NCBI RefSeq assembly: GCF_002753895.1
Contig: NZ_NJER01000001.1
Span: 620,001 to 684,000, forward strand
Origin: Halobacteriovorax sp. JY17
Lineage (GTDB): Bacteria > Bdellovibrionota > Bacteriovoracia > Bacteriovoracales > Bacteriovoracaceae
Length of the DNA stretch: 64,000 bases
Direction of reading: 5' to 3'
This document shows positions 1 through 64,000 of the stretch, one piece after another. Position numbers and translations under genes: made by a program. The notes beneath the pieces are model-generated. The model did no database searches, was not told the origin of the DNA, and worked only from the letters and a program-made list of their open reading frames with translations. Position 1 is the first letter of the stretch; every line of letters begins with the position of its first letter.

Positions 1-697
1 CAACAATTGATCCTGTTATAGATCCAAGTCCACCTAGAATTACCATTAAGAGAATGATGACTGAGAACATAAAGGTAAATCCATTTGGATGAAGAAATTG
101 AGTATAGTGAGCGTAGAGAGAGCCTGCGATACCAGCAAAACCTGCACCAATAACAAAGGCCATAGTTTTATATTTAAAAGTATAAATTCCCATTGAGTCT
201 GCAGCGATCTCATCTTCTCTAATACTAATGATGGCCCTACCGTGAGTTCCTCTCATAATATTTGCAATAATGAGAACTGTGATGAATACAAAGAGGTAGA
301 CCCAGAAGAAATTAGTAATCTTTGGAATTCCACTAAAACCTCTTGGGCCACCAATTGAGTCAGTGTTCATAATCACAATACGAATGATTTCTCCAAAACC
401 TAGAGTGGCAATTGCTAAGTAATCGCCGCGAAGTCTAAGACATGGAACTCCAATAATAAGTCCAGCTATTGATGCTGTGATAAATCCAATGAAGCAGCCT
501 ATGATTAGGTTTACTTCTGGTGGCACAGGTAATTGCGCGTACACTGTAAAGGCCGCAGCAGAGTAGGCTCCCACTGCCCAAAAACCTGCGTGGCCTAAGC
601 TGAATTGCCCACAGATTCCATTAATTAAATTAAGGGAAACTGTTAAGATAATATTAATTCCGCTAAGGATACTAAGGTGTAGTAGTAATTCTAACAT
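1..697 (-). CDS. livM: Branched-chain amino acid ABC transporter permease LivM (3' end beyond window)
   Basis: Inner-membrane permease that pairs with LivH to import leucine, isoleucine and valine. Reading the minus strand from the ATG at 697 gives about 232 residues without a stop. They contain the LivM-type stretch GDYLAIATLGFGEI and many hydrophobic segments. The ATG shares one base with the livH stop (TAATG), which implies translational coupling. The 3' end lies left of position 1, so the gene is only partial here. The ATPase genes livG and livF are not seen and may lie further left. Family assignment is firm; substrate specificity within the branched-chain/amide family is inferred. Confidence 0.93.
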   Translation of the reverse strand, partial: MLELLLHLSILSGINIILTVSLNLINGICGQFSLGHAGFWAVGAYSAAAFTVYAQLPVPPEVNLIIGCFIGFITASIAGLIIGVPCLRLRGDYLAIATLGFGEIIRIVIMNTDSIGGPRGFSGIPKITNFFWVYLFVFITVLIIANIMRGTHGRAIISIREDEIAADSMGIYTFKYKTMAFVIGAGFAGIAGSLYAHYTQFLHPNGFTFMFSVIILLMVILGGLGSITGSIV

Positions 698-1596
698 TAC
701 ACTTTCTCCTTTCTATTCTTACCGAGAATTCCCGCAGGCTTTACTAGTAAGATTAAAATAAGGATGAGAAATGCAATCCCATCTCTATATGTTGATTCCC
801 AGAAACCAACAACTAGGTTTTCTGCGACTCCTAATGTAAGTCCACCAAGAACAGCTCCTGGTATAATTCCAATACCACCTAGAACTGCAGCAATAAATGC
901 TTTAAGCCCTGGGATTAGTCCCATCATTGGTTCAACAGTACTGTAATACATCCCAACAAGAACTCCCGCTGCACCGGCCATGGCCGCCCCAATGAAGAAG
1001 GTATAAGAGATAATTTTATTTGTGTCGATTCCCATGAGTTCAGCGGCGTCGTGATTATAACTAGTCGCTTTCATGGCCTTTCCGATTCTAGTTTTATTTA
1101 CTAACCACCAGAGAAAAATCATCAGTACAAAAGTAGTCACAAGAATAATAACTTGGATATTTGAAATCATAATTTCGCCGAAGAACCATGTCTTTTGCTC
1201 AATGGCGGTTGGAAATGCTTTGGGATCAGCTCCAATAACTAGTTGACCAGTATATTGAAAGAAGAGTGATGTTCCAAGTGCCGTAATAAGGGCCGGAATT
1301 CTTCCAGCTGATCTTATCGGTCTATAAACAATTTTTTCAACAATTACTGCAACTATTCCTGAACCTAACATGGCCACTGGAAAAGCTAGGTAGAGAGGAA
1401 GCCCTCCCATAATACAATAGAAGCCAATAAAGCCACCTATCATATAGAATTCACCATGGGCAAAGTTAATTAACTTAATAATACCGTACACCATCGTATA
1501 GCCTAGGGCTATAAGGGCGTAGATACTACCTTGGGTTAGTCCATTAATTAGGTATTGCCCAAGGTCCCAGAAAAAATACATTGTATCTTCACTCAT
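697..1596 (-). CDS. livH: Branched-chain amino acid ABC transporter permease LivH
   Basis: Integral inner-membrane permease of the LivHMGF importer, 299 residues, the usual family length. The N-terminal part has the family signature NGLTQGSIYALIALGYTMVY followed by INFAHGEF, and the chain is hydrophobic throughout. An AAAGG Shine-Dalgarno sits just before the ATG at 1596. It lies between livJ (60 bp upstream) and livM (one-base overlap), so the order is livJ-livH-livM on the minus strand. A hairpin with a T-rich tail lies between livJ and livH and may reduce permease expression relative to the binding protein. Confidence 0.95.
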   Translation of the reverse strand: MSEDTMYFFWDLGQYLINGLTQGSIYALIALGYTMVYGIIKLINFAHGEFYMIGGFIGFYCIMGGLPLYLAFPVAMLGSGIVAVIVEKIVYRPIRSAGRIPALITALGTSLFFQYTGQLVIGADPKAFPTAIEQKTWFFGEIMISNIQVIILVTTFVLMIFLWWLVNKTRIGKAMKATSYNHDAAELMGIDTNKIISYTFFIGAAMAGAAGVLVGMYYSTVEPMMGLIPGLKAFIAAVLGGIGIIPGAVLGGLTLGVAENLVVGFWESTYRDGIAFLILILILLVKPAGILGKNRKEKV

Positions 1597-1607
1597 ATTT
1601 AACCTTT

Positions 1608-1636
1608 AAAAAATAAAAGGCCCAAATATATGGGCC
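1608..1636 (-). terminator. Intrinsic terminator/attenuator between livJ and livH
   Basis: On the minus strand a stem GGCCCA/TGGGCC (1631-1636 with 1619-1624, six-base loop) is followed by TTTTATTTTTT. It lies inside the operon, after livJ and before livH. It therefore probably acts as a partial terminator that makes the periplasmic binding protein more abundant than the permeases. Confidence 0.75.
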
Positions 1637-1656
1637 CGTTGAACTTTTGAATTTAA

Positions 1657-2793
1657 TTATGGGTTAACTTTAGAATTGAAAACGTTACCACTAGGTGTTG
1701 TTTCCAGAACTACAGCACTCTTTTGAGCATTTCTATCTTTATCAATTGTTATTGATCCAGTTACACCAACAAAATTCTTTGTCGCTAGAATTGCCGCTTG
1801 GATATCTGTGTTCTTAGTTGATTTTGCTTTTGTGATAGCGTCTGCCATGACGAGAATTCCGTCATACCCAAGTGCTGCCATTGCTCCTGGTTGTTGCCCG
1901 TAAGCAGCTTTGTATTCTTTTACGAAGGCCTGAACTTTTTCATCTTTGTCGTCTGGAGCAAAGTGAGAGCTGATATAATTTCCACTAACAGCATCTCCGG
2001 CTAGTTTTTGAAGAGTAGGAGAGTCCCAGCCGTCTCCTCCAAGAAATGGCATATTCATTCCCATCTGACGGGCCTGCTTTAAGATAAGACCAACTTCTGT
2101 GTAGTAACCTGGAAGAAAAATAGCGTCTGGCTTTGTTCTCTTAATTTTTCTAAGAAGAGATCTAAAGTCAGTATCTTTTTGGATATAAGCAAAGTCTTCG
2201 TCTGAAACAAGTGCTCCACCTAATTCTTTAAACTTCTTTTTAAATACTTTAGAAAGACCTTTTGAGTAATCAGAAGAGTTATCAATAATGATGGCCATCT
2301 TTTTCTTTTTAAGATTTTCAAAAGCAAATTTTGCCATCACAACACCTTGGAAGGCATCAGTGAAACAAGTTCTAGAAATAAAGTCTCCAGTCATTGTGAC
2401 TTTTTCATTAGTAGAAGCTGGAGTCATTAATGGCACTTTATTTGTTTGAGCAATTGGAGCACCAGCTAATGTATTTGAAGAAGCAACTGAACCAATAATA
2501 GCGTCAACACTATCTGACTTGATTAATTTAGTTACAGCGTTGGCCGACTCTTGTGGCTCACTCTTATTATCTTCAACTTTTAATTCGATAGATATTTTTC
2601 CTTCAGCATTTATTTTCTTAAGAGCGAGCTTAATTCCATTTACTGATTCTTGTCCGTAAGTGGCAACAGGACCAGTCATTGGGAAAACTGCACCAATTTT
2701 AACTTCACGCTTGGCCGCAAGACTTAATGGGGCAAGAGAAAGCGCTAGGGCCCCAATTGTAAATATTCTCTTGAGTTTAAGTTTCTTAATCAC
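1657..2793 (-). CDS. livJ: Periplasmic branched-chain amino acid binding protein (LivJ/LivK type)
   Basis: Extracytoplasmic solute-binding protein that delivers branched-chain amino acids to LivHM. It has 378 residues, with a basic N-terminus and hydrophobic signal segment (FTIGALALSLAPLSLAA). The mature start VKIGAVFPMTGPVATYGQ is typical of the type I periplasmic-binding fold, and later motifs IIGSVASSNTLA and FLGGDGWDSP fit the family. The start codon is GTG at 2793, preceded by GGGAGA. It is the first gene of the liv operon. The exact ligand (Leu/Ile/Val, or a related amide or short amino acid) cannot be fixed from sequence. Confidence 0.93.
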   Translation of the reverse strand: MIKKLKLKRIFTIGALALSLAPLSLAAKREVKIGAVFPMTGPVATYGQESVNGIKLALKKINAEGKISIELKVEDNKSEPQESANAVTKLIKSDSVDAIIGSVASSNTLAGAPIAQTNKVPLMTPASTNEKVTMTGDFISRTCFTDAFQGVVMAKFAFENLKKKKMAIIIDNSSDYSKGLSKVFKKKFKELGGALVSDEDFAYIQKDTDFRSLLRKIKRTKPDAIFLPGYYTEVGLILKQARQMGMNMPFLGGDGWDSPTLQKLAGDAVSGNYISSHFAPDDKDEKVQAFVKEYKAAYGQQPGAMAALGYDGILVMADAITKAKSTKNTDIQAAILATKNFVGVTGSITIDKDRNAQKSAVVLETTPSGNVFNSKVNP

Positions 2794-2880
2794 GTTTATC
2801 TCTCCCTGATATGTATGTGTATGAATTTTATTGTTTTAAAAGTTTAGCAAAGAGGTCTGATATGTAAAGGCATAAAACAG

Positions 2881-2891
2881 ACCGATTCGGT
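2881..2891 (-). terminator. Weak hairpin downstream of the namZ-like gene
   Basis: ACCG and CGGT (2881-2884 and 2888-2891) form a short stem just after the namZ-like stop codon on the minus strand, followed by CTGTTTTAT. The stem is only four pairs, so a terminator role is tentative. Confidence 0.3.
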
Positions 2892-2896
2892 TAATC

Positions 2897-4069
2897 TTAA
2901 TAAAGAAGCGCGTTATCTCGCATGCTTTGATATGCGTCATATCCCTTCATCTCAAGCTCTAATAAATCCTCTAGACTTCCGTCTCTCTCGACCCATTGGC
3001 GAATTGAAGATGTTCCATTTATGAGATCAATGGCCAGCTTATCATATTCGTATTCATAGGCCGCATCCTGCCAAAGAAATTTATCACCCAGAAAATTTCT
3101 AAATTCTTTGCAAAGCATTTGTGAGACACGCCATGGCCTAAATGTTTTCCAGTCTAATGGGTGAATGTGAACACCACCGCAGGTCTGGCCTCCGTGCTTT
3201 TGAAACATAGGGTGGAAGGTGACAGGTCTAAAGACATAGCTTTCGTCACCAGAAATTTTAGAGCTTAAGTATTCAACAAATTCAAAGGGCTCAATGTCTG
3301 GGTGACCAATAACTTCAAGGCTTCTAGTAGTTCCACGTCCTTCAGATAGTTTTGTTCCTTCAAAGAGAACAGTTCCCACAAAGGTGAGCGCACCTACTGG
3401 TGTTGGAAGGTTTGGCGATGGATTTACCCAGGGAAGTTCACATTCTCCCCACATCATCTCTCTCTTCCAGCCTTGCATCGCTACAACGTCATAGTCCAAG
3501 TCAATTCCAAAATTATTCTTTGCGAAGTGCCCCACTTCTCCCATAGTCATTGCATGTCTTTGAGGCATTGGATATCTTCCAACAAAAGACTTGAAACCTT
3601 CTTCTAGAATTGTTCCCTCTAGAATTTCTCCGCCTACTGGATTGGGGCGATCGAGGACGACAATTTTAATTCCAAGTTGCGCGCACTTTTCCATGGCAAG
3701 AGTTAAAGTTGATATGTAAGTATAGACTCTCGTTCCGACGTCTTGTAAGTCTACAACTAATGTATCCACATCTTTTAACATTTCATCAGTAGGAATTCTT
3801 GTTTCTCCGTAGAGACTGTGAACAGGGACTTTGAAATAAGGGTGAATAAAGTCCTTTGTTTCAATCATATTATCTTGTACGTCAGTGACAAAGCCGTGCT
3901 GAGGACCAAAGATCTTTACGAGTCTACTTCCAATTAATTTTTTTAGTATTAGAACGCTATGGTTGAAATTTCTATCAACCGAAGCACTGTGACAAAGTAG
4001 GGCCACATTCCCTTTTAGTTTATTTAGATGCGTCTCGCTAGAGAGTTGTTCAATTCCATTTGTAACCAT
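2897..4069 (-). CDS. NamZ-family (DUF1343, YbbC) exo-beta-N-acetylmuramidase-like protein
   Basis: The family releases terminal N-acetylmuramic acid from peptidoglycan fragments, for wall recycling or degradation. The 390 residues carry family stretches: FGPQHGF (about 62-68), HSLYGETRIPT (about 93-103), DTLVVDLQDVGTRVYTY (about 112-128) and VVLDRPNPVGG (about 146-156). Many relatives read GPEHG where this one has GPQHG, so activity should not be assumed. No signal peptide is visible; the chain starts MVTNGIEQL, unlike the secreted Bacillus enzyme, so a cytoplasmic role on imported muropeptides is likely. It is monocistronic and divergent from thyA. Family confident; substrate inferred. Confidence 0.85.
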   Translation of the reverse strand: MVTNGIEQLSSETHLNKLKGNVALLCHSASVDRNFNHSVLILKKLIGSRLVKIFGPQHGFVTDVQDNMIETKDFIHPYFKVPVHSLYGETRIPTDEMLKDVDTLVVDLQDVGTRVYTYISTLTLAMEKCAQLGIKIVVLDRPNPVGGEILEGTILEEGFKSFVGRYPMPQRHAMTMGEVGHFAKNNFGIDLDYDVVAMQGWKREMMWGECELPWVNPSPNLPTPVGALTFVGTVLFEGTKLSEGRGTTRSLEVIGHPDIEPFEFVEYLSSKISGDESYVFRPVTFHPMFQKHGGQTCGGVHIHPLDWKTFRPWRVSQMLCKEFRNFLGDKFLWQDAAYEYEYDKLAIDLINGTSSIRQWVERDGSLEDLLELEMKGYDAYQSMRDNALLY

Positions 4070-4226
4070 TTCTTCTCCGATATCTTAAGTTAAAAATGGT
4101 AACTAATATAAATATGTTTTTAAAGGATTATTTTACTGGAATGTGTCTAAAAAAAAGATGCACAATTTGTGGCCAATAGGTGGTCAATCTATGAAAATAG
4201 AAGAACACACACGCAAGGGAGCATGC

Positions 4227-5021
4227 ATGAAACAATACTTAGATCTAATGAGACACGTCCGAGATAATGGCGTTGAAAAATCTGATAGAACAGGAACGGG
4301 GACTCTTTCTTGCTTTGGTTATCAGGCCCGTTATGATTTGAGTGAAGGCTTTCCCCTTGTAACAACAAAGAAGTGTCATCTAAGATCAATTATTCATGAA
4401 CTCCTTTGGTTTTTAAAGGGCGATACGAATATCTCTTATTTAAAAGAAAATAAGGTTTCTATTTGGGATGAATGGGCAGACGAAGAGGGAAATCTTGGAC
4501 CTGTTTACGGAGCTCAGTGGAGAAAGTGGATGCGTCCAGATGGAACACATGTGGATCAAATTACAAATTTAGTAGAACAAATTAAAAATAATCCTGATTC
4601 AAGAAGACTGATTGTCTCTGCTTGGAATCCTGGAGTTATTGACCAGATGGCACTACCTCCATGTCACGCTTTCTTTCAATTCTTTGTGGCCAATGGAAAA
4701 CTATCTTGTCAGCTCTACCAAAGATCAGCAGATATTTTCTTAGGTGTTCCTTTTAATATTGCAAGTTACGCACTTCTTACAATGATGATGGCACAGGTGA
4801 CTGGGCTTGAAGCCGGAGAGTTTATTCATACTCTTGGAGATGCCCATCTCTATTCAAATCATCTTGATCAGGCAGAGCTTCAATTGAGCCGAGAGCCTAG
4901 AGCACTTCCTGTAATGAAGATTAATCCTGCTGTTAAAAATATTTTTGAATTCAGTTTTTCTGACTTTGAATTAGAGGGCTACGATCCTCATCCACATATT
5001 AAAGCACCTGTGGCCATATAG
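4227..5021 (+). CDS. thyA: Thymidylate synthase
   Basis: Makes dTMP from dUMP with methylene-tetrahydrofolate. The protein is 264 residues, the same length as Escherichia coli ThyA, and is highly similar throughout. Landmarks are [28 protein letters not shown], the active-site cysteine in [31 protein letters not shown] and the C-terminal [14 protein letters not shown]. An in-frame ATG at 4143 would add 28 residues, but AGGGAG at 4216-4221 supports the ATG at 4227, which matches the family N-terminus MKQYLDLM. The stop codon overlaps the folA GTG by one base, coupling production with regeneration of its folate cofactor. Confidence 0.98.
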
Positions 5022-5512
5022 TGATTAATTACTTCATCGTAGCAGGCCTTGGGAAAAATAGGGAGCTTGGACTTTCTAATGAACTTCTCTGGAAGCTTCC
5101 AGAAGACTTAAAGAACTTCAAGGCCCTCACTATTGGTAAGAGTATGATCATGGGGCGAAAGACTTTTGAATCTATTGGTAGACCTCTTCCAAAACGTGAA
5201 ACAATTATTCTTACGCGCGACCATAGCTATAAGCAAGATGGTTGCGTGGTCTTGCATTCGATTGATGAAATTGAAAATTACTTAACTCAAAGTGGTAAAA
5301 CTGAAGCGGCCATTGTTGGGGGGGGAGAGATTTATCAGCTCTATCTCTCTAAATGTTCTAAAATGTATCTAAGCTTTGTAGACTTTGAAGGTGAGGCAGA
5401 TACTTTCTTTCCAAGTTTTGATGCTTCTCTTTGGAGTGAGGACTCTTTAGAAGTTCATCCGGCAGGAGAGTCAACACTTAGTTGGAAGTTTGTTACACTT
5501 TCTAGAAAATAG
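5021..5512 (+). CDS. folA: Dihydrofolate reductase
   Basis: Reduces dihydrofolate, the by-product of ThyA, to tetrahydrofolate using NADPH. The protein is 163 residues, typical for bacterial DHFR. Visible motifs are the substrate-site LLWKLPEDL with the conserved Asp, the NADPH-binding GRKTFESIGRPLP, and IVGGGEIY near 100. The start is GTG, whose G is the last base of the thyA TAG stop, so translation is coupled to thyA. The 3' end overlaps the convergent maf gene by 11 bp. Confidence 0.97.
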   Translation: MINYFIVAGLGKNRELGLSNELLWKLPEDLKNFKALTIGKSMIMGRKTFESIGRPLPKRETIILTRDHSYKQDGCVVLHSIDEIENYLTQSGKTEAAIVGGGEIYQLYLSKCSKMYLSFVDFEGEADTFFPSFDASLWSEDSLEVHPAGESTLSWKFVTLSRK

Positions 5513-6077
5513 AAAATCCATTCTTCATAAGTATGCTTGCTGTGCTCATTAGTGGAAGTCCTATGATAGCAGTGTAGTCACTGCAATGAATTTCTTCAAA
5601 GAGAGCTATTCCTTGATTTTCTAACATATAAGAGCCACAGCAATTTAATGGGGATTCAGCAGTGATATAATTTTCAATTTGAGAGTTTGTTAACTCTCTC
5701 ATTTTCATTCTTGCAATTACCGTTTTAACTTCACAATAACTCTCACTTAAGTAGCATGTGGACGTGATTAATTCGTGAGTTTTTCCACTAAGTATTCCTA
5801 GTTGAGAGATCGCTTTTTCCACAGTCTTGGGTTTTCCTAGAATTTCTCCATCAATACTTAGGACTTGATCACCACCGATAATGAAGTCGTTTAAGTGGTC
5901 TTTTAATACACTTTGGGCCTTGAGCTTTGCGAGTGTTTCGGCAAGCTCAGTTGGATTTCTTATTTTGTCTTTATAGCTGTCTTCATCGACATTTGGTGCA
6001 TGGGTCTTAAACTTCTTTGTTAGACGTTCTAATTGTTCTCTTCGGTAAGGAGAAGTCGAAGCGAGTATAATATCCAT
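5502..6077 (-). CDS. Maf-like nucleotide pyrophosphatase, YceF type (probable 7-methyl-GTP pyrophosphatase)
   Basis: House-cleaning enzyme family that hydrolyses non-canonical nucleoside triphosphates to monophosphates. The 191 residues start with the Maf signature LASTSPYRREQL, followed by VDED and the GGDQV motif near 68-72 (often GSDQV in relatives), then GKP. The C-terminal half (CCGSYMLENQGIALFE, IIGLPL) resembles E. coli YceF, which acts on m7GTP, more than the dTTP/UTP-specific Maf. It is convergent with folA, with an 11-bp overlap. No strong Shine-Dalgarno precedes the ATG at 6077. Confidence 0.88.
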   Translation of the reverse strand: MDIILASTSPYRREQLERLTKKFKTHAPNVDEDSYKDKIRNPTELAETLAKLKAQSVLKDHLNDFIIGGDQVLSIDGEILGKPKTVEKAISQLGILSGKTHELITSTCYLSESYCEVKTVIARMKMRELTNSQIENYITAESPLNCCGSYMLENQGIALFEEIHCSDYTAIIGLPLMSTASILMKNGFSIF

Positions 6078-6119
6078 GAGTTGGCCCTTGGTCTTTGAGA
6101 AAATATTAAGTGTATTCTA

Positions 6120-6128
6120 TGTTATAAT
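6120..6128 (+). promoter_or_regulatory. Extended -10 promoter element
   Basis: The bases TGTTATAAT form an extended -10 element (TGn plus a perfect TATAAT at 6123-6128), 19 bp before the ATG of the 55-residue membrane protein gene. No good -35 is seen at normal spacing, as is common for extended -10 promoters. Confidence 0.5.
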
Positions 6129-6146
6129 AAACTATTGGAGGGTAAT

Positions 6147-6314
6147 ATGGGAGAGGAAACTTTAGAAGTATTAGTCACTCTTGCGTGGTTTTTAATTCCA
6201 ATCGTCTTTACCATTGGGCTGATTAAGCAGTCTCTAGGTGAACAAGATGTCCACCCTGAAAATTATGATAACCCTGAACTCGATCGCCCTGATGATGAGG
6301 ACCGAGCTGCTTGA
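6147..6314 (+). CDS. Small single-pass membrane protein (55 aa), function unknown
   Basis: An ATG at 6147 is preceded by GGAGGG at 6137-6142 and an extended -10 element further upstream. This makes it a credible gene despite its size. The 55-residue product starts MGEETLEVLVTL, has one hydrophobic helix (about residues 8-27, LVTLAWFLIPIVFTIGLI) and a very acidic hydrophilic tail ending DEDRAA. I do not recognise a family. The tail would most likely face the cytoplasm or act as a protein contact. The gene stands alone, divergent from maf and convergent with the secreted-protein gene at 6320. Confidence 0.65.
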   Translation: MGEETLEVLVTLAWFLIPIVFTIGLIKQSLGEQDVHPENYDNPELDRPDDEDRAA

Positions 6315-6319
6315 GAGGA

Positions 6320-6769
6320 CTATTTACAGTTTTCTAATTTCTTTGTGGCCTGGAATGACCAATTTACTTTCCAGTTCTTCCCAAGTGTATGCACTCTATA
6401 ACCACCGATTAGAATAGTTTCTTCTGGAGAAACAATCGTTCTTCCACCTCTTAGGTAAGTATTAATTGTATTTGTTGATTGCTTTAGTTTCGCAATGACA
6501 CAATACGGAGTGTTTGAAATATTTGTGATTCTCTGAGTGATCGCAACGACTGTTCCATTTGATGAAAGAGATTTTTCGTCAACTTTAATACTCTGTGAAC
6601 GTCCATTGCCAAGAGTTATATACTCTTCCCAGTCACTGAATTCTGTAGCTTCTTCGTAGAGCCATGGGGAAATGTCGATTTGTGCTTGTTCGAATTCTTG
6701 CCACGAAGCTTTTACTTCAAAGGCCATTAACATAATTGCTAGGGTACCTAGGTAGATCAGTAGTCTCAT
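6320..6769 (-). CDS. Secreted hypothetical protein (149 aa)
   Basis: The 149-residue product has a clear signal peptide (MRLLIYLGTLAIMLMAFEVKA, cut near residue 21). The mature part looks like a single beta-sandwich domain: alternating strands such as IKVDEKSLSSNGTVVAITQRITN and a conserved-looking TIVSPEETILIGGYRVHTLG. Two cysteines (in TPYCVIAKL and the C-terminal ENCK) could form a disulfide after export. No catalytic motif is visible and no family is recognised. It is monocistronic, with its own promoter region shared back to back with the FecR-like gene. Confidence 0.7.
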   Translation of the reverse strand: MRLLIYLGTLAIMLMAFEVKASWQEFEQAQIDISPWLYEEATEFSDWEEYITLGNGRSQSIKVDEKSLSSNGTVVAITQRITNISNTPYCVIAKLKQSTNTINTYLRGGRTIVSPEETILIGGYRVHTLGKNWKVNWSFQATKKLENCK

Positions 6770-6887
6770 AAATTTCTCTCTTTTTTGTGTGTTCTATAAT
6801 TGTTTCCCTGTCGTTTTAATTCGTCAATGTTTGTTTATTTTTTTATTTGCGGATATGATTATCTAGTTAATTACTAATGGAGAATTT

Positions 6888-7472
6888 ATGAAGAAAATGT
6901 TTTTTTGCGCAGTGTTGCTTTTTTCAAGCATGTCTTTTGCAATTCCAACTGCAAGAATTATCAAGTTAAAGGGTGATGTAACTTTAAATGGAAAATCCTT
7001 AAAAGTAGGAGATTCAATCTTAAAGAGTGGGATACTTAAGACAAAGGCGAGAAGTTTTGTGAAGCTTGAAATCGCAGAGTGGAATAATAATCTTGTGCTT
7101 GGACCTAATGGAGAGATGAATTTAGACTTAAGCGAGAAGAGTACCAAGCAGTATAATTTTCTAAAGGGAAGAATTCGTTGGTTCACTCAGAAGAATAAGA
7201 AATCAAATGGAGTTATTCATACTAAGCAAGCGAGTTTAGGAGTTCGTGGAACAGACTATCTCTTAATTGCAAATTCTCTACTTGGAGAAACTGAAATTAT
7301 CGTCTTCGATGGTAAGGTTCAATTTCAAAATAATTCAAGCGTTAAAGACTCTTCTCTGATCTCAAAGAATCAGTGGGGTGGCCTTGGTGGTCGTTACGGA
7401 AAGTCTATTGGGGAAGTTCTAGACTTACCTGCAAATGTGATTAATGCTTTTTCTAAACAACTAGATTGGTAA
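6888..7472 (+). CDS. Secreted FecR-domain-like protein
   Basis: The 194-residue protein begins with a signal peptide (MKKMFFCAVLLFSSMSFA). It continues with a pattern typical of FecR domains: ARIIKLKGDVTLNGKSLKVGDSI, then LKTKARSFVKLEI, then ASLGVRGTDYLL and EIIVFDGKVQF. FecR domains are periplasmic beta-rich modules best known from iron-citrate signalling. Stand-alone secreted forms like this are common, with no known sensor partner. No anti-sigma membrane helix or sigma-factor gene is next to it, so a signalling role is doubtful. Ends at a strong hairpin terminator. Confidence 0.78.
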   Translation: MKKMFFCAVLLFSSMSFAIPTARIIKLKGDVTLNGKSLKVGDSILKSGILKTKARSFVKLEIAEWNNNLVLGPNGEMNLDLSEKSTKQYNFLKGRIRWFTQKNKKSNGVIHTKQASLGVRGTDYLLIANSLLGETEIIVFDGKVQFQNNSSVKDSSLISKNQWGGLGGRYGKSIGEVLDLPANVINAFSKQLDW

Positions 7473-7480
7473 AAAAATAA

Positions 7481-7510
7481 GGCCCAGCTATTTCTAACTG
7501 GGCCTCTACT
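7481..7510 (+). terminator. Terminator after the FecR-like gene
   Basis: The stem GGCCCAG/CTGGGCC (7481-7487 with 7498-7504, ten-base loop) is preceded by AAAAAAATAA and followed by a T-containing tail. The A-tract on one side makes it potentially bidirectional, so it may also stop nrdA transcripts that pass the hairpin at 7629-7653. Confidence 0.75.
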
Positions 7511-7628
7511 TGTAACTTATTTCTACCAGCTCGCAACTGGTTGAAAGGTCTTTTGTGTAGAGCATTCCATCGCTTGTCTCTACGAGACCTCTATCATCTA
7601 AAAAACTTTACTTCCTTAGAGATAGAAA

Positions 7629-7653
7629 CTGAACCCTAAGTTCTTGGGTTCAG
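7629..7653 (-). terminator. Candidate terminator of nrdBA
   Basis: A perfect 8-bp stem CTGAACCC/GGGTTCAG with a nine-base loop is followed on the minus strand by TTTCTATCTC. It lies after the second copy of the nrdA tail. The T-run is short, so termination may be partial. Confidence 0.45.
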
Positions 7654-7679
7654 CTTTCAGTATTCGTGGATCTATGATC

Positions 7680-7713
7680 CCCTTCGGGTACTACGATCCG
7701 CACATAACACAAT
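7680..7713. repeat. Direct repeat B: second copy of the nrdA 3' end
   Basis: These 34 bases are identical to 7867-7900 and are offset by 187 bp. On the minus strand they encode the tail CVMCGS and a TAG stop, as at the true end of nrdA. Here the preceding bases place the tail out of frame with nrdA. Confidence 0.95.
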
Positions 7714-7866
7714 TTCCGTACGTAGAAGCACTGAGTGTGCTTCGTAGTAGGAAATCATGATTGTGGTTGTGTGGATCTATGAGCCCTCCGCCCACGCTAA
7801 TCGAAACTGACGTTTCGCTTAACGTGACGGTAAAGCGGGCGTCAAAATGCTTTCGCATTTTGCGTA

Positions 7867-7900
7867 CCCTTCGGGTACTACGATCCGCACATAACACAAT
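7867..7900. repeat. Direct repeat A: nrdA 3' end (native copy)
   Basis: This copy holds the last codons of nrdA (the CVMCGS tail), its TAG stop and the following CCCGAAGGG. It is identical over 34 bases to 7680-7713. The 153 bases between the two copies (7714-7866) carry several hairpins. The arrangement resembles an insertion at a gene end that re-creates that end. Confidence 0.95.
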
Positions 7901-10238
7901 CATCAGGGTTCTCAATAGAACAAACCATTGCTGCTTGTGCGTCTTCTTTATTTGTTACTGCTGGCGTGTCGTTCTTAACAGTGAATTGAACTGCGTTTAC
8001 AGCTGCTCTTGCTCTTAAGTAGTACATTCCTGTCTTAAGTCCAGATTTCCAAGCATGGAAGTGCATTGAACTAAGTTTTCCAAAGTTCGGCTCTTGCATG
8101 TGGATATTTAGGGATTGACCTTGATCAATATATGGAGCACGTCCCGCTGACATATCAATTACTGTCTTTTGGCTAATTTCCCAAACTGTCTTATATAGAC
8201 CTTTTAATTCTTCTGGAATTCTTTCAATTGCTTGGACTGAACCATTGTTAGCGATGATTTCATTTCTCATCTTATCATTCCATAGTCCCGCTCTGATAAG
8301 ATCGTTCACTAGGAATTTATTAACAACTGCAAATTCCCCAGAAAGAACACGTCTAACATAGATATTTGAAGTGATAGGCTCAAAGCATTCGTTATTTCCA
8401 AGAATCTGTGAAGTCGATGCTGTAGGCATTGGAGCAACTAGAAGAGAATTTCTAACTCCGTGCTTAGCAACTTCTTCTTTTAACTTCTTCCAGTCCCAAT
8501 TCTTACCTGTTGGAGTTACTCCCCACATATCAAATTGGAATTGTCCTTTTGATATAGGTGATCCTTCGTAACTTTGGTAAGCACCATCTCTTTCTGCAAG
8601 ATCTTTTGAAGCCGTAAGTGCTGCAAAGTAAATTGTTTCAAAGATCTGGTTATTAAGTTCAAGAGCTTCTGGACTCTCAAATCTATATCTCATCTTAAAG
8701 AATGCGTCTGCTAGACCTTGAACACCTAGACCAATTGGTCTGTGTCTCATATTGGAATTCTCTGCTTCGATTACTGGGTAGTAATTAATGTCGATAATTC
8801 TATTAAGGTTTAAAGTCGCTCTGTAGACTACATCATAGAGTTTCTTGTGGTCGTATGTTCTAGTCGCTTCATCAACAAACATATTTAGGGCCACAGAAGC
8901 TAGGTTACAAACAGCAACTTCATCAGGAGCAGTGTATTCCATAATTTCTGTACAAAGGTTTGAAGATTTAATTGTTCCAAGATTCTTTTGGTTTGATTTC
9001 TCGTTAATAGAATCTTTGTAAAGCATGTAAGGAGAACCAGTTTCAATTTGCGATTCAAGAACTGCAAACCAAAGATCTTGTGCTCTAACAACTTTCTTGG
9101 CCTTTCCTTCACTCTCGTATCTTGTGTAGAGAGCTTCGAATTCAGCGCCGTAAGTTTCGGCCATACCTGGACACTCGTGTGGGCAAAATAGTGACCACAT
9201 TCCGTCAGCTTCAACTCTCTTCATGAATAAATCAGAAATCCAAAGTGCGTAGAATAAATCTCTCGCTCTATTTTCATCTTTACCAGTGTTCTTCTTCATT
9301 TCTAGGAAATCAAAGATATCTGCGTGCCATGGCTCAAGGTAGATTGCGAAAGCACCTTTTCTCTTTCCGCCACCTTGGTCAACGTATCTAGCAGTATCGT
9401 TGAAAACTTTAAGCATTGGAACGATTCCATTAGAAGTACCATTTGTACCTTTAATGAAAGAACCCTTCGCTCTAATATTGTGAATTGAAAGACCAATTCC
9501 ACCTGCTGATTGAGAGATAAGAGCACTTTGCTTTAAAGTATCGTAGATCCCTTCAATACTATCGTCTTTCATTGTAAGTAAGAAGCAACTTGAAAGTTGT
9601 GGCTTAGCTGTACCTGAATTGAATAGAGTAGGTGAAGCGTGAGTAAAGTATTTCTCACTCATTAAGTTATAAGTTTCAATAGCCGCTTTTAGGTCATTCA
9701 TGTGAATACCAACAGAAACTCTCATTAACATCTGCCCTGGTCTCTCAGTTATTTTACCATTCATTTTTAGAAGGTAAGATCTCTCAAGAGTTTTGAATCC
9801 AAAGTAGTCGTAGTTAAAATCTCTCTTGTCATCAACTGCTGTATCAAGCATTTCTGCATTTTCCATCACAACATCATAAAGCTCTTTTGAAACGAGAGGA
9901 GCTTTTGCTCCTGTTGCTGGGTCAATGTAGTTGAACATTTCTTTAATATTCTCAGAGAAACAACCACGTGTTTCTTTGTGTAGGTTAGATACGGCAATTC
10001 TACCTGCAAGCTTTGAGTAATCTGGGTGTTGAGTTGATAGGTAAGCGGCAGTTTCACCAGCTAATTTATCAAGCTCTGGAGTTGTAATCCCATCAAAAAT
10101 ACCTTCAATTACTTTACTTGTAATAAGTGAAGGATCGATGAATTGTTGATCTAAATCAAAAGCTAATCTTTCAATTCTCTCCGTGATCTTATCGAATTTT
10201 ATCGGCTCTCTCTCGCCACTTCTTGTGATGACATACAT
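7878..10238 (-). CDS. nrdA: Class Ia ribonucleotide reductase, large subunit (eukaryote-like)
   Basis: Reduces ribonucleoside diphosphates to deoxyribonucleotides with NrdB. The start ATG at 10238 gives 786 residues, and GGAG inside the nrdB end serves as Shine-Dalgarno; an open frame reaching 10367 would overlap nrdB and is not used. The N-terminus ([22 protein letters not shown]) is an ATP-cone like that of eukaryotic RNR1, and [20 protein letters not shown] follows. Catalytic-domain motifs NLCTEI and [18 protein letters not shown] are present. The C-terminal CVMCGS has the redox-active CxxC that passes electrons from thioredoxin. Second gene of nrdBA; its last 34 bases are duplicated downstream. 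Confidence 0.97.
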
Positions 10239-10240
10239 TT

Positions 10241-11209
10241 CTAAAACTCCGCGTCTAATGTGAATGTGTTTTGAGTTCTGTCTCCTAGAACCCCTGACTT
10301 TTGATATTCTGATACTCTCTTTTCGAAGAAATTTGTCTTTCCTTCTAGTGAGATAAGCTCCATCCAATCAAATGGATTTTCTGTGTTGTAATTCTTCTTA
10401 CAACCAAGTCTTGATAGCCAGTAGTCAGCTACAAATTCAATATAGCGAGACATCATATCTGCGTTCATTCCGATAAGTGATACTGGAATTGCTTCTGTGA
10501 TGAATTCTTTTTCGATCTCTACAGCTTCAGTGATAATCTGAGTGATCGTCTCTTTTGTTAATTGCTCTTCTGGAGTAAGTAGCTCGTGTAAGTGACAAGC
10601 GAACTCACAGTGAAGTCCTTCGTCACGACTAATGAATTCATTAGAAGTACAAAGACCTGGCATAAGTCCTCTTTTCTTTAACCAGTAAATTGAACAAAAT
10701 GATCCAGAGAAGAAGATACCTTCAATCGCTGCGAAGGCGATAAGTCTCTCTGCAAATGATCTCTTTGATTGCATCCACTTCATGGCCCATGCCGCTTTCT
10801 TCTCTACGAATGGGAAGTGAGTAACTGCGTGGAAGAGTTCATCTTTCTCTTTAGCATCTTTTACATATGTATCGATGAGAAGCGAGTAAGTTTCTGAGTG
10901 GATATTTTCCATTGCGATTTGGAATCCGTAGAAACATCTAGCTTCTGGTATTTGAACGTCGTTATAGAAACGAAGAGCAAGGTTTTCATTTACAATCCCA
11001 TCACTAGCAGCAAAGAACGCTAGAATGTGCTTGATGAAATGTTGCTCATCTTTGTTTAGCTTTTCCCAGTCCGTGATGTCAGATGCGAAGTCTAACTCAT
11101 CGGCAGTCCAGAATACGGCCATGTGATTTTTATACATCTCAAAAATTGAGTGATACTTCAGTGGAAATAGTACGAAACGATCATCGTTTGGTGCGAGAAT
11201 AGGATCCAC
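10241..11209 (-). CDS. nrdB: Class Ia ribonucleotide reductase, small subunit (eukaryote-like)
   Basis: Di-iron, tyrosyl-radical subunit that starts catalysis in NrdA. The 322 residues contain the ferritin-like ligand pattern: [25 protein letters not shown] (with E and H ligands) and [12 protein letters not shown]. The C-terminal peptide FTLDAEF closely matches the vertebrate R2 tail that docks into R1. The start is GTG at 11209, preceded by AAGGAGG. The nrdA ATG begins two bases past the nrdB stop, so the two are translated together. The order nrdB-nrdA is the reverse of the common E. coli order. Two NrdR-box-like sites lie upstream. Confidence 0.97.
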
Positions 11210-11270
11210 AATGCCTCCTTAATTGTGTGTGCGGTTGTTACAAGTAGTTTATATTGGCCAAAATTCTCTA

Positions 11271-11286
11271 GCGCTATATATTGTGT
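11271..11286. promoter_or_regulatory. NrdR-box-like site, proximal
   Basis: The bases GCGCTATATATTGTGT match 14 of 16 positions of the known NrdR box pattern acaCwAtATaTwGtgt. It lies about 60 bp before the nrdB start. NrdR is an ATP/dATP-sensing repressor of ribonucleotide reductase genes. Confidence 0.6.
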
Positions 11287-11536
11287 TCTCTTTTAAAAGT
11301 AGAAACATCAAAACCGAGCGAAGAACTCCATTAAATTGACTACGCCAATTAGTGCCGCTAAGCTCGTATATACCATTACCAAAGGGGTTGTGTGTGTCTT
11401 TGATTGTTGGATATTGTTTTTTTGTCCCTATTAAAAGAGTAGCAATTCTGAGCAAATTTTCAAGCCCAATTTTACAAATTATTGTGGTTTTAGATGATTT
11501 TTTTTATAAAAACTACTAGACGAATTCAAAGCTTCA

Positions 11537-11565
11537 ATAACAATCGGAGGGTTGGGCCCTGTCAA
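11537..11565 (-). promoter_or_regulatory. Candidate sigma-70-type promoter for nrdBA
   Basis: On the minus strand TTGACA (rc of 11560-11565), a 17-bp spacer and TGTTAT (rc of 11537-11542) form a plausible -35/-10 pair. The -35 is perfect and the -10 is 4 of 6. The predicted leader would be about 320 nt and would place the proximal NrdR box inside the transcript. A promoter overlapping that box is therefore an alternative. Confidence 0.35.
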
Positions 11566-11663
11566 ACCCCCTGCAGCAACGTACTTTTTTTTCTAAAACA
11601 TTCTTACATCATTTTTTGAAACAGTGCTTCTATAGGTTTTTTGGTGATTAACACAGAGAGTTG

Positions 11664-11679
11664 GCACTATATATGGTGT
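11664..11679. promoter_or_regulatory. NrdR-box-like site, distal
   Basis: The bases GCACTATATATGGTGT match 14 of 16 positions of the NrdR box pattern. The site lies about 390 bp from the proximal box and close to the 3' end of the CNNM gene. Known NrdR boxes usually come in pairs about 31 bp apart, so this spacing is unusual. Confidence 0.5.
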
Positions 11680-11721
11680 CTGATCTAATGTTTATTTCGA
11701 TATGTAGTAGATTTGGACGAG

Positions 11722-12687
11722 CTAATTATCAGTCTCATCTTTAATATCTAGGCCTAGTATCTCTTCGATTATATCTTCAAGTGTGACAATACCTACTAGA
11801 TCTCCGCCTTCACTGTGGACGCTTGCTATATGCTCTTTGCGCTTTATGAGCTTTGTGAACACATTTCTGATCTTTGTATCTTCAGTGACTTGTAGCATGG
11901 GCTTTAGGAGCTCTGACAGGCCTACTTGTTCATTTATGAGTAGGGAGGAGAGTATTTCACAGCGTAGAACATAACCCCTCACGTCGTACTCGTAAGTGCC
12001 TACAATGGGAATCCTAGAGAATTTATACTGCTCGCATATATTTAGGAGTTCCTCTTGAGGAGTGCTTAAAGGGAGTGTGAAGACCTTCTCAATAGCTAGT
12101 GTGATGTCTTTAATAGGCTTCTTTGGAAAAGAGAGCATATTTTTTAAGGCCTCAAATTCCTCTGGGAAAATAGCCCCGTCGCGCACACCTATTTCAGCTA
12201 CTGCGTGTATTTCATCTCTCGTAAGTTTCTCGTGTTCTCCCTTGATGGCCTTTGAGATACTTTCGCTCAACCATACTAGTGGAAGAGTGAGGAAAATAAA
12301 GGTTGGAAGAATATAGCCTATGAAAGGAATTAATTTCTTCCAGTGCCTGGCCCCAATAGATTTTGGAATTATTTCTGAAAGAAAGAGAATGGCAAAAGTT
12401 AGAAGGATTGAAAAAATGGTGAGAACGCTATCGCCAAATACCTTCTGAACCTGTGCGCCGGCCCCTGTTGCACCTATGGTATGGGCGAAAGTATTTAAGC
12501 TTAAAATAGCGGCCAAGGGCCTTTCGATATTTAGCAGTAGAGGAGAGAGTTTCTTAAATAGCTTCTCATTAGTCTTTTCAATAGAAGCTAGATAGCTTGG
12601 AGTAATTGAGAGAACTACCGCCTCAAGAATTGAGCACAGAAAAGAGACAAAAATAGAGATAAATATAAATACGAATAAAAGTGTCAT
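11722..12687 (-). CDS. CNNM/CorC-type membrane protein with CBS pair
   Basis: The 321-residue inner-membrane protein has a CNNM transmembrane domain (about residues 1-150, several hydrophobic helices, with the motif FLSEIIPKSIGARH near 102-115). A CBS-domain pair follows (about 180-310, with FSRIPIV, GYVLRCEIL and GIVTLEDIIEEILG). CNNM proteins are linked to magnesium or cobalt export and homeostasis. The C-terminal CorC_HlyC domain of longer relatives is absent, because the chain ends 11 residues after the second CBS. It is followed by the long nrdBA upstream region and preceded by the giant repeat protein, with no obvious functional link. Confidence 0.85.
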   Translation of the reverse strand: MTLLFVFIFISIFVSFLCSILEAVVLSITPSYLASIEKTNEKLFKKLSPLLLNIERPLAAILSLNTFAHTIGATGAGAQVQKVFGDSVLTIFSILLTFAILFLSEIIPKSIGARHWKKLIPFIGYILPTFIFLTLPLVWLSESISKAIKGEHEKLTRDEIHAVAEIGVRDGAIFPEEFEALKNMLSFPKKPIKDITLAIEKVFTLPLSTPQEELLNICEQYKFSRIPIVGTYEYDVRGYVLRCEILSSLLINEQVGLSELLKPMLQVTEDTKIRNVFTKLIKRKEHIASVHSEGGDLVGIVTLEDIIEEILGLDIKDETDN

Positions 12688-12755
12688 GACCCTTATTATA
12701 GCAAATTAGGTCTAAGCTTAGTTAAGTTCTTGTAAACTTTTAACAAAATGGAGCA

Positions 12756-15700
12756 TTAGTCTAAGAAATACTCGCCAACTCCGTATAGCCCGTTTTGATA
12801 AACGATGAAGTAGATGGAGTTACTAACAGAGTTATAGAGAATCTTTCTCTGTCCAGAGTAACATTTAAGAGCAGTGGAAGCTAAGTCTAGAGAAGTCGTA
12901 GTGTCAGTTGTTTTATTATACTCAATCATCACACCTGAACTATTACAGTAGTAAATCTTCTCTTCGGCCCCATCTCTTCTCATCACAAAACCATAAGCAG
13001 AACTTGGAAGTGTTGTGTATTCAGCGATAACTCCCCCTTGAGTGGTCTTTATAATTCTAGAAGAGTTTGCTTGCTTCATTAGCCAACCGTGAGTGGCATC
13101 GTACTGGGCGTTGACCATTCCACCGTAGGTAGGCGCTCTGGAGTCGGCAGTATTTGTACCTGCAGCTTCTATACTACCTCTATCTGTATCGGGTTGACCC
13201 ATGAAGTGAGATTGGCGATAGCTGTCAGCTCGGTCATAGAGTTTTATATAGGCGTCAGATGAAGTTGTTCCATTCCATCTAGACTTTTGAACCATTAATT
13301 GATCTCCAGCAAGGCCTAGAATTTGTTCGCTATACCAGTCAAAAGATATATCATTTCCAACTTTCCCATCAGAAGCTGGATTGTAATAAGAGGTTCCACC
13401 ATTTCCAATAACTTTCGACCAAAGCCCAGAAGCTCTGGTAAAGAGTTGAACACCAGAGCCTGTGTCATCGTAAATATTTCCGTTAATAGGGTCTGAAGTG
13501 AATGAGTAAGTTGTATATCCGTAGCTACCAGCAACGTAATTTATATTTCCACCAATTTGAAATTCTCTATAATCACCTGAGATCGTATCTCCTATTAGAA
13601 GGATATCTTTTTGCGCGGAATTTAATCCCCAGTCAATTTGATAAGAGAGGCCAATTCTAGCAGAGAGTGCATTTCCTCCATCACCGCTAGAAGGAAATTG
13701 ACCAGTGAGAGTGACGATATTGCCAGAGTCATCAAGAGTTCTAATGAGCCCTTGATCGTTGAAGAATAGCTTCCCGTTGGCGTCTACAAACATGGCCTCA
13801 ATACTTACACTGCACGAAGTTGCATTCGTTCCATCAGAACAAGGTGCTCCTGGTGTTGATCCTGTTCCTAGAATTTTACTCCAAGTATTCGCGGCAGCAT
13901 TATAGACCACCAATTCACGTTTTAGTTGAGTGACCGCGTAGAGAAGTCCATTTTGTCCTGACTTATAGACTGCGAAGTAACCTCCATAGACATCATACGG
14001 AGCAATCGCTTGATAGTCAGTTGTAGGGGAGCCATTAACAAAGTCTAGCCTCGTAGGGTATCGTCGTGTATTTCCAGGAACTGACTTATAAATTGTGACT
14101 TGCATATGCTCAATTTCAGAAGAGAGTGGGTCATAGGTCATGGCCAAGTTATAAGTTGGTTGAACACTCAATGGCCCAGCCGCGTCCGTATAGTATCCCG
14201 TTCCTGAAACATTAACTAAATTTACTTTTCCTGCTGAAGCATCGTAGTGCCTCCATTTCTTATTGCTAGAAGAATCAGACTTAAAGTAGATATCTCCATT
14301 TGGAAGAGTTGTTATTGTTGAGTAGTGAGTATGAGTGGCATCAATTTTTATCTGATCTGGATCAACACTATTTCCCGGATCTGAGGAAGATCCGCCACCA
14401 ATAAGGGTGCTGATGGTCCAAGGATTTGTATTCATATCTATTCTTCTAAAGCTATTGTTGTCGAGAACTAAGAGCCCATTTGAGTGATCAAGAGCAATGG
14501 CCTGAGGGTCTTTGAGGGTGGCACTAGCTATAGAACCTCCGTCTCCAGAAGCTGTTCCTGTTTTAGCGATCAACTCGCTTACAACTCCAGTGGTTGGATT
14601 GACCCAAAGTAGGCCGGCCTGTGTATCTAGCATGAAAATATCGCCCTTACTTGTAACCGCAAGGGAGTTTGAGTCTGCGAGATGTTGACTAGACCTTGTC
14701 TTATAAATAACTGATTGAGAGCTTCCGCCAACACCTTTTTCTGTGTTACCTGCAATCATTCTAAAATTTGTTTCATTTAAAGGAGAGGAAGTTAAAAAAG
14801 TTTCAGCACTGGCGGTATCTTTAACAATGATTCTTATTTTAAAAGATCCTGTGGTTGGAACTTGTCCTTCAAGAACAACACAACCTGTTTCATTCCCACT
14901 AATAGTACAGCCAGTATTTGCAATATTTGCGATATTTGAGGCGAGGGGAAGAAACTCATCTGGATTGGCATTAGTGGCATAACTTATACTTATAGGATTT
15001 GCGATAAGTCCTTCAGCATCTGAAGCCTTCCACTTTATATAAATATCTGAGCCCGCTCCAAAGATGAGGTCTGAGACTACCGCAGGACTAGATGGTGAAT
15101 CGCTATTGGATACTGTTAAGTCTGAAATTTGTGGAGGAGTCCCTGGCATATAAGTGATTGTGTCTTTATCTACAGAGAGAGTCGCTGCGTTCGTTGTTAT
15201 ATTTTCTGCCGCGTCCGCAAGCCACAAGTAGACATCGTAAGAACTGTTTAAAAAACCAATTCTAAAATAGAGGTTATCGGACGGAGTCGCAGTAACGGAA
15301 GTTGATCGTAGGCCTGCCGGTAGCGTTGTCCAACACTCATCGTCCAAGCTTGTAGGAGGAGTGTCGTCATCGTATCTTAGGCAAGCGTAAGTAATATTTG
15401 AAGTCGTATCGGTCGCAGAGAATTCTACTAAGACATTATTATTATCTGTCGTCGCTAATCCCTCTGCTAAATCAAAAGAGGAGATTGTAGGTGCCGTTCC
15501 GTCTATAATAATGTCTTTTTCTACAGTGGTTGTGAAGCCTACTTCATCGGTAAAGCTCACCTCTAGTTTAGCGTTAGGAGTATCAACTCCCGTGGTGAAC
15601 GAGCCAGTGTACTCAGAGTTTACTTGAGAGACTGAACTACTTAGAACACTCGTTAAATTATTCCAAGACGACCCGTCATAGAATCTAAGAGTGAAATTTC

Positions 15701-18700
15701 CTCCTGCAGCCCCTGGGTTAACTTCAGTTAGTTTCCAAGAGAAGTCCTCTGCTATTCCTGACTTATAGGCCTCTTTAAAATTTATAGAGAGAATTGGAGC
15801 AGTAGAATCTACATGGAAAGTTGAGCTTTCAGTCTCAGCAGTATTTCCAGCGAGGTCCGTATAAGAAACTTTAAATTTTGCGCTAGTTGTATCTATTGTA
15901 GGGAGAGTCCAGTTTTTAGAAAAAGCTGTCGCCGATAAATTACCACTTGCAGAGGCAAGTGTTCCAACTGTTTGCCAGCTAGAACCGTTGAAGAATTCTA
16001 TTGTAAAATCATTGGTAGATGTAGAGTTCAACTCGGTCAAGTCAAAATCAATATCAATACTAGTATTTCCTTTCTTAGTTGGTATTGCTGCAAAGTTAAT
16101 AATAGGGAGAGTTTCGTCGTAGTGAACGATCACTGTATCTTCACTTGAAGAGACGTTCTCATTAACGTCTTTTGACCATACTTTTAAAGAACGATCACCT
16201 TCAGTTGTAGAGACTAGAGTATGAGTTATCGCTCCCACCACAGTTGAGCAAGCTTGCCAACCAGTATCGCCTGAAGACGGCTTAGCGCCTTCTGTGATAA
16301 AGAGATAAGGCATATCAGCACAGCTTGAAGCCGTTAGGTTTTGATTGAGTGTGTTTCTATAAGTTGAGTGCGCGAGTGAAATTGTCGGCGCTGCAGGAGC
16401 AGTTTTGTCACTAACCGCTATATTCACTGTTGCAAAGGAAGCCGCATCAGTAGTTCCATCACTTGCAATAAAAGTAAAAGAGTCTGTACCGTTATAGTTA
16501 GAGTTAGAAATATAGTCACAGACTATATCGGTACTATAACTTCCTGTCGTAATACAATTTGTTAGAGAACCATTTGTTGGAGCACTTACTAATTTATATG
16601 AAAGAGTGTCTCCGTCAATATCAGTAGCAGCAGAAAGGTTGATGACTAAATTCGTATTGTCATCGGTAGATACATTTTGATCTGCGGCCATGACTGGAGC
16701 ATCATTTTCAGCTGAAATCGTTACTGTCACTGTCGATGTATTTGAGTCAAGTGCACCGTCATTTACTTTAAAAGTAAATGACGTTGATCCATTGAAGTTT
16801 AATGATGGCGTAAAAAGACAAGACCTTGAAGTTCCACCGTCACAAGTCAGTGTTCCCGTGGCAGGATCAGTGAGTTTAACATAAGTTAGAGTTGCACTAT
16901 CAATATCACTACCAAGTGGAAGATCAAAAGTTAGAGGAGTATCTTCAGCCGTCGTTACCGCTCCTGTTGTGGCAATGGTAGGGGCGTCATTAACTGGAGA
17001 GATTGTAATATTAACTGTCGAAGTCGTTGAGGACTCTAAGAGGGAATCGTAGGCCTTGTAAGTAAAGGAGTCTGTCCCGTTATAATTTCCTGCAGGAGTG
17101 TAAGTACATGATTTGTCAGTACTCCACGAAGAATTATCAATACAGTTTGAGAGCACTCCGTTTTGTGGAGCAGATACTATCTGGTACTGAATAGATGGAG
17201 TCGCCGTTAAATCATCAGAGGCACCAAGAAGAGTAATTGATAGAGGAGTATCTTCGTTTGTTGTCTCACTTTGATTGGCGATCATCTCGGGGGCATCATT
17301 GATTGAATTTATAGTTATAGAAACGGTTGAAGTATTTGAATCAAGTGTGCCGTCATTAACTTTGTAAGTAAAAGTTCTAACTCCATAGTCATTTGCTGCC
17401 GGAGTGTAAGTACAAGATCTTGATGTTCCACCAACACAGCTTAACGTTCCCTGAGCAGGATCGCTGACTTTGATATAGCTTAGTGTTGCACTATCGATAT
17501 CACTTCCTAGGTTCAAGTCAAAAGTTACTGGAGTGTCTTCATCTGTCGAAATTGCTTGAGTGGCCGCTAGTGTTGGCGCATCGTTTACGGCACTAGTGTT
17601 AAAAGTTATCGTTGCTACGTTTGCTGATTCTGCAATAGAGTCATAGACCCTGTAAGTAAATGAATCACTTCCATTGAAGTCAGAGTCAGGAGTATAAGTA
17701 CAACTTAGGTCTGTAGTGAAACCGGCGCTCGTTATACAATTTGTTAAAGTTCCATTTGTGACGGAGTTGATGACTTTATAGCTAAGAGTTTGTACGGGAA
17801 GATCTATATCCGCCGCGCTTGTAATGGTAAAGTTGAGCGGTGTATCTTCAACTGGTGTGAATACCTGGTCGGCAGCTACAACAGGGGCATCGTTTTGAGC
17901 AGAGATATTTATAGTCACTGTTGAAATACTTGAGTTGAGAATAGAATCACTCACTCTATAAGTGAAGGTATATGAGCTTACATCGTCATTTGCTGGTAAA
18001 TATGTACAAGCGGGAGATATTCCTCCATCACAACTTAATGTTCCCGCACTTGGCGCAGAGACAATGATGAAGTTTAATGTATCCCCGTCAACGTCACTTC
18101 CTGAATTTAAGTCAAAGTCTAAACTAGTATCTTCGTTAGTTGAAACAGTCTGTGTTGCAGTGAGAGTAGGAGCATCGTTTACAGGATTAATAGTTAAAGT
18201 GACTGTAGTTACAAGAGAGTCCGCACTTGCATCATTCGCTTTGTAACTAAATGAATCTGAACCATTGAAGTTTGTATTTGGTGTATAAGTACAATCAAGG
18301 TCAGTGTCTGAATTTAGACAATTTGTAAGAGCTCCTGAAGTCGGTCCCGAAACGATAGTGTAGGTAAGAGAATCCGAATCAGCATCAATTGCAGCAGGAA
18401 TAGTAAAATTATGCGTACTATCTTCGCTTAAAGAGCTTGCTGAATCAGAGGCCTTGCTTGGAGTATTGTTTAAAGAAGTAAAGCTTAGCGCCGTGCTTGT
18501 AGAATTACTTCCACAGCTCCAGGTTAAGTTAGCAGTCTTAACTCCCTTTGTTGTCGGTCTTGGCCTTACATCAATAGTACAGCTTGAACTCGGTGCTAGA
18601 TTTGTGCTTCCACATCCATCTGCTATGATTTCAAATTCGGAAGCATTTGTTCCGCTTAAGCTTGCGCCACTACAAGTCGTCGAGGCGGCGCCACCTGAAT

Positions 18701-20834
18701 TTGTTATAGTTGTCGTCGATGCAGAACCATTTGATGTATTAAGAGTGTTAGCTAGGGCGTAAGTAGTATTTGAAAAATTTAAAATAGGAGCATCAATAAC
18801 AAGATCTCCACTTTCTAGTATTCTATTACTTCCCAATTCATCTTCAAAGCTAACTCTAAACTTTGCATTAGTTACTGAGATATTTGGTAGAGTGAAAGAA
18901 GTCGTGAAAGTTTGCTCGCTGATAAGACCACTTGGAGATGCAATGCTTGCAATATTACTCCATGCGCTTCCATTAAAAAACTCTACAATGAAGTTCTTTG
19001 TTCCATCATTATGTTCTTCTGAGGCCTTCCAGCTTATATTTACTGTAGACTCGGCGATAAACGTAGGAGGAAGATTATCAAATGCTAATATTGGAGCAGT
19101 AGTATCAATATTTACGGTGAGAATTTTTGGATCACTAATTGTTCCATTAATATCTATTGCCCAGAGTTTTAAATCTACATTTCCATCAGTTGATTTTTGT
19201 ATTGTGTATGGATAAATTTGAAAATTAGCGCTATTACAAGAAATATTAAAATCTCCACTAGATGGAATTTGGTTATCTTCTGTAATTGCCATATTGGTGA
19301 AAGAGAGACAATTTTGAAAAGCTCCGCTACCTAGATCAGTTCCTGTACTTAAATCAAGCTGAATATTTCTAGTTGTTGTAGGTGTGGTACTCGCCACATT
19401 TAAGGCGAAGTCTACAGGTGTTGCTAGTACATTATCTTGAACATTAACTTGATACTTAATGGAATGATTTGGAAAGTTAGTATCAACATTTGGAGTGGAG
19501 CTCTCTTTCTTTCCAATAATTAATTCGACCTCAACTTCTCTAAGTGAATTTGCAGGAGGAGAATAGACCCAAGAAGCACTATTTGAAACAGTACTTCCAT
19601 TTAGCTTCCACTGATAAGCAATATTATAAGAGCTATTCCAGTGCGTAGAATTAACAGTGTAAGTGTAGTTACTTCCTTCTAAGACTTCTAGGTCAACATT
19701 TATACTTGAAATCTCAGGAGCAGAGTTAATAAGAAGAAAGAGGTCTTCTCCTTCAAAGGCCTTCTTTGTAGCCAGCACGATAGAACTATCGCCACTTATT
19801 TTATTATAAACTTCTTCTGGGGAATCAGTAATGCTCTCTTTTTCAGCTATTTTTAAGGAGACCTCATGAAGAGAGTCTGCATCTAATTTATCAATATCTA
19901 CACTTAAAGAGGTTCTTAGAACTTGTGAGAGTAGTGTTGTGGCCGGCCCTAATTCTTGATCTTCAAAGAAGCTTGTCACAATCCTCTGATAGTTCATGGT
20001 ACAACCAGTTGTTCTAAGTAAGTACCTAGTAGGTGTTTCTAAATTTAAATTTAGCTCATTAGGATCAAAATTAAATTCTGTACTAGATGGCAAATTTTCT
20101 CTGTTTAGTGGGTTGTCAGCAACCACTGTCATGGTCTTAATATCAAAAATCTCAATAGTAGGATTGATACAAGTAGAGGCATAGGCTTCATTAAAGAAGA
20201 GCGAGAAGCTCTTATAAGAAATCGATCCTAGGAGAGCGGGGATTTTTCCTGTGATAAGCTCTCTCTTAGAAGGAGTATTACTTCCTGATGAATTGCTTAC
20301 TGATGTGGAGTTTGTTGAATCAGAGTTCTTATTTTCTACTTTACTGGTTTCATCGTCTGATTGAAAACCACTTGAATTATAAGTATAGACTCCGTCCTGA
20401 GCAGACTTTTCTGAGGAAGGTGTTCTTGTATTTTCTGAGTTCTCAACAAGGCTGAAAGAATCATCAGGAAGGTAGATATCACTACTTGATGAATTTAAAA
20501 TAGAGTTAATCCTTCCTTGCGTATTGTAGTAACCTAAGGCCTGTTCTGAGGTCTCCGAGAAGGCACGTCGATCTTTTCTTGATTCTCTTTTCTTTGTCGC
20601 TATTTTCTTAGGAATGGAATCATTACTCTTTACTTCTTTCTTTGTTTTAAGACTCTTCTCAATTGGACGATACTTATTTTCTCCGCCCTTATTAAAACTA
20701 TAATTTGTTCTTGATTGAGAGACTTCATTCTTTGTACTTTTTGTACTTACTACCTTGTATAGAACGGCTGAACTTCCCACAAATGAAGAGATCGTTAGAG
20801 CATTTAGAATGTACTTCTTTATTAGTAGTCGCAT
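12756..20834 (-). CDS. Giant exported protein with tandem cadherin-like repeats and C-terminal propeller-like region (2692 aa)
   Basis: The N-terminal hydrophobic segment after basic residues (about 8-28) is a signal peptide or anchor. A low-complexity Ser/Asn/Lys-rich region reaches about residue 215. Ig-like strands follow, then a segment (about 690-785, TTITNSGGAASTTC) like choice-of-anchor/HYDIN domains. Seven tandem repeats of about 97-101 residues (about 787-1480) start with NDAP or a variant and share EDT, GSDxD and TYTP motifs, as in bacterial cadherin-like (Big_9) domains. More Ig-like domains lead to a C-terminal part (about 2030-2692) with NHL-like strands such as NSLAVTSKGDIFMLD. 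No sorting signal or protease motif is seen. An adhesin or surface-stalk role is inferred. Confidence 0.9.
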   Translation of the reverse strand: MRLLIKKYILNALTISSFVGSSAVLYKVVSTKSTKNEVSQSRTNYSFNKGGENKYRPIEKSLKTKKEVKSNDSIPKKIATKKRESRKDRRAFSETSEQALGYYNTQGRINSILNSSSSDIYLPDDSFSLVENSENTRTPSSEKSAQDGVYTYNSSGFQSDDETSKVENKNSDSTNSTSVSNSSGSNTPSKRELITGKIPALLGSISYKSFSLFFNEAYASTCINPTIEIFDIKTMTVVADNPLNRENLPSSTEFNFDPNELNLNLETPTRYLLRTTGCTMNYQRIVTSFFEDQELGPATTLLSQVLRTSLSVDIDKLDADSLHEVSLKIAEKESITDSPEEVYNKISGDSSIVLATKKAFEGEDLFLLINSAPEISSINVDLEVLEGSNYTYTVNSTHWNSSYNIAYQWKLNGSTVSNSASWVYSPPANSLREVEVELIIGKKESSTPNVDTNFPNHSIKYQVNVQDNVLATPVDFALNVASTTPTTTRNIQLDLSTGTDLGSGAFQNCLSFTNMAITEDNQIPSSGDFNISCNSANFQIYPYTIQKSTDGNVDLKLWAIDINGTISDPKILTVNIDTTAPILAFDNLPPTFIAESTVNISWKASEEHNDGTKNFIVEFFNGSAWSNIASIASPSGLISEQTFTTSFTLPNISVTNAKFRVSFEDELGSNRILESGDLVIDAPILNFSNTTYALANTLNTSNGSASTTTITNSGGAASTTCSGASLSGTNASEFEIIADGCGSTNLAPSSSCTIDVRPRPTTKGVKTANLTWSCGSNSTSTALSFTSLNNTPSKASDSASSLSEDSTHNFTIPAAIDADSDSLTYTIVSGPTSGALTNCLNSDTDLDCTYTPNTNFNGSDSFSYKANDASADSLVTTVTLTINPVNDAPTLTATQTVSTNEDTSLDFDLNSGSDVDGDTLNFIIVSAPSAGTLSCDGGISPACTYLPANDDVSSYTFTYRVSDSILNSSISTVTINISAQNDAPVVAADQVFTPVEDTPLNFTITSAADIDLPVQTLSYKVINSVTNGTLTNCITSAGFTTDLSCTYTPDSDFNGSDSFTYRVYDSIAESANVATITFNTSAVNDAPTLAATQAISTDEDTPVTFDLNLGSDIDSATLSYIKVSDPAQGTLSCVGGTSRSCTYTPAANDYGVRTFTYKVNDGTLDSNTSTVSITINSINDAPEMIANQSETTNEDTPLSITLLGASDDLTATPSIQYQIVSAPQNGVLSNCIDNSSWSTDKSCTYTPAGNYNGTDSFTYKAYDSLLESSTTSTVNITISPVNDAPTIATTGAVTTAEDTPLTFDLPLGSDIDSATLTYVKLTDPATGTLTCDGGTSRSCLFTPSLNFNGSTSFTFKVNDGALDSNTSTVTVTISAENDAPVMAADQNVSTDDNTNLVINLSAATDIDGDTLSYKLVSAPTNGSLTNCITTGSYSTDIVCDYISNSNYNGTDSFTFIASDGTTDAASFATVNIAVSDKTAPAAPTISLAHSTYRNTLNQNLTASSCADMPYLFITEGAKPSSGDTGWQACSTVVGAITHTLVSTTEGDRSLKVWSKDVNENVSSSEDTVIVHYDETLPIINFAAIPTKKGNTSIDIDFDLTELNSTSTNDFTIEFFNGSSWQTVGTLASASGNLSATAFSKNWTLPTIDTTSAKFKVSYTDLAGNTAETESSTFHVDSTAPILSINFKEAYKSGIAEDFSWKLTEVNPGAAGGNFTLRFYDGSSWNNLTSVLSSSVSQVNSEYTGSFTTGVDTPNAKLEVSFTDEVGFTTTVEKDIIIDGTAPTISSFDLAEGLATTDNNNVLVEFSATDTTSNITYACLRYDDDTPPTSLDDECWTTLPAGLRSTSVTATPSDNLYFRIGFLNSSYDVYLWLADAAENITTNAATLSVDKDTITYMPGTPPQISDLTVSNSDSPSSPAVVSDLIFGAGSDIYIKWKASDAEGLIANPISISYATNANPDEFLPLASNIANIANTGCTISGNETGCVVLEGQVPTTGSFKIRIIVKDTASAETFLTSSPLNETNFRMIAGNTEKGVGGSSQSVIYKTRSSQHLADSNSLAVTSKGDIFMLDTQAGLLWVNPTTGVVSELIAKTGTASGDGGSIASATLKDPQAIALDHSNGLLVLDNNSFRRIDMNTNPWTISTLIGGGSSSDPGNSVDPDQIKIDATHTHYSTITTLPNGDIYFKSDSSSNKKWRHYDASAGKVNLVNVSGTGYYTDAAGPLSVQPTYNLAMTYDPLSSEIEHMQVTIYKSVPGNTRRYPTRLDFVNGSPTTDYQAIAPYDVYGGYFAVYKSGQNGLLYAVTQLKRELVVYNAAANTWSKILGTGSTPGAPCSDGTNATSCSVSIEAMFVDANGKLFFNDQGLIRTLDDSGNIVTLTGQFPSSGDGGNALSARIGLSYQIDWGLNSAQKDILLIGDTISGDYREFQIGGNINYVAGSYGYTTYSFTSDPINGNIYDDTGSGVQLFTRASGLWSKVIGNGGTSYYNPASDGKVGNDISFDWYSEQILGLAGDQLMVQKSRWNGTTSSDAYIKLYDRADSYRQSHFMGQPDTDRGSIEAAGTNTADSRAPTYGGMVNAQYDATHGWLMKQANSSRIIKTTQGGVIAEYTTLPSSAYGFVMRRDGAEEKIYYCNSSGVMIEYNKTTDTTTSLDLASTALKCYSGQRKILYNSVSNSIYFIVYQNGLYGVGEYFLD

Positions 20835-20981
20835 TTCACCTTCTTATCGGATAGTCTACTATCTTAGGTGAGAAGAAAATAACTTCTTCGTGAAAACAAA
20901 GGGTTGAGATAGATCTTCTCGAGTAGAATAATTAATTTTGACTAGTATTTAAGGCACTTATGAAGAGTTTTACTTGAGAAG

Positions 20982-21935
20982 TTAGAATTTAAGTTTAAAA
21001 ACCGGGCTATCACTTAATTTCTTCTTTCTCTTATCGTATTCCTGAGTTGTCTTAACTGAAGAGTGGTTAACCTCTCTGGCGACAGAGTAGATATCAACTC
21101 CTTGCTCTAGGAGTTCTCCAATGAAAGTTGCTCTGGCCGAATGGGGTGTCACTTTAAAATTAAGGCCAATTTTTCTTGCGTAGTAATCTACAATCTCATT
21201 GATTGTTTTTGGGTTGAGAGGTTTATTTAAGCGATCAGGATTTGTTGGGTTATGAGAGGGTTGAAAGAGCCAGTCTTCGCGCTCTAGTTTTCTCGCTATT
21301 TTTTCCATATTGAGAATGTAGAGATCTAAGCTCTCAATACATTCTGGATGGAGAACTTTCTGTCCAATCTTTCCACCCTTACCAATAAATTCTAAGACTC
21401 TATATTCATTAATTTCTCGGTAGTCTTTAAATTTAAGATTTAGAATTTCGCTCTTTCTAAGCCCTGTTGTAAAGAACATCATAAGAAGGGCCCGGTGAAG
21501 GATTCCTGAGTCCGTCTCTCTAGGAATAGAGTCTAATAACTCTCTCATCTGTGTTGCAGAGAGTGCATTGGTAGGGGAGACAACATCTCTTCTAGGTCTT
21601 TTTACAGAAGAGACAGGATTAAATTCCAGAATACTTTTCTCTACTAGAAAGTCACTATAGCTTGAAAGGGCAGCGAGTTTTCTCGCAATTGTTTTAGGAG
21701 CGCAGGGCTGACCATAGCGGCCACCAACTTCTTGTAACCAATTTCTATACTTGATGATGTGAGCTCTCTCTAAGTCAGCGTAGGACTTCATAGAGAGCTC
21801 CTCAAAGGCCCAAGTGAGAAAGTGTCTTATATCTATTTCATAGCTAGAGCGAGTGTGCCTTGAATTGAAATTATCAAAGAACTCTTGGTAGATAGTGAAT
21901 GGGTGAGCAATTTGCTCTAATTTCTTTTCTCCCAT
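20982..21935 (-). CDS. Tyrosine recombinase (Xer/phage integrase family), 317 aa
   Basis: Site-specific DNA recombinase with an N-terminal SAM-like core-binding domain (about 11-110) and a complete catalytic domain. Active-site residues visible are R160 (TTGLRKSE), K186 (GKGGK), H265 and R268 (TPHSARAT), H291 (VNHSSVKTT) and nucleophile Y300 (TQEYDKRK). The length and simple two-domain form fit XerC/XerD-type enzymes as well as small integrases. No excisionase, phage genes or attachment repeats lie beside it. A second tyrosine recombinase is 5.6 kb away on the same strand, so the two may be a Xer pair or unrelated orphans. Confidence 0.9.
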   Translation of the reverse strand: MGEKKLEQIAHPFTIYQEFFDNFNSRHTRSSYEIDIRHFLTWAFEELSMKSYADLERAHIIKYRNWLQEVGGRYGQPCAPKTIARKLAALSSYSDFLVEKSILEFNPVSSVKRPRRDVVSPTNALSATQMRELLDSIPRETDSGILHRALLMMFFTTGLRKSEILNLKFKDYREINEYRVLEFIGKGGKIGQKVLHPECIESLDLYILNMEKIARKLEREDWLFQPSHNPTNPDRLNKPLNPKTINEIVDYYARKIGLNFKVTPHSARATFIGELLEQGVDIYSVAREVNHSSVKTTQEYDKRKKKLSDSPVFKLKF

Positions 21936-22082
21936 GACTTATTATCGGTTAATTAGCTTTTAAATTATAGGTAATTACTCTTTTGTCATAAGTTTCGCAG
22001 ATTACTCATGGATAGTATTTTCCTCTAATCAAGAAGACTGAAAATTTCATCAGAGTAATATTTAAAAATACGATAGGTCATT

Positions 22083-22622
22083 ATGAATCTTCTAGGAAAT
22101 GGTAAATCTATTCTCAATTACTTCGAACTAAAGAAAATTAGTATTCAAAGCTCTCTTATAAGCCTTGATGGGCCTTACTTAATTCAGAGAAATTTTTGGA
22201 GCCAGCAAATTCTTAAGGCGTCTGATTTATTTGAAGTCAATTTATTCAAGAAAAGTAAGACTCTATTTTCGTTTCGTGAAAGTGTCGTTATTAGAGCGAA
22301 AACGAAGCAAGGCCTTGTGATTGATTCTAAAGTTTTAAAGGGTGAATTTAGCTCTTTTAAAAACCTTCAAGAAATTGAAAGAGAAATCGGTCGCCTTGAT
22401 TTTAAAATCAGGCAAAAGTCTTTTGATCTTGATTACTATGAAATCATTCATACACACCCTACAGGATGCTATATAGAAAGAGATGGCGAACACGAAGTCA
22501 TCTCTCTTGGCGGTTTAAGTAAGTCGGACTATGAAGTTGCAGAGTTTTTAGAGAGAAAACATTCAGCAATTTTTAAATTAAAGGCAATTTGTCCTGGCGG
22601 AATTACTTACTGCTCAATCTAG
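22083..22622 (+). CDS. JAMM/MPN-like putative metallopeptidase (179 aa)
   Basis: The family is not recognised with certainty, but the C-terminal half carries a JAMM-type zinc motif. HTHP at 123-126 gives the two histidines, and S146 with D149 (LSKSDYE) gives the SxxD part. A possible upstream catalytic Glu is E66 in FRESVVIRA. The gap between HTHP and SxxD is about 19 residues, longer than in most JAMM proteins, with an acidic insert. There is no signal peptide, so it is cytoplasmic. JAMM proteins cleave isopeptide or peptide bonds; RadC is a distant bacterial relative. The 3' end overlaps the convergent acylase gene by 9 bp. Confidence 0.7.
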   Translation: MNLLGNGKSILNYFELKKISIQSSLISLDGPYLIQRNFWSQQILKASDLFEVNLFKKSKTLFSFRESVVIRAKTKQGLVIDSKVLKGEFSSFKNLQEIEREIGRLDFKIRQKSFDLDYYEIIHTHPTGCYIERDGEHEVISLGGLSKSDYEVAEFLERKHSAIFKLKAICPGGITYCSI

Positions 22623-24830
22623 AGATTCTTCTTTATATTTAAAATTTAGCCAATCTTGAATTTCACTTGTGTAGAATTTTGAGAAACGTCTATCACTGAC
22701 ACCGCCCGCGAGTACTGTGTAGCTCTTTCTTTCTGCGAGATCAGTTATAAACCTCATTGATGGACAAAAAGTTGAAATCCTTCCGTGGGATTCGTAGAGA
22801 GCGCCCTGAACAATTGTTGCTCTTGAGCCTTCAATTGAAATTGGCCCGTAATCAAATCCAAGAAAGTTTGGCAACTTCCCATCAAAGAGAATATTTGTCA
22901 TTTTAACTTTTCTCTTTTCTCCCCAAGTTTGAATTCGTGTCTCTAGAAATAGTTTCTGAGTTCTAGCTAGAGCATTTTTAAAACAATCCATTTTGGATTT
23001 CTTAGCGAACCAAAGAGGGTTATTTTCGATAATTACCTTGTCGAAGAAGTAATAGAAATCAACAAGTATAGACGATTTCTTTTCAATATACTTCCACGGA
23101 GAAGTTGGAAAGAAGTCATCAGTAAAAACTTCTTCAAGTAGATTGTGATAGAATTCTTCAAAGATGGTGGCTCCTTTTGAATTCTTGTCATAACAGTAGT
23201 CCCAAGACTTTAGCGTTTCGCTCACTTCATCATTGGCAAGAAGAGCTGATAGCTCATTCATATAGTGATGGGCCTGAAGACTATAAAGATCACTTTGCAT
23301 TTCTTTAAAGTCTTGTACTGAGAACTTTTCTCTTTCCTGCAAGAGTTGATTGATACGATCAACTCTATAAGGTCCCATTGGAAGATTAATAGTTAAAGGA
23401 GTCTCAGGATTTAAATAATTTTTTAAATCATTATTTGCAGTGGCAAGAAATCCTTCTGCTGGATTAACCAGACCACTGAGGTTTTCAGCTTCAATCATAC
23501 CGTCCCAGTGATTTAATTTATCACTGGCACGAAGTGGGTAGAGGCCACTAGAAGCTCTCTTTGGAGAGAGTCCTGACTGTTGATAAGCAATATTCCCTTC
23601 GCTATCACCAAGAAGCCAATTACATGAAATAGAAATCTTAGAGAGAGCTTTCTTCATCGAGTAAATATCATCGGATTCAAGCATTTCGTAGAGAGCGAGG
23701 GCGGAACCAATAGCGCCGCTCTTCTTAGCTGTCCAGGCCCTATTTAGGTAGAGACCATTTTTTAAAGGAGCACCGTCCATTGGATTTGTTTCAAGAGTTC
23801 CACATTCATTTTCATAGATATTAAATTGAAATTCAGGATTCTTCTTTCTAAGAATCACTTCTTCACGCATTAGAAAACTTTCATACTTACCGTCTCGCAG
23901 ATAGTTCTCATTACTCACATCTTCAATAAAGTAATCAACCATATCCATAAAGCCATAAGTGAAACCAAAGCTCACTTTATCACTTCTTCCCATTATTATT
24001 CCAGGTAAGCCTGGCATGGAGACACCTTGAAAATTCCTATCTCCCATATGAAGCACTTGCTCGTACCAGATTCCTGGTAGACGATTTATCTCTAGGTGAG
24101 GGTCATTACATTGAATAACACTTCCTGTTTTAGACTTCTTTGGAGAAACGATCCAATTATTAGAGGCCATCATCTTTGGTAGGAGCGAATTAAACTTCAC
24201 TTCATCGGGAATTAGGCCTTCAAAGTATTCTAAAATTTTTAGATTTTTTAAAGTATCGTCTTCGATACCATCAAGATGAGGAGAGAAAAGTGATTTTAAC
24301 TTCTCTATATTGATTTCTTCTCTAATACTTTGAATAATAAACTTTTCAGCGTCCTGTTGGGTCTGGGCAAGGCCAATATAGGACATGATTTTTATGACCA
24401 TGAGAGAGTCTTGAATTGTCCATGGTTCTAAGTGAACTCCTAGGAGCTTGAACTCCCAAGTCTTTCCTCTTTTTTTTAGAAAGTGATTAACTCCATCGGC
24501 ATAAGACTGAAAATAGTTTTTTACATCAATAGGAAGTTTTTCTAAGTCTTCTAGAGTTGAGTTATAGAAATCCATCTGCCTCATAAAGATATCTATCTTT
24601 AAGCTCTCCTCGTTGTCTTTAAGGAGTTCACAGATTCTTCCCTTGCCAATTATTCTTAGGAGGAAAATTTGCATAAAGCGGTCTTCACAGTGGCAAAGTG
24701 CTTGAGCGTAGGCCATGGCATTCTTGCTCTTGGAGAAAACTTCTGTAATACCGCTTTCTCTTCTTTTTAAAGAAAAATTTTCGTCTTTATTAAAGGATAA
24801 TACTTGGGATTTCTTAGTGATCTTTTTCAA
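22614..24830 (-). CDS. Penicillin acylase family Ntn-hydrolase, apparently not exported
   Basis: N-terminal-nucleophile amidase family; members mature by cutting before a serine. The likely nucleophile is S223 in MMASNNWIVSP. Family landmarks are AYAQALCHCEDRFMQ (about 40-54), IGKGRICELL, CNDPHLEINRLPGIWYE, GLPGIIMGRSDKVSFGFTY and NWLLGDSEGNIAYQQSG. At 738 residues the length is normal. The N-terminus (MKKITKKSQVLSF) lacks the signal peptide and linker usual for this periplasmic family, so a cytoplasmic enzyme is suggested. The start is TTG at 24830 with AGGAG seven bases upstream, partly inside a hairpin. Substrate unknown (amide, N-acyl amino acid or lactone). Confidence 0.88.
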   Translation of the reverse strand: MKKITKKSQVLSFNKDENFSLKRRESGITEVFSKSKNAMAYAQALCHCEDRFMQIFLLRIIGKGRICELLKDNEESLKIDIFMRQMDFYNSTLEDLEKLPIDVKNYFQSYADGVNHFLKKRGKTWEFKLLGVHLEPWTIQDSLMVIKIMSYIGLAQTQQDAEKFIIQSIREEINIEKLKSLFSPHLDGIEDDTLKNLKILEYFEGLIPDEVKFNSLLPKMMASNNWIVSPKKSKTGSVIQCNDPHLEINRLPGIWYEQVLHMGDRNFQGVSMPGLPGIIMGRSDKVSFGFTYGFMDMVDYFIEDVSNENYLRDGKYESFLMREEVILRKKNPEFQFNIYENECGTLETNPMDGAPLKNGLYLNRAWTAKKSGAIGSALALYEMLESDDIYSMKKALSKISISCNWLLGDSEGNIAYQQSGLSPKRASSGLYPLRASDKLNHWDGMIEAENLSGLVNPAEGFLATANNDLKNYLNPETPLTINLPMGPYRVDRINQLLQEREKFSVQDFKEMQSDLYSLQAHHYMNELSALLANDEVSETLKSWDYCYDKNSKGATIFEEFYHNLLEEVFTDDFFPTSPWKYIEKKSSILVDFYYFFDKVIIENNPLWFAKKSKMDCFKNALARTQKLFLETRIQTWGEKRKVKMTNILFDGKLPNFLGFDYGPISIEGSRATIVQGALYESHGRISTFCPSMRFITDLAERKSYTVLAGGVSDRRFSKFYTSEIQDWLNFKYKEESLD

Positions 24831-24834
24831 GAAA

Positions 24835-24854
24835 ATACTCCTAGGGTAGAGTAT
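24835..24854 (-). promoter_or_regulatory. Hairpin overlapping the Shine-Dalgarno of the acylase gene
   Basis: On the minus strand ATACTC and GAGTAT (six pairs, eight-base loop) form a hairpin. Its 3' arm contains part of the AGGAG that serves the TTG start at 24830. It could limit initiation, or act as a weak terminator after plsC since TTTTC follows. Confidence 0.4.
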
Positions 24855-24864
24855 CTAGCTTATC

Positions 24865-25581
24865 TTAGCTTAACTCGTTGTCAAGTTCTTGGACTTTCTT
24901 CTTCATGAGCTGATAGGTGTTTTCGCATAGAGTTCCGACATCTTTTTTTGTTAGACCTTCAGTGGGGATAGCATCAAGGACTTCAACAATAACTTTTCCT
25001 GATTTCCATTTAGAAAAATCAAGGCCTACATCATAGGAGCTTATGCAGATAGGGGAAATAGGAACTTGCGCATTTATAGCGGTAAAGAAAGCCCCTTTTT
25101 TAAAAGGAAGAACACCGCGGCCGTGACTCCTAGTCCCTTCGGGCATCATCCAGATAGAAGTATTCTTTTCTCGAATTGCAGCACCGACTTGATCCATCGT
25201 TCCGTGAGCGCTGCGCTTATTTTTTCTGTCAATAAGTACATTACCACTTAGCCAGTAGAATTGACCAAAGAGTGGAATCCAGCGCAGGCTTTTCTTCCCA
25301 AGTGAAACTGTTCTATCTGGAAGGATATGACAGGCAATAAAGACATCAATATTGTGCTGATGGTTTGAGATAAATAAACCAGGTCTATTATCCTGAAGCT
25401 TATCAACATTTCTTTTAACAACTTCAATTCCAAGAATCGTTGTTCCAAGCCTTACCATGCGGGCCATGATGTATACATTATTTGGATTGAAGGGTCTGAG
25501 GGCACTTACTATTGTTCCAACAATACCAACAAGGGCAAGGAGGATAAGTGCAAGAATGAATCGTACAGTTTTTAAAATCAT
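24865..25581 (-). CDS. plsC: 1-acyl-sn-glycerol-3-phosphate acyltransferase
   Basis: Adds the second acyl chain to lysophosphatidic acid to make phosphatidic acid at the inner membrane. The 238 residues begin with a membrane helix (about 5-28). They contain the acyltransferase motifs NHQHNIDVF (HX4D) at about 74-82 and MPEGTRSHGRG (substrate-binding EGTR). PFKKGAFF and VPISPI follow. It is upstream of the acylase gene on the same strand with a 34-bp gap. A 10-bp hairpin directly before the ATG can pair with its GAGAG Shine-Dalgarno. Confidence 0.94.
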   Translation of the reverse strand: MILKTVRFILALILLALVGIVGTIVSALRPFNPNNVYIMARMVRLGTTILGIEVVKRNVDKLQDNRPGLFISNHQHNIDVFIACHILPDRTVSLGKKSLRWIPLFGQFYWLSGNVLIDRKNKRSAHGTMDQVGAAIREKNTSIWMMPEGTRSHGRGVLPFKKGAFFTAINAQVPISPICISSYDVGLDFSKWKSGKVIVEVLDAIPTEGLTKKDVGTLCENTYQLMKKKVQELDNELS

Positions 25582-25621
25582 AAGCTCTCAATAATTAAGA
25601 AAATAGGTTACTTGAGAGCTT
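25582..25621 (-). promoter_or_regulatory. Perfect 10-bp hairpin enclosing the plsC ribosome binding site
   Basis: AAGCTCTCAA (25582-25591 on the plus strand) pairs with TTGAGAGCTT (25612-25621) across a 20-base loop. On the transcript the 3' arm contains GAGAG directly before the plsC ATG. Folding would hide the binding site. No T-run follows, which argues against a simple terminator of the upstream gene. Confidence 0.5.
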
Positions 25622-25650
25622 TCATGAAGTCTAGTCTGATTTAGAGGATT

Positions 25651-27465
25651 TTACTGGTCAAAGAGACGCTTAAACCCTGATTTATAGTATCTATTGGATA
25701 GAACTTTAAATATTGAAACATCTTTATTTGTTACAACATCAGCGTTTTCAGTTTTATATGTCTTATTCATATATTCTGGGTAAGATTCAACATTGCTTGA
25801 AGAGTTCCCTAAGTTAAGTGCGAAGTTTTGTTTCTTCTTATTATTAATTCCAGCACCTTTACCACCAGTCATTTTTAATTTACTAGTTTCCTCAGCAACC
25901 TTCTTACTGTTGATTGTTGCTTCAACTTCTTTTTGAATTTCTTGTAGGTCTTTATCAAATGGATCTGCAGCTAGAGGAGATGCTGCTAGCTCTCTCGTTA
26001 TTCCTGAAAGAAGTGCTTTTTCAATTGTTGCTAGGTCTTTTGAGCTCGCAGGTCTTAGGCCACTTTTATCTTGGACTTGAACTTGCTTAAGTATTTGATC
26101 CCTAATATTTCCACTGAGAGCACTACTTTGAGCAGGAGTTAGATCAAAGCCTTGAGCAGCAGTTATACCTGAGGTTACATTATTGAGGTCAGCTTCAAGT
26201 TGTTTAACATCCATCGCCTGACCAAGACCTCCTAATTGAATAGTAGAGAAACTTGTTTTTCTACAAGCATTATTTCCTTGAGCATCTTTAAATTTTCGGC
26301 ACTGACAAGAAGGATCAAAGGCTCCTGCCTGAGTTAGGCAACCCATTTTTGTCCCGGCATCATCGGAAGCTCTTGTCTTGTCAGAACTTTCCGCAAAGAG
26401 GTTTCTCTCATTCTTGGCCCATAGAGCTTGGCAGGATTGTGAGTTTGTTCGGTCAGTTTTCTTTTCACCCTTTTCGTAACAATAGCACATGAGATTATTC
26501 TTATCGTCATGACCGCCTGGACAGTACTTGCCCATTGCAGTAATGAATTGATCTTTTGCGATCTTTGCTCTTTTAGCAAGTAAATCAGCTTTCTCACCTT
26601 GTTCTTGGAGCTTCTTTGCTTTGATAAGATTCCATCCTGTATTTGCGAGTGCGAGAAGAGCAATACCGGCAGGAGATCGTAGATACATTTTAGTGGCTTT
26701 TTCCGCAGCTGCAACTTGTGGACCTAGGGCCGGGTTTGTGGCAACCTTGTTATCTATTTGGACTTTCTTTATTTCCTCACCTGCAGCATCCGTCTCCTCC
26801 ACGGCCTCACAGCTCTGGTTAAAAGTAGCATTGTCCTTAAGTGCAGCAGCAGCAGTCCCAAGGTAGCAAGCCGCAACTAGTTTATTGAGCTTTTGTTTCA
26901 TGTCATAGTATTTAGCAAGGGACTTTAGTTGATCAATTTGTGATTGATAGGCGATAACTTGAGTATCGTAATTTTCTTCATCTTTAACTTTCTCTTGAAA
27001 AGAAGCTAGGTTTTCCTTTGTTTCTTTCTTCGCTTTTTGCATAATATAGAGAGTCTTCAACATGGCGATACCACTACAGGCTGCACCAACTTTTGCTGAT
27101 AAACAAGGTGAAGACTTCTTTCCACGAAACCCAAGATTTGAAACTGTAATACCAAATGAGATACTATCCATTAAAAGAGCATCCCAATTTGTATCTTCTA
27201 GTTTTGCGTCTCCACTCACCTCAATAACAAGATCGCGCATACACTTATCTCTATCTGCCTTTTTTTCAAATAAAGTACAATTTCTATAAGCTTCGAGGTC
27301 TCTCTTCGTATCTTTAGAAGTCATACAACGGTTTAGTTTAAGATCCCACTTTCTAGAGCTATCTTTATTACAGGCCTCTCTTTGAGCGGCAAATTCATCG
27401 GCAAAGGAAATATCGGCCATAACGAGGCAGAGAATTGCAAATAGAGTGTGAAGTGCTAATTTCAT
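25651..27465 (-). CDS. Large secreted protein of unknown function (604 aa)
   Basis: The signal peptide is MKLALHTLFAILCLVMADISFA. The mature protein is largely helical and charged, with a basic-acidic heptad-like region (about 150-190), a hydrophobic helix near 275-290 (AGIALLALANTGWNLI) and a cysteine-rich stretch (about 325-410) including LMCYCYE and SCQCRKF. The C-terminal part is rich in Asn, Lys and Ser. Disulfides are likely after export. I do not recognise a family. It precedes plsC, separated by the hairpin at 25582-25621, and is not clearly part of that transcript. Confidence 0.75.
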   Translation of the reverse strand: MKLALHTLFAILCLVMADISFADEFAAQREACNKDSSRKWDLKLNRCMTSKDTKRDLEAYRNCTLFEKKADRDKCMRDLVIEVSGDAKLEDTNWDALLMDSISFGITVSNLGFRGKKSSPCLSAKVGAACSGIAMLKTLYIMQKAKKETKENLASFQEKVKDEENYDTQVIAYQSQIDQLKSLAKYYDMKQKLNKLVAACYLGTAAAALKDNATFNQSCEAVEETDAAGEEIKKVQIDNKVATNPALGPQVAAAEKATKMYLRSPAGIALLALANTGWNLIKAKKLQEQGEKADLLAKRAKIAKDQFITAMGKYCPGGHDDKNNLMCYCYEKGEKKTDRTNSQSCQALWAKNERNLFAESSDKTRASDDAGTKMGCLTQAGAFDPSCQCRKFKDAQGNNACRKTSFSTIQLGGLGQAMDVKQLEADLNNVTSGITAAQGFDLTPAQSSALSGNIRDQILKQVQVQDKSGLRPASSKDLATIEKALLSGITRELAASPLAADPFDKDLQEIQKEVEATINSKKVAEETSKLKMTGGKGAGINNKKKQNFALNLGNSSSNVESYPEYMNKTYKTENADVVTNKDVSIFKVLSNRYYKSGFKRLFDQ

Positions 27466-27583
27466 AGATAAATCCTTATTACCTAAATTATATCGAATAT
27501 TTCTCTAAGTTCTTAATAACTTATTTATTATGTAGTATTCTATTGAAATCACATAGCTATTGGCAAATTAGACCGCCACAACT

Positions 27584-28531
27584 TCATTGCACCTTAGTGG
27601 GCTCAATATCTATATAGGTCTGAGTGACTTTAGCATCATGGTGATTCAAGTAATCTCTCACTAGGAGGAGATCCTTCGTTTTCTTATAAAGATTGGTTGC
27701 GCAGGCTTTTCTAAAACTATGGGGCCCAAGATCTTCATCGCAACAATTAACTTTTAAAAGCTTCTTTATTAAATTGTACATACTTCTAGTACTAAGGCAA
27801 TTACCTAAGTAGTTAGTAAAAATAAAATCTGATTTTGCATCCCTCATTAAGAAAGTTATATCTTTCATTATTTCATCAAAGCGCTGAGGATGAAATTCGT
27901 GAATATAACCACCCTTTCGTATAACCTTCATCGTCTTTCTTTGAGAGTCAAAATTTGAAAATTTAAGTTGAGTAAGCTCGCTAAGTCTAAGCCCCCCCCA
28001 ATAGAGAAGTTGAAGAATAAGCCTCTCTCTTGTTCTATAAGTTGATTCAATCAAGATTCGCCACTGCTCGTAGGGGAGTATAGGAGTATGGGTAATATCA
28101 GTATCTTTAACTTTTATTCCATGAATCTTTTCTTTTACAGGATTTATAAGAAAGAGGTTGGAGTGATCTTCATGTGTCTGTTTCAAAAATTCATAGAAAT
28201 TCTTTATAGAACTTAGGTGTCTCTTCGTAGAATTATTTGAAAGAGGACTTTGTTCAAAGAGTATAACTTTCTTAGGCCTAAAGCGGAGAAGTCTTCTTAG
28301 AAAACTTTCTTTCTTATAAAGAAGACCTCCATTTAGAAGAAATGATTTATAGAGGCCAATAATATCCTTCTTCTTTGCGCTGATGGGAGAGTTAAAAGTG
28401 AACTCATACCAGAGTAGGTACTTATCTAAATCACTCTTATAATTTTTAATGGTATGGATGGATTTATTTTGCTTAGAGCAATTCTCTAAGTACTGATTCA
28501 ACCATCCTTGGTTTTTCTTATTCATTTTCAT
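27584..28531 (-). CDS. Tyrosine recombinase (Xer/integrase family), 315 aa
   Basis: The catalytic residues are complete: R182 (GGLRLSEL), K206 (RKGGY), H271 and R274 (GPHSFRKACATNL), H297 (LNHHDAKVTQ) and Y306 (TYIDIEP). The N-terminal core-binding domain (about 8-140) holds a basic insert near 70-95 (KKESFLRRLLRFRPKK). A dif-like 28-bp site lies 35 bp upstream of the ATG. This recalls XerS, whose target site sits just before its gene. An orphan integrase is the alternative. It is unlike the other recombinase at 20982 apart from the shared catalytic pattern. Confidence 0.9.
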   Translation of the reverse strand: MKMNKKNQGWLNQYLENCSKQNKSIHTIKNYKSDLDKYLLWYEFTFNSPISAKKKDIIGLYKSFLLNGGLLYKKESFLRRLLRFRPKKVILFEQSPLSNNSTKRHLSSIKNFYEFLKQTHEDHSNLFLINPVKEKIHGIKVKDTDITHTPILPYEQWRILIESTYRTRERLILQLLYWGGLRLSELTQLKFSNFDSQRKTMKVIRKGGYIHEFHPQRFDEIMKDITFLMRDAKSDFIFTNYLGNCLSTRSMYNLIKKLLKVNCCDEDLGPHSFRKACATNLYKKTKDLLLVRDYLNHHDAKVTQTYIDIEPTKVQ

Positions 28532-28566
28532 ATTCGCTATGTGTTGTAATAAAATTCAATTAAAAA

Positions 28567-28594
28567 ACTTCGTATAAACTATGTTATATGAATT
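28567..28594. other. dif-like Xer recombination site candidate
   Basis: Arms ACTTCGTATAA (28567-28577) and TTATATGAATT (28584-28594) flank the six-base centre ACTATG. This is the exact 11-6-11 layout of bacterial dif sites. Nine of 11 arm positions are complementary. The left arm resembles ACTTCCTAGAA, which I recall as the Bacillus subtilis dif left arm, and the TTAT start of the right arm matches XerD-type arms. It lies 35 bp upstream of a tyrosine recombinase gene. Function is inferred from architecture only. Confidence 0.5.
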
Positions 28595-28658
28595 ATTTTA
28601 ATTGTAAATAGCTGATAATAGGAAAAATGGATTCTAAGCCTTTGGGATAGGTGTAACC

Positions 28659-28916
28659 CTAGAAGAAATTGATTTTTAAATTGCTTAGAAATTCTGTCCC
28701 AAATGGCGTGTAGCTGAACACTAGAAAGAGAATTGATGAAATGAAAGTCAGACACATAAATCCAATAAAGAGCTTTCCAAAAATAGAAATATTCTTTGAT
28801 AAATAACCACCATAGAGGTCGGAAGATTCACCCTTATAATCATCATGGCCAGAGAGTGACCTCTGTTCATCAATTTCTAGATATTGAATATTTTTTGCAC
28901 TATTTTCGTCGGACAT
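28659..28916 (-). CDS. Small membrane protein (85 aa), function unknown
   Basis: GGGAG a few bases before the ATG at 28916 supports translation. The N-terminal half is hydrophilic and acidic (MSDENSAKNIQYLEID); one strong hydrophobic helix follows (about 47-69, IFGKLFIGFMCLTFISSILFL), then a short tail. It is predicted to be a single-pass inner-membrane protein with a cytoplasmic N-terminus. No family is recognised. It is divergent from kamA, and a perfect 11-bp inverted repeat lies in the intergenic region between them. Confidence 0.65.
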   Translation of the reverse strand: MSDENSAKNIQYLEIDEQRSLSGHDDYKGESSDLYGGYLSKNISIFGKLFIGFMCLTFISSILFLVFSYTPFGTEFLSNLKINFF

Positions 28917-29001
28917 TGGTCTCCCATTCTGTGACTTATCGTCATTTGGTTTAATAAGTTTAGAGGGAGAAATAGAGTAAAAAATGTATGGTTACTCAAA
29001 C

Positions 29002-29028
29002 AATACTTACATGGCAAATGTAAGTATT
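29002..29028. repeat. Perfect 11-bp inverted repeat in a divergent intergenic region
   Basis: AATACTTACAT (29002-29012) and ATGTAAGTATT (29018-29028) are perfectly complementary around the centre GGCAA, and TTATT follows. It lies between the divergent 85-aa gene and kamA, where no transcript is expected to end. An operator is therefore as likely as a terminator. Confidence 0.5.
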
Positions 29029-29113
29029 TTATTCAATTCAATTTAAAACATATTGGGCCACTTTTTAGGCCTCAAAGGAAGATGTAAGAAAGATTCCCTC
29101 TCTTTATTAGGTG

Positions 29114-29141
29114 TTTACACTCGTGATATCATTAGGATAAT
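29114..29141 (+). promoter_or_regulatory. Sigma-70-type promoter of kamA
   Basis: TTTACA (29114-29119) and GATAAT (29136-29141) are separated by 16 bp; each matches five of six consensus bases. They lie about 40 bp before the kamA ATG. Confidence 0.6.
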
Positions 29142-29181
29142 CAGACATTTATAAGAAAGAAATTAAAGAGAGGAATACTGT

Positions 29182-30519
29182 ATGTCTAATATTGATCATT
29201 CAAAAATTAGAGAACTAGAGCACAGAAACTTTAGAAATGACGACTTTTGGAAAGAGATTCCTGAATGGGCCAACGTCACTAGAGGAGAGTTTGCTGACCA
29301 TAAGTGGCAACTTAAGAACTCTGTTCGAAAGGTAGATCAAGTAGAGAGATTTCTAGGATCAAAAATCTCTAAAGAACATATGGACGACATCAGAGAAGGT
29401 CAACATATCACACCGATGAATATTAGGATTACTCCATATATTTTTGCGTTAATTGATTGGAAAGATCCTCTTAATTGTCCTCTTAGAAAACAATTTCTCC
29501 CAATGGGAAGTCAATTCTTAGAAGATCATCCTTACTATAAATCTGACTCACTAAGTGAAGATGATGATTCTCCAGTTCCGATGCTTACTCATAGATACCC
29601 AGATAAGGTTCTCTTTTTGCCAACGACAATTTGTCCTGTGTATTGCTCTTATTGTACGCGTTCAAGAATTATTGGTGGATCAACTGAATCAATTGAAAAA
29701 GAAACTTATGGTGCAAATCAAAAGAAGTGGGACGATGTCTTTGAATACTTAAGTAATCACCCAAGAATTGAAGATGTTGTGATTTCTGGTGGAGACGCTT
29801 TCATGTTAACTCCAAAACAGATTAGATATATTGGTGAAAACCTTTTAAGAATCCCTCATATTAGAAGAATTCGTCTTGCGACTAAAGGGATTGCTATTTT
29901 CCCGCAGAAAGTTCTGACTGATGATGAGTGGTTTGAAGCTGTTCAAGAGATTCACGCTCTTGGAAGATCGTTTGGAAAGCAAGTAGTTATTCACACGCAT
30001 TTTTCTTGCGCAAGAGAGATTACAAAGTGGTCCCAAATGGCGATGGACAGATTATTCCAAGCAGGAATCGTGGTGAGAAATCAAGCGGTTCTTCAAGAAG
30101 GAGTAAATAATCACGTAGATGAAATGGTTCTTCTTACAAGACAAGTTGGTTACCTAAATATTCAACCATACTATGTCTACATGCACGATATGGTTCCAGG
30201 GTGCGAGCACTTTAGAACAACTCTTAGAGAAGCAGTAGAGCTAGAGAAATCAGTGAGAGGAACAACTGCTGGATTTAATACTCCAACATTCGTTTGCGAT
30301 CTTCCTGGTGGTGGTGGTAAGAGACACGTTGCCTCTTACGAATACTATGATGAAGAAAATGGTATTTCAGTTTGGAAAGCGCCTCATGTGAAACCTGGTC
30401 AAACGTTCACTTACTTTGATCCAATTCACAAACTCTCTCCAGAAGCTCAAGCAAGATGGGCCGAGCCTGCGAAGAGGCAAGAGATGATTGATGCGGCGAT
30501 AGCAAAAGTAAAAAAATAA
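29182..30519 (+). CDS. kamA: Lysine 2,3-aminomutase (radical SAM, PLP-dependent)
   Basis: Converts L-lysine to L-beta-lysine with a 4Fe-4S cluster, SAM and PLP. The 445 residues contain the radical-SAM triad CPVYCSYC (about 152-159) and the PLP lysine motif DLPGGGGK (about 375-382). Two aspartates that in the clostridial enzyme bind the substrate amino group appear conserved, in YMHDMV and VCDLPGG, favouring lysine over glutamate. The length is far above the translation-factor modifier EpmB. An acetyltransferase partner for N-acetyl-beta-lysine osmolyte synthesis is not adjacent. GAGAGG precedes the ATG; a good promoter and a strong terminator frame a single-gene unit. Confidence 0.92.
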   Translation: MSNIDHSKIRELEHRNFRNDDFWKEIPEWANVTRGEFADHKWQLKNSVRKVDQVERFLGSKISKEHMDDIREGQHITPMNIRITPYIFALIDWKDPLNCPLRKQFLPMGSQFLEDHPYYKSDSLSEDDDSPVPMLTHRYPDKVLFLPTTICPVYCSYCTRSRIIGGSTESIEKETYGANQKKWDDVFEYLSNHPRIEDVVISGGDAFMLTPKQIRYIGENLLRIPHIRRIRLATKGIAIFPQKVLTDDEWFEAVQEIHALGRSFGKQVVIHTHFSCAREITKWSQMAMDRLFQAGIVVRNQAVLQEGVNNHVDEMVLLTRQVGYLNIQPYYVYMHDMVPGCEHFRTTLREAVELEKSVRGTTAGFNTPTFVCDLPGGGGKRHVASYEYYDEENGISVWKAPHVKPGQTFTYFDPIHKLSPEAQARWAEPAKRQEMIDAAIAKVKK

Positions 30520-30530
30520 AAAGTAATAAA

Positions 30531-30559
30531 GAAAAAGAGAGGCGAGTCCTCTCTTTTTC
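30531..30559. terminator. Bidirectional terminator between kamA and the pseudopilin operon
   Basis: A perfect 12-bp stem GAAAAAGAGAGG/CCTCTCTTTTTC (30531-30542 with 30548-30559, five-base loop) gives a T-run on either strand. It separates two convergent units. Confidence 0.9.
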
Positions 30560-30562
30560 TAT

Positions 30563-31588
30563 TTAATTAAAGCAAGTGGCTTCACAAGTTCCAAAATTCG
30601 ACTTTTCACTACTATGATTTAATTCCCATCTTCCATTATCAAGCCTTACTAAATGGCATTCGCCAGTATCATAATTCTTATAAGTGATTGCACAGTACTT
30701 AAAAGGCTTTGGAGTAGTTCCTTTTTTTATAGGAAAAGTTGCCCTTAAAGAATACTTCTGATTTTTCAGAGGAGCTGGGAGGTTTAAGTCTCTCCAACTG
30801 AGAGACGACCCACTACAGACTTCAAATGAGTCAATTTGTGGATTATATTTAATAGAGCCTGCTATTTCACTTAGGCAAGCGGCCTCTGACTCACCAATCT
30901 TTAGAGGACCTTTCAGGTTAAGTGAAGAGGTACTTAAATCAGTATTTATCTGAAGTTTTTTCTTGCTAAGAAAATGCCCTTTAGCATCAGAGGTTCTTGT
31001 CCAATCAGAATCATTCGCTGAAGTCATTTTTCCTAGACCAATTCCTCGGACAGTATAACAGCTAAGTATTGCTTCCGAGTTATCAATGGACGCAAATACT
31101 TTAATCTCTCGCTCTAATCTACTTACTCTCTTACTTCTCTTATCTGTAAAATTCACTACTAAGTGGAGCATTGTAGTGCCAGACTCAATAGAAGTTTCTC
31201 TATTGTCACTTTGCAGGTATAGATCACTTAAGGTAAACGCCCAGTGATCGGTTTCTTTTATGACTCTCCCTTTTTCAAATATATCAAAAGAGTAAACATT
31301 TCCAGTTTCGTCTTCAACTATTTGGGTAATAAGAGTTGCAGACTTATCTCTTCTCGCATTCTTTCCGCTAAACGACTCGCGACAGGCCTTAGGGTTAGAT
31401 AGGATAGTTCTCACTTCATCTACAAAGTAAGTGAGTTCAAACTGCTCTGTGGTCTTATTTGATAAATTATTTTGGGCCTGAAGAAGACGTACAATAGAAG
31501 CGGTCACTGCACTAAAAATTGCAATTGAAATAAGGGCCTGTAAGAAAATAGATCCTCTTTGGTTATTTAAAAAGTACTTAGGTTTCAT
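30563..31588 (-). CDS. Type IV pseudopilin-like protein (third of three)
   Basis: About 341 residues from the ATG at 31588, which overlaps the upstream stop as ATGA; an in-frame start at 31606 is less likely because AAAAGG lies seven bases before the inner ATG. The N-terminus NNQRG followed by SIFLQALISIAIFSAVTASI has the class III signal form: prepilin peptidase would cut after Gly. Position +5 is Gln instead of the usual Glu. The C-terminus ends with a cysteine pair (FGTCEATCFN). A minor pilin or secretion pseudopilin is likely. Confidence 0.78.
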   Translation of the reverse strand: MKPKYFLNNQRGSIFLQALISIAIFSAVTASIVRLLQAQNNLSNKTTEQFELTYFVDEVRTILSNPKACRESFSGKNARRDKSATLITQIVEDETGNVYSFDIFEKGRVIKETDHWAFTLSDLYLQSDNRETSIESGTTMLHLVVNFTDKRSKRVSRLEREIKVFASIDNSEAILSCYTVRGIGLGKMTSANDSDWTRTSDAKGHFLSKKKLQINTDLSTSSLNLKGPLKIGESEAACLSEIAGSIKYNPQIDSFEVCSGSSLSWRDLNLPAPLKNQKYSLRATFPIKKGTTPKPFKYCAITYKNYDTGECHLVRLDNGRWELNHSSEKSNFGTCEATCFN

Positions 31589-32331
31589 CGATGCACCTTT
31601 TCCCAAAGAAGAGACTTCTTACATTGTTCAAACTGACCCTTCGTTGTATTAAATTGAATACTCCCAAGAATATCTAAAGTACATGAAGCCTTACTTCCTT
31701 CTAATGTGAGAGAGTCTAAAATATTAATATTTGCAATAACCCTCTGCGTGTTTACTCCAATAAAGAATGAGTTGAGTCGAATACCATTGGGAGTTTCTTC
31801 TGCTATTTCCTCTCCAGCTGGCAGCCCTCCAAAGGCACATTCACTAATCAGTTCTTTCTCTTTTTTCATATAGAGTTTAATGCTTCTCTTGAAGTCGGTT
31901 GCACTTTGATTTTTTAAATTCTTTCTCAAGGTAATAACTAGATTCATCATTCCAAGCTCTTCAATATCTTCATTGAAGTTATTGTATGAACTTGTTTGAT
32001 ATCCAATGACTTTTGTTTCACTTGCACCAAAGACAGATCCTACTTCAAATTTCTTAATTAGTTGATTTTTCTGAAGCGTTTTGATGGCCTGTATTGGTTG
32101 ATTATTAGGAGAAACTCCTCTTAGCGTTTCATTGCAATTGATAGGGGAAGATAGGTACTTCTTTACAGAGTTTAAGTAGGTTTCAACCTCTGCTTCGGCA
32201 GTAATATTTCGAAGGGAATCTGTCTGCTTTTCAATAGTGTGAACAACAATGAAGACTGCTATAGCAAGGAAGAAGACTCCTACCATGAGGTTGATTTGTG
32301 AAAAGCCTCTATTATTCTTTATTTGAAGCAT
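31585..32331 (-). CDS. Type IV pseudopilin-like protein (second of three)
   Basis: The ATG at 32331 gives about 248 residues; a TTG at 32343 is possible but sits too close to GGGAG. KNNRG precedes the hydrophobic helix FSQINLMVGVFFLAIAVFIV, so cleavage by prepilin peptidase is expected after Gly. Position +5 is Asn, not Glu. Coding overlaps both neighbours by a few bases, showing a tight operon. The C-terminal half has paired cysteines and a phrase shared with the downstream protein (SCTLDILGSIQFN here, ACLSEIAGSIKYN there), so the genes are related. Confidence 0.77.
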   Translation of the reverse strand: MLQIKNNRGFSQINLMVGVFFLAIAVFIVVHTIEKQTDSLRNITAEAEVETYLNSVKKYLSSPINCNETLRGVSPNNQPIQAIKTLQKNQLIKKFEVGSVFGASETKVIGYQTSSYNNFNEDIEELGMMNLVITLRKNLKNQSATDFKRSIKLYMKKEKELISECAFGGLPAGEEIAEETPNGIRLNSFFIGVNTQRVIANINILDSLTLEGSKASCTLDILGSIQFNTTKGQFEQCKKSLLWEKVHR

Positions 32332-33314
32332 AAGAATGTACAACTCCCAAGATCGTTAATTGAAGGTCTTAACTCCCAGGAGACTAGGCGAATAAGGTCT
32401 GTCTCTGGGGCGGATAAGTGGCATTGATTATGATTAGAGCCCTCTACCGCTCCTAGTACGCAGAGTTTATATTCACCTATTATCTGAGTATCTGTTTTAG
32501 AAGTCTTAGAGACAACTCTTGTTGGACGTGACCAATCTAGGTTATTTACTCCCCAGCTCTTCCATGAAGAACTTCCTGTGCAAAGAAGTAGATTCTCATT
32601 TGTATCGTCATAGCGAATCATTCCTTGATTCTCAGGGGAGCACTCTGAAAGTTCTGATTGCGTATCAAAGCTAATGGTAGACTCTATAGCTAGAGTGGCC
32701 CCTTCCAGGGGAGGAGTGTTAATTCCAAGATGTTTTATAATTTTTAGCTTTGTTGTATCTTTTTCTTGCGCACCTTCCTCATTTTCTGAAGAAATTGGAA
32801 GAGCATTGCAATTTACAATCTTACTATTGCTCGTACTAAAAACAATAGGAATTCCTTTTGCAATAGTCTTGCTTCCAAGGCTATCAGCTCCCTTGTCAAA
32901 GGTGATGAAGAAATCAAAAATAGGCTCGAGGGAACCCTCTCTTGAGACGGCCGTATAGCTTTGAATTTTTAAATTCTTAGCTCCATAGAGTTGGCGACTA
33001 TTACTATAAGTTCTGTATAGGGAAGTATTTCTGTTTTCATTATTAAGAGAGTATTTCTTTGAAATATACTTGATGGCCCCATCACTAATTTCTGTAAGGG
33101 TTAGATTGGAGAAAGTTGCTTCACAACTCGAGGGGTCTTGAAGATTGCGCCAAATTTCTTCGTGTATATAGCCTATCTCGTACTTTTGATTAGTATTCTT
33201 GGCCATTCTTTCTTGGGTGGCCATAATTTTAATTCCTACTAGTGCAGCAGCACCAAGTAGACCAGATGATATCAATACTTGAACTAGAGAAAACCCTCTA
33301 TCATTATGTAACAT
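32319..33314 (-). CDS. Type IV pseudopilin-like protein (first of three)
   Basis: The 331 residues start MLHNDRG, then FSLVQVLISSGLLGAAALVG, a class III (prepilin) signal with cleavage after Gly7. Position +5 is Gln where pilins normally have Glu. The C-terminal region contains CSPENQGMIRYDDTNENLLLC and ends LGSCTFLCFK, the same closing cysteine pattern as the third protein. First gene of a three-gene operon of PilV/PilW-like or secretion minor pseudopilins. No assembly ATPase, peptidase or secretin gene is in the window. Confidence 0.78.
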   Translation of the reverse strand: MLHNDRGFSLVQVLISSGLLGAAALVGIKIMATQERMAKNTNQKYEIGYIHEEIWRNLQDPSSCEATFSNLTLTEISDGAIKYISKKYSLNNENRNTSLYRTYSNSRQLYGAKNLKIQSYTAVSREGSLEPIFDFFITFDKGADSLGSKTIAKGIPIVFSTSNSKIVNCNALPISSENEEGAQEKDTTKLKIIKHLGINTPPLEGATLAIESTISFDTQSELSECSPENQGMIRYDDTNENLLLCTGSSSWKSWGVNNLDWSRPTRVVSKTSKTDTQIIGEYKLCVLGAVEGSNHNQCHLSAPETDLIRLVSWELRPSINDLGSCTFLCFK

Positions 33315-33363
33315 AGAATAATGATAGAGGTCTTTTATAAGAGAATCAATAAATTATTAAGAC

Positions 33364-34701
33364 TTAGTCGCCAGCAACACTTAAAGAAGCAAATCTAATC
33401 TTAGGTGAGAAGAAGGTTGCGCTAGTATTACTGTGAACAAGTCTTCCAATATTGGAGATTTCTTTTATTACGGTATAGAAGTTACCGGAAACTGTTACAC
33501 CTTTTATAGGTCTTACTCTCTCTCCATTTTCTACGAGGTAACCACTGGCAGCAAATGAGAAATCTCCACTGATAGCATCAGATCCAGAGTACATTCCTTG
33601 CTCGGCAATGATTTCAAAGTACGTTCCTTTGTTAAAGCTGCTATCATCTGCTTCTACGGGAGAAATCACTTTATTTGTTCCACCAACTCCAAGTGAAGAT
33701 TTTGGTGATCTTGTCGCATTGAAAGTATTTTCTTGTCCTAGCTTCTTAGAGGTGTATGAGTTCTGATAGAATCCTGTAAGGACACCATCTTTTATTAGAG
33801 GTGTCTCACTCATCATATTTCCTTCTCCGTCAAACATTGAATATGCAAAACCTTTCTCCAAGAGAGGAGCATCTGTCATTGTTAGACTTGGGCTTGCGAC
33901 AATAGAGCTAAGCTTATTCTTCCATGGGTTCATATCATTAATAGCAGCTTTTGCTGAAAAGAGGCTTGCAAAGACGTTGAAGAATTGAGCGAGTTTATCA
34001 GTAGAGAAGACGATATCATAGTGTCCAGTTTTAACAGGAGCTCCATTGATAAGCCCAAGAGCATGTTCGTAAGAGACATCGATACAATCACTTGGGTTGA
34101 GCTCTTGAAACTTTCTAGTGAGTGATTGGTGAACGTGCATGCTTTGCTTACCATCTTTCTCAAGTAGGGCCGCTGTGTAACATGCATAGGCCTTGCTCTT
34201 TTCAATGCACTTTGTTCCAAGGTGATTTAAGTAGAGGCTCTGATCAATATACTCTCCAACACCATTATAAGGAGGAGTTTTTAAACAAGTATCCTTGGCC
34301 ATTAGATCTTTTTCAATCATTAGTGCCATTTCAATTAGCTTCTCAGGTTGAGTTCTCTCAGTGTCATATTTAAAACTCTTAGTACCATCTATAAGTTCAG
34401 ATCTTTGTACATCAATTTTCTCTAACTCTTCTTCTTTGGAGTATTTTGCGTTTTCAAGGGCCTGCTTCACTAGGGTAGCGATCGTGTCGTCATCAGTGGC
34501 TTCACAGTAAGAACTACCAATCTTGTTGTCTTTAATTACTCTTAGTCCTAAGACCTGAGTTCCAGAAACTTCATAAGATGATATTTCTCCTTGCTCAGAT
34601 TTCACTGTAATACTCTCTCCCGAGTCTACAACGATATCTGCTTGGTCAGCTCCATTTTTTAAGGCAACATCAATTATTTTTTCTAAAGTTTGCATTTCCA
34701 T
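33364..34701 (-). CDS. pmbA: TldE/PmbA, partner subunit of the TldD metalloprotease
   Basis: The 445-residue protein follows tldD directly; its start shares one base with the tldD stop. It has the TldD/PmbA fold but no HExxxH zinc motif, as expected for the TldE subunit. Typical phrases are TRSPKSSLGVGGTNKVI and SDAISGDFSFAASGYLVENGE. TldD and TldE form a heterodimeric cytoplasmic peptidase that degrades unfolded peptides and matures some ribosomal peptides. Target in this organism unknown; no peptide precursor is evident nearby. Confidence 0.93.
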   Translation of the reverse strand: MEMQTLEKIIDVALKNGADQADIVVDSGESITVKSEQGEISSYEVSGTQVLGLRVIKDNKIGSSYCEATDDDTIATLVKQALENAKYSKEEELEKIDVQRSELIDGTKSFKYDTERTQPEKLIEMALMIEKDLMAKDTCLKTPPYNGVGEYIDQSLYLNHLGTKCIEKSKAYACYTAALLEKDGKQSMHVHQSLTRKFQELNPSDCIDVSYEHALGLINGAPVKTGHYDIVFSTDKLAQFFNVFASLFSAKAAINDMNPWKNKLSSIVASPSLTMTDAPLLEKGFAYSMFDGEGNMMSETPLIKDGVLTGFYQNSYTSKKLGQENTFNATRSPKSSLGVGGTNKVISPVEADDSSFNKGTYFEIIAEQGMYSGSDAISGDFSFAASGYLVENGERVRPIKGVTVSGNFYTVIKEISNIGRLVHSNTSATFFSPKIRFASLSVAGD

Positions 34702-36089
34702 TAGGCTTTTCCTCCTACAAGTATTTCATCAACTTTAAGAGCAGCTTGCCCAACAGAAGTTGGAATCGCTCCCGACACTGAACCACACATTCCTGCGGCC
34801 AACTCTAGATTATTTCCAACCATACTTATCTTTCTTAGAACCTCTGGCCCTGTCCCTATCAGAGTAGCACCTTTTAGTGGACGATCAATTTTACCATTTT
34901 TAATTAGGTAGCTTTCTTGTGCAGAGAAGTTAAATTCTCCCGTACCTGGTTTGACAGAACCTCCTCCCATTTTCTTACAGTAGATTCCGTTATCAATTGT
35001 TGCAAGAATATCATCTAGAGAGTGCTCTCCTGCCTCAATGTAGGTATTTCTCATTCTAGAAGCTGGTGCATATTTATAACTCTGTCTTCTTCCGGAACCA
35101 GTTCTTTCAAAACCAGTTTTCATTGAACCTACTTTATCAACTAGAAAGCTTGTGAGTTTTCCATCTTTTATAAGTTGAGTTTTCTGAGTCGGCATCCCTT
35201 CGTCATCAATATTAATAGAACCCCAAAGGTTTTCCATTGTTCCATCATCGACAGCACTAACAGCAGAGTGGGCGATATCTTCTTGCATTTTATCCCAAAA
35301 TACAGAAGCTTTCTTTTGTACAGATGTTGTCTCTAATAAGTGACCGCAAGCTTCGTGAAAGATAACTCCTCCAAAACCATTGTCGATGACGACAGGCATT
35401 TTTCCTGCGGGGCAATCTCCTGCCGTAAGCTTTATAAGAGCTTGTTTAGAAACAACTTCTCCAAGTTCAGTAGGATTAATAGTATCTACCATCTCCCAAC
35501 CTGAAAGAGCTCCAGGCGCTTCGTAGCCAGTGCTCTGCTCATTACCATCTGTGGCGACAGCGTTGGCCATGAGGCGCGTATAATTTCTTGTATCAGTTAT
35601 ATGAAGCCCTTCAGAGTTAAAAATCTCAATGTCCTGAAGTCTTTGTAAAACTCCACAAGTTACCTGAGATATTTTGTCGGAATCTTTCCTTGCGGCGGCA
35701 TCAATTCTTAGGAGATATTGAATCTTTTGATCCATAGAGATATCGTCCTGAGCGAGACCGTGTAAGACTTTATGGTGGTCAACATTCTTCATGAAGCTTA
35801 GGGCCGCACTCGTTGCTACGGGATCTCTCTTATCTTGAGCGGCAAGGGCCCTTGTAATTCTTAGAAGTTCGTCTTTGTCAGTTCTATTTGTGTAACCGTA
35901 GAGAACCTTTGTTCCGTAGATTAATCTGATTCCTATTCCGAAATCGATTCCAGATTTTATTTCATGCACTTTAGAACTTAGAACACTGATATTAGTAGAG
36001 TTATGCTTTTCAACAAATACCTCGGCAAAATCAGCACCGAGAGATATTCCGTAAGCAATGACATCATTAGCAATTTGTGGATTTAACAT
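34701..36089 (-). CDS. tldD: TldD metalloprotease subunit
   Basis: The 462-residue catalytic subunit carries the zinc-binding HEACGH motif within VIFHEACGHLLETTSVQK (about residues 248-265) and the late stretch RMRNTYIEAG. GTGEFNFSAQESYLIKNGKI lies near the C-terminus. The Shine-Dalgarno AAAGGAG lies before the ATG at 36089. It forms an operon with pmbA through a one-base overlap; the pair works as a heterodimer. It is of normal length and appears intact. Confidence 0.95.
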   Translation of the reverse strand: MLNPQIANDVIAYGISLGADFAEVFVEKHNSTNISVLSSKVHEIKSGIDFGIGIRLIYGTKVLYGYTNRTDKDELLRITRALAAQDKRDPVATSAALSFMKNVDHHKVLHGLAQDDISMDQKIQYLLRIDAAARKDSDKISQVTCGVLQRLQDIEIFNSEGLHITDTRNYTRLMANAVATDGNEQSTGYEAPGALSGWEMVDTINPTELGEVVSKQALIKLTAGDCPAGKMPVVIDNGFGGVIFHEACGHLLETTSVQKKASVFWDKMQEDIAHSAVSAVDDGTMENLWGSINIDDEGMPTQKTQLIKDGKLTSFLVDKVGSMKTGFERTGSGRRQSYKYAPASRMRNTYIEAGEHSLDDILATIDNGIYCKKMGGGSVKPGTGEFNFSAQESYLIKNGKIDRPLKGATLIGTGPEVLRKISMVGNNLELAAGMCGSVSGAIPTSVGQAALKVDEILVGGKA

Positions 36090-36166
36090 TTCATCTCCTT
36101 TAAAACGCAGTGTTATTGTACCGTTTAAAGTGATAATTTGTTAGTCATAATGTGTTAGATTTTTAG

Positions 36167-37468
36167 TTACGCGGCTTTACTGCGTCTGTCGGAAGATCTT
36201 CTTGTGGTGACTCGTTCCATATTTTCGAGTAGATCAGGATGTTTTTTGATAATTTCTGTAAAATCTTCTTTATTTAGAATGTAGAGATCACAGTAATTCT
36301 GTGCTCGAACGTCAGCATTTCTAGTTGTTTCTCTAAGAAGAGCGGCTTCTCCAAAAATTTGTCCCTCGTGAAGAGTCGCCACAACTGTTCCATCATTGAA
36401 AATGACATCAACTGTACCGTGACCAATCATGAACATTTCTTTTCCTAATTCTCCAATTCTAATTATATTTTGTCCTGGAGAGTAAGACTTTTGCTCTAAA
36501 GCACTGGCAACATCTTTTAGACAAGCATGAGAACAATTTTTAAAAACAGGAACAGTTCTAATCAGTCTCATATTCATGTATGTTTGAAGCTCATGTTGTA
36601 GAGCTAGCGGAAGATCGGCGATAATAGTCGTATCATTTTCTGTAAGGCGTTTATTTAGAAGGTGATTATAATAACCAAAAACTTGTCCCTGAAGTCTCTC
36701 TGGGATGTTGTAGTACTTCATAAAGGTGGCCACATCTCCAAGTCTTTCTTTGGACTTCTCTTTATATCTATCGGCAGTAGTAAAGAGGCGAGTGACATTT
36801 GCAATTACAAAACCGTAAACACCAACACCAAGAATCATTATCGGCATTGTATAAAGTCTACCGAGAGTTGTCGTTGGAGTAATGTCCCCGTAACCAATTG
36901 TCGTTAGAGTTGTAACGGCCCAGTAGAGTGATTTAATATAGTGAGTAGTAACGTCTTTTAGTTGTTCTGGATGAATCATTGACCAACCGCAAGCGATCCA
37001 GTGAATAACCATTATCGATACACAAGAAAGTATTGAGACTCTTAAAAACTTTGGAACTAAAGCAAGGTTGCTCATGAGAGCATAGAGTCTAGCAACTCTT
37101 ACAAGTCTTAGCAGTCTTAATAGTCCAAAGAATTGATAGCCGTGTAAATCGAAACTATAGGTTAGAACGTCGTATGGAATAGAGGCCATAATATCAATCG
37201 CAATCATTGACCACCATACAGTGCCACTACTCTTAACAGCTTTACTTGCTCTTTGAGTCTTAAAATATCTTTCTCTAATTTGATAAATTACATCGGTAAT
37301 AAAAATGAGGGATATAATCGAATCTGACCACAATTGCCAAGTTTGAATATTTGTCCTGTAGGTAAAACTAAAAGGGGCTTCAAGGGCCGTTAAGAAAACA
37401 GCGACAAAGATTAATCCATTCCAGATTAATTCATTTGAAGTCAATTTAGATTTATGCAAGTGGATCAT
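36167..37468 (-). CDS. Cyclic-nucleotide-gated potassium channel-like protein
   Basis: Six-helix voltage-gated-type channel with a C-terminal cyclic-nucleotide-binding domain, 433 residues. Helices span about 12-215. An S4-like Arg-rich helix is RLLRLVRVARLYAL, and the selectivity filter is TTIGYGDITP, the K+ type. The C-terminal domain (about 300-420) has IRIGELGKEMFMIGHGTVDVI, then GQIFGEAALLRETTRNADV, which contains the phosphate-binding cassette pattern. cAMP or cGMP would be the ligand. The upstream region shared with htpX has TTGACA/TGTCAA repeats. Confidence 0.92.
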   Translation of the reverse strand: MIHLHKSKLTSNELIWNGLIFVAVFLTALEAPFSFTYRTNIQTWQLWSDSIISLIFITDVIYQIRERYFKTQRASKAVKSSGTVWWSMIAIDIMASIPYDVLTYSFDLHGYQFFGLLRLLRLVRVARLYALMSNLALVPKFLRVSILSCVSIMVIHWIACGWSMIHPEQLKDVTTHYIKSLYWAVTTLTTIGYGDITPTTTLGRLYTMPIMILGVGVYGFVIANVTRLFTTADRYKEKSKERLGDVATFMKYYNIPERLQGQVFGYYNHLLNKRLTENDTTIIADLPLALQHELQTYMNMRLIRTVPVFKNCSHACLKDVASALEQKSYSPGQNIIRIGELGKEMFMIGHGTVDVIFNDGTVVATLHEGQIFGEAALLRETTRNADVRAQNYCDLYILNKEDFTEIIKKHPDLLENMERVTTRRSSDRRSKAA

Positions 37469-37556
37469 TCTCTTCTTATAATTAGAGGTTATTCTACTTA
37501 AGCTTCATCGGCAAAATCTTCGTTTTCTTTAGCGTTTTCTTCTTTACTCAGCTCAA

Positions 37557-37604
37557 TTGTCAAGTTATCGCAAACTCGTACACGGGTATCTTGACAACTG
37601 TCAA
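37557..37604. promoter_or_regulatory. TTGACA/TGTCAA dyad cluster between the channel gene and htpX
   Basis: A perfect dyad TTGACA-AC-TGTCAA lies at 37591-37604, and a further TTGTCAA at 37557-37563. The copies may be operator half-sites or -35 elements of divergent promoters; no good -10 is seen at the right distance on the plus strand. Confidence 0.4.
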
Positions 37605-37647
37605 ATAAACCTCAAAATGTAGGTACAAAACTTTAAGAGAGGAATTC

Positions 37648-38538
37648 ATGTTAAGAGTCGGTCTATTTATTATCACTAACTTATTAGTCATTTTCATGGT
37701 TAATATAATTCTTAGTGTTTTCAACGTTCAACCATACTTACAGGGCTCGGGACTCAACTATCAGTCTCTACTTATTTTCTGTCTGATTTGGGGTTCTGTA
37801 GGCTCATTTATCTCATTAATGATCTCAAAGTTCATGGCAAAGATGTCTATGGGCGTAAAAATAGTTGAGGAAAATGGTCCACACGCAGAACTCGTAAGAA
37901 CTGTTCATAGACTTGCAAAGAAAGCGAATATATCAAAAATGCCTGAAGTGGGTATCTACGATAGTCCTGAAGTAAATGCCTTTGCGACGGGGCCTAGTCG
38001 CAATAATGCCCTTGTCGCTGTTTCTACAGGACTTCTACGTCAATTAAACCAAGATGAGCTTGAAGGTGTATTAGGTCATGAGATCGCTCACGTGGCCAAT
38101 GGTGATATGATTACAATGTCCCTTGTTCAGGGTGTTGTGAACGCCTTTGTTATGTTCTTTTCTCGTATTGTGGCCTTTGCAATTGATAATGCCATGAGAG
38201 ACGAAGAAGGTCGCGGAGGGCTTGGTTTCATTGCCAGAATTGCGGTGACAATTGTCTTAGATATTGTTTTTGGTATTGCAGCGGCTCCAATTGTTGCATG
38301 GTTCTCTAGATGGAGAGAGTTTAGAGCAGACGCCGGTGGCGCTCAGCTAGCTGGAAAGCAGAAAATGATTGCAGCTCTTCAGGCCCTACAGAGAACTATT
38401 GAAATGGCGGATACAGAAGAGAGTGATAAGGCCTTTGCTAGTATGAAAATTTCTAGTAAGACTAATCTTGCTTTCCTCTTTAGATCTCACCCTCCATTAG
38501 AAGTGAGAATTAAAGCTCTCCAGCAAGGTAATTTCTAA
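37648..38538 (+). CDS. htpX: Membrane metalloprotease HtpX
   Basis: Inner-membrane M48 zinc protease for quality control of damaged membrane proteins. The 296 residues have two N-terminal membrane helices (about 4-26 and 36-58), the zinc motif GHEIAHVANGD (about 145-155), two more helices, and the third-ligand region REFRADAGGAQLAG. A GAGAGG Shine-Dalgarno precedes the ATG. Length and layout match E. coli HtpX. A dyad 44 bp before the start may be an operator for stress regulation. Confidence 0.96.
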   Translation: MLRVGLFIITNLLVIFMVNIILSVFNVQPYLQGSGLNYQSLLIFCLIWGSVGSFISLMISKFMAKMSMGVKIVEENGPHAELVRTVHRLAKKANISKMPEVGIYDSPEVNAFATGPSRNNALVAVSTGLLRQLNQDELEGVLGHEIAHVANGDMITMSLVQGVVNAFVMFFSRIVAFAIDNAMRDEEGRGGLGFIARIAVTIVLDIVFGIAAAPIVAWFSRWREFRADAGGAQLAGKQKMIAALQALQRTIEMADTEESDKAFASMKISSKTNLAFLFRSHPPLEVRIKALQQGNF

Positions 38539-38544
38539 TTTATT

Positions 38545-38569
38545 CGGAGCTAGTTCTTTACTAGCTCCG
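38545..38569. terminator. Terminator between htpX and the methyltransferase gene
   Basis: A perfect 10-bp stem CGGAGCTAGT/ACTAGCTCCG with loop TCTTT serves the htpX transcript. It overlaps the last codons of the convergent methyltransferase gene. Confidence 0.7.
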
Positions 38570-39311
38570 CAATTCTCTTTTGAGAAATACTGGCCCAATT
38601 TTCCCTAAGTTCAATACCAGAAATAAATCGTCCAAGTTGAATTGTCGCAGCAGGAGTTGATCCACTTCCAGTGAATGGGTCCAGTATTCTATCCCCTGGT
38701 AGTGTAAAGTTTCTAATCAAGGGTTCAAGGCAAGAGTAGGGTTTATGGTTGGGGTGATTTTCCCACTTTGAGGCCTCACCTTCTTCGTCGTACTTCGTTA
38801 TAATCGACCACTGAATTGGTAGGTCGCTTTGTTCTAATTTCTTTGGAGGAACTTTTGAAAATACGAGGGCCACCTCATAGAGGCGAACATTAGTCTCATT
38901 TCCACTATTAGTTTCCTTCGCTAATTTTCCCCATAAAAACTCCCCATAGAAATGATCAAAACCAAGCTTTAGAGCTGTATCTTTGATTGGCTTTATTCCG
39001 AGGTAATTTGTCCAGATGACAAGAATCCCATCATCACTAATATGCTTAACCGCTTCTCCCATCCATTTCTCTGTAAAGAATTTATAGGATTTAACATTCT
39101 CGTATCTGGTAACGGCTTCATGATTAATTTTAGCAGTCTTTGGATCTCTTAAGGCCCCAGTTTTCTTATTTCTTCTAACTAGTAAGCAGTATGGTGGGTC
39201 AGCGTAGAGCATTTTTGCTTTCTCGCCTTTCATTACTTTATCGTAATTACTCCCGATAGTGGAGTCACCATTGATATGCCTATGTTGTTCTATTTCTAAA
39301 AAATTTGTCAT
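38550..39311 (-). CDS. Orphan DNA methyltransferase (N6-adenine/N4-cytosine, beta-class order)
   Basis: Site-specific DNA methyltransferase of 253 residues. The catalytic motif DPPY (LYADPPYCLL, about 37-46) comes before the SAM-binding motif DPFTGSGST (about 217-225), the motif order of beta-class enzymes. WENHPNHKPYSCLEPLIRNF lies just before motif I, as in many N6_N4 methylases. No restriction endonuclease gene is adjacent, so it is likely a solitary methylase with a regulatory or housekeeping role, or a defence remnant. It lacks the C-terminal extension of CcrM. Recognition sequence unknown. Confidence 0.9.
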   Translation of the reverse strand: MTNFLEIEQHRHINGDSTIGSNYDKVMKGEKAKMLYADPPYCLLVRRNKKTGALRDPKTAKINHEAVTRYENVKSYKFFTEKWMGEAVKHISDDGILVIWTNYLGIKPIKDTALKLGFDHFYGEFLWGKLAKETNSGNETNVRLYEVALVFSKVPPKKLEQSDLPIQWSIITKYDEEGEASKWENHPNHKPYSCLEPLIRNFTLPGDRILDPFTGSGSTPAATIQLGRFISGIELRENWASISQKRIAELVKN

Positions 39312-39459
39312 AGAGATTCTTATAGCAAAGTTTTAAATATGCTGTCACAGAGTTTGGAATTAATACTTATCTGAAAAGGTGTGTTTACTTAACTATTTGT
39401 AAGTAGGTAATATTTGTTTATGTTTAGCGATATTGCATTTAATGCTAGAATTATATTCT

Positions 39460-40149
39460 ATGAATTATTTAATTATTCTTTCGATATTGTTAATAAACTT
39501 CTCTGCAAGTGCTACCGTGATCAACTTTGGCTACGGTGTTCACAATTCTTCTCCCTATATTTTAACTGATAAAGAAAGTAATGCGACTGGAGGCCTACTC
39601 TACGAGCTTGCAGAATTTGTCGGTAAGGAGATGGGAGTAGGTTTTAAAATGATTAATACCCCGCGAACGAGATTAGAAGATCTGGTAAGAAGTGGCACTA
39701 TTGATATTTATTGTAATTCAAATAGGAATTGGATAGATGGCGCAGAAGACTTTTATTGGTATAGTGGAATTTTTGTTGATGAAAACCTTCTCTATACTTT
39801 TTCTGAAGATTTGAGGAAAATCAAAGACCTTCAAGATATCAAAGTAAAAGTAGGGACGATTAATGGTTTCTCTTATCATCCTAGAATTGAAAAATTACTA
39901 AAAAGGGTCGGGAGAAATGAACTTAAGAGTCATGAGAAGCTTCTTCGTTTCTTAGAGCTTGATCGAGGCGAAATAATCTATGGTTCAAAGAAGATCATAG
40001 AAAGTCAGTACATAGGAAAAACTCGAAAAATCTATCCTGTCACTGATTTTAGAGACAGGCTTAAATACGATTGTATAATTTCAAAGAAAATTAAATTCAA
40101 TAAAGACAAACTCTTTAAGGCGCTTGAAAAATATAAGCTCAGAAAGTAG
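39460..40149 (+). CDS. Periplasmic solute-binding-like protein (SBP_bac_3 type)
   Basis: About 229 residues from the ATG at 39460; an upstream in-frame start at 39433 would place nine extra residues before the signal peptide MNYLIILSILLINFSASA. The mature part resembles amino-acid-binding proteins of family 3: INFGYGVHNSSPYILTDKE, GGLLYELAEFVGKEMGV, then DLVRSGTIDIYCNSNRNW and VKVGTINGFSY. No transporter genes are nearby, so it may be an orphan receptor-like protein, a common situation in this fold. The 3' end overlaps the convergent flavoprotein gene by 11 bp. Confidence 0.8.
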   Translation: MNYLIILSILLINFSASATVINFGYGVHNSSPYILTDKESNATGGLLYELAEFVGKEMGVGFKMINTPRTRLEDLVRSGTIDIYCNSNRNWIDGAEDFYWYSGIFVDENLLYTFSEDLRKIKDLQDIKVKVGTINGFSYHPRIEKLLKRVGRNELKSHEKLLRFLELDRGEIIYGSKKIIESQYIGKTRKIYPVTDFRDRLKYDCIISKKIKFNKDKLFKALEKYKLRK

Positions 40150-41089
40150 AAAGGGTTTCTCTATACTCTCTAATGAGCGTGTCGACGAGGTCACTAACGC
40201 TAGGAATATCTTTAATTAGAGCGCTTACTTGTCCTATTTCTAATTCTCCTTCATTCATATCACCATCTAACATGCCAAGCTTTGCTCTTCCCTTACCAAG
40301 CAATTTAACTAGAGCTTCTTTTCCGGCGCACTTTCTTTCAAGCTCTAAAACACTTTGATAGAAAGAATTTTTTAAAAGTCTTACAGGAACAACTTCTTTC
40401 ATAGATAGGGAAGTGTCACCAGACTTGGCCGCGATGATTGCATTTTTAAAATTTAAATGTGCAGAAGATTCTTGTGTACAAGCAAATCTCGAGCCGATCT
40501 GAACGCCGTCAGCCCCTAGGGCCATTGCCGCTAAGATAGACTGTCCGCTTGCTATGCCTCCTGCTGCTATGACAGGAATAGTGACAGCTTGAACAACTTG
40601 AGGAATAAGGCTCATCGTTGTTATTTCGTCTCTGCCATTGTGTCCTCCGGCCTCAAAACCTTCCGCTACAATAGCATCCACTCCGGCCTGCTCGCACTTT
40701 ATGGCGAGTTCTGGAGAGCTTGTAACGTGAACAACGGTGCATCCTTTTTCTTTTAAGAGTTGAGTATATTTCTTTGGGCTTCCGGCACTTGTGAAAAATA
40801 TTCTTATTCCATTTTCTAGAGAGGTATTAATATGCTCTTCTGCGTATTTATAAAGAAGAGGAATATTTACAGCAAGAGGCTTATCAGTAAGTGATTTAGC
40901 TTTTTTTAAATGTTCTCTTAATAAGTCAGGGCGCATGCTCCCAGCTCCAATAATTCCAAGACAACCAGCGTTCGCGGCAGCGGCCGCAAGCTTTGCTCCT
41001 GAGACCCAGACCATTCCAGCTTGAATAATTGGAAATTGGATATTGAAGAGATCCGTTACAATTTTATTTTTAAAGGGAGAGTTGCTCAT
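40139..41089 (-). CDS. FabK-like enoyl-ACP reductase / nitronate monooxygenase family flavoprotein
   Basis: FMN-dependent TIM-barrel protein of 316 residues. Family features are FPIIQAGMVWVSGAKLAAA near the N-terminus, VDAIVAEGFEAGGHNGRDE with the active-site His, PVIAAGGIASGQSILAAMALGADGVQIGSRF and FMN-phosphate-binding glycines. Members are either enoyl-ACP reductase II (fatty acid synthesis) or nitronate monooxygenases; sequence alone does not decide, though the GHNG stretch occurs in FabK. The gene overlaps the preceding regulator gene by four bases (ATGA), so the two are co-translated. Confidence 0.85.
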   Translation of the reverse strand: MSNSPFKNKIVTDLFNIQFPIIQAGMVWVSGAKLAAAAANAGCLGIIGAGSMRPDLLREHLKKAKSLTDKPLAVNIPLLYKYAEEHINTSLENGIRIFFTSAGSPKKYTQLLKEKGCTVVHVTSSPELAIKCEQAGVDAIVAEGFEAGGHNGRDEITTMSLIPQVVQAVTIPVIAAGGIASGQSILAAMALGADGVQIGSRFACTQESSAHLNFKNAIIAAKSGDTSLSMKEVVPVRLLKNSFYQSVLELERKCAGKEALVKLLGKGRAKLGMLDGDMNEGELEIGQVSALIKDIPSVSDLVDTLIREYRETLSTF

Positions 41090-42444
41090 TTCTTCTCGAC
41101 TTTACTTCTCAGTGTTTTTTCAAGGGCCTTAATAATCTTGACCATTTCAGGACTGGAGTATGTCTTGTAGAGTTCATCAACAATAGGGTGAGGCTTTCCT
41201 CCTCGCTCTTTAAAGTCCAGTAGCTCTCGAACAAATTCACAGGCAATAATGAAAATCTTAGATTCCTGAGGAAGTTTGTTCATACTATTAGTAGAAAAGC
41301 CTTTTCCATTAGTTGTACCGTGGTGGTTTTTGATAATTGTATCAACATCAATTGGAGCTTCAGGATGCTTTCTAATCAGTAAGGCACCGTCAAGAGCGTG
41401 ATTAAAAACTAGGTCCCAATCCTCTTCATTTAGGGAGCTAGACTCTAGTTCTTCAAAGGTTGAAATCTTTGCTAAGTCCTCATTGTCTACAAAGGAAATG
41501 TCTTTAAAGAAACTAGCGTAGGCAAGTCTTTGAGTAATAAGCTCTTGGTCTATACCTAAATTCTTTGCTATTTCATTGGCCACAATCGAAGTCATATGAC
41601 CGTGTTGATATAGGTAGCCACTCTTTGAGTTGATAACTTTATGAAGCACTTGATTTACTTCTGGGGAATCTTTTGAAGCGGAGACCATGCTCTTAACAAT
41701 ACTATCTGTAAGCTGAATAGTGGCACTATTAAAGCCAAGTTTCTTAATTTCTTGTAGAGCAATTTCATAACTCTGGGCGATGACTTCGATCTTCTTGTCC
41801 AAACTTTTGAAGTTATTTTCATCTAGTTTTTGAGAGAGATGATCGGAGACAAAGTTTGTAAAATTATTTTGAAACTCCTTGGGAATATAGAAGAAGCTTA
41901 GACCTTGCTCAATATATTTTTCAACGAGAGACTTTGAATAATGATCGCCGGCGTGAATTCTCTTGATAAATTGATATTCAGTAGCAGTCTTCTTTATTCT
42001 AATGAATACATCACAGCAAGAAGAGTCCAGAGGAAGAAAATAGCGAACTTCAACAGGAATAAACTCTGGAAGAACTCTCTTTTCTAAAGACTCTATGCTC
42101 ACGCCAAGAACTTGCGCGGAAGTACTAATAATTGTCTCCCAATCTTTCTCTTCTTTTATAACGATGAGTTTCTCCTCATCTACGTGATCAAAGGGACCAT
42201 TCACGATCATTGAAACTTCTGAATCACTCTCTTTTAAGTAGTTGAGTAGAATGCTCGCCGTGTTCTCGTCGCCAACTCTGTCTTGCGTAATAATTAAATC
42301 TACATTAGGGAGTATGTTTAGCAGATCAATCGCCTCAGCAGCAGTTGATCTTGGGATAACTTCACTTCCTACATAAGTTTTAAGATTGATTGCAAGAAGA
42401 TCTCTTAAATTTTCATTTTCTTCAATGAGAATTACTTGAGACAC
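41086..42444 (-). CDS. Degenerate receiver plus HD-GYP-like domain protein
   Basis: The 452 residues start with a receiver-like domain (about 1-110: QVILIEENENLRDLLAINL, then DLIITQD). The phospho-acceptor aspartate position seems to be Gln. The C-terminal domain (about 265-440) follows the HD-GYP layout, with HGHMTSIVANEIAKNLGI and IIKNHHGTTNGKGFS. The central HD pair reads FFKDIS and the GYP is replaced, so phosphodiesterase activity is doubtful. It probably acts as a c-di-GMP-related or protein-binding scaffold. Its stop overlaps the start of the FabK-like gene. Confidence 0.8.
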   Translation of the reverse strand: MSQVILIEENENLRDLLAINLKTYVGSEVIPRSTAAEAIDLLNILPNVDLIITQDRVGDENTASILLNYLKESDSEVSMIVNGPFDHVDEEKLIVIKEEKDWETIISTSAQVLGVSIESLEKRVLPEFIPVEVRYFLPLDSSCCDVFIRIKKTATEYQFIKRIHAGDHYSKSLVEKYIEQGLSFFYIPKEFQNNFTNFVSDHLSQKLDENNFKSLDKKIEVIAQSYEIALQEIKKLGFNSATIQLTDSIVKSMVSASKDSPEVNQVLHKVINSKSGYLYQHGHMTSIVANEIAKNLGIDQELITQRLAYASFFKDISFVDNEDLAKISTFEELESSSLNEEDWDLVFNHALDGALLIRKHPEAPIDVDTIIKNHHGTTNGKGFSTNSMNKLPQESKIFIIACEFVRELLDFKERGGKPHPIVDELYKTYSSPEMVKIIKALEKTLRSKVEKK

Positions 42445-42514
42445 ATTATCTCCTAGTTAGGTATATATATCTAATATTTTACAAGTGATTAAAAATTATT
42501 GCTACAGAAAAGCA

Positions 42515-43306
42515 CTACTTTTCCAATAACTTATCATCGAGGGACTTTTCAGGGGAGTTTCTTATATTTGTGAGGAATTCAGAATTCATTTCACAGTTTA
42601 ATCTTGCCAGAGTAGTTGATCGTTTCTCTCCATAACCATCACGTTTAAAAACTCTCCAACCTGCACTTAAGAGTCCTTTTCTGACTGGCATCGCTGCTGA
42701 ATAAGTGCTCAGTATACAATCGTCCTCTGAATGAAGTTTTAAGTCTTCAAACCACTGTGTAGTCCAAAGAGTAGGGTTCTTCTTAGGGGAGAAAGCGTCT
42801 TGGTAGATAGCGTTGAATTTTCCAAAGAGGTTACTCTCTCTGAAAGAGGGCAAGGTCTTTCTAATATCTCCAATTATAATTGTAAGCTTAAAATTTCCTA
42901 CTTCCGCTCGATAGAGAGTTAAATTTTCAGAGGTAGTTTTCTTTAAGCTCTGAAGCAATAGGTGTGTGCTCTTTTCAATTGTCCAGACAACTAGTCCTTC
43001 ATCTAGCTCACAGCTTATAAAGTGAGTTTTACCTGTAAGGTGAGTGACCTGATCAAAAGTTCTCATTGCCCCAATTCCTAGGCCATAACCTACTTCAAAG
43101 ATAGTTGTTAAATCATTGGAGCTTACTTTCTGGACGATTTCACAACCTTCTATATAATTAAAGTCTGTCTCAGCAACAGCTCCAGAGGTGGAATGGCAAT
43201 TTTCATTGAAGAACTCACTGTGGAGGGTAATGGTATTATCTTGAGTGAGTACACTTGAATACTTGCCTAGTGAACCAGTGAATGTGTCGTTTTTTCCAGT
43301 ACTTAT
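42515..43306 (-). CDS. mnmD: MnmD-type tRNA methyltransferase, non-canonical start
   Basis: SAM-dependent methyltransferase (MnmC N-terminal domain type) completing 5-methylaminomethyl-2-thiouridine in tRNA wobble positions. Conserved parts are DNTITLHSEFFNENCHSTSGA, then the SAM motif IFEVGYGLGIGAM, and YQDAFSPKKNPTLWT. The frame has no ATG, GTG or TTG before the SAM motif; the first ATG (43066) would delete that site. The frame is open back to 43327 (TAG at 43328-43330). An ATA at 43304-43306, preceded by GAGG eight bases upstream, is the best start, giving about 263 residues. No oxidase domain is fused. Function confident, start tentative. Confidence 0.82.
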   Translation of the reverse strand: MSTGKNDTFTGSLGKYSSVLTQDNTITLHSEFFNENCHSTSGAVAETDFNYIEGCEIVQKVSSNDLTTIFEVGYGLGIGAMRTFDQVTHLTGKTHFISCELDEGLVVWTIEKSTHLLLQSLKKTTSENLTLYRAEVGNFKLTIIIGDIRKTLPSFRESNLFGKFNAIYQDAFSPKKNPTLWTTQWFEDLKLHSEDDCILSTYSAAMPVRKGLLSAGWRVFKRDGYGEKRSTTLARLNCEMNSEFLTNIRNSPEKSLDDKLLEK

Positions 43307-43380
43307 ATTTCTAACCTCTGCTAAACTCTATTTTTTATAAATTCTGTAAACTCTGAGAGTTTTTATCCGATAAGATAGTG

Positions 43381-44088
43381 ATGATTTATTTTAAGAGATC
43401 TACTATCTTTACTTTTCTTCTTCTTTTGCTAACAGCGAGCTGTGGGCAGAATCATAGTGGAAAATCTAGAAGTTTGGCCAGTATCGGGGAAGAATTTAGC
43501 TCAGATATTAAATCCCTTGATATAAACTCTCAAGCTATCGCTCTTAGGATCTGTAACGCTCTTCGTTCAAAGCGTAGCTATTGGCATACAGCTCCAGTAA
43601 TTGGAAGGAAGGCTACATTTCAGGTCAATAACTTGGGATGTAATGGAGATTCTATGGATTTGGATATCGAAACGAAAATCTCCTCGACCCTTATGTCTAA
43701 TCCAATAGTTTTTGATTCACTAGAGACAGCTTTTTATTTCAAAGATGTAATAACGGAAGCTCATGGACCTCTCTCTTCTGTTTGTCCCTCTATTTTTACG
43801 GGAGATACCCCTTTGGAATTTTACAGCAAAGGCTCTGATAGGATTTATACTCATTTTTCAAAAGTAGATACCAACGTTGATAGACTGACGCTGAAATTTG
43901 CAGAAATCAACTCAAATGACCAACAGCAAGTTAGCGGCTACAAAGTTTATAGAGCCGTGAGTTATGATATTGTGACATCTACAAAAGATAGTACCTTATT
44001 AGGGACTGCGAAAGAAATTAATCAGAAAGAGGGTTGTGAAAACAAATCAGAATATATTTTTACTCAAAAGCTCATCTCAATTCTTTAA
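43381..44088 (+). CDS. Lipoprotein of unknown function (about 235 aa)
   Basis: The signal peptide ends with the lipobox LTASC (cysteine near residue 21), so the protein is lipid-anchored. The mature part holds several cysteines and alternating strands (YWHTAPVIGRKATFQVNN, LTLKFAEIN) but no enzyme motif that I recognise. A GTG at 43378 directly precedes the ATG and either may be used; no strong Shine-Dalgarno is visible. The gene is divergent from mnmD and precedes the small repeat protein, which has its own Shine-Dalgarno. Confidence 0.75.
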   Translation: MIYFKRSTIFTFLLLLLTASCGQNHSGKSRSLASIGEEFSSDIKSLDINSQAIALRICNALRSKRSYWHTAPVIGRKATFQVNNLGCNGDSMDLDIETKISSTLMSNPIVFDSLETAFYFKDVITEAHGPLSSVCPSIFTGDTPLEFYSKGSDRIYTHFSKVDTNVDRLTLKFAEINSNDQQQVSGYKVYRAVSYDIVTSTKDSTLLGTAKEINQKEGCENKSEYIFTQKLISIL

Positions 44089-44155
44089 TATCCTTACATT
44101 ACCTTTACGTTAACAAATTTTCTTGTAATAGTTCTACTATAACGGGAGAGAGTTT

Positions 44156-44776
44156 ATGAAAAACGTAGTATTGATTTTCTTATTTTTATTTTCAGTAACA
44201 ATTCAAGCAAATTCTAGAGGACAGTTGATTACTAATATCGCAAGGCTTTCTGAGAGAGTAGGAGTTATTGTAGGTGATTCTGAAGTTTCAAACGAAGAGT
44301 TAAGGCTTGTGCAAGAAGATCTAAAGAACATCGTGGATAGACTCAGAAATAGAGGAGGCACTACTAGTTGTCTTGAGTTCACTTTAGATATTTATGAGAG
44401 AACATATGCAGGTTCCACTGCTCTTAAAAAGGCCCAAGAAGCTTGTAAGAGAATTACTGATACAAGCCTTGTTAAATTTGTCTTTGAGATTTACTTAGAA
44501 TCATATACTGAGAGATTTGCTTTAGATAAAGCGATTGATTCAACTGAGGGAAATAACTATAGAGGTAAGAGCGAAGAGCTGGAGTTTATTTTTACGGTTT
44601 ATAAAGAAAATTATACTTCAAGATTTGCTATTGATAAGTCTCTTGAAAAGATTGTACTCCTACCAAGGAACTCAATGGATTGTTTAGAGATTTCTTATAG
44701 AAGTCTTTCTAGATCGTATACATCAAAGCATGCAATGGATAAGGCGATAGACTCTTGTTCAAATCCTATTCGGTAA
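44156..44776 (+). CDS. Secreted four-repeat helical protein (206 aa)
   Basis: The signal peptide is MKNVVLIFLFLFSVTIQA. The mature protein has four copies of a roughly 26-residue unit of the form xLEFxxxIYxxxYxxxxALDKAI: CLEFTLDIYERTYAGSTAL (about 80), LVKFVFEIYLESYTERFAL (about 104), ELEFIFTVYKENYTSRFAI (about 142) and CLEISYRSLSRSYTSKHAM (about 175). The pattern resembles helical-hairpin repeats, and cysteines bracket the first and last units. No known family is recognised. GGGAGAGAG precedes the ATG and a strong terminator follows. Confidence 0.78.
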   Translation: MKNVVLIFLFLFSVTIQANSRGQLITNIARLSERVGVIVGDSEVSNEELRLVQEDLKNIVDRLRNRGGTTSCLEFTLDIYERTYAGSTALKKAQEACKRITDTSLVKFVFEIYLESYTERFALDKAIDSTEGNNYRGKSEELEFIFTVYKENYTSRFAIDKSLEKIVLLPRNSMDCLEISYRSLSRSYTSKHAMDKAIDSCSNPIR

Positions 44777-44783
44777 TAAGAAA

Positions 44784-44815
44784 AGGGGAGAGAGTTTCTC
44801 CCCTAATTTTCTTCT
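44784..44815 (+). terminator. Terminator after the four-repeat protein gene
   Basis: The stem AGGGGAGA/TCTCCCCT (44784-44791 with 44797-44804, five-base loop) is followed by AATTTTCTTCT. It also separates this gene from the convergent acyl-CoA dehydrogenase gene. Confidence 0.85.
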
Positions 44816-46571
44816 ATCTAATTGACCAATCAGTGTAAATTCCTTCAAGCCTTGGCAGAATAAGTTTCTGGTATCTAAAGAATAAATCCTTTCTTTCCTC
44901 ATCAATATTTGCGTGCTCACAGAGAACTCTTGCGGTTTCCATGTAACTTAGAGCTTGGCAGAGAGTTTCAGCATGCTCCATAAGCTCTGAAACATTTTCG
45001 TCACTGGCCCAAGCCTTTGGATTAAAGAGTTCACCTATTTCAGGTCTTAGGCATTTCATAAGTAGCTTCACCATATTCTTCTTAAATTTATAGTGTGATG
45101 AGCTAAATGACTTTTCCCAAGAGTTGGAACCATTTAAAAGTTCTTTACTAGGATGTTTAAAGAGGACGTTACTAAAGAATCTCTTTGGATCTTTCATGGC
45201 GTACTTCATAATATCTTTTAGGGCCATGAGGGCCTGAATTTGAGAAGTTCCTTCGTAGAGAAGAGGTCCAAAACTATCTCTATGAAATCTTTCCACTGGA
45301 TACTCTTCCATAAATCCATATCCGCCAAGAATTTGAATAGATCTCTGAGTAAGAAGAGTTGCTTGTTCACAGGCGTAGTACTTAACTAGTGGAGTTCTCT
45401 TTCTGGTCCATAGGGAAGCTTCTTTAAAGAGAACTTCCTCTTCTTTTGTTAGATCTCCGGTCTTTGTTTTTTTTAGATCTAATCTCTGGAAAATATCATA
45501 GTGAGAGATTGTATCAACAAGGAGAGCTCGTATGGCATCTCTCTCTGTAGTAAAGTCTTCTAGATTTCTCTTCATAAGAGGAAGTTCTGTAAGAGGCTTT
45601 CCAAATTGCTCTCTCTCTTTTGCGTAATTTATGGCGTAGCCAAGAGAGCCTTCAATCGTTCCAAGGGCCTGCATTCCTACGGCAATTCTCGCTTCATTCA
45701 TAAGATGAAGCATATACTTAAAGCCTTTGCCTGCTTCTCCAACAAGAGTAGCTACCGAGTTTTCATAGACCACTTCTGTTGTAAATGATCCATGCATTCC
45801 CATCTTGTCTTCATTCTTGGCCACAATATAATTTAACTTCTCTTGCCCCTCTAAAACTTGTTCACAGAGGAACATGGAAATTCCCTCAAGTCCTTCCTTG
45901 TCGTCTTTAATTCTTGCTAGGACAAATCCAAGACCACCGCCACCATTAGTAATAAATATCTTTGCTCCATTTAAGAGGTATTTTCCATCGTCTGTTGGAG
46001 TTGCAGAAGTCTTGATCATTCCTAAGTCGGAGCCACAACCAGGCTCAGTTAGGCACATTGAACCTGAAATCTCACCTCTTGCAATCATAGGAACGAGTCT
46101 GTGGGCGGTTTCTTCGTCACAGAATCTATGAATCATCTCGCCAATGGAAGTGAAGAAGGCCATTTGAGTTGAACTTGCAAGACAGGCCCTAGAGAGTTGA
46201 GCGAGTAACATTAACGTGATGGCCGAAGGAGCGCCTAGTCCTCCTAGTTCCGTAGGAAATGGAAGTCCGATTGAATCGAGTTCAATGGCCTCGTTGTAGA
46301 GTGCTTGTAGGGATTCACTAGGAATCGTTCTACCGTCAACAACTTTCCCTGCGCCTTCTTTATCGAGAAGAGCGGCACGTTCTGTGACAGCGTTACCTGT
46401 CCATTCTCCTGTGTTCTGTAAAATTTCTTCGAAAAAATCAACGACTTCTTTTTTTGAATTGAAACCTTCTTCTGTAGGAAAACTTTTGTAGTACAGAGGA
46501 ATAATTTTGTCCCAATCAATCCCGTTACGAAAGAGCCATTGCCAGTCTTTTTCATCACTATAGTAATTCAT
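44814..46571 (-). CDS. Acyl-CoA dehydrogenase
   Basis: FAD-dependent first step of fatty acid beta-oxidation, 585 residues. Motifs are SGSMCLTEPGCGSDLGMIKT, then YLLNGAKIFITNGG (FAD and substrate binding), QILGGYGFMEEYPVERFHRD, and YEGTSQIQALMALK with the likely catalytic glutamate. The extra C-terminal helical domain (about 440-585) is typical of the long-chain or FadE-like subgroup of about 600 residues. It stands alone; no enoyl-CoA hydratase or thiolase gene is in the window. Chain-length specificity is unknown. Confidence 0.94.
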   Translation of the reverse strand: MNYYSDEKDWQWLFRNGIDWDKIIPLYYKSFPTEEGFNSKKEVVDFFEEILQNTGEWTGNAVTERAALLDKEGAGKVVDGRTIPSESLQALYNEAIELDSIGLPFPTELGGLGAPSAITLMLLAQLSRACLASSTQMAFFTSIGEMIHRFCDEETAHRLVPMIARGEISGSMCLTEPGCGSDLGMIKTSATPTDDGKYLLNGAKIFITNGGGGLGFVLARIKDDKEGLEGISMFLCEQVLEGQEKLNYIVAKNEDKMGMHGSFTTEVVYENSVATLVGEAGKGFKYMLHLMNEARIAVGMQALGTIEGSLGYAINYAKEREQFGKPLTELPLMKRNLEDFTTERDAIRALLVDTISHYDIFQRLDLKKTKTGDLTKEEEVLFKEASLWTRKRTPLVKYYACEQATLLTQRSIQILGGYGFMEEYPVERFHRDSFGPLLYEGTSQIQALMALKDIMKYAMKDPKRFFSNVLFKHPSKELLNGSNSWEKSFSSSHYKFKKNMVKLLMKCLRPEIGELFNPKAWASDENVSELMEHAETLCQALSYMETARVLCEHANIDEERKDLFFRYQKLILPRLEGIYTDWSIR

Positions 46572-46609
46572 TCTAAATCCTTTTATTACGGGGGCTAAAA
46601 GAAAATATT

Positions 46610-46640
46610 ACTCCAAATTATTGGAGTTTCCAAGTAGGGT
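46610..46640 (-). terminator. Terminator of the 663-aa secreted protein gene
   Basis: The stem ACTCCAA/TTGGAGT (46610-46616 with 46621-46627, four-base loop) is followed on the minus strand by AATATTTTCTTTT. It lies between this gene and the acyl-CoA dehydrogenase gene. Confidence 0.75.
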
Positions 46641-46681
46641 AGTTAAACATTTGTTGAATGATTTTAATTTAGTGGATTAAC

Positions 46682-48673
46682 TTACTCGTTGGAATCAACA
46701 TCGTAATTAAGTATTTCGGTATTAATCTTATCAACCCCAAGAGTTGCACCCTCAGATTGTGACTTATCTTTCTTCTGGTTAAGATCTATATTATTCTCTT
46801 CGAGTGCTGCAGTAAGACCTTTTTCTTGGTTAATATAGCCTTGAGCAAAGTCGGACTCACTACTTTCGATATTCTTTTCACTAAAGGCACTATTGGCAAT
46901 TTCTCTTTGAATAGAGGCCGTATTCATAACACCTTCTGCATCATTATTTCCATCAGGCTTTACTTCCAGAAAACCAGAGACGACGTTATTAAAGTGGATT
47001 AACTGTGCATATTGCTCTGTTTTTGAAGAGAGCTCCTGGTGAATGATGATGAGCTTGTCCATATCTTTACTGCCTACTGTAGTATCGATAACTCCCTCTT
47101 TAGAAGAAGATTTACTCTCCATTCTTGCATTCATTGCTTTGATGAGTTCTAGTTTTTCATTCTCGTATCTTGCAATAATCTGTGCTTTCAATGCTTTTAT
47201 ATCTGTATTGGCTTCAATGGTTTGACCAATCTCTTCGTCTTTATAACCTTGATCTTTTAAGAATCCTTCAAGTCCTTTAGTGTCTTCAGACGTCGCATCA
47301 ATTTCCTTTACCTTTTCTGCAAGACCTCTAAGTCTTAGGGCGTACTCCGTTTTAATCGTTTCAACTTCTTCAGTATTAGTATTTAAATACTTCTTACAAC
47401 TCTCTGCTGCATCAGGGGCCAGTGAATAGTCGCCTGTTTCAGGATCTTTCATTATACAGGACTCTAGTTCTGCAATATCGCTATTTACACCTTCAGAGAA
47501 CTTGGCTTCATTGATAAATTCATTTGATGTGACTGCTGTAATCTCATCAACTTTGTCTCCAATACTTACACTCTTAATTAAGTTTTCATTTGGATTAAGT
47601 TTTTCGCCCGTAGCGACAACTTGCATTCCTCCGGTCTTGGATAACTCATTATATCCTTTGGAGATTATTTCAACTGCTTTTAGGTTTTGTTTTGCTACCT
47701 TTAAATAATTTGTAAGTTCACAGGCTCGGGTCTTAGTGTACTTGAAGTCATCCTGAAGAGCTTTGCAAGCTTCCTTTTTCTTTGTATCAGTTTGAGTACA
47801 GCTCTCTTGAACCCCTAGAGAGTCCTTCGCTGTTGTAGATTGTTTATTGCCGTTATCATCCGTCCATGTTTTCTTTCCACCATGGCAAACATATTGAGCG
47901 TTCACAAAGCAGAGCTGCCAATTATTAGATTGTTCAATCACTCCAACAACATTTTTGGACTTTTCTTGACCTTGTTCCTGGTATTTGATTTCGACTTGTT
48001 GTTGCGAGAGCATTTTGACATTTTCCTTCCTTGTATCATTTCTCTTTGAAAGCTTACTGGAAAGAAGAGGGAAGCTCCCTCCGTCTCCTTTTTTCATCTC
48101 TGCTTCAATACAGAAAGAACTAATGGCCGTAAGAACATTATTTGTTAATTGATTTTGATAGATAGTATTAAATTTTGAATGGTCAACAATCTGATAAGTC
48201 CCATCGGCATTCTTTCCATCTGGGGCATCGCCAAAAATTTTCTCTTTCATATTCTTGTAATAATATTCTTCAAGTTTCTTTTGAGACTCAGAAACTTTCT
48301 TTGCTAAAGGAAGAACATTTACCGATTCATACTTCTTAGCTTTACCTTGATCCACTTCATTGAGTTTAGAAGAAATTTTATCTCTAATTGAGTCTTTAGT
48401 GGAAACTCCCTCGATGCCATCGCTTGGACGACCATTCCAAAGACACTCTGAAAGTTCAAAGGTTTGTCCTTCAGATTTTAATTGGCTACATTGATCGTAT
48501 ATGGCCTTCACTTCAGGTATTTCTAAGAGCTTTGCAAGTTGATCGCTTTGATCATTTGATTTTTCGTAATTTTGATACTCAGGAGCTTTCTGTTCAATAG
48601 GCTGCGCTTCATTAGCGGCAGAATGAACTAGGGGAGTCAGAGTTAATATGAAGGTTAGAAATAACTTATTCAT
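46682..48673 (-). CDS. Secreted, largely helical protein of unknown function (663 aa)
   Basis: The signal peptide is MNKLFLTFILTLTPLVHSA. The mature protein is strongly charged and helix-prone, with coiled-coil-like stretches (about 310-345 and 440-560). Several cysteines lie mainly between 195 and 330 (FCIEAEM, LCFVNAQYVCHGGK, ACKALQDDF, ACELTNYL). The tail is rich in Glu, Asn and Asp. It recalls the 604-residue secreted protein at 25651 in size, charge and cysteine use, but I cannot show homology. No enzyme motif is seen. Bounded by terminators on both sides, so a single-gene unit. Confidence 0.75.
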   Translation of the reverse strand: MNKLFLTFILTLTPLVHSAANEAQPIEQKAPEYQNYEKSNDQSDQLAKLLEIPEVKAIYDQCSQLKSEGQTFELSECLWNGRPSDGIEGVSTKDSIRDKISSKLNEVDQGKAKKYESVNVLPLAKKVSESQKKLEEYYYKNMKEKIFGDAPDGKNADGTYQIVDHSKFNTIYQNQLTNNVLTAISSFCIEAEMKKGDGGSFPLLSSKLSKRNDTRKENVKMLSQQQVEIKYQEQGQEKSKNVVGVIEQSNNWQLCFVNAQYVCHGGKKTWTDDNGNKQSTTAKDSLGVQESCTQTDTKKKEACKALQDDFKYTKTRACELTNYLKVAKQNLKAVEIISKGYNELSKTGGMQVVATGEKLNPNENLIKSVSIGDKVDEITAVTSNEFINEAKFSEGVNSDIAELESCIMKDPETGDYSLAPDAAESCKKYLNTNTEEVETIKTEYALRLRGLAEKVKEIDATSEDTKGLEGFLKDQGYKDEEIGQTIEANTDIKALKAQIIARYENEKLELIKAMNARMESKSSSKEGVIDTTVGSKDMDKLIIIHQELSSKTEQYAQLIHFNNVVSGFLEVKPDGNNDAEGVMNTASIQREIANSAFSEKNIESSESDFAQGYINQEKGLTAALEENNIDLNQKKDKSQSEGATLGVDKINTEILNYDVDSNE

Positions 48674-48729
48674 ATTAATATTATCGCCTATTTAGGTCTT
48701 AAACTTGAGTCTTTTAGATGGAAAAAGAA

Positions 48730-48762
48730 AAGGGGTCATATTATCAATAGATTAGACCCCTT
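48730..48762 (-). terminator. Terminator of the cysteine-hydrolase-like gene
   Basis: The stem AAGGGGTC/GACCCCTT (48730-48737 with 48755-48762, 17-base loop) is followed on the minus strand by TTCTTTTTCC, counted from the stem end. Confidence 0.75.
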
Positions 48763-48797
48763 AAGTGTTATTTATTGACGAGATAAAGTGCCAATAA

Positions 48798-50030
48798 TTA
48801 GTACCAAACCTTACAAGATGTGCGAACTCCTGCCTCTCCCCAGCGAGCACCAAGTGAATCATTTGGATGAGAAGAAAGGTTACCATTTCTAATTCTTCTC
48901 CACAGCTCTGCTAAATTATAAGTGGCAAGGCCTTCGACTCTTATAGGGCAATACTCTAGGACTAGCTCTTCGTCTAAGTAAGTTGATTTAACAATACTCT
49001 CAACAATTAAGGCCAATTGATTATCAGAAACTTGGCTGCCTATTTTCTGCCAATTATAAGCGAGGGACTCGTAAGCGCCTTTAAGCGCCTTATCTCTAGC
49101 AGGAGTAGAGTAGATATCGTAATCCGTGTAATCCATGCAGCGACCATTTCTAGAATTATTATAAGCAACGCCTTGGTTTACATTACCAATTCTTTGAGAT
49201 GCTTCTTGGCAAATATTCTTTAAGACTCTAGCGATCAATTTATTTGGAGTTTCGTTCTCCGTCTTTAAGAGGCTCTTTACATAAGTAAAGAATTCATTCT
49301 GTCCAAGCTTCTTTGCTAATGAAAATTGCTCTTCACTATAACTAAGAAATTCAGGGAGTGCAGAGTTTTGAGTTCCAAGATACTCTGGTGACTTAAATCT
49401 CCTAAATCCCCAAACCGTTTGTGGAAGATTTACTAATTCCTTACCCTCTCTATAGTTCATAGGGAGATTTTCTTTCTTTATTGCTTGTGTCGAGTAGATT
49501 AAATCAAAACTTCCCGTCGTTTGAATATTTTTAATTGTGTAAGCATGACGAATAACTTTTCCAAATCGACCTTTGATTTTATAAGTAAAAAGAGTTGAAG
49601 GACGAATACTAGCTAGTTTAACAGGATATGTGTCTAGTCTAGAAAGGTTTTCTGTTCCAACACTTTCCCCTAAGTTGTTAAGAAAGGCGACGACCCTCTT
49701 GTGTGGATTACTAATTCTATCAAAGGCCGTTACTGAGTTAGATAGATAATTATTTGATCTTCCTCCTGATGGATTGCTGATAGCAAAGGGAAGAGAGTTT
49801 TCAAAACTAAAGATTGCTCTAAGCGCGTAAGCTGCATCTGCACAATCAGCGCGAAGTCCATAGTATTTTGAAGCGGGATCCACGAAGAGTTTTGCGTGAA
49901 CTTCTTTTGATGTCATCCATTTTGAATACATTTCTTCGTAGTTATTATCCCAAGCATTATCTGCATGCCAGACAGCACCTAGAGTAGAAAAAGAAAGTAG
50001 TAAGGCCAAAAGTATTTTATGTGTGTGCAT
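48798..50030 (-). CDS. Secreted putative cysteine hydrolase (NlpC/transglutaminase-like), 410 aa
   Basis: The signal peptide MHTHKILLALLLSFSTLGA leads to a region that looks like a papain-fold active site. C63 lies in GLRADCADAAYALRAIF, with the nucleophile at a helix start; H162 is in VIRHAYTIKNI, followed by an acidic residue in SFDLIY. This Cys-His-Asp order is shared by NlpC/P60 and transglutaminase-like proteins, many of which cut peptidoglycan peptides. The C-terminal half (about 240-410) is helical with cysteines and no recognised domain. No family match is certain. It is divergent from the lysozyme-like gene. Confidence 0.65.
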   Translation of the reverse strand: MHTHKILLALLLSFSTLGAVWHADNAWDNNYEEMYSKWMTSKEVHAKLFVDPASKYYGLRADCADAAYALRAIFSFENSLPFAISNPSGGRSNNYLSNSVTAFDRISNPHKRVVAFLNNLGESVGTENLSRLDTYPVKLASIRPSTLFTYKIKGRFGKVIRHAYTIKNIQTTGSFDLIYSTQAIKKENLPMNYREGKELVNLPQTVWGFRRFKSPEYLGTQNSALPEFLSYSEEQFSLAKKLGQNEFFTYVKSLLKTENETPNKLIARVLKNICQEASQRIGNVNQGVAYNNSRNGRCMDYTDYDIYSTPARDKALKGAYESLAYNWQKIGSQVSDNQLALIVESIVKSTYLDEELVLEYCPIRVEGLATYNLAELWRRIRNGNLSSHPNDSLGARWGEAGVRTSCKVWY

Positions 50031-50191
50031 TTAAACTCCCGCGTGATGAGAGGGAAATCTAGATAAAGTTTCTTGTTACGTCATTGCGCGAAGCCGTAGA
50101 AACTAAACTAACTATCTGTCTTTACATAGAAAAAATGAGAAATAGTTAATTATTTTGATCGGGATTGCCGTAAAGAAGAGTGGAGAGAGAT

Positions 50192-52201
50192 GTGAGAATA
50201 ATAAAATTCATAATTCTTCTAGCACTAAGCTTAAACTTAAGTGCTGCAGAATCTGACTATTCTATTTGCGAAGACCAGGCCATTGAGTTCTTTCAAGATG
50301 CTATCGCTAAGGATCAATCCAATATTCTTGGTAAGCAGTATCAGCTCACAATGCTAAAACTTGCGAGAGCGAGCATCGCTGATGCTAGGCCTTCACTTGA
50401 AGACGAAATTAAGAAGCTCAGTAAGTCATTTGATCCAAATGATCCAAAATTAAAATATATTGATCAAATGTACAAGGATTACGGTTATGAGAAAGATTTA
50501 GAGTCGGTTATTGATTCTATGCGCTCAGCAAATTACTGGAAGAGATCAACTCGGTTTTATAATGAAGATGTAAGTGCATTTATTTTACTAGCAAAAGACA
50601 TTGAGCCAGAGCTAGGTTTAAATGAAAGAGATGCGGCCATTACTTGGTTCATGAGTTATGTAAGTGATAAGGCCTCGGATCAATTTGGAGAAACTAGCGC
50701 AAGTGCAAATTTAACAAATATCTCCTCTAGGCTGGCAAACTTCACTGGAGCCTATGCAGGTAAGAGGTCTCTTACTGATAGTGAGATAAAAAAGAAAATT
50801 GATGAGCTAAAAAAAGACATTGATAGAACAATGCTTGATCTTCATAGAGAGTTAGTGATTGAATTGGGGTCAGAATGTTTTGAAGGCGGACTCTTTGGTG
50901 GAGCCTGCGCTTATACAAATGATTTAAGCCAAGTTTTATTTTCTCAAGCAGTGATGGATTTAACTGGAGAGTTAAAGAAAAGTAAAATAAACTCTCTGGA
51001 AGATTCTATTTATTCTGAGAAGGGAAAATTTCAATTTAGTTTATTAAAACTACCTTCAGCTAGTGAATATAGAAAAGAAATTCCACTTAGCTTAATCCCC
51101 CCTAAATTAGATTATAAGTCAGTTGCGGATATTCGTATCCATGATAGCTATTGGATTAATAGAGAAGATATTGAAAAATTAGAAGATCGTCTCAACATCT
51201 TATCTGATAAAGAAAAGATCAAAGCTTTTCATGAACATGCTGATAGTGAAAATTATCTTATTATGAATAAAGAAACTATGACTCTTGAATACTTTGATAA
51301 GAGTGGACGGCTCATTAAGAAAGTTAGACTAAATCTCGAAGGAAAGCTTGGAGATGAAGGTCAATTAGGTGGTGCCGGAAATTACTTTGTTCATAGTTAT
51401 AAGAATGGGGTTCTCTATTTACAAGATGACCGCGGAAATATTAGACCTTACGAGGGAGTAGATCTTCCAGGACTTAAGGTCAGCACAAACTTCTACATTC
51501 TTTCGGAGTCTAAAGATCATCACTTTAAAATTAAAGGTGGAAAAATTCATTTTACAACAAAGGGTAAGAAAAGTGATTACTTGCCGTTTAATTTCTCTAA
51601 GAGAGATACAAGTGTAACTAGTATTAAATCAGTCATTAAGAAGAAAGATTATCAAACTAAGACCGCCATTGAATTTATGGGAGAGATTGATAAGAGAAAA
51701 GGCGAAATTACAAAGCTCTATGGCCTAACAGATCATGAGTACAACGAATTATCCAAGCTTGCTTTTGGAATACTAGGTAACGAATCTCAGTTTGGGAAAT
51801 CAAAGAAGTATCATATTAAAGAGGCCCTTCCATGGTTAGTAGCTATTGCAAAAGGTAATGGAACAAACACTTCTAGCAATTCTCGAGGTCCAACACAAAT
51901 AAAAACAGTGCCTAAGAAAATCGCGAAGAAATACGGAACGACAAAAGATAATCTAGAACAACCTAAGATGGCCGCAGTTGCCACAATGGGATTTCTTGCT
52001 GAGGCCTTAGCTGAATTGAAAGCAAAGGAAAAGTTTCACCCTGGAATAAATGAAGAGAATAGATTCAATTATATTCACTATATTTACATGGGGAAATCGA
52101 GTGAGATCACGAAGGCGACAGCAACACCTATGCGAAATATTTATTTTAAACAGATCTTAAATTTCAATAAAGGTCTAGAAGTGTATGAGAAAGTAGACTA
52201 G
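50192..52201 (+). CDS. Exported protein with C-terminal lysozyme/SLT-like domain (669 aa)
   Basis: The start is a GTG at 50192, with GGAGAG upstream and the signal peptide VRIIKFIILLALSLNLSAA; a GTG at 50180 is less well placed. A helical N-terminal half precedes a beta-rich middle with repeated NYLIMNK / NYFVHSYKNGVLYLQD strands. The C-terminal region (about 560-660) resembles lytic transglycosylases: GILGNESQFGKS supplies a candidate catalytic Glu, and SNSRGPTQIK corresponds to the SxGxxQI motif. A peptidoglycan-cleaving role is inferred. Its neighbour on the other strand is also a putative wall hydrolase. Confidence 0.72.
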   Translation: MRIIKFIILLALSLNLSAAESDYSICEDQAIEFFQDAIAKDQSNILGKQYQLTMLKLARASIADARPSLEDEIKKLSKSFDPNDPKLKYIDQMYKDYGYEKDLESVIDSMRSANYWKRSTRFYNEDVSAFILLAKDIEPELGLNERDAAITWFMSYVSDKASDQFGETSASANLTNISSRLANFTGAYAGKRSLTDSEIKKKIDELKKDIDRTMLDLHRELVIELGSECFEGGLFGGACAYTNDLSQVLFSQAVMDLTGELKKSKINSLEDSIYSEKGKFQFSLLKLPSASEYRKEIPLSLIPPKLDYKSVADIRIHDSYWINREDIEKLEDRLNILSDKEKIKAFHEHADSENYLIMNKETMTLEYFDKSGRLIKKVRLNLEGKLGDEGQLGGAGNYFVHSYKNGVLYLQDDRGNIRPYEGVDLPGLKVSTNFYILSESKDHHFKIKGGKIHFTTKGKKSDYLPFNFSKRDTSVTSIKSVIKKKDYQTKTAIEFMGEIDKRKGEITKLYGLTDHEYNELSKLAFGILGNESQFGKSKKYHIKEALPWLVAIAKGNGTNTSSNSRGPTQIKTVPKKIAKKYGTTKDNLEQPKMAAVATMGFLAEALAELKAKEKFHPGINEENRFNYIHYIYMGKSSEITKATATPMRNIYFKQILNFNKGLEVYEKVD

Positions 52202-52207
52202 AAATGA

Positions 52208-52225
52208 GGGGAGATTGCTCTCCCC
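52208..52225. terminator. Terminator after the lysozyme-like gene
   Basis: The stem GGGGAGA/TCTCCCC (52208-52214 with 52219-52225, loop TTGC) lies between two convergent genes. The T-run is weak on both strands. Confidence 0.6.
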
Positions 52226-52234
52226 ATAGAAGAA

Positions 52235-52612
52235 TTACTTCTTAATAAATCTATCAATAGAAAAATCACCTGAACCTGTACAGATTAAAGTGGCATAGAC
52301 TCCCATATACATGAAGGCCAGCTCTTTACTATTAAATGGATCACTTCCATGGACTATAAAGAAGGCGACTGCCATAGTGATTAAAAGAGGGATTGAGACC
52401 CATCTAGTAAGAAGACCTATGACTAAGGCAATTGAGCAAAAGACTTCGCTAAAGACTGCTAGCGATAAACTTACCTGTGAGCCAAGTCCGATGACATCAG
52501 GAAATTTTGTAGACATTGCGCTAAAATTTGATAATTTTGGCCATCCGTGACTAATTAACATAGTAAGTCCTGCAAATAGTCTAAGTATTAATAATCCTAA
52601 ATTTAGTTTCAT
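52235..52612 (-). CDS. DoxX family membrane protein
   Basis: The 125-residue protein has four hydrophobic helices and DoxX-family phrases: LLILRLFAGLTMLISHGWPKL at the start, FPDVIGLGSQVSLSLAVFSEVFCSIALVIGL and a final YATLICTGSGDFSIDRFI. DoxX proteins sit in the inner membrane; some take part in thiosulfate oxidation or oxidative-stress complexes, but most are uncharacterised. It is a single gene, convergent with the lysozyme-like gene. The family is clear and the function is not. Confidence 0.9.
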   Translation of the reverse strand: MKLNLGLLILRLFAGLTMLISHGWPKLSNFSAMSTKFPDVIGLGSQVSLSLAVFSEVFCSIALVIGLLTRWVSIPLLITMAVAFFIVHGSDPFNSKELAFMYMGVYATLICTGSGDFSIDRFIKK

Positions 52613-52694
52613 AGTAAGCCCTTTATTTTTGATTTAAATGATTATATTTAATATGGTAATAGAAAATAAAACATTTACAAGTAGTAACTAAATC

Positions 52695-53336
52695 ATGAGC
52701 TCGAGATTTTCAAATAGAGACAAGAGGTGTGCAAATTGCAGGATTTCTCCTCCTCTTTGCTTTTGTAATATATTAATAAAGAGAGACCATGAGACTCCAG
52801 TAAGAATTGTCATGCACAAAGCTGAGATGACACTTACGACTAATACTGCGTACTTTGCTGAGAAGATGTTAAGTGATTGTGAAATTCTTGTTCGCGGCTT
52901 AATAGATAGACCGCTAGATATAGAGACTCATATAGAGGATTCTAATTACACACCTCTCTATCTTTTTCCGGATGAGGATTCAGTAGAGCTAACAAGTGAT
53001 TTTATTAATTCTCTAGATAGACCTCCACTCTTAGTTGTTCCTGATGGGTCTTGGCAGCAGGCTAAGAAATTTAAGCGAAGAGAGAGCGCCCTTTCCAAGA
53101 TGCAATCAGTGAAACTTCCTACTAATATAACTTCTAATTATCGTCTAAGGACGTCTCCGGCTCCCGGGGCAGTATGCACTTATGAGGCCATAGCCATTGC
53201 TCTTGGAATTTGCGAAGGAAGAGAATTGGAAAGAGATTTATTAGAGGTTTTTCAAGTCATCACAGATCGGATGTATCATTCTAGAAAGGGAATTGTCACT
53301 CTTGCTCAATTGGAAAATATTCTAAAAAAGAAGTAG
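52695..53336 (+). CDS. tapT: DTW-domain tRNA 3-amino-3-carboxypropyltransferase (TapT type)
   Basis: Transfers the aminocarboxypropyl group of SAM to uridine in the tRNA variable loop (acp3U). The 213 residues have an N-terminal cysteine cluster (CANCRISPPLCFC, about 12-24) that may bind zinc. The DTW signature appears as DGSW in VVPDGSWQQAKKF, then RLRTSPAPGAVCTYEAIA, matching the family's PxPGxxxTxEA. The length fits bacterial TapT. A hairpin terminator overlaps its stop codon region. Confidence 0.9.
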   Translation: MSSRFSNRDKRCANCRISPPLCFCNILIKRDHETPVRIVMHKAEMTLTTNTAYFAEKMLSDCEILVRGLIDRPLDIETHIEDSNYTPLYLFPDEDSVELTSDFINSLDRPPLLVVPDGSWQQAKKFKRRESALSKMQSVKLPTNITSNYRLRTSPAPGAVCTYEAIAIALGICEGRELERDLLEVFQVITDRMYHSRKGIVTLAQLENILKKK

Positions 53337-53361
53337 ACCAAGCTCTTTGGCCCACTTCTTT
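53327..53361. terminator. Terminator at the end of tapT
   Basis: AAAGAAGT (53327-53334) pairs with ACTTCTTT (53354-53361), and CCAA (53338-53341) with TTGG (53347-53350) inside it. The stem overlaps the tapT stop codon and also precedes the convergent 42-aa gene. Confidence 0.6.
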
Positions 53362-53367
53362 TATCGC

Positions 53368-53496
53368 TTAATTATGATCAATATAAGCTGTTACTAGCAT
53401 TGCTACAAATACTGCAAAGCTAAAAAATAAAATACAGTAAAGACCAAAGTTCGATCCTTCAGTTTCAGTAACAACTTTCTTTTCTTCGTTTTCCAT
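53368..53496 (-). CDS. Small single-pass membrane protein (42 aa)
   Basis: An ATG at 53496 is preceded by AGGAG at good spacing, supporting a real gene. The product starts MENEEKKVVTETEG, then has one hydrophobic helix (about 18-37, LYCILFFSFAVFVAMLVTAY) and a short tail. The very short form with a charged N-terminus resembles small membrane subunits or regulators. No family is recognised and no partner is adjacent. Confidence 0.65.
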   Translation of the reverse strand: MENEEKKVVTETEGSNFGLYCILFFSFAVFVAMLVTAYIDHN

Positions 53497-53538
53497 AAGT
53501 ACTCCTACTTAATTAATTAAATGTTGAATGCTTTTAAT

Positions 53539-53841
53539 TTAACTAAGTGGAGTAGGTGGGCTTCTAGCGAGTTTCGTACTTGGGTTAATTTTATAAAGAT
53601 GAGAATTAAAATTAGAAAAAGTGAAGGACTTCTGCTTAAGCCTTATATTGAATTTCGTACTTAGATTAATATACTTTAATGAATAATCACTAGCAGGCTT
53701 GATTGGTTTATTAGTAGAAAGCGGAGAGCTAATCTCAACTTGTTCTAGATAAATAATATTTTTAGATCCGTGATCTTGCCCAATTTCAGCAATTGAAAAT
53801 AAGGAGAATAGGGTGAATTGGAGGATAAATAACCACTTCAT
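53539..53841 (-). CDS. Small secreted protein (100 aa), unknown function
   Basis: A signal peptide (MKWLFILQFTLFSLFSIA) is followed by about 80 residues rich in Ser, Lys and Asn, with no cysteine and no recognised motif. The C-terminus ends PPTPLS. It is an isolated short gene; the signal peptide is the main support for its reality. Confidence 0.5.
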   Translation of the reverse strand: MKWLFILQFTLFSLFSIAEIGQDHGSKNIIYLEQVEISSPLSTNKPIKPASDYSLKYINLSTKFNIRLKQKSFTFSNFNSHLYKINPSTKLARSPPTPLS

Positions 53842-53960
53842 CTGAATATTATAGTCCAGTTTTCTAAAAAGGGTGCTTATTTTTAGTTAAAGAGAGAGAA
53901 GTCTTCATATCTTCTATTAGTTAGCCGATAAGTTTATGAAAAAATAATTAAGTAGGTCTA

Positions 53961-55055
53961 ATGAAAAAAGTCTTTTATCTCACTCTTTCGCTTCTAATCG
54001 TCTCAGGGTGTACAGCTCTAACTTCTAGCCAGAGAGAGCTGGCTTCCGTACACGATACTAGAAATTGTCGAGATACAATTAATAATTTCATGAGTGCCAA
54101 TCCAACTAAGAGCGGACCTATAATTACAGGGGCAAGCTCGCTTGGTAATAAGATTCCAAATTTTGAAAATTTTAGAAGTGACATGCTTTTAAAGAGACCT
54201 TCCATTGATAATTTTGTGAAAAGGTTCTCGGTCGAACACCCTGATAGAAAGCCTACTAATCTAGAAGTCTTAAATTTCTTTGAGAGGGCCTCGGAAGATT
54301 TAGCAGGCCATATTAGAAGTGCTAAAGGAATAGACGAGAGATTAGACTTCTACCTTGAATTAAGTGCCGCGGAAATTGAGCTCGCTCCAAGTAAACTTCA
54401 AAAAGTTGCAGCCTATAAATCTAATGCAGAGTTTACGGCGCTCATGAAGCAAACCTACGATGCTAGAACGGAAGACTCTGCACAGATTTTCAACTCTCTT
54501 GGTTGGACAAATTATAAGGGGCACCTTGGAGAGCTCGATGTTCTTTTAAGACTTGAAAATCTACAGGCGCAAGGAGTTTATCTCGCGAGGCGTGAGCTTC
54601 TTGATCCTAAGGCCCAGGCCATTAACGATCTCTTCTCTAGTAAATTAGAAGAGAAAATTGCTGAGGTCACACTTCAAAACATTGAAAGCTATAAAGAAAA
54701 GTATCCTCATATTTTCAAGGTCAGTGAGAATATGAGCAACGAAGAAATTTTAAAGAGAGGGAAGGTCTTCTTGGAGACGAAGGAATTTGATCTCGTTATA
54801 AAGAAGAATAATAAGTACTCTCTAGTTGAAGTAAAGAATTATAAGAATCCAATAGGAATGAGAGACGCTTCAGAAGGAAATGGGCATAAGAAAACTATTC
54901 TTGACCAGCAATTGGAGACTATCGAGATTCTTCACTTTCTAGGCGTTGAAAATGAGTTCTTTCCTACGGTTGCATTTCTTCGAGGAGTCACTCCAGAGGC
55001 TCGCGCGGTTTTTGAAAGTAAGGGAATTTCTGTTTTAGCGGAAGTTATAGACTAG
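53961..55055 (+). CDS. Lipoprotein with C-terminal PD-(D/E)XK nuclease-like domain (364 aa)
   Basis: The signal peptide ends in the lipobox IVSGC (Cys17), so the protein is lipid-anchored outside the cytoplasm. After a helical N-terminal region, the C-terminal part shows a nuclease-fold pattern: E191 in a helix (HLGELDVLLRLENL), D277 (KEFDLVIKKN), then E290 and K292 (YSLVEVKNYKNP). This Glu, Asp, ExK order is the active-site signature of PD-(D/E)XK enzymes. Exported forms are rare. It may digest DNA or RNA outside the inner membrane, or be a divergent non-catalytic member. It ends at a hairpin terminator and is convergent with the glucoamylase gene. Confidence 0.72.
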   Translation: MKKVFYLTLSLLIVSGCTALTSSQRELASVHDTRNCRDTINNFMSANPTKSGPIITGASSLGNKIPNFENFRSDMLLKRPSIDNFVKRFSVEHPDRKPTNLEVLNFFERASEDLAGHIRSAKGIDERLDFYLELSAAEIELAPSKLQKVAAYKSNAEFTALMKQTYDARTEDSAQIFNSLGWTNYKGHLGELDVLLRLENLQAQGVYLARRELLDPKAQAINDLFSSKLEEKIAEVTLQNIESYKEKYPHIFKVSENMSNEEILKRGKVFLETKEFDLVIKKNNKYSLVEVKNYKNPIGMRDASEGNGHKKTILDQQLETIEILHFLGVENEFFPTVAFLRGVTPEARAVFESKGISVLAEVID

Positions 55056-55080
55056 CAGACGATAGACCATCGCCTGCTAG
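55052..55080. terminator. Hairpin between the nuclease-like and glucoamylase genes
   Basis: The outer stem CTAGCAG/CTGCTAG (55052-55058 with 55074-55080) and inner stem CGAT/ATCG form a strong hairpin between convergent genes. The plus strand continues AAATTTAATT. Confidence 0.65.
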
Positions 55081-55088
55081 AAATTTAA

Positions 55089-56432
55089 TTACTTTGAAAG
55101 AAGAGCGCTTAAATACGCAGCATAACTCCACGTAAGATCTCTCGCTCCTTGCATATAACCATTATCTCTATTCATCTGCTCAGCAATACTTCCACTTCTA
55201 CTTGAGTGATAATTCACTCTCTTATAGAAACCGTCAATCTGAGAATCCAGGGCCTTTATGAGGTTTTTTCCTGCAGTTGATTTTAGAGAAATTTTCTTTA
55301 ACTTAGAAATACTTTTCTCACCAAGTAATTCTGCAAAGAAAGCTTTATTAGTCTCGTTAATATTTAAAGACTTCTGCTGAGTGAAAGATCTCTTTACCTT
55401 CTGATAGTACTCAGCATAAGCAAGAGTCGCTAGAAACCAAGGGTTTCCAAGAGAATCTGTTCTTAGCCCGTCGTAAGTATCTTCAGGGTATCTTCCAATC
55501 GCCACACCAAGGTTTGAGTTGTGATTAATTTTATAAATTTCTTTAAATGAATTCTTTAAGTGAGTACTTGTTGCAAGAACTCTATCACTTGTCACACTGT
55601 AGAAGTCATCATTTCCTGCTGAGTGAAGAACACCAAGGATTGTGGCGATATCAAGTCCACTTCTGTGGTGATAGATATTTCTTGAGTGAACAATATAATT
55701 CTTTGAATTATCCCAGTGAGCGTTAATTGAACCTTCTATTAATTTAGCCTGCTCTTTATACCACTTCGCTGCCAGAGGATCACCAAGTCTAATCGCAAGA
55801 TCAGCGCCCATGAGAAGTGATCTCCTCTGAGCTAGAGAAGTTGAGAAGTGTTGCCCTTGAACTTCTTCCCAGTAATCAAATGAAGCTTCTCTCCAATGAT
55901 GAGAAACATATTCTAAGTCTGTTTTAATTACAGATTGATCACTAAAGTCTGCACTATAAAGAAGTTCTCGAACAAGGGACTCTTCACCATTTGCCAATAG
56001 ATCATTAGCAAAGTTTATGAGAGTAATTGCCCTGAGCGCCGGCCCATCGTTTTGTGGTCTTCCCCACGGCTCAAAGTATCCACTTCCATCAACGTAGTAC
56101 TTTGGCTCTCCGAGACCCGATAGAGTGTGAGTTTGTTGATTGTCTTTAGAGAAAATAGCAAAATCAAGCATCATCTCTTTTAGATTATTCTTTTGAATTG
56201 GGTCGAGTTCTCTTAAGTAGAGATCATTTACAACATTCATCACGAGCGCCGCATCTCTAATCCAGTGATAGAAGTAGTTTGGATTTTCTTTAGAGGGAGA
56301 AGCTACAACAGCACCTCTAGTTGTTCCGTCTGGAGAAATGTTGGCAAAGAGTCTCTTAGTCAAAGAGTCAACGTTCCCAGCATAAGTAAAACTAAGTTGT
56401 AAGACTGCGATCAATAAAACAAGAATTCTCAT
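55089..56432 (-). CDS. Secreted GH15 glucoamylase
   Basis: Releases beta-D-glucose from non-reducing ends of alpha-glucans such as starch or glycogen. The 447 residues start with a signal peptide (MRILVLLIAVLQLSFTYA). The catalytic acid is E189 in SFDYWEEVQG; the catalytic base is E418 in GSIAEQMNRDNG. The downstream RDLTWSYAA matches fungal glucoamylases closely. YHWIRDAALV near 55-64 fits the substrate-binding loop. There is no starch-binding domain. Divergent from ptsG-ptsH-ptsI, which would import and phosphorylate the glucose produced. Confidence 0.95.
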   Translation of the reverse strand: MRILVLLIAVLQLSFTYAGNVDSLTKRLFANISPDGTTRGAVVASPSKENPNYFYHWIRDAALVMNVVNDLYLRELDPIQKNNLKEMMLDFAIFSKDNQQTHTLSGLGEPKYYVDGSGYFEPWGRPQNDGPALRAITLINFANDLLANGEESLVRELLYSADFSDQSVIKTDLEYVSHHWREASFDYWEEVQGQHFSTSLAQRRSLLMGADLAIRLGDPLAAKWYKEQAKLIEGSINAHWDNSKNYIVHSRNIYHHRSGLDIATILGVLHSAGNDDFYSVTSDRVLATSTHLKNSFKEIYKINHNSNLGVAIGRYPEDTYDGLRTDSLGNPWFLATLAYAEYYQKVKRSFTQQKSLNINETNKAFFAELLGEKSISKLKKISLKSTAGKNLIKALDSQIDGFYKRVNYHSSRSGSIAEQMNRDNGYMQGARDLTWSYAAYLSALLSK

Positions 56433-56498
56433 TTAGGTTTCCTTTTAATAGAAGAAAATAATAATTGATTTTTATTTGCATTCAGAGTATCAATTTCT

Positions 56499-56527
56499 TT
56501 CACGTTTTGGCCATCAAACTCCATTAT
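56499..56527 (+). promoter_or_regulatory. Candidate promoter of the PTS operon
   Basis: TTCACG (56499-56504), a 17-bp spacer and CATTAT (56522-56527) each match four of six consensus bases. The dyad at 56531-56543 lies directly downstream, where a bound repressor would block initiation. Confidence 0.4.
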
Positions 56528-56530
56528 TTT

Positions 56531-56543
56531 TCACAATTTGTGA
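56531..56543. promoter_or_regulatory. Candidate operator: TCACAA-T-TTGTGA dyad
   Basis: A perfect 13-bp palindrome TCACAA-T-TTGTGA lies just after the candidate -10 and 18 bp before the ATG of the EIICBA gene. Its half-sites are in the opposite order to a CRP site, so a local repressor is more likely. No regulator gene is adjacent. Confidence 0.5.
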
Positions 56544-56561
56544 TTTGGAAAAAGGAAGTAT

Positions 56562-58448
56562 ATGATTTCACATTTTTTTGGGACACTGCAAAAGATTGGT
56601 AAAGCACTTATGTTGCCAGTGTCAGTTCTTCCTGTAGCAGGTCTCTTGCTGGGGATAGGAAGTTCGGGACTTTCTTGGCTACCTAGTGAAGTCTCAATGG
56701 TTATGGCCCAGGCCGGTGGAGCAATTTTTGGAAATCTTCCACTCATCTTCGCTCTTGGCGTGGTCATAGGTCTTACGGACAATGATGGTGTTGCTTGTAT
56801 TGCGGCCACCGTTGGTTTTGTTGTCCTGCTGGGAACAATGGGTGTCATCGCTGAGATAAACGGCGTACCAACCAAAGAAATTATGGGGATAAAGTCCATC
56901 GAGACAGGAGTCTTTGGTGGGATCATAAGTGGTTTTGTTGCGGCGGTGATGTTTAAGCGGTTTTATAGAATTAAACTTCCAGACTATTTAGGTTTCTTTA
57001 GTGGAAAGAGATTTGTTCCAATTGTTACGGCGTTCGCTATGATTGCAGTGGCGCTAATTCTAAGTGTCATCTGGCCTCCAATTCAAGGAGTAATTAAATA
57101 TACATCACACTACGCAGTTAATGAAAATCCAAACGCGATGGTCTTTCTCTATGGTTTGGTAGAGAGAATGCTAATTCCTTTTGGGCTTCACCATATCTGG
57201 AACGTTCCATTCTTCTTTGAAGCTGGAGAATTTACCAATGCAGTTGGAAAAGTTTTTAACGGTGATGTTAATAGATTCTTTGCAGGCGACCCTACTGCCG
57301 GTTTCCTTGGTGGTGGTTACCTCTTTAAGATGTTTGGCCTACCTGCCGCTGCAATTGCCATGTGGCATACAGCAAAACTTGAGAATAAGAAGCTCGTTGG
57401 AAGTCTTATGATTTCTGCGGCCTTCACTTCTTTTCTAACAGGGATTACCGAGCCTATTGAATTTGCCTTTCTCTTTGTGGCGCCTCTTCTTTATGGGCTT
57501 CACGCTCTTATGGCGGGAACATGTTTTCTCGTGATGAATATGATGGGAGCAAAGCTTGGCTTTACTTTCTCTCATGGACTTATTGACTATGTTCTCTACT
57601 ATCACATGGATACAAAGCCGTGGCTTGTTCTTATCCTAGGGCCAATTACTGCTCTAATTTATTACACAGTTTTTAGAGTGGTGATTCAAAAACTTAATAT
57701 TCTCACTCCAGGAAGAGAAGATAAATCTACAGAAGAAAGTGAAGTTCTTAACGCTACAGATAGGGCAGCGAAGATAATCGAAGGCTTTGGTGGGGTCGCA
57801 AATATTCAAACTCTCGACGCTTGTATTACGAGGCTTAGAGTAAAAGTAAGTGATATAAGTAAGGTGAATAAAGAAAAACTCGTAGATCTTGGTGCAACTG
57901 GAGTAATCTTCATAGGCGAGAATGTACAAGCAATTTTTGGAACACAATCAGATATAATAAAATCCGAAATGGAACAAGTTATCAAGACACCCAACACACA
58001 ACCAACAAGCTCCTTCATTTCTCCAATTGCAGGAGAAGTAAAGGAGCTATGTGATGTTCCAGACAAAGTTTTTAGCGAAGGCTTAATGGGGAAGGGATTT
58101 GCGATTAATCCAAAGAGCGGAAGAATCATCGCTCCATTTGATGGAGAAGTAGTCACTCTCTTTAAAACCAATCACGCTATAGGTCTGAAAGACGGTGAAG
58201 GTAGAGAAGTTCTTATTCACTTTGGAATTGATACTGTGAAATTAAAAGGTGAGGGATTCACTTCTAAAGTACAGAAAGGTGATCGATTCAAAAGCGGCGA
58301 TCTCTTATTAGAAGTTGACCTCAACTTTGTAAGGGAGAACTCTCCTTCTATTATGACTCCAATTATTTTTACAAATAGAGTTGAAGATCTTAAGATTAAT
58401 ACTCTAGGTTCAGTTGTCGAAGGACAATCTAATATAATAGATTTCTAA
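56562..58448 (+). CDS. ptsG: Glucose-type PTS permease, fused EIICBA
   Basis: Imports glucose and phosphorylates it to glucose-6-phosphate. The 628 residues form EIIC (about 1-385; LMLPVSVLPVAGLLLGIGSS, then GLHHIWNVPF and GITEPIEF), EIIB (about 400-475; phospho-Cys C421 in DACITRLRV) and EIIA (about 485-628; H538 and phospho-His H553 in IHFGID). Similarity to E. coli PtsG is high along EIICB, and the EIIA (Crr-like) is fused. AAGGAAG precedes the ATG. First gene of ptsG-ptsH-ptsI; GlcNAc specificity is less likely. Confidence 0.94.
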   Translation: MISHFFGTLQKIGKALMLPVSVLPVAGLLLGIGSSGLSWLPSEVSMVMAQAGGAIFGNLPLIFALGVVIGLTDNDGVACIAATVGFVVLLGTMGVIAEINGVPTKEIMGIKSIETGVFGGIISGFVAAVMFKRFYRIKLPDYLGFFSGKRFVPIVTAFAMIAVALILSVIWPPIQGVIKYTSHYAVNENPNAMVFLYGLVERMLIPFGLHHIWNVPFFFEAGEFTNAVGKVFNGDVNRFFAGDPTAGFLGGGYLFKMFGLPAAAIAMWHTAKLENKKLVGSLMISAAFTSFLTGITEPIEFAFLFVAPLLYGLHALMAGTCFLVMNMMGAKLGFTFSHGLIDYVLYYHMDTKPWLVLILGPITALIYYTVFRVVIQKLNILTPGREDKSTEESEVLNATDRAAKIIEGFGGVANIQTLDACITRLRVKVSDISKVNKEKLVDLGATGVIFIGENVQAIFGTQSDIIKSEMEQVIKTPNTQPTSSFISPIAGEVKELCDVPDKVFSEGLMGKGFAINPKSGRIIAPFDGEVVTLFKTNHAIGLKDGEGREVLIHFGIDTVKLKGEGFTSKVQKGDRFKSGDLLLEVDLNFVRENSPSIMTPIIFTNRVEDLKINTLGSVVEGQSNIIDF

Positions 58449-58461
58449 AAGAGGAATTAAG

Positions 58462-58716
58462 ATGATTAACAAAGATATTACAGTAAAAAAAGAACATGGA
58501 TTACACGCAAGACCTGCTGCTGAATTTGTAAAATTAGCAAGTACTTTTGAAAGTGAAATCACTCTAAAATATAATGACGAAGAAGTCGATGCCAAATCAA
58601 TTATGAGCATTATGTCTCTTGGAGTAAGTACTGGGGAAACTCTAAATATTTCAATTGAAGGGACAGACCAAGACGCTGCCCTAGCGTCGATCACAAACTT
58701 TCTTACAGAAGTTTAA
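58462..58716 (+). CDS. ptsH: Phosphocarrier protein HPr
   Basis: Passes phosphate from EI to the sugar permease. The 84 residues carry the active-site H15 in KKEHGLHARPAA, and S46 in DAKSIMSIMSLG, the position that HPr kinase phosphorylates in many bacteria. Whether an HPr kinase exists here is unknown. GAGG precedes the ATG. It lies 13 bp after ptsG and 2 bp before ptsI, in one operon. Confidence 0.98.
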   Translation: MINKDITVKKEHGLHARPAAEFVKLASTFESEITLKYNDEEVDAKSIMSIMSLGVSTGETLNISIEGTDQDAALASITNFLTEV

Positions 58717-58718
58717 GT

Positions 58719-60416
58719 ATGATCGGAAGAAGTGCCTCTCCAGGCTTTGCCTATGGAAAAATTCTAGTTTTAGAAGACCTCCTTGATTCTGTTAGTGAAT
58801 CAAAGTCAACTGATGTTGATAAAGATATTTCAAAACTAGAGGAAGTCACTTCAGAAGTTGTTAAAGCATTAGAAGAGATTTCAAGTGTTTCAACTCTAAA
58901 AGAGCAAAGAGAAATTTTTGAAGCTCATACTATGCTTGCGGCCGATCCAAGCTTTAAGAAAGAGATCATTAAGTTTATTCAAAAAGAAAAATACTCTCTG
59001 GCCTTTGCTGTTAAATCAGCAGGTCTAAAATACATGGCCCAATTCGAAGCACTAGAAGATGATTACTTTAAAGAGCGAGCCCTAGATATTAAAGATATTA
59101 CGGCCCGTTTTCTCTCCGTTATTTTAGGGCGCCCATTTGCAAACCTAAAAGATTTAACAGAAGAAGTGATTCTTGTCGCCAAGGACTTAACACCTTCTCA
59201 GACCTCGCAGATTAATAAAGAATTTGTAAAAGGGTTTATTACAGAACTTGGTGGCGTAACTTCTCATACGGCAATTATCGCAAGGACGATTCAGGTTCCA
59301 GCAATAGTAGGAGTAAGAGATCTTTTAAGCTCTCTTACTAATGCCCAATCAATTGCTATGGATGGTCTCTCTGGAAGTTTTCATATTGATCCTTCTTCCG
59401 AAATTATTTCTAAGTGGGATAGTGAAATTGAAAGAGAGAAAGAGTTACAACTTATTCTTAATAACTACAAAGAGAAGCCAACAATTACTTCTGATGGTGT
59501 CGCCCTTAAAGTTTTTGGAAATATCTCATCCGTTGAAGATGCTAAAGCTGTTCGAGATGCTGGCGCTGAAGGGGTTGGTCTACTTAGAACAGAATTTCTC
59601 TTTATGGAGACGAACTCTGCACCAAGTGAAGAGAAGCAATTTAACTTCTATAAGCAAATTGCAGAAGTCATGGTTGATCGACCAGTTACAATTAGAACTT
59701 TGGATATTGGCGGTGACAAAGAGGTGAGTTATCTCAATCTTGAAAAAGAAGATAATCCCTTTCTTGGCTATAGAGCGATTAGAATTTGCCTTGATAGAGT
59801 AGACCTCTTCAAAGATCAGCTGCGAGCAATTCTTAGAGCATCTGCTTTTGGTCATTTAAAAATTATGTTACCAATGATTGCAACTTGCGGTGAAATAAGA
59901 AGGGCAAAGGAAATTATTGAAGAATGTAAGCTTGAACTAAGTGAGAAAGGTATCCCTTTTAATGAAAGAATTCCCGTAGGAATAATGATTGAGATTCCGG
60001 CAGCTGCGATTATGGCGGATAAGCTTGCGGAGGAAGTAGACTTCTTCAGTATCGGAACCAACGATCTTATTCAATATACTGTTGCTGTAGATCGCATGAA
60101 CGATAAGATTGCTGACCTCTATTCTTACTTTGACCCTTCAGTGATTAGGCTTATAAAGATGACTATCGACGGAGCGAAAGCAAGTGGAATTGAAGTTGGA
60201 ATGTGTGGTTCCATGGCCTCTGAGCTTGCTCTAACAGAGCTTCTTGTAGGTTTAGGTCTCACATCTTTTAGTGTGACTTCAGGAAGTGTTACTTCTGTTC
60301 GAAAGAATATTATTGAATCAAGCAAAGCCGAAAGCGAAGGTCTTATTCCTTCAATTTTAGAGCAAGCGGATAGAGAAGGAATTCTTCGTCTTTTAAGTGA
60401 GTTACCAAGTCACTAA
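58719..60416 (+). CDS. ptsI: Phosphoenolpyruvate-protein phosphotransferase (Enzyme I)
   Basis: First PTS enzyme; takes phosphate from phosphoenolpyruvate and gives it to HPr. The 565 residues include the phospho-histidine H183 in GGVTSHTAIIAR. The C-terminal PEP-binding barrel has GVGLLRTEFLFM, IRTLDIGGDK, then NDLIQYTVAVDR and the cysteine-containing MCGSMASE. The length is normal. It ends the ptsG-ptsH-ptsI operon; a weak CAGATT/AATCTG hairpin follows near 60472-60488. Confidence 0.97.
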   Translation: MIGRSASPGFAYGKILVLEDLLDSVSESKSTDVDKDISKLEEVTSEVVKALEEISSVSTLKEQREIFEAHTMLAADPSFKKEIIKFIQKEKYSLAFAVKSAGLKYMAQFEALEDDYFKERALDIKDITARFLSVILGRPFANLKDLTEEVILVAKDLTPSQTSQINKEFVKGFITELGGVTSHTAIIARTIQVPAIVGVRDLLSSLTNAQSIAMDGLSGSFHIDPSSEIISKWDSEIEREKELQLILNNYKEKPTITSDGVALKVFGNISSVEDAKAVRDAGAEGVGLLRTEFLFMETNSAPSEEKQFNFYKQIAEVMVDRPVTIRTLDIGGDKEVSYLNLEKEDNPFLGYRAIRICLDRVDLFKDQLRAILRASAFGHLKIMLPMIATCGEIRRAKEIIEECKLELSEKGIPFNERIPVGIMIEIPAAAIMADKLAEEVDFFSIGTNDLIQYTVAVDRMNDKIADLYSYFDPSVIRLIKMTIDGAKASGIEVGMCGSMASELALTELLVGLGLTSFSVTSGSVTSVRKNIIESSKAESEGLIPSILEQADREGILRLLSELPSH

Positions 60417-60517
60417 GCTGTAATATTTCTAACAGTCTATGTAAATATTACTAAAATCATCATCTATTTCTCAGATTGCTGTAATCTGCCTTAGTAAATT
60501 TTAAATTTGGGATTATT

Positions 60518-61477
60518 ATGAAAATCAAAGTATTACTTCTACTTTTCTTAGTAGCTGCACCTACTCTTAGTAGTGCAAAATCAGCAAATATCTGGGCATC
60601 TATTCCTTTCATTAGAGGAGCTGATCTCTGCCAATACAATCAAGCCTATTCTCAGACAAGAAGTGAGTATATGCACGATATGACCTCTATGGCGAGCGAG
60701 CTAATGGGAGCAGGAGCAAAGGGAAAGGAAGCGCTAGAAATGCTTGTGGCCTTCGATGCTCTCTACGATAAGAATTTAAGACTAGCAATGCAATATAAGT
60801 ATATGGATGTAACCTTAGAGAATACTCTTAAAAGTTACCTCGATTCATACTATCTTTCTTTCCCAGTAAGAGAGAGAAAAGTTCGCTTTAAGCATATGAA
60901 TGATATTCGCTCAATTATTAGAGCTGTTAACAATGGTCAGAGAGTAGGGAATATGCCTGCTGACTCATACTCGCTTGTTGACTATATTGCCTACGGTTCA
61001 TACTCACTGGCACCAAATTGTAATGGAAATATTCAAGTTACAATCACACTTGTTGGAAGTGATGGTTTTACAAAGAATTTTCAAGATCTAGGAAAACCAT
61101 CAGTCGTTATGTCACAAATTGCTTCAAGAATTTTTGAAACATTTGAGAGAACTCAATTTCCTTCGACTATCAATATGAATGGAAGATCAATTACGCTTCT
61201 TGGAACTCCAAATGGAAGCATTGGTGATACATTTGATCCTCGTGATGCTATGAGAACTTGTAGCTACATGGGTGGACGCCTTCCTAATTCAACAGAACTT
61301 GAAATGATCTCTGCTTACGGTGACTGGAATGGAGGAGTTGGAATTGGTCAATCAGTTTGGGCAATCGCTCAAGGCTCAAGTGCCATGGTTTACCATCCAG
61401 GACTTAGAAATCCATCACCAGTTAGAAGTATGCATGCAGTTAATACGAGAAATTTTAAATATTATTGTGTGAGATAA
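60518..61477 (+). CDS. Secreted protein with C-terminal DUF1566/Lcl-like domain (319 aa)
   Basis: The signal peptide is MKIKVLLLLFLVAAPTLSSA. The N-terminal two thirds are helical and of unknown type, with a central RKVRFKHMNDIRSIIRAVN. The C-terminal part (about 245-319) has DAMRTCSYMGGRLPNSTELEMISAY, then VWAIAQG and a last YYCVR. This resembles the DUF1566/Lcl or sulfatase-modifying-factor-like pattern where a C-xx-x-GGRLP phrase marks a C-type-lectin-related fold. A binding role at the cell surface is plausible. It has no operon partner. Confidence 0.72.
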   Translation: MKIKVLLLLFLVAAPTLSSAKSANIWASIPFIRGADLCQYNQAYSQTRSEYMHDMTSMASELMGAGAKGKEALEMLVAFDALYDKNLRLAMQYKYMDVTLENTLKSYLDSYYLSFPVRERKVRFKHMNDIRSIIRAVNNGQRVGNMPADSYSLVDYIAYGSYSLAPNCNGNIQVTITLVGSDGFTKNFQDLGKPSVVMSQIASRIFETFERTQFPSTINMNGRSITLLGTPNGSIGDTFDPRDAMRTCSYMGGRLPNSTELEMISAYGDWNGGVGIGQSVWAIAQGSSAMVYHPGLRNPSPVRSMHAVNTRNFKYYCVR

Positions 61478-61507
61478 ATTGAGGGGATTTTAAAAATCTC
61501 TACCCGT

Positions 61508-61535
61508 ACCCCATATAATTACCATTATGTGGGGT
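61508..61535. terminator. 12-bp hairpin between convergent secreted-protein genes
   Basis: ACCCCATATAAT (61508-61519) pairs with ATTATGTGGGGT (61524-61535), with one G-T wobble and a TACC loop. It lies 31 bp past the gene at 60518. There is no clear T-run, so termination strength is uncertain. Confidence 0.5.
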
Positions 61536-61592
61536 GGCCATTGGGGGAGTTATTTGAGCCTATTTCTAGTATTTTACCTTATCTCCTAGTTT

Positions 61593-62963
61593 TCATCTTC
61601 TAGGAAAATCTATCCCTGACAAATCATATGGCCTCACTGGGTCAATCCATCCTGGACGAATTATTGTGGGAATTCTATGAAGATTATTCTCAAGCTTTCT
61701 GATTAATTCTTCTTCTTTTCCAAAGTCTTTATAGCCTTCATAGAATAATTGATGATCCCAATCTATCGACTTTAAAGTTCTTTCAAATTGGTTCTTATTT
61801 TGTAAAATTTGTCCGTACAAATCACCGTCAGTTTTTACCAAATCAAGAACGCGCTCATATATATTTCTATATTTTAAATATGTCCTATCTAAATGATTTG
61901 ATAAATCTGAGGCTTGATTTTTAATCGCTGAAATTTTTAATTTGGCTTCATTTCCATAGTATCCAGCACGGGCCATTTCTTGGCATTTTTCGCCATTTGA
62001 AGGAAAGTAATCCCTTAAAAGATTTTCTAATTTTCTACGAGATTTACATTGCTTATCTAGTTGAACAAAATTTTCAATTTTTGAATTTGAACTTAAGTTT
62101 ATGAGGCAATCCTTGGCAAGGTAAAGTTCATAATCAATATCTGAGCTTAAGCAATGATCTATCCAAAAATTTTCAACCAGATAGTCGATTGAATCATTTT
62201 GTTCAAGTAATAGGGTAATTTCTTCATCTAGATTTTGAGATTCTTCTTTCTCAAATTTCTCCACAAGATTTTCCTGCAAGTCATAGCCCCAGTCCTCACC
62301 TTCTTTGTTTTCTAGCGCAGCTTCTAGTTCATACTCATCAGCACTACGATCTAAGACTCTCTTGTATACATTAGAGATAATTTTCTCATTGATAAAAGTT
62401 AAGAGTTCTTCACTTAAATTAAATTTTGGATAAACAAAGAAGAGATTTTCTTCTGGAGTAATAATATCTTTAACAGTAAAAAGGACGAAATCCTTATCTA
62501 ATTTCATCGCTCTACGATATTGCCACTTAAAGAGATAAGAGTTTAGTCTTAGAATACTCTTTTCGCAATCAAGTCCTCTATATGAATTTTGATCATTAAA
62601 GGCCTTATATTGATTAAGGGTATTTTCTCTATCTATGGAATAATCACCATACAAACTAATTGTATCAATCTTTCCATAACTTTCACTTTGTTGAAATTTA
62701 GTGTTGAGCATGCCTTTCACATTTAAATCGCAGACTCTATTATCTGCGAACTCTCTTGCAGGATTCGAGCCTATAAAGGAGTGAGTTCCTATAACTTTTG
62801 CTTCAACCAGAATATCTTCTTTCGTGACATTGAAATTCTTATCCATTACTCGTACAGGAAACTTTCTTTCAAGCAAGACTTCATTAATATTTTTCATTTC
62901 ATCACAATAGACGTTAGACGAAAGTAAAATTAATAAAGGTATTATCTTTTTTAGCGTACTCAT
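61593..62963 (-). CDS. Secreted protein of unknown function (456 aa)
   Basis: A signal peptide (MSTLKKIIPLLILLSSNVYC) with a terminal cysteine could even be read as a weak lipobox (SSNVYC). The mature chain has a beta-rich N-terminal part (ILVEAKVIGTHSF, IDTISLYGDYSIDRE), a very acidic middle (about 210-260) and a helical C-terminal half with charged coiled-coil-like stretches. The N-terminal strands resemble those of lipid- or ligand-binding beta-barrels, but no family is recognised. It is divergent from the Hint-domain gene. Confidence 0.72.
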   Translation of the reverse strand: MSTLKKIIPLLILLSSNVYCDEMKNINEVLLERKFPVRVMDKNFNVTKEDILVEAKVIGTHSFIGSNPAREFADNRVCDLNVKGMLNTKFQQSESYGKIDTISLYGDYSIDRENTLNQYKAFNDQNSYRGLDCEKSILRLNSYLFKWQYRRAMKLDKDFVLFTVKDIITPEENLFFVYPKFNLSEELLTFINEKIISNVYKRVLDRSADEYELEAALENKEGEDWGYDLQENLVEKFEKEESQNLDEEITLLLEQNDSIDYLVENFWIDHCLSSDIDYELYLAKDCLINLSSNSKIENFVQLDKQCKSRRKLENLLRDYFPSNGEKCQEMARAGYYGNEAKLKISAIKNQASDLSNHLDRTYLKYRNIYERVLDLVKTDGDLYGQILQNKNQFERTLKSIDWDHQLFYEGYKDFGKEEELIRKLENNLHRIPTIIRPGWIDPVRPYDLSGIDFPRR

Positions 62964-63066
62964 TCTTCTCTCCTTATAACTATAACTCTCCTACTAAAAG
63001 CAATTCAAAGGCCAACCCAAAGGAACCAATTTCTAACGTCTTAAGGAAATGTGACGCAGTTTACCT

Positions 63067-63100
63067 GTTCCAGATGTGAAACGTGTTTCTAAAGTGGAAC
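63067..63100. promoter_or_regulatory. Nested dyad, candidate activator-binding site
   Basis: GTTCCA/TGGAAC (63067-63072 with 63095-63100) and GAAAC/GTTTC (63078-63082 with 63085-63089) share one centre at 63083.5. The site lies about 60 bp upstream of the sigma-54-like element, where an enhancer-binding activator would sit. Confidence 0.45.
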
Positions 63101-63142
63101 GGCTCTTAAACTAATTTTCAGCCACTTAACAGTCTTAAAAAC

Positions 63143-63159
63143 TGGCACCAAATAAGCAT
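63143..63159 (+). promoter_or_regulatory. Sigma-54-type (-24/-12) promoter
   Basis: TGGCAC (63143-63148) and GC at 63156-63157 have the exact 12-base spacing between the GG and GC dinucleotides of sigma-54 promoters. The two bases before GC are AA rather than TT. The ATG of the Hint-domain gene lies 43 bp further on. Confidence 0.55.
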
Positions 63160-63201
63160 TACTGGATGTACAAGAAATTTTAATCAAGAAAGGGGAAAAG
63201 C

Positions 63202-64000
63202 ATGAATGCAAAGAAATGGATTACAAGCGCATTAATTCTAATGAGCGCAAACTCAATGGCCGCAGGTGGTTTTGCGGAAGCCAGATGTGCTGCGTGGGGA
63301 GATAATCTTACGCAACCTCAGGCAGCTGAGAGATGGAAATGGGCCATGAAGTGTGACGTGGCCAATAGTAGAATTCTTTGGACATATAGAGAGTACACGG
63401 CACCTGACGGTTCTAAGAGACCTGCCTACCCGATCTACGGTCTCTTAGATCAAGACTATAAGAAAGAACCTTCAAATCCTTTAGGATGGTTTCCACCAAA
63501 GAGCGCAAGCGCTGATTGTAATATTCCAGAGAATTATGAAATCGTAGGTTTCTGCGCAGGCGGTTGTTACACAGCAGATCAGCTCATCCTAGTTGATGGA
63601 AGAGAATTATTTATTAAAGATATGCTTGAATCTGAAATTAAGAACGTAATGACTCTAGATCAAGATTCAACCCTAGACTCAATCGCAACTAAGCCTGGAA
63701 AAGTCTTTTCTTATATGAAGTCTATCGTTAGCGGAGTTCATCCAATAATTAAGCTTACAACTGATAGCGGGAAGAACTTAAGCGTAACACTAGAGCATCC
63801 TCTCGTAAAAGCTGACGGAACTTTCATTGTGGCCCAAGACTTAGAAGTTGGATCTAAATTACTTAATGAGTTTGGAGAAATTGAAGTTGTCACTTCTATT
63901 GCTCAAGAGGAAGTTGAAGGAAAAGTTTACAACCTAAGAACAGAAGGTGCAGAAGAAACTGACCGTGTCATCGTTGCTCAAGGCTTACTCAATGGAGACT
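63202..64000 (+). CDS. Secreted Hint (hedgehog/intein-like) domain protein, 3' end beyond window
   Basis: The reading frame is open from the ATG at 63202 to the window edge (266 residues), with AGGGGAAAAG as Shine-Dalgarno. The signal peptide MNAKKWITSALILMSANSMA is followed by about 95 residues with cysteines, then a Hint-type domain. C122 starts it in GGCYTADQLILVDG; block-B-like TLEHPLVKADG (H199) and AQDLEVGSKLL follow; the last strands read EGKVYNLRTEGAEETDRVIV and AQGLLNGD. Hint domains self-splice or self-cleave in inteins, hedgehog and secreted bacterial proteins. A partner domain may lie past the right edge. Confidence 0.75.
   Translation, partial: MNAKKWITSALILMSANSMAAGGFAEARCAAWGDNLTQPQAAERWKWAMKCDVANSRILWTYREYTAPDGSKRPAYPIYGLLDQDYKKEPSNPLGWFPPKSASADCNIPENYEIVGFCAGGCYTADQLILVDGRELFIKDMLESEIKNVMTLDQDSTLDSIATKPGKVFSYMKSIVSGVHPIIKLTTDSGKNLSVTLEHPLVKADGTFIVAQDLEVGSKLLNEFGEIEVVTSIAQEEVEGKVYNLRTEGAEETDRVIVAQGLLNGD

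Follow-up and report, generated by a model that had tools for sequence, protein, structure and literature searches.

A 28-bp inverted repeat lying beside a tyrosine recombinase gene, gene A, is very probably the chromosomal dif of the genome studied here, and its reading as a chromosomal dif with its own recombinase is well supported. We consider with good confidence that this Bacteriovoracia lineage uses the 28-mer as its chromosome dimer resolution site (dif), with A acting as a homomer under the guidance of FtsK. The observations behind this reading are the site itself, its conservation, its location, its co-occurrence with A, the covariation of its arms, an element that flanks it and the polarity of a heptamer, all read directly from sequence. 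Dimer resolution is seldom examined outside model bacteria. A further single-recombinase system, in predators that make many chromosomes per filament, would show the replacement of the two-protein system, and the site would be a useful terminus marker for these genomes.

The 28-mer and its neighbourhood

The window is the whole stretch of 64,000 nucleotides that was analysed, G000:C1:620001-684000 of a 3.47 Mb genome. The 28-mer, ACTTCGTATAA-ACTATG-TTATATGAATT, occupies positions 28567-28594 and consists of two 11-bp inverted arms around a 6-bp centre, with 35 bp between it and the start ATG of gene A (28531, minus strand). An earlier sequence-only reading had claimed an 11-6-11 site 35 bp from the start of a recombinase gene, and that arrangement is real; within the span that it assigned to the site, 28531-28594, the site itself is confined to 28567-28594, and 28531 is the gene start. 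The features, in window coordinates, are as follows.

20982-21935, minus strand: recombinase B, another Xer-like gene close to the terminus, with no role at the site assigned to it; catalytic set intact by eye
27584-28531, minus strand: gene A, a 315-aa tyrosine recombinase, proposed as the sole recombinase of the site
28386-28392, plus strand: the GGAGAGT closest to the site on the side of gene A, oriented toward it (the window has 17 copies)
28567-28577, plus strand: left 11-bp arm, facing gene A, ACTTCGTATAA; all 40 listed sites have C5 and ATAA
28578-28583, plus strand: 6-bp central region, ACTATG; the commonest form in relatives is TTTATA
28584-28594, plus strand: right 11-bp arm, mirror-like to the left, TTATATGAATT; G24 in 42/42 sites, A22 in 40/42
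28605-28617, plus strand: flanking element TAAATAGCTGATA, separated by 10 bp from the end of the 28-mer that faces away from A; the family consensus is TAAGTAnTTGAAA

Arms with at most three mismatches occur once in the 3,470,022 bases of the site's own genome (G000). A sequence model built from 15 A-adjacent sites was run on 39 genomes and gave the site 21.7 bits, against 14.4 for the next match in G000. A second full match to the consensus pattern in this genome, at C1:138003, was rejected since it scored 12.4 bits against 21.7 with the model. When the five same-genus sites were excluded and 37 sites kept, the 28-mer still came out on top in a scan of 599,243 positions, which covered the window plus 27 further stretches of the same contig (17.5 bits versus 13.5 for the next). 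A matrix of 47 published XerCD dif sites also placed it best in the window (13.3 versus 6.9). Judged from these scores, the 28-mer is more than a chance repeat, and its relatives confirm it; the search for a second such 28-mer, which the sequence-only reading had named as a check, leaves one strong copy in G000.

Two neighbours of the site were recorded separately. Between a small ORF and a KamA-like gene, at 29002-29028, lies an inverted repeat of perfect 11-5-11 form whose right arm contains TAAGTATT, and the KamA-like gene (29182-30519) encodes a KamA-family radical SAM protein (lysine 2,3-aminomutase-like). Further away, a 2,692-aa ORF with repeated extracellular-domain-like segments spans 12756-20834.

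Conservation of the site with gene A

An orthologue of A (at least 39% identity) was found in 17 of the 39 genomes, all within family f1 (25 genomes). The site lies upstream of A in 15 of these 17, within 130 bp in 14 and at 1,322 bp in G009, and the other two carry a strong site away from A (G011, C44:1321; G022, C20:36265). All 17 f1 genomes with A have a strong site (E 2.9e-5 to 0.021), 15 of these sites having trained the model while those of G011 and G022 were held out. With background matches elsewhere at up to E 0.039, the case for the weakest trained site (0.021, in G019) draws on its position too. A strong site was found in none of the eight f1 genomes that lack A (G005, G007, G008, G014, G015, G016, G018 and G021), five of which are less than 90% complete; their best E was 0.076 and two gave no match of any kind. 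These eight genomes must presumably resolve dimers somehow, which counts against the A/site reading. Recombinases considered as replacement XerCD in G021 and G008 were rejected, as they adjoin recombinase- or transposase-like genes and look by eye like transposon enzymes.

A profile search of named genomes yielded 48 loci with A, of which 12 repeated genomes already sampled and 36 were new; three of the new loci have no upstream DNA, leaving 33 informative. A site of at least 18 bits was present in 27/33; second-best scores over all 48 loci go no higher than 13.1. In 26 of these 27 the site is at most about 115 bp from where the A match starts, and in L220 the distance is 2.3 kb. Three loci have weak matches only, at 85-94 bp (L236, L237 and L215), and in the available DNA of three others (L196, L219 and L229) no site match was found. 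All 48 loci belong to Bacteriovoracia-type or loosely named environmental genomes. Conservation beside this gene in relatives, which had been put forward as a check on the site, is what these loci display.

In G001 (L011), a weaker second 28-mer with the symmetric centre TCTAGA lies about 120 bp downstream of the end of A, so that A is flanked there by two site-like sequences, the second being a background-level match. A relative of the KamA-like gene adjoins the site in G011, though A sits elsewhere in that genome.

The site lies at a switch of GC skew and motif polarity

GC skew was sampled in stretches from seven genomes (G000, G001, G003, G004, G010, G013 and G017). It is positive before the site and negative after it in all seven, so the sign change that the sequence-only reading had proposed looking for is present. 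The change falls within about 50 kb of the site, on the side away from A, in G000 and G001, and 50-100 kb beyond the site in G003. The near-complete G001, 3,435,933 long, has dnaA at 187 and the site near 1,687,272.

The heptamer GGAGAGT follows the same division. In the G001 samples outside the terminus zone its two orientations were counted at 116:0, making it the only fully polarised heptamer of the 9,651 with at least 40 occurrences (next heptamer 0.913). Having been discovered in G001, it was then tested in G000, where it stood at 90:0 outside the terminus zone (next 0.933). Truncation to GGAGAG lowers the polarity to about 2:1. On the A side, GGAGAGT is directed toward the site in 157/159 cases over the seven genomes (toward/away: G001 65/0, G000 45/0, G003 6/1, G004 9/0, G010 12/0, G013 10/1, G017 10/0). 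The side opposite A holds a zone of mixed polarity of 35-60 kb, with the last away-pointing copy at +34 kb in G001, +41 in G000, +33 in G004, +56 in G010, +36 in G013 and +60 in G017; G003 was sampled too thinly to give the edge of this zone. Genes to the left of the site are mostly on the minus strand, which had been raised as an objection to a terminus here. Locally this is correct, but we discount the objection because GGAGAGT stays polarised there.

As expected of KOPS, GGAGAGT is a short motif strongly polarised from origin to dif, and we infer that it is a KOPS-like motif. An FtsK gamma domain was present in 14/16 f1 genomes searched, including G000, the two misses being incomplete genomes. 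In G029, from another family, the four copies of GGAGAGT are all in the expected direction. In the A-less G015, every copy but one follows the skew, and the polarity turns between C6:400 and 530 kb; recombinase B is still near the polarity switch in this genome.

Both GC skew and GGAGAGT polarity turn again near 1.44 Mb of G000:C1, where the pattern is origin-like, and 14 more away-pointing copies lie beyond 1.43 Mb. G000 has its dnaA gene on a different contig (C2:184), and a search of 20 kb at this second skew switch turned up no rRNA. The second turn may represent an inversion, a misjoin or a second replicon.

Gene A encodes a separate Xer-like recombinase

Gene A is intact and contains a Phage_integrase domain. 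Its product scores below the NCBIfam cut-off of each of four Xer models (XerA_Arch 107/220, XerC 105.2/335, XerD 97.9/329.6 and XerS 77.7/267 bits), with XerA as the top match. Residues R182, K206, H271, R274, H297 and Y306, which have catalytic roles, are invariant in 16/16 aligned sequences. In the tree, the A sequences form a clade of their own (SH-aLRT 99) that excludes XerCD, XerS, B and C, and XerS, represented by two rows, is a clade separate from A. A grouping of A with XerH is weak (SH-aLRT 76; 96 in an earlier tree) and involves a single long-branched XerH catalytic part; the later tree, from which two long-branched rows had been removed, has this part as its XerH and also includes two epsilon plasmid proteins. 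The predicted structure of A (pLDDT 85, pTM 0.57) has XerA (Z 21.0, rmsd 12.7, 259 aligned) and XerH (Z 19.6, rmsd 4.5, 276 aligned) as its best matches, but these are common tyrosine-recombinase folds, so the Foldseek/VIA lists do not decide the subfamily of A. The chain ends 3 to 42 residues past the tyrosine, often at most 14. Other Xer proteins use their C-terminal tail in subunit contacts, and the short stretch in A suggests that the tail for these contacts may be reduced.

None of the 25 f1 genomes reached the canonical XerD cut-off (best 185 versus 329.6 bits with the XerD model). Eight of the 14 genomes outside f1 reached it and 13 of the 14 scored at least 268 bits; in G031, also outside f1, XerD is weak as well, at 119.7 bits. 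Among the roles that the sequence-only reading had offered for the site, a chromosomal dif gains from the skew switch in 7/7 genomes, the motif polarity, the single-copy conservation and the lack of a canonical XerD in f1. A better dif elsewhere together with canonical xer genes, or an unconserved site, would by that reading have spoken against it; our searches returned no better site in G000 and no canonical xerD-type gene in f1, and the site is conserved.

Covariation of the arms fits a single reading protein

C5, ATAA, TTAT and G24 are invariant in 40 distinct sites (38 strong sites plus L236 and L237, which were chosen by position; L215 and identical repeats were excluded). Under mirror pairing of the arms, 60 cells were changed on both sides compared to 30.0 (sd 4.1) in shuffles, and every register of the slid-register controls fell far below the mirror-pairing value. 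The outer seven arm positions of 42 sites (the 40 plus those of G011 and G022) gave 218 mirror matches versus 166.7 (sd 6.1) with right arms dealt randomly, the arm shuffles ignoring relatedness among sites. In contrast, 47 published XerCD dif sites (Table 1 of PMC2731167) gave 129 versus 125.8 (sd 4.9). Perfect 11-bp mirrors make up 9/42 sites here and 0/47 of the published set, and position 22 is A in 40/42 sites here but G in 47/47 there. Since the arms covary, unlike those of published XerCD dif sites, A probably binds both arms, as a single-recombinase system. The covarying arms would then be a natural record of the base pairs read by one recombinase.

It is also conceivable, though in our judgement unlikely, that the site is a dif at which A pairs with B or with a degenerate Xer-like protein, C, as a heteromeric and divergent XerC/XerD. 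B, with a catalytic set that looks intact, is 7 kb from the site, a placement that the rest of the genus shares, C occurs in 16/16 f1 genomes searched, and the flanking element described below makes the whole site asymmetric. However, the arms covary as if read by one protein, C has lost catalytic residues in the alignment, and A-less genomes keep B (4/5 searched) and C (5/5) without the site. As B and C persist where both A and the site are absent, the site follows A rather than either of them. B as owner of the site was rejected: the upstream DNA of 14 B genes showed no 11-6-11 sequence in common, and genomes lacking the site retain B.

C itself lies at G000:C1:979431-980414 (plus strand; loci L107-L122). 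Its first catalytic Arg is replaced by Lys in 15/16 sequences and by Ser in one, and it is also without the usual His positions, suggesting a conserved, apparently inactive Xer-like protein.

A flanking element stands at a fixed distance from the site

With columns counted outward from the end of the 28-mer that faces away from A, the element TAAGTAnTTGAAA falls at columns 11-23 in a fixed register. The alignment has 45 rows, one from G011 and 44 from sites adjacent to A or near it. TAA is found at columns 11-13 in 37/45 rows, and its mirror on the A side in 1/45. Columns 9-22 hold 8.81 bits of information versus 1.01 (sd 0.18, maximum 1.82 of 500) at random register. The left flank and the columns past about 35 are much weaker, so shared ancestry alone is not enough for the element. 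Sites that are not beside A have it as well (G011, G022 (L132, read apart), G009 and L220), and an element kept where A is elsewhere is not simply the promoter of A. Its gTAwwTGAA part resembles the right arm TTATATGAA by eye, which makes a third half-site possible. The flanks of proteobacterial dif sites are given as highly variable in PMC2731167. New here are the fixed-distance 13-bp element, the KOPS-like GGAGAGT and the one-sided 35-60 kb zone of mixed polarity.

The same evidence bears on whether the 28-mer is only an operator, with part of a promoter, for self-regulation of A, which we regard as very improbable. The 28-mer does lie within about 130 bp of the start of A in most genomes, and on the minus strand it overlaps a weak promoter-like match. 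Promoter matches are, however, no commoner than in shuffles, and site and flanking element persist together away from A in G011 (beside a kamA-like gene) and G022, and at 1.3 kb in L015 and 2.3 kb in L220; an operator would also leave the switches of skew and motif polarity unexplained.

Least credible of all is that site and A form a mobile element, either an integrase with its attachment site or a dif-using element: mobile elements commonly carry a tyrosine recombinase next to its site and G001 has a second, weaker site match downstream of A, but that match is at background (15.1 bits), the best plasmid and phage matches of A are distant relatives near 21-30% identity, a protein-profile scan of viral contigs gave one weak relative, and A is at the skew switch in the sampled genomes. 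Nine viral stretches match the arm pattern, with varied centres, and none of the nine matches a full 24-mer. The operator and the dif-using mobile element, both options in the sequence-only reading, are weakened as sole roles and could persist as side roles.

Proposed mechanism of the probable dif

For the 28-mer as a dif read by A, we infer binding, catalysis, homomeric assembly, guidance by FtsK and the role of the flanking element from the patterns above. A homodimer of A would bind both mirror-like arms of the 28-mer. FtsK, steered by GGAGAGT, would bring together the two sites of a dimeric chromosome; A would pair them and exchange strands through their 6-bp centre, and monomers would result at division. 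An otherwise symmetric site would probably gain its direction from the flanking element, as a third, weak recombinase half-site or as the binding site of an accessory protein. With a fixed-distance element and so strict a heptamer, site directionality and FtsK guidance are directly testable.

A bolder extension, which we offer tentatively as having a reasonable chance while falling short of probable, is that Bacteriovoracia swapped XerCD for a new homomeric system. Its site would measure about 51 bp, made up of covarying arms and a direction-giving element, and would form the edge, not the middle, of the one-sided 35-60 kb zone, GGAGAGT being depolarised always on the flanking-element side. 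If true, this would be a new layout for coupling the translocase to dimer resolution.

Comparison with known dimer resolution systems

Like XerCD/dif, the system presented here has a 28-bp 11-6-11 site with an ATAA...TTAT inner core, a terminus location, a tyrosine recombinase and FtsK gamma. It differs from XerCD/dif in having one dedicated recombinase gene beside the site, a conserved flanking element, both arms of the same kind (A22 and G24, not G22), no canonical XerD-type gene found in f1 and no TTATG right arm. Bdellovibrio bacteriovorus is credited with a canonical dif and xerCD by in silico prediction. No Bacteriovorax or Halobacteriovorax dif was found in the open literature searched.

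The known single-recombinase systems XerS, XerH, XerL and XerA (PMC2731167, PMC9765430, PMC5357621, PMC2958812, PMC3025954, PMC11318664) come from a few separate lineages, and the system of A and its site would parallel them by analogy. XerH/difH of Helicobacter and Campylobacter also has a single recombinase, usually near its site, and XerH is among the best structure matches of A. However, the difH consensus, given in PMC2731167 as TGAAAAC...TTTTCAAA, fits by eye none of the sites listed here, and A is a separate clade (99). XerS/difSL of streptococci and lactococci has a single recombinase genetically linked to its site at the terminus, difSL being a 31-bp atypical site (PMC5357621). The sequence-only reading had likened A to XerS; the analogy of a site beside its gene holds, whereas membership does not (77.7 versus the XerS cut-off of 267, and a separate clade).

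XerL/dif of Legionellales likewise has a single recombinase and strongly palindromic arms (10 and 12 bp for the XerL site in print). The likeness is drawn from the published description, and A adjoins its site, whereas L. pneumophila xerL is more than 400 kb from dif according to PMC9765430. Archaeal XerA is a single recombinase as well, and is the top structure and NCBIfam match of A; its dif site, as given in PMC2958812, is 28 bp long with few or no arm mismatches. Unlike XerA, A scores 107 bits against a cut-off of 220 and adjoins its site, whereas Thermococcales sites are not beside xerA, and XerA belongs to another domain of life.

What the first reader, a model, noticed from the sequence alone, without database searches (positions are those of the whole stretch)
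63067..64000. Secreted Hint-domain protein behind a sigma-54 promoter with an upstream dyad
The protein combines a signal peptide, a cysteine-containing N-terminal segment and a Hint self-processing domain. Its promoter has correct -24/-12 spacing, and a nested palindrome lies where an enhancer-binding protein would bind. Secreted Hint domains appear in toxin or surface-protein maturation, so this may be a conditionally expressed self-cleaving exoprotein.
Basis: partly seen in the sequence, partly recalled or inferred. Interest (0 to 1): 0.6.

Follow-up and report, generated by a model that had tools for sequence, protein, structure and literature searches.

The report
Secreted Hint protein beside pore-former
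In bacteria related to the predators Bdellovibrio and Halobacteriovorax, an exported protein ending in a self-cleaving (Hedgehog/intein-type) domain is repeatedly encoded beside a perforin-like pore-forming protein, and here it sits under a shared switch for exported proteins, which suggests an unrecognised way of maturing or attaching a secreted weapon.

Summary
The protein (293 aa, ending 83 nt past the window) has a signal peptide, a 4-Cys domain (N-dom) and a Hint domain with intact N-side chemistry (Cys122, T196xxH199). No partner domain follows. In 33 non-redundant relatives Cys122 and His199 are invariant, and the C-terminal His-Asn of inteins is always replaced (invariant Gly265, then Ser/Asp/Thr). 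So N-side cleavage or thioester transfer (Hedgehog-like) is predicted, not splicing and not PT-HINT toxin release. The promoter is real: the dyad is two GTTYC-N6-GRAAC sites shared by divergent sigma-54 promoters, conserved in three genomes. The joint pattern occurs 14 times in five genus genomes (0 in the reversed control), always just upstream of genes for exported proteins. Downstream lie a subtilase lipoprotein, a membrane-anchored helper and a MACPF/CDC-like pore-former with LRR and Kelch repeats. N-dom and/or Hint genes lie within 6.5 kb of 12 of the 15 strongest MACPF-like hits in the phylum, and a second Hint subfamily with another N-domain sits beside MACPF genes too. Cleavage, the nucleophile, the activator and the role in predation are untested.

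The parts
63067..63082 (.). EBP-type site 1: GTTCCAGATGTGAAAC (GTTYC-N6-GRAAC)
   Evidence: conserved upstream of the orthologues in G001 and G003
63085..63100 (.). EBP-type site 2: GTTTCTAAAGTGGAAC; together with site 1 forms the 34-bp nested dyad
63143..63157 (+). sigma-54-type promoter of the Hint gene: TGGCACCAAATAAGC (GG at -24, GC at -12, 10 nt between)
   Evidence: -24 TGGCAC and -12 GC conserved in three genomes; RpoN present
63000..63015 (-). divergent sigma-54-type promoter TTGGCCTTTGAATTGC towards the 456-aa gene
   Evidence: orthologous divergent promoters in G001 and G003
61593..62963 (-). divergently transcribed exported protein (456 aa), no Pfam/NCBIfam family, conserved opposite the Hint gene in the genus
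63191..63195 (+). ribosome-binding site AGGGG
   Evidence: sequence
63202..64000 (+). N-dom + Hint protein CDS (runs to 64083 in contig, 293 aa)
   Evidence: L002:202-1083
63202..63264 (+). signal peptide (residues 1 to about 21, MNAKKWITSALILMSANSMAA)
   Evidence: sequence; aligned N-termini of homologues
63265..63564 (+). N-dom (residues 22-121) with invariant C29, C51, C106, C118; also occurs without Hint in Bdellovibrio-like genomes
63565..63999 (+). Hint domain (residues 122-266): nucleophile Cys122, TxxH T196/H199, N244; intein HN position = G265-D266
   Evidence: conserved tail Q270, N278, R283 lies beyond the window

Best explanation
The gene heads an exported operon under sigma-54 control: N-dom-Hint protein, subtilase-type lipoprotein, N-terminally anchored helper (P220), and a secreted MACPF/CDC-like pore-former carrying LRR and Kelch repeats. 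An unidentified enhancer-binding protein would act at the paired GTTYC-N6-GRAAC sites and switch on this operon and the divergent exported gene as part of a wider exoprotein regulon. After export, the N-dom (probably two disulfides) folds and the Hint domain attacks the G121-C122 bond through Cys122, giving a thioester. With no C-terminal His-Asn and no C-extein it cannot splice. The thioester is resolved on the N-side only, by hydrolysis or by another nucleophile, freeing or transferring the N-dom (or, in Bdellovibrio-like species, a whole PKD/TSP1 lipoprotein ectodomain ending in N-dom). The released N-dom most likely serves the neighbouring pore-former (partner, chaperone or self-protection factor), with the subtilase as a plausible processing protease. 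Shown: gene content, domains, catalytic-residue conservation, cis-elements and their conservation, linkage to MACPF-like genes. Inferred: cleavage, export route, N-dom role, antibacterial or predatory use.
For: Hint fold Z 18-19.7 with residue 122 aligned to intein residue 1 / Hh C258. Invariant C122 and H199 (33/33), T196 31/33 (2 Ser), small residue at -1 (Ser 21 / Gly 12), C-terminal HN replaced in 33/33. Proteins end 22-31 aa after the Hint core in 31/33. Hint-less N-dom genes in tandem directly upstream of a MACPF-like gene in G157 and G160. Gene order Hint-S8-P220-MACPF in seven loci, including distant families. MACPF fold by AF2 and Foldseek/VIA. 12 of the 15 strongest MACPF-like hits have an N-dom and/or Hint hit within 6.5 kb; about 0.7% expected per gene. 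In the genus, G000/G001/G003 have both genes, G002/G004 have neither in full form. A second Hint subfamily with another N-domain is also beside MACPF genes. Promoter and dyad conserved; joint pattern 14 vs 0 in control, all before ORFs with signal-peptide-like starts (simple hydropathy test 13/14 vs 19/47 background, P 7e-5); RpoN present.
Against: No autocleavage data. N-dom has no solved or named relative, so its role is a guess from neighbourhood. In Bdellovibrio-like genomes the full N-dom-Hint lipoprotein lies far from the MACPF gene; there only Hint-less N-dom genes are adjacent and P220 is the Hint neighbour. The subtilase is missing in G003 and its Asp is Glu in several species. The MACPF profile A5 was seeded from Hint neighbours, which biases the co-location count; many weaker MACPF hits have no Hint nearby. 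Cys118 lies 4 residues before Cys122 and could hold it in a disulfide. The EBP is unidentified. The hydropathy test scores the window Hint protein itself just below its threshold.
Confidence: 0.6

Rival explanations
1. The Hint domain is present but not used as a cleaving enzyme: it is a structural or binding module, or is kept silent outside the cell by a Cys118-Cys122 disulfide.
For: C118 and C122 are both invariant, and exported proteins meet oxidising conditions. Catalytic-cysteine disulfides are known to stop inteins (PMC6195587).
Against: T196/H199 would not need strict conservation in a silent domain. C118 is also kept in N-dom-only proteins that lack Cys122, so it more likely pairs within N-dom.
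Confidence: 0.2
2. Hedgehog-like transfer: the thioester is attacked by a specific acceptor (lipid, cell-wall amine or a partner protein such as the MACPF protein or P220), so that N-dom or the ectodomain becomes covalently attached rather than simply released. The conserved tail (Q270, N278, R283) would bind the acceptor.
For: Architecture as in Hog: N-domain, Hint, short conserved C-terminal region, no Asn. P220 follows Hint directly in many loci and a P220-like stretch is fused behind the tail in L019 (P220 E 1.4e-7).
Against: Position 173, which by spacing corresponds to the Hog Asp46 (entry 6tyy), is Thr/Lys, not Asp, so cholesterol-type activation is not indicated. No acceptor known.
Confidence: 0.25
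3. PT-HINT polymorphic-toxin type: the Hint domain releases a C-terminal toxin.
For: Best Pfam profile is PT-HINT, above cut-off.
Against: Nothing but a 27-28-aa conserved tail follows the Hint domain, in 31 of 33 homologues; no C-terminal HN.
Confidence: 0.03
4. Intein or A-type BIL: the domain splices or cleaves at its C-terminus by Asn cyclisation.
For: Closest folds are DnaB/RecA mini-inteins and BIL domains.
Against: HN dipeptide absent in all 33 sequences; no C-extein.
Confidence: 0.02
5. The sigma-54-like promoter and dyad are coincidental and the gene is expressed from a sigma-70 promoter.
For: The -12 element alone is weak (AAGC) and the single-element counts are near chance.
Against: Conserved -24/-12 and dyad in G001 and G003, divergent second promoter in all three, 14 joint matches vs 0 in control, all at 23-53 nt before exported-protein starts.
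Confidence: 0.07

Closest known systems
Hedgehog C-terminal autoprocessing domain (Hog-Hint)
   Same: N-domain + Hint + short C-terminal region at the protein end; Cys1 and TxxH kept, no C-terminal Asn
   Different: Bacterial; N-domain is an unrelated 4-Cys domain; the Hog Asp46 position is Thr/Lys; tail is about 28 aa, not a sterol-recognition region
B-type bacterial intein-like (BIL) domains
   Same: Bacterial Hint with intein motifs except the C-terminal one; N-side cleavage (review PMC7765530)
   Different: BILs are described in hypervariable, non-conserved proteins and have C-flanks; this family is strictly conserved in architecture and always ends the protein; no B-type profile was available to test
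PT-HINT (PF07591) of polymorphic toxins
   Same: Profile match above cut-off, secreted protein
   Different: No C-terminal toxin
MACPF / CDC / SNTX pore-formers and Bacteroidota CDCL antibacterial toxins (PMC11169675)
   Same: Neighbouring gene has this fold and an invariant GlyGly. In the CDCL system activation is by a surface lipoprotein protease and immunity by a lipoprotein, comparable to the subtilase lipoprotein here
   Different: Not the two-component CDCL pair; carries LRR + Kelch repeats; companion genes include N-dom-Hint and P220, not reported for CDCLs

Membership tests
Hint superfamily | horseshoe Hint fold | tested here: met
   AF2 pLDDT about 90 over the domain; VIA Z 19.7 to DnaB mini-intein, 18.6 BIL 2lwy, 18.0 Hh 1at0
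Hint superfamily | N-terminal Cys/Ser nucleophile and block B TxxH | tested here: met
   C122 33/33, T196 31 T + 2 S, H199 33/33; TIGR01445 above cut-off starting at residue 122
Intein / A-type BIL | C-terminal His-Asn | tested here: not met
   aligned positions are G265 (33/33) and S/D/T/A266 (mapping rows ending at 266)
Intein | C-extein beginning with Cys/Ser/Thr | tested here: not met
   protein ends 22-31 aa later in 31/33
PT-HINT polymorphic toxin | toxin domain behind HINT | tested here: not met
PT-HINT polymorphic toxin | PF07591 profile above cut-off | tested here: met
   32.1 vs 27.7 bits
Hog (Hedgehog) | Cys1 + TxxH without C-terminal Asn, at protein C-terminus | tested here: met
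Hog (Hedgehog) | Asp46 for sterol activation | tested here: inconclusive
   position 173, mapped by spacing to the TxxH His, is T 17 / K 10 of 33; mapping not verified structurally
Hog (Hedgehog) | covalent lipid transfer | not testable with these tools
   needs biochemistry
B-type BIL | intein motifs kept except the C-terminal motif; N-side cleavage | tested here: inconclusive
   sequence pattern fits; cleavage and subtype profile not tested
sigma-54 promoter | GG at -24 and GC at -12, 10 nt apart, with RpoN encoded | tested here: met
sigma-54 promoter | start site about 12 nt after -12 and dependence on RpoN/EBP | not testable with these tools
   no expression data
MACPF/CDC superfamily (neighbour gene, outside the window) | MACPF/CDC fold | tested here: met
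   Foldseek SNTX 4e-6 and mostly MACPF/CDC hits; VIA Z 9.8-8.0. No Pfam MACPF hit, model pLDDT 77
Peptidase S8 (neighbour gene, outside the window) | Asp-His-Ser triad | tested here: met
   PF00082 34.8 bits, cut-off 21.8; Asp, His, Ser present in the window strain; Asp becomes Glu in several relatives

The most novel reading that the evidence does not exclude
A bacterial counterpart of Hedgehog processing that arms a pore-former: the exported Hint domain activates the N-dom as a thioester and hands it to a specific acceptor (lipid, cell wall or the MACPF/P220 partner), covalently placing a pore-former cofactor or adhesin at the predator-prey interface, across the Bdellovibrionota.
Probability: 0.15. 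Interest if true: 0.88.

Novelty: new variant of a known kind. Interest (0 to 1): 0.6.

Why it matters
Bacterial Hint domains outside inteins are mostly known from hypervariable or toxin proteins with no settled function. Here one family keeps a fixed architecture across much of a phylum (86 of 369 genomes match the profile; the weakest of these matches are partial). It is tied to MACPF/CDC-like pore-formers, with strictly conserved N-side chemistry and no splicing chemistry. That makes the question of what Hint domains do in bacteria testable in culturable predators. The cis-regulatory code found here (paired GTTYC-N6-GRAAC sites plus a sigma-54 promoter before exported proteins) gives a ready regulon prediction for Halobacteriovorax exoproteins. 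My searches of the open-access library for Hint + Bdellovibrio, Bacteriovorax + sigma-54 and MACPF + Bdellovibrio found no paper that by title or abstract describes these links; subscription papers are not held.

Tried and rejected
Looked past the right edge for a partner/toxin domain: none. Single-sequence genome-contig scan found nothing; the alignment query found 7 named loci. Tried to find the EBP by presence/absence of PF00158 proteins in the genus: no obvious candidate, since the EBP groups seem to have counterparts in G004, which lacks the joint pattern; no EBP gene lies close to the regulon sites in G000. Rfam: no hits in the window. PDB profile search gave hits only for the Hint part, none for N-dom; N-dom was not folded alone, so a known fold for it is not excluded. 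PT-HINT and intein readings rejected on the C-terminal features. The redox-switch idea was weakened because Hint-less N-dom proteins keep C118.

Full report
Setting. The window is G000:C1:620001-684000 of a 3.47 Mb genome in 5 contigs.

Protein. Reading past the edge, the ORF at 63202 ends at contig position 684083, 293 aa. It has a signal-peptide-like start, an N-terminal 4-Cys domain (N-dom, about residues 22-121), a Hint domain (122-266) and a 27-aa tail. Pfam gives PT-HINT (32.1 bits, cut-off 27.7) and, below its cut-off, Intein_splicing. NCBIfam gives intein_Nterm above cut-off, with profile position 1 on Cys122. A profile of homologues finds the Clostridium BIL domain 2lwy and the MJ0781 intein. 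The AF2 model (pLDDT about 90 over the Hint part) aligns with DnaB/RecA inteins, BILs and Hedgehog at Z 18-19.7; residue 122 falls on intein residue 1 / Hh 258, and several rows end at residue 266, the intein C-terminal Asn position.

Catalytic anatomy. In 33 non-redundant N-dom+Hint sequences C29, C51, C106, C118, C122, H199, P200, A211, N244, G261, G265, Q270 and N278 are invariant; T196 is Thr (31) or Ser (2); residue -1 is Ser (21) or Gly (12). The intein His-Asn is G265 plus S/D/T/A. 31 of 33 proteins end 22-31 aa after G265; the other two (L019, L020) carry a C-terminal extension of about 160 aa, P220-like in L019. The pattern is that of Hog or B-type BIL: acyl shift possible, Asn cyclisation not. 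Position 173, which by spacing corresponds to the Hog Asp46, is Thr/Lys, so sterol chemistry is not indicated.

Promoter. The dyad is GTTCCAGATGTGAAAC-GT-GTTTCTAAAGTGGAAC: two GTTYC-N6-GRAAC sites, 63067-63082 and 63085-63100. The -24/-12 element of the Hint gene is at 63143-63157. In G001 and G003 the site pair (with small deviations), the TGGCAC and the -12 GC are conserved. On the other side of the dyad a sigma-54 promoter faces the divergent 456-aa exported gene in all three genomes. The joint pattern GTTYC-N6-GRAAC-N25..55-TTGGC-N9-GC has 14 matches in 5 genus genomes and 0 for the reversed control. All 14 lie 23-53 nt before a start codon of an ORF with a signal-peptide-like or lipobox N-terminus (hydropathy test 13/14 vs 19/47 background ORFs, P 7e-5). 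RpoN is encoded. The EBP is not identified.

Operon. Downstream are a subtilase lipoprotein (PF00082; Asp/His/Ser present), P220 with an N-terminal anchor-like segment, and a 947-aa protein with LRR and Kelch repeats. The N-terminal part of the 947-aa protein models as MACPF/CDC/SNTX (pLDDT 77; Foldseek best 4e-6; VIA Z 9.8-8.0), with an invariant GlyGly. The order Hint-S8-P220-MACPF recurs in seven loci including other families. Variants lack S8 (G003), lack P220 (L022), or place MACPF first (L024, L019, L020).

Distribution. The Hint alignment matches 86 of 369 Bdellovibrionota genomes; the lowest-scoring matches are partial. In Bdellovibrio-like genomes N-dom-Hint ends a lipoprotein of about 913 aa with PKD and TSP1 domains, followed by P220; separate tandem Hint-less N-dom genes precede a MACPF-like gene. 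A second Hint subfamily with a different N-domain (RITAPVDPA...CxCGC) also lies next to MACPF-like genes in L117-L120. Of the 15 strongest MACPF-like hits in 291 genomes, 12 have an N-dom and/or Hint hit within 6.5 kb, against about 0.7% expected by chance per gene; the other 3 lie on contigs without a Hint hit, two of them near a contig start (G335, G295). Weaker hits are less often linked, 22 of 42 at E <= 1e-10. The profile was seeded from Hint neighbours, which biases this count. In the genus, the species with the Hint gene have exactly one MACPF-like gene, in this cluster; G002 has only a weak partial match and G004 none.

Interpretation. Best reading: a conditionally expressed exported module in which the Hint domain performs N-side self-processing of a 4-Cys domain that serves a MACPF-like pore-former. 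Shown: anatomy, conservation, cis-elements, linkage. Inferred: cleavage, nucleophile, role, target. The Bacteroidota CDCL system, where a surface lipoprotein protease activates a CDC-like pore-former and a lipoprotein gives immunity (PMC11169675), shows that such companion functions exist, but this module is not a CDCL pair.

Verdict. Observation confirmed; interpretation partly supported and extended; new variant of the Hint kind. The linkage to pore-formers is what a specialist would find surprising.

Noticed in passing
L117:2762-3505, L118:4232-5002, L119:4081-4887, L120:5448-6341, L116:2414-8290, L121, L122: A second secreted Hint subfamily with a different cysteine-containing N-domain ending in CxCGC before the Hint Cys; beside MACPF-like genes in four loci, in three tandem copies in L116.
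   Followed up: partly
L076:4317-7058: Bdellovibrio-like genomes carry an approximately 913-aa PKD + TSP1 lipoprotein ending in N-dom-Hint, followed by a P220 relative; conserved across genus g71.
   Followed up: partly
L074:1300-3504 and L127:1993-8000: Tandem small exported N-dom-only proteins directly upstream of a cluster of two to three MACPF-like genes.
   Followed up: partly
L042 (G000:C3:456500-460500) and L017: Another member of the predicted regulon: a small exported protein (DADCNCGPADDGDPNVGYRT motif) conserved in G000 and G001; in G001 two further ORFs follow it directly.
   Followed up: no
window 61593-62963 (-): Divergent 456-aa exported protein of unknown family, sharing the dyad and conserved in the genus.
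   Followed up: partly
window 41721-41735 (+): A second TGGCAC-N7-GC match in the window, not examined.
   Followed up: no
window 56562-60416: PTS operon (EIICBA-type transporter, HPr, enzyme I) lying upstream of the exported-protein genes.
   Followed up: no
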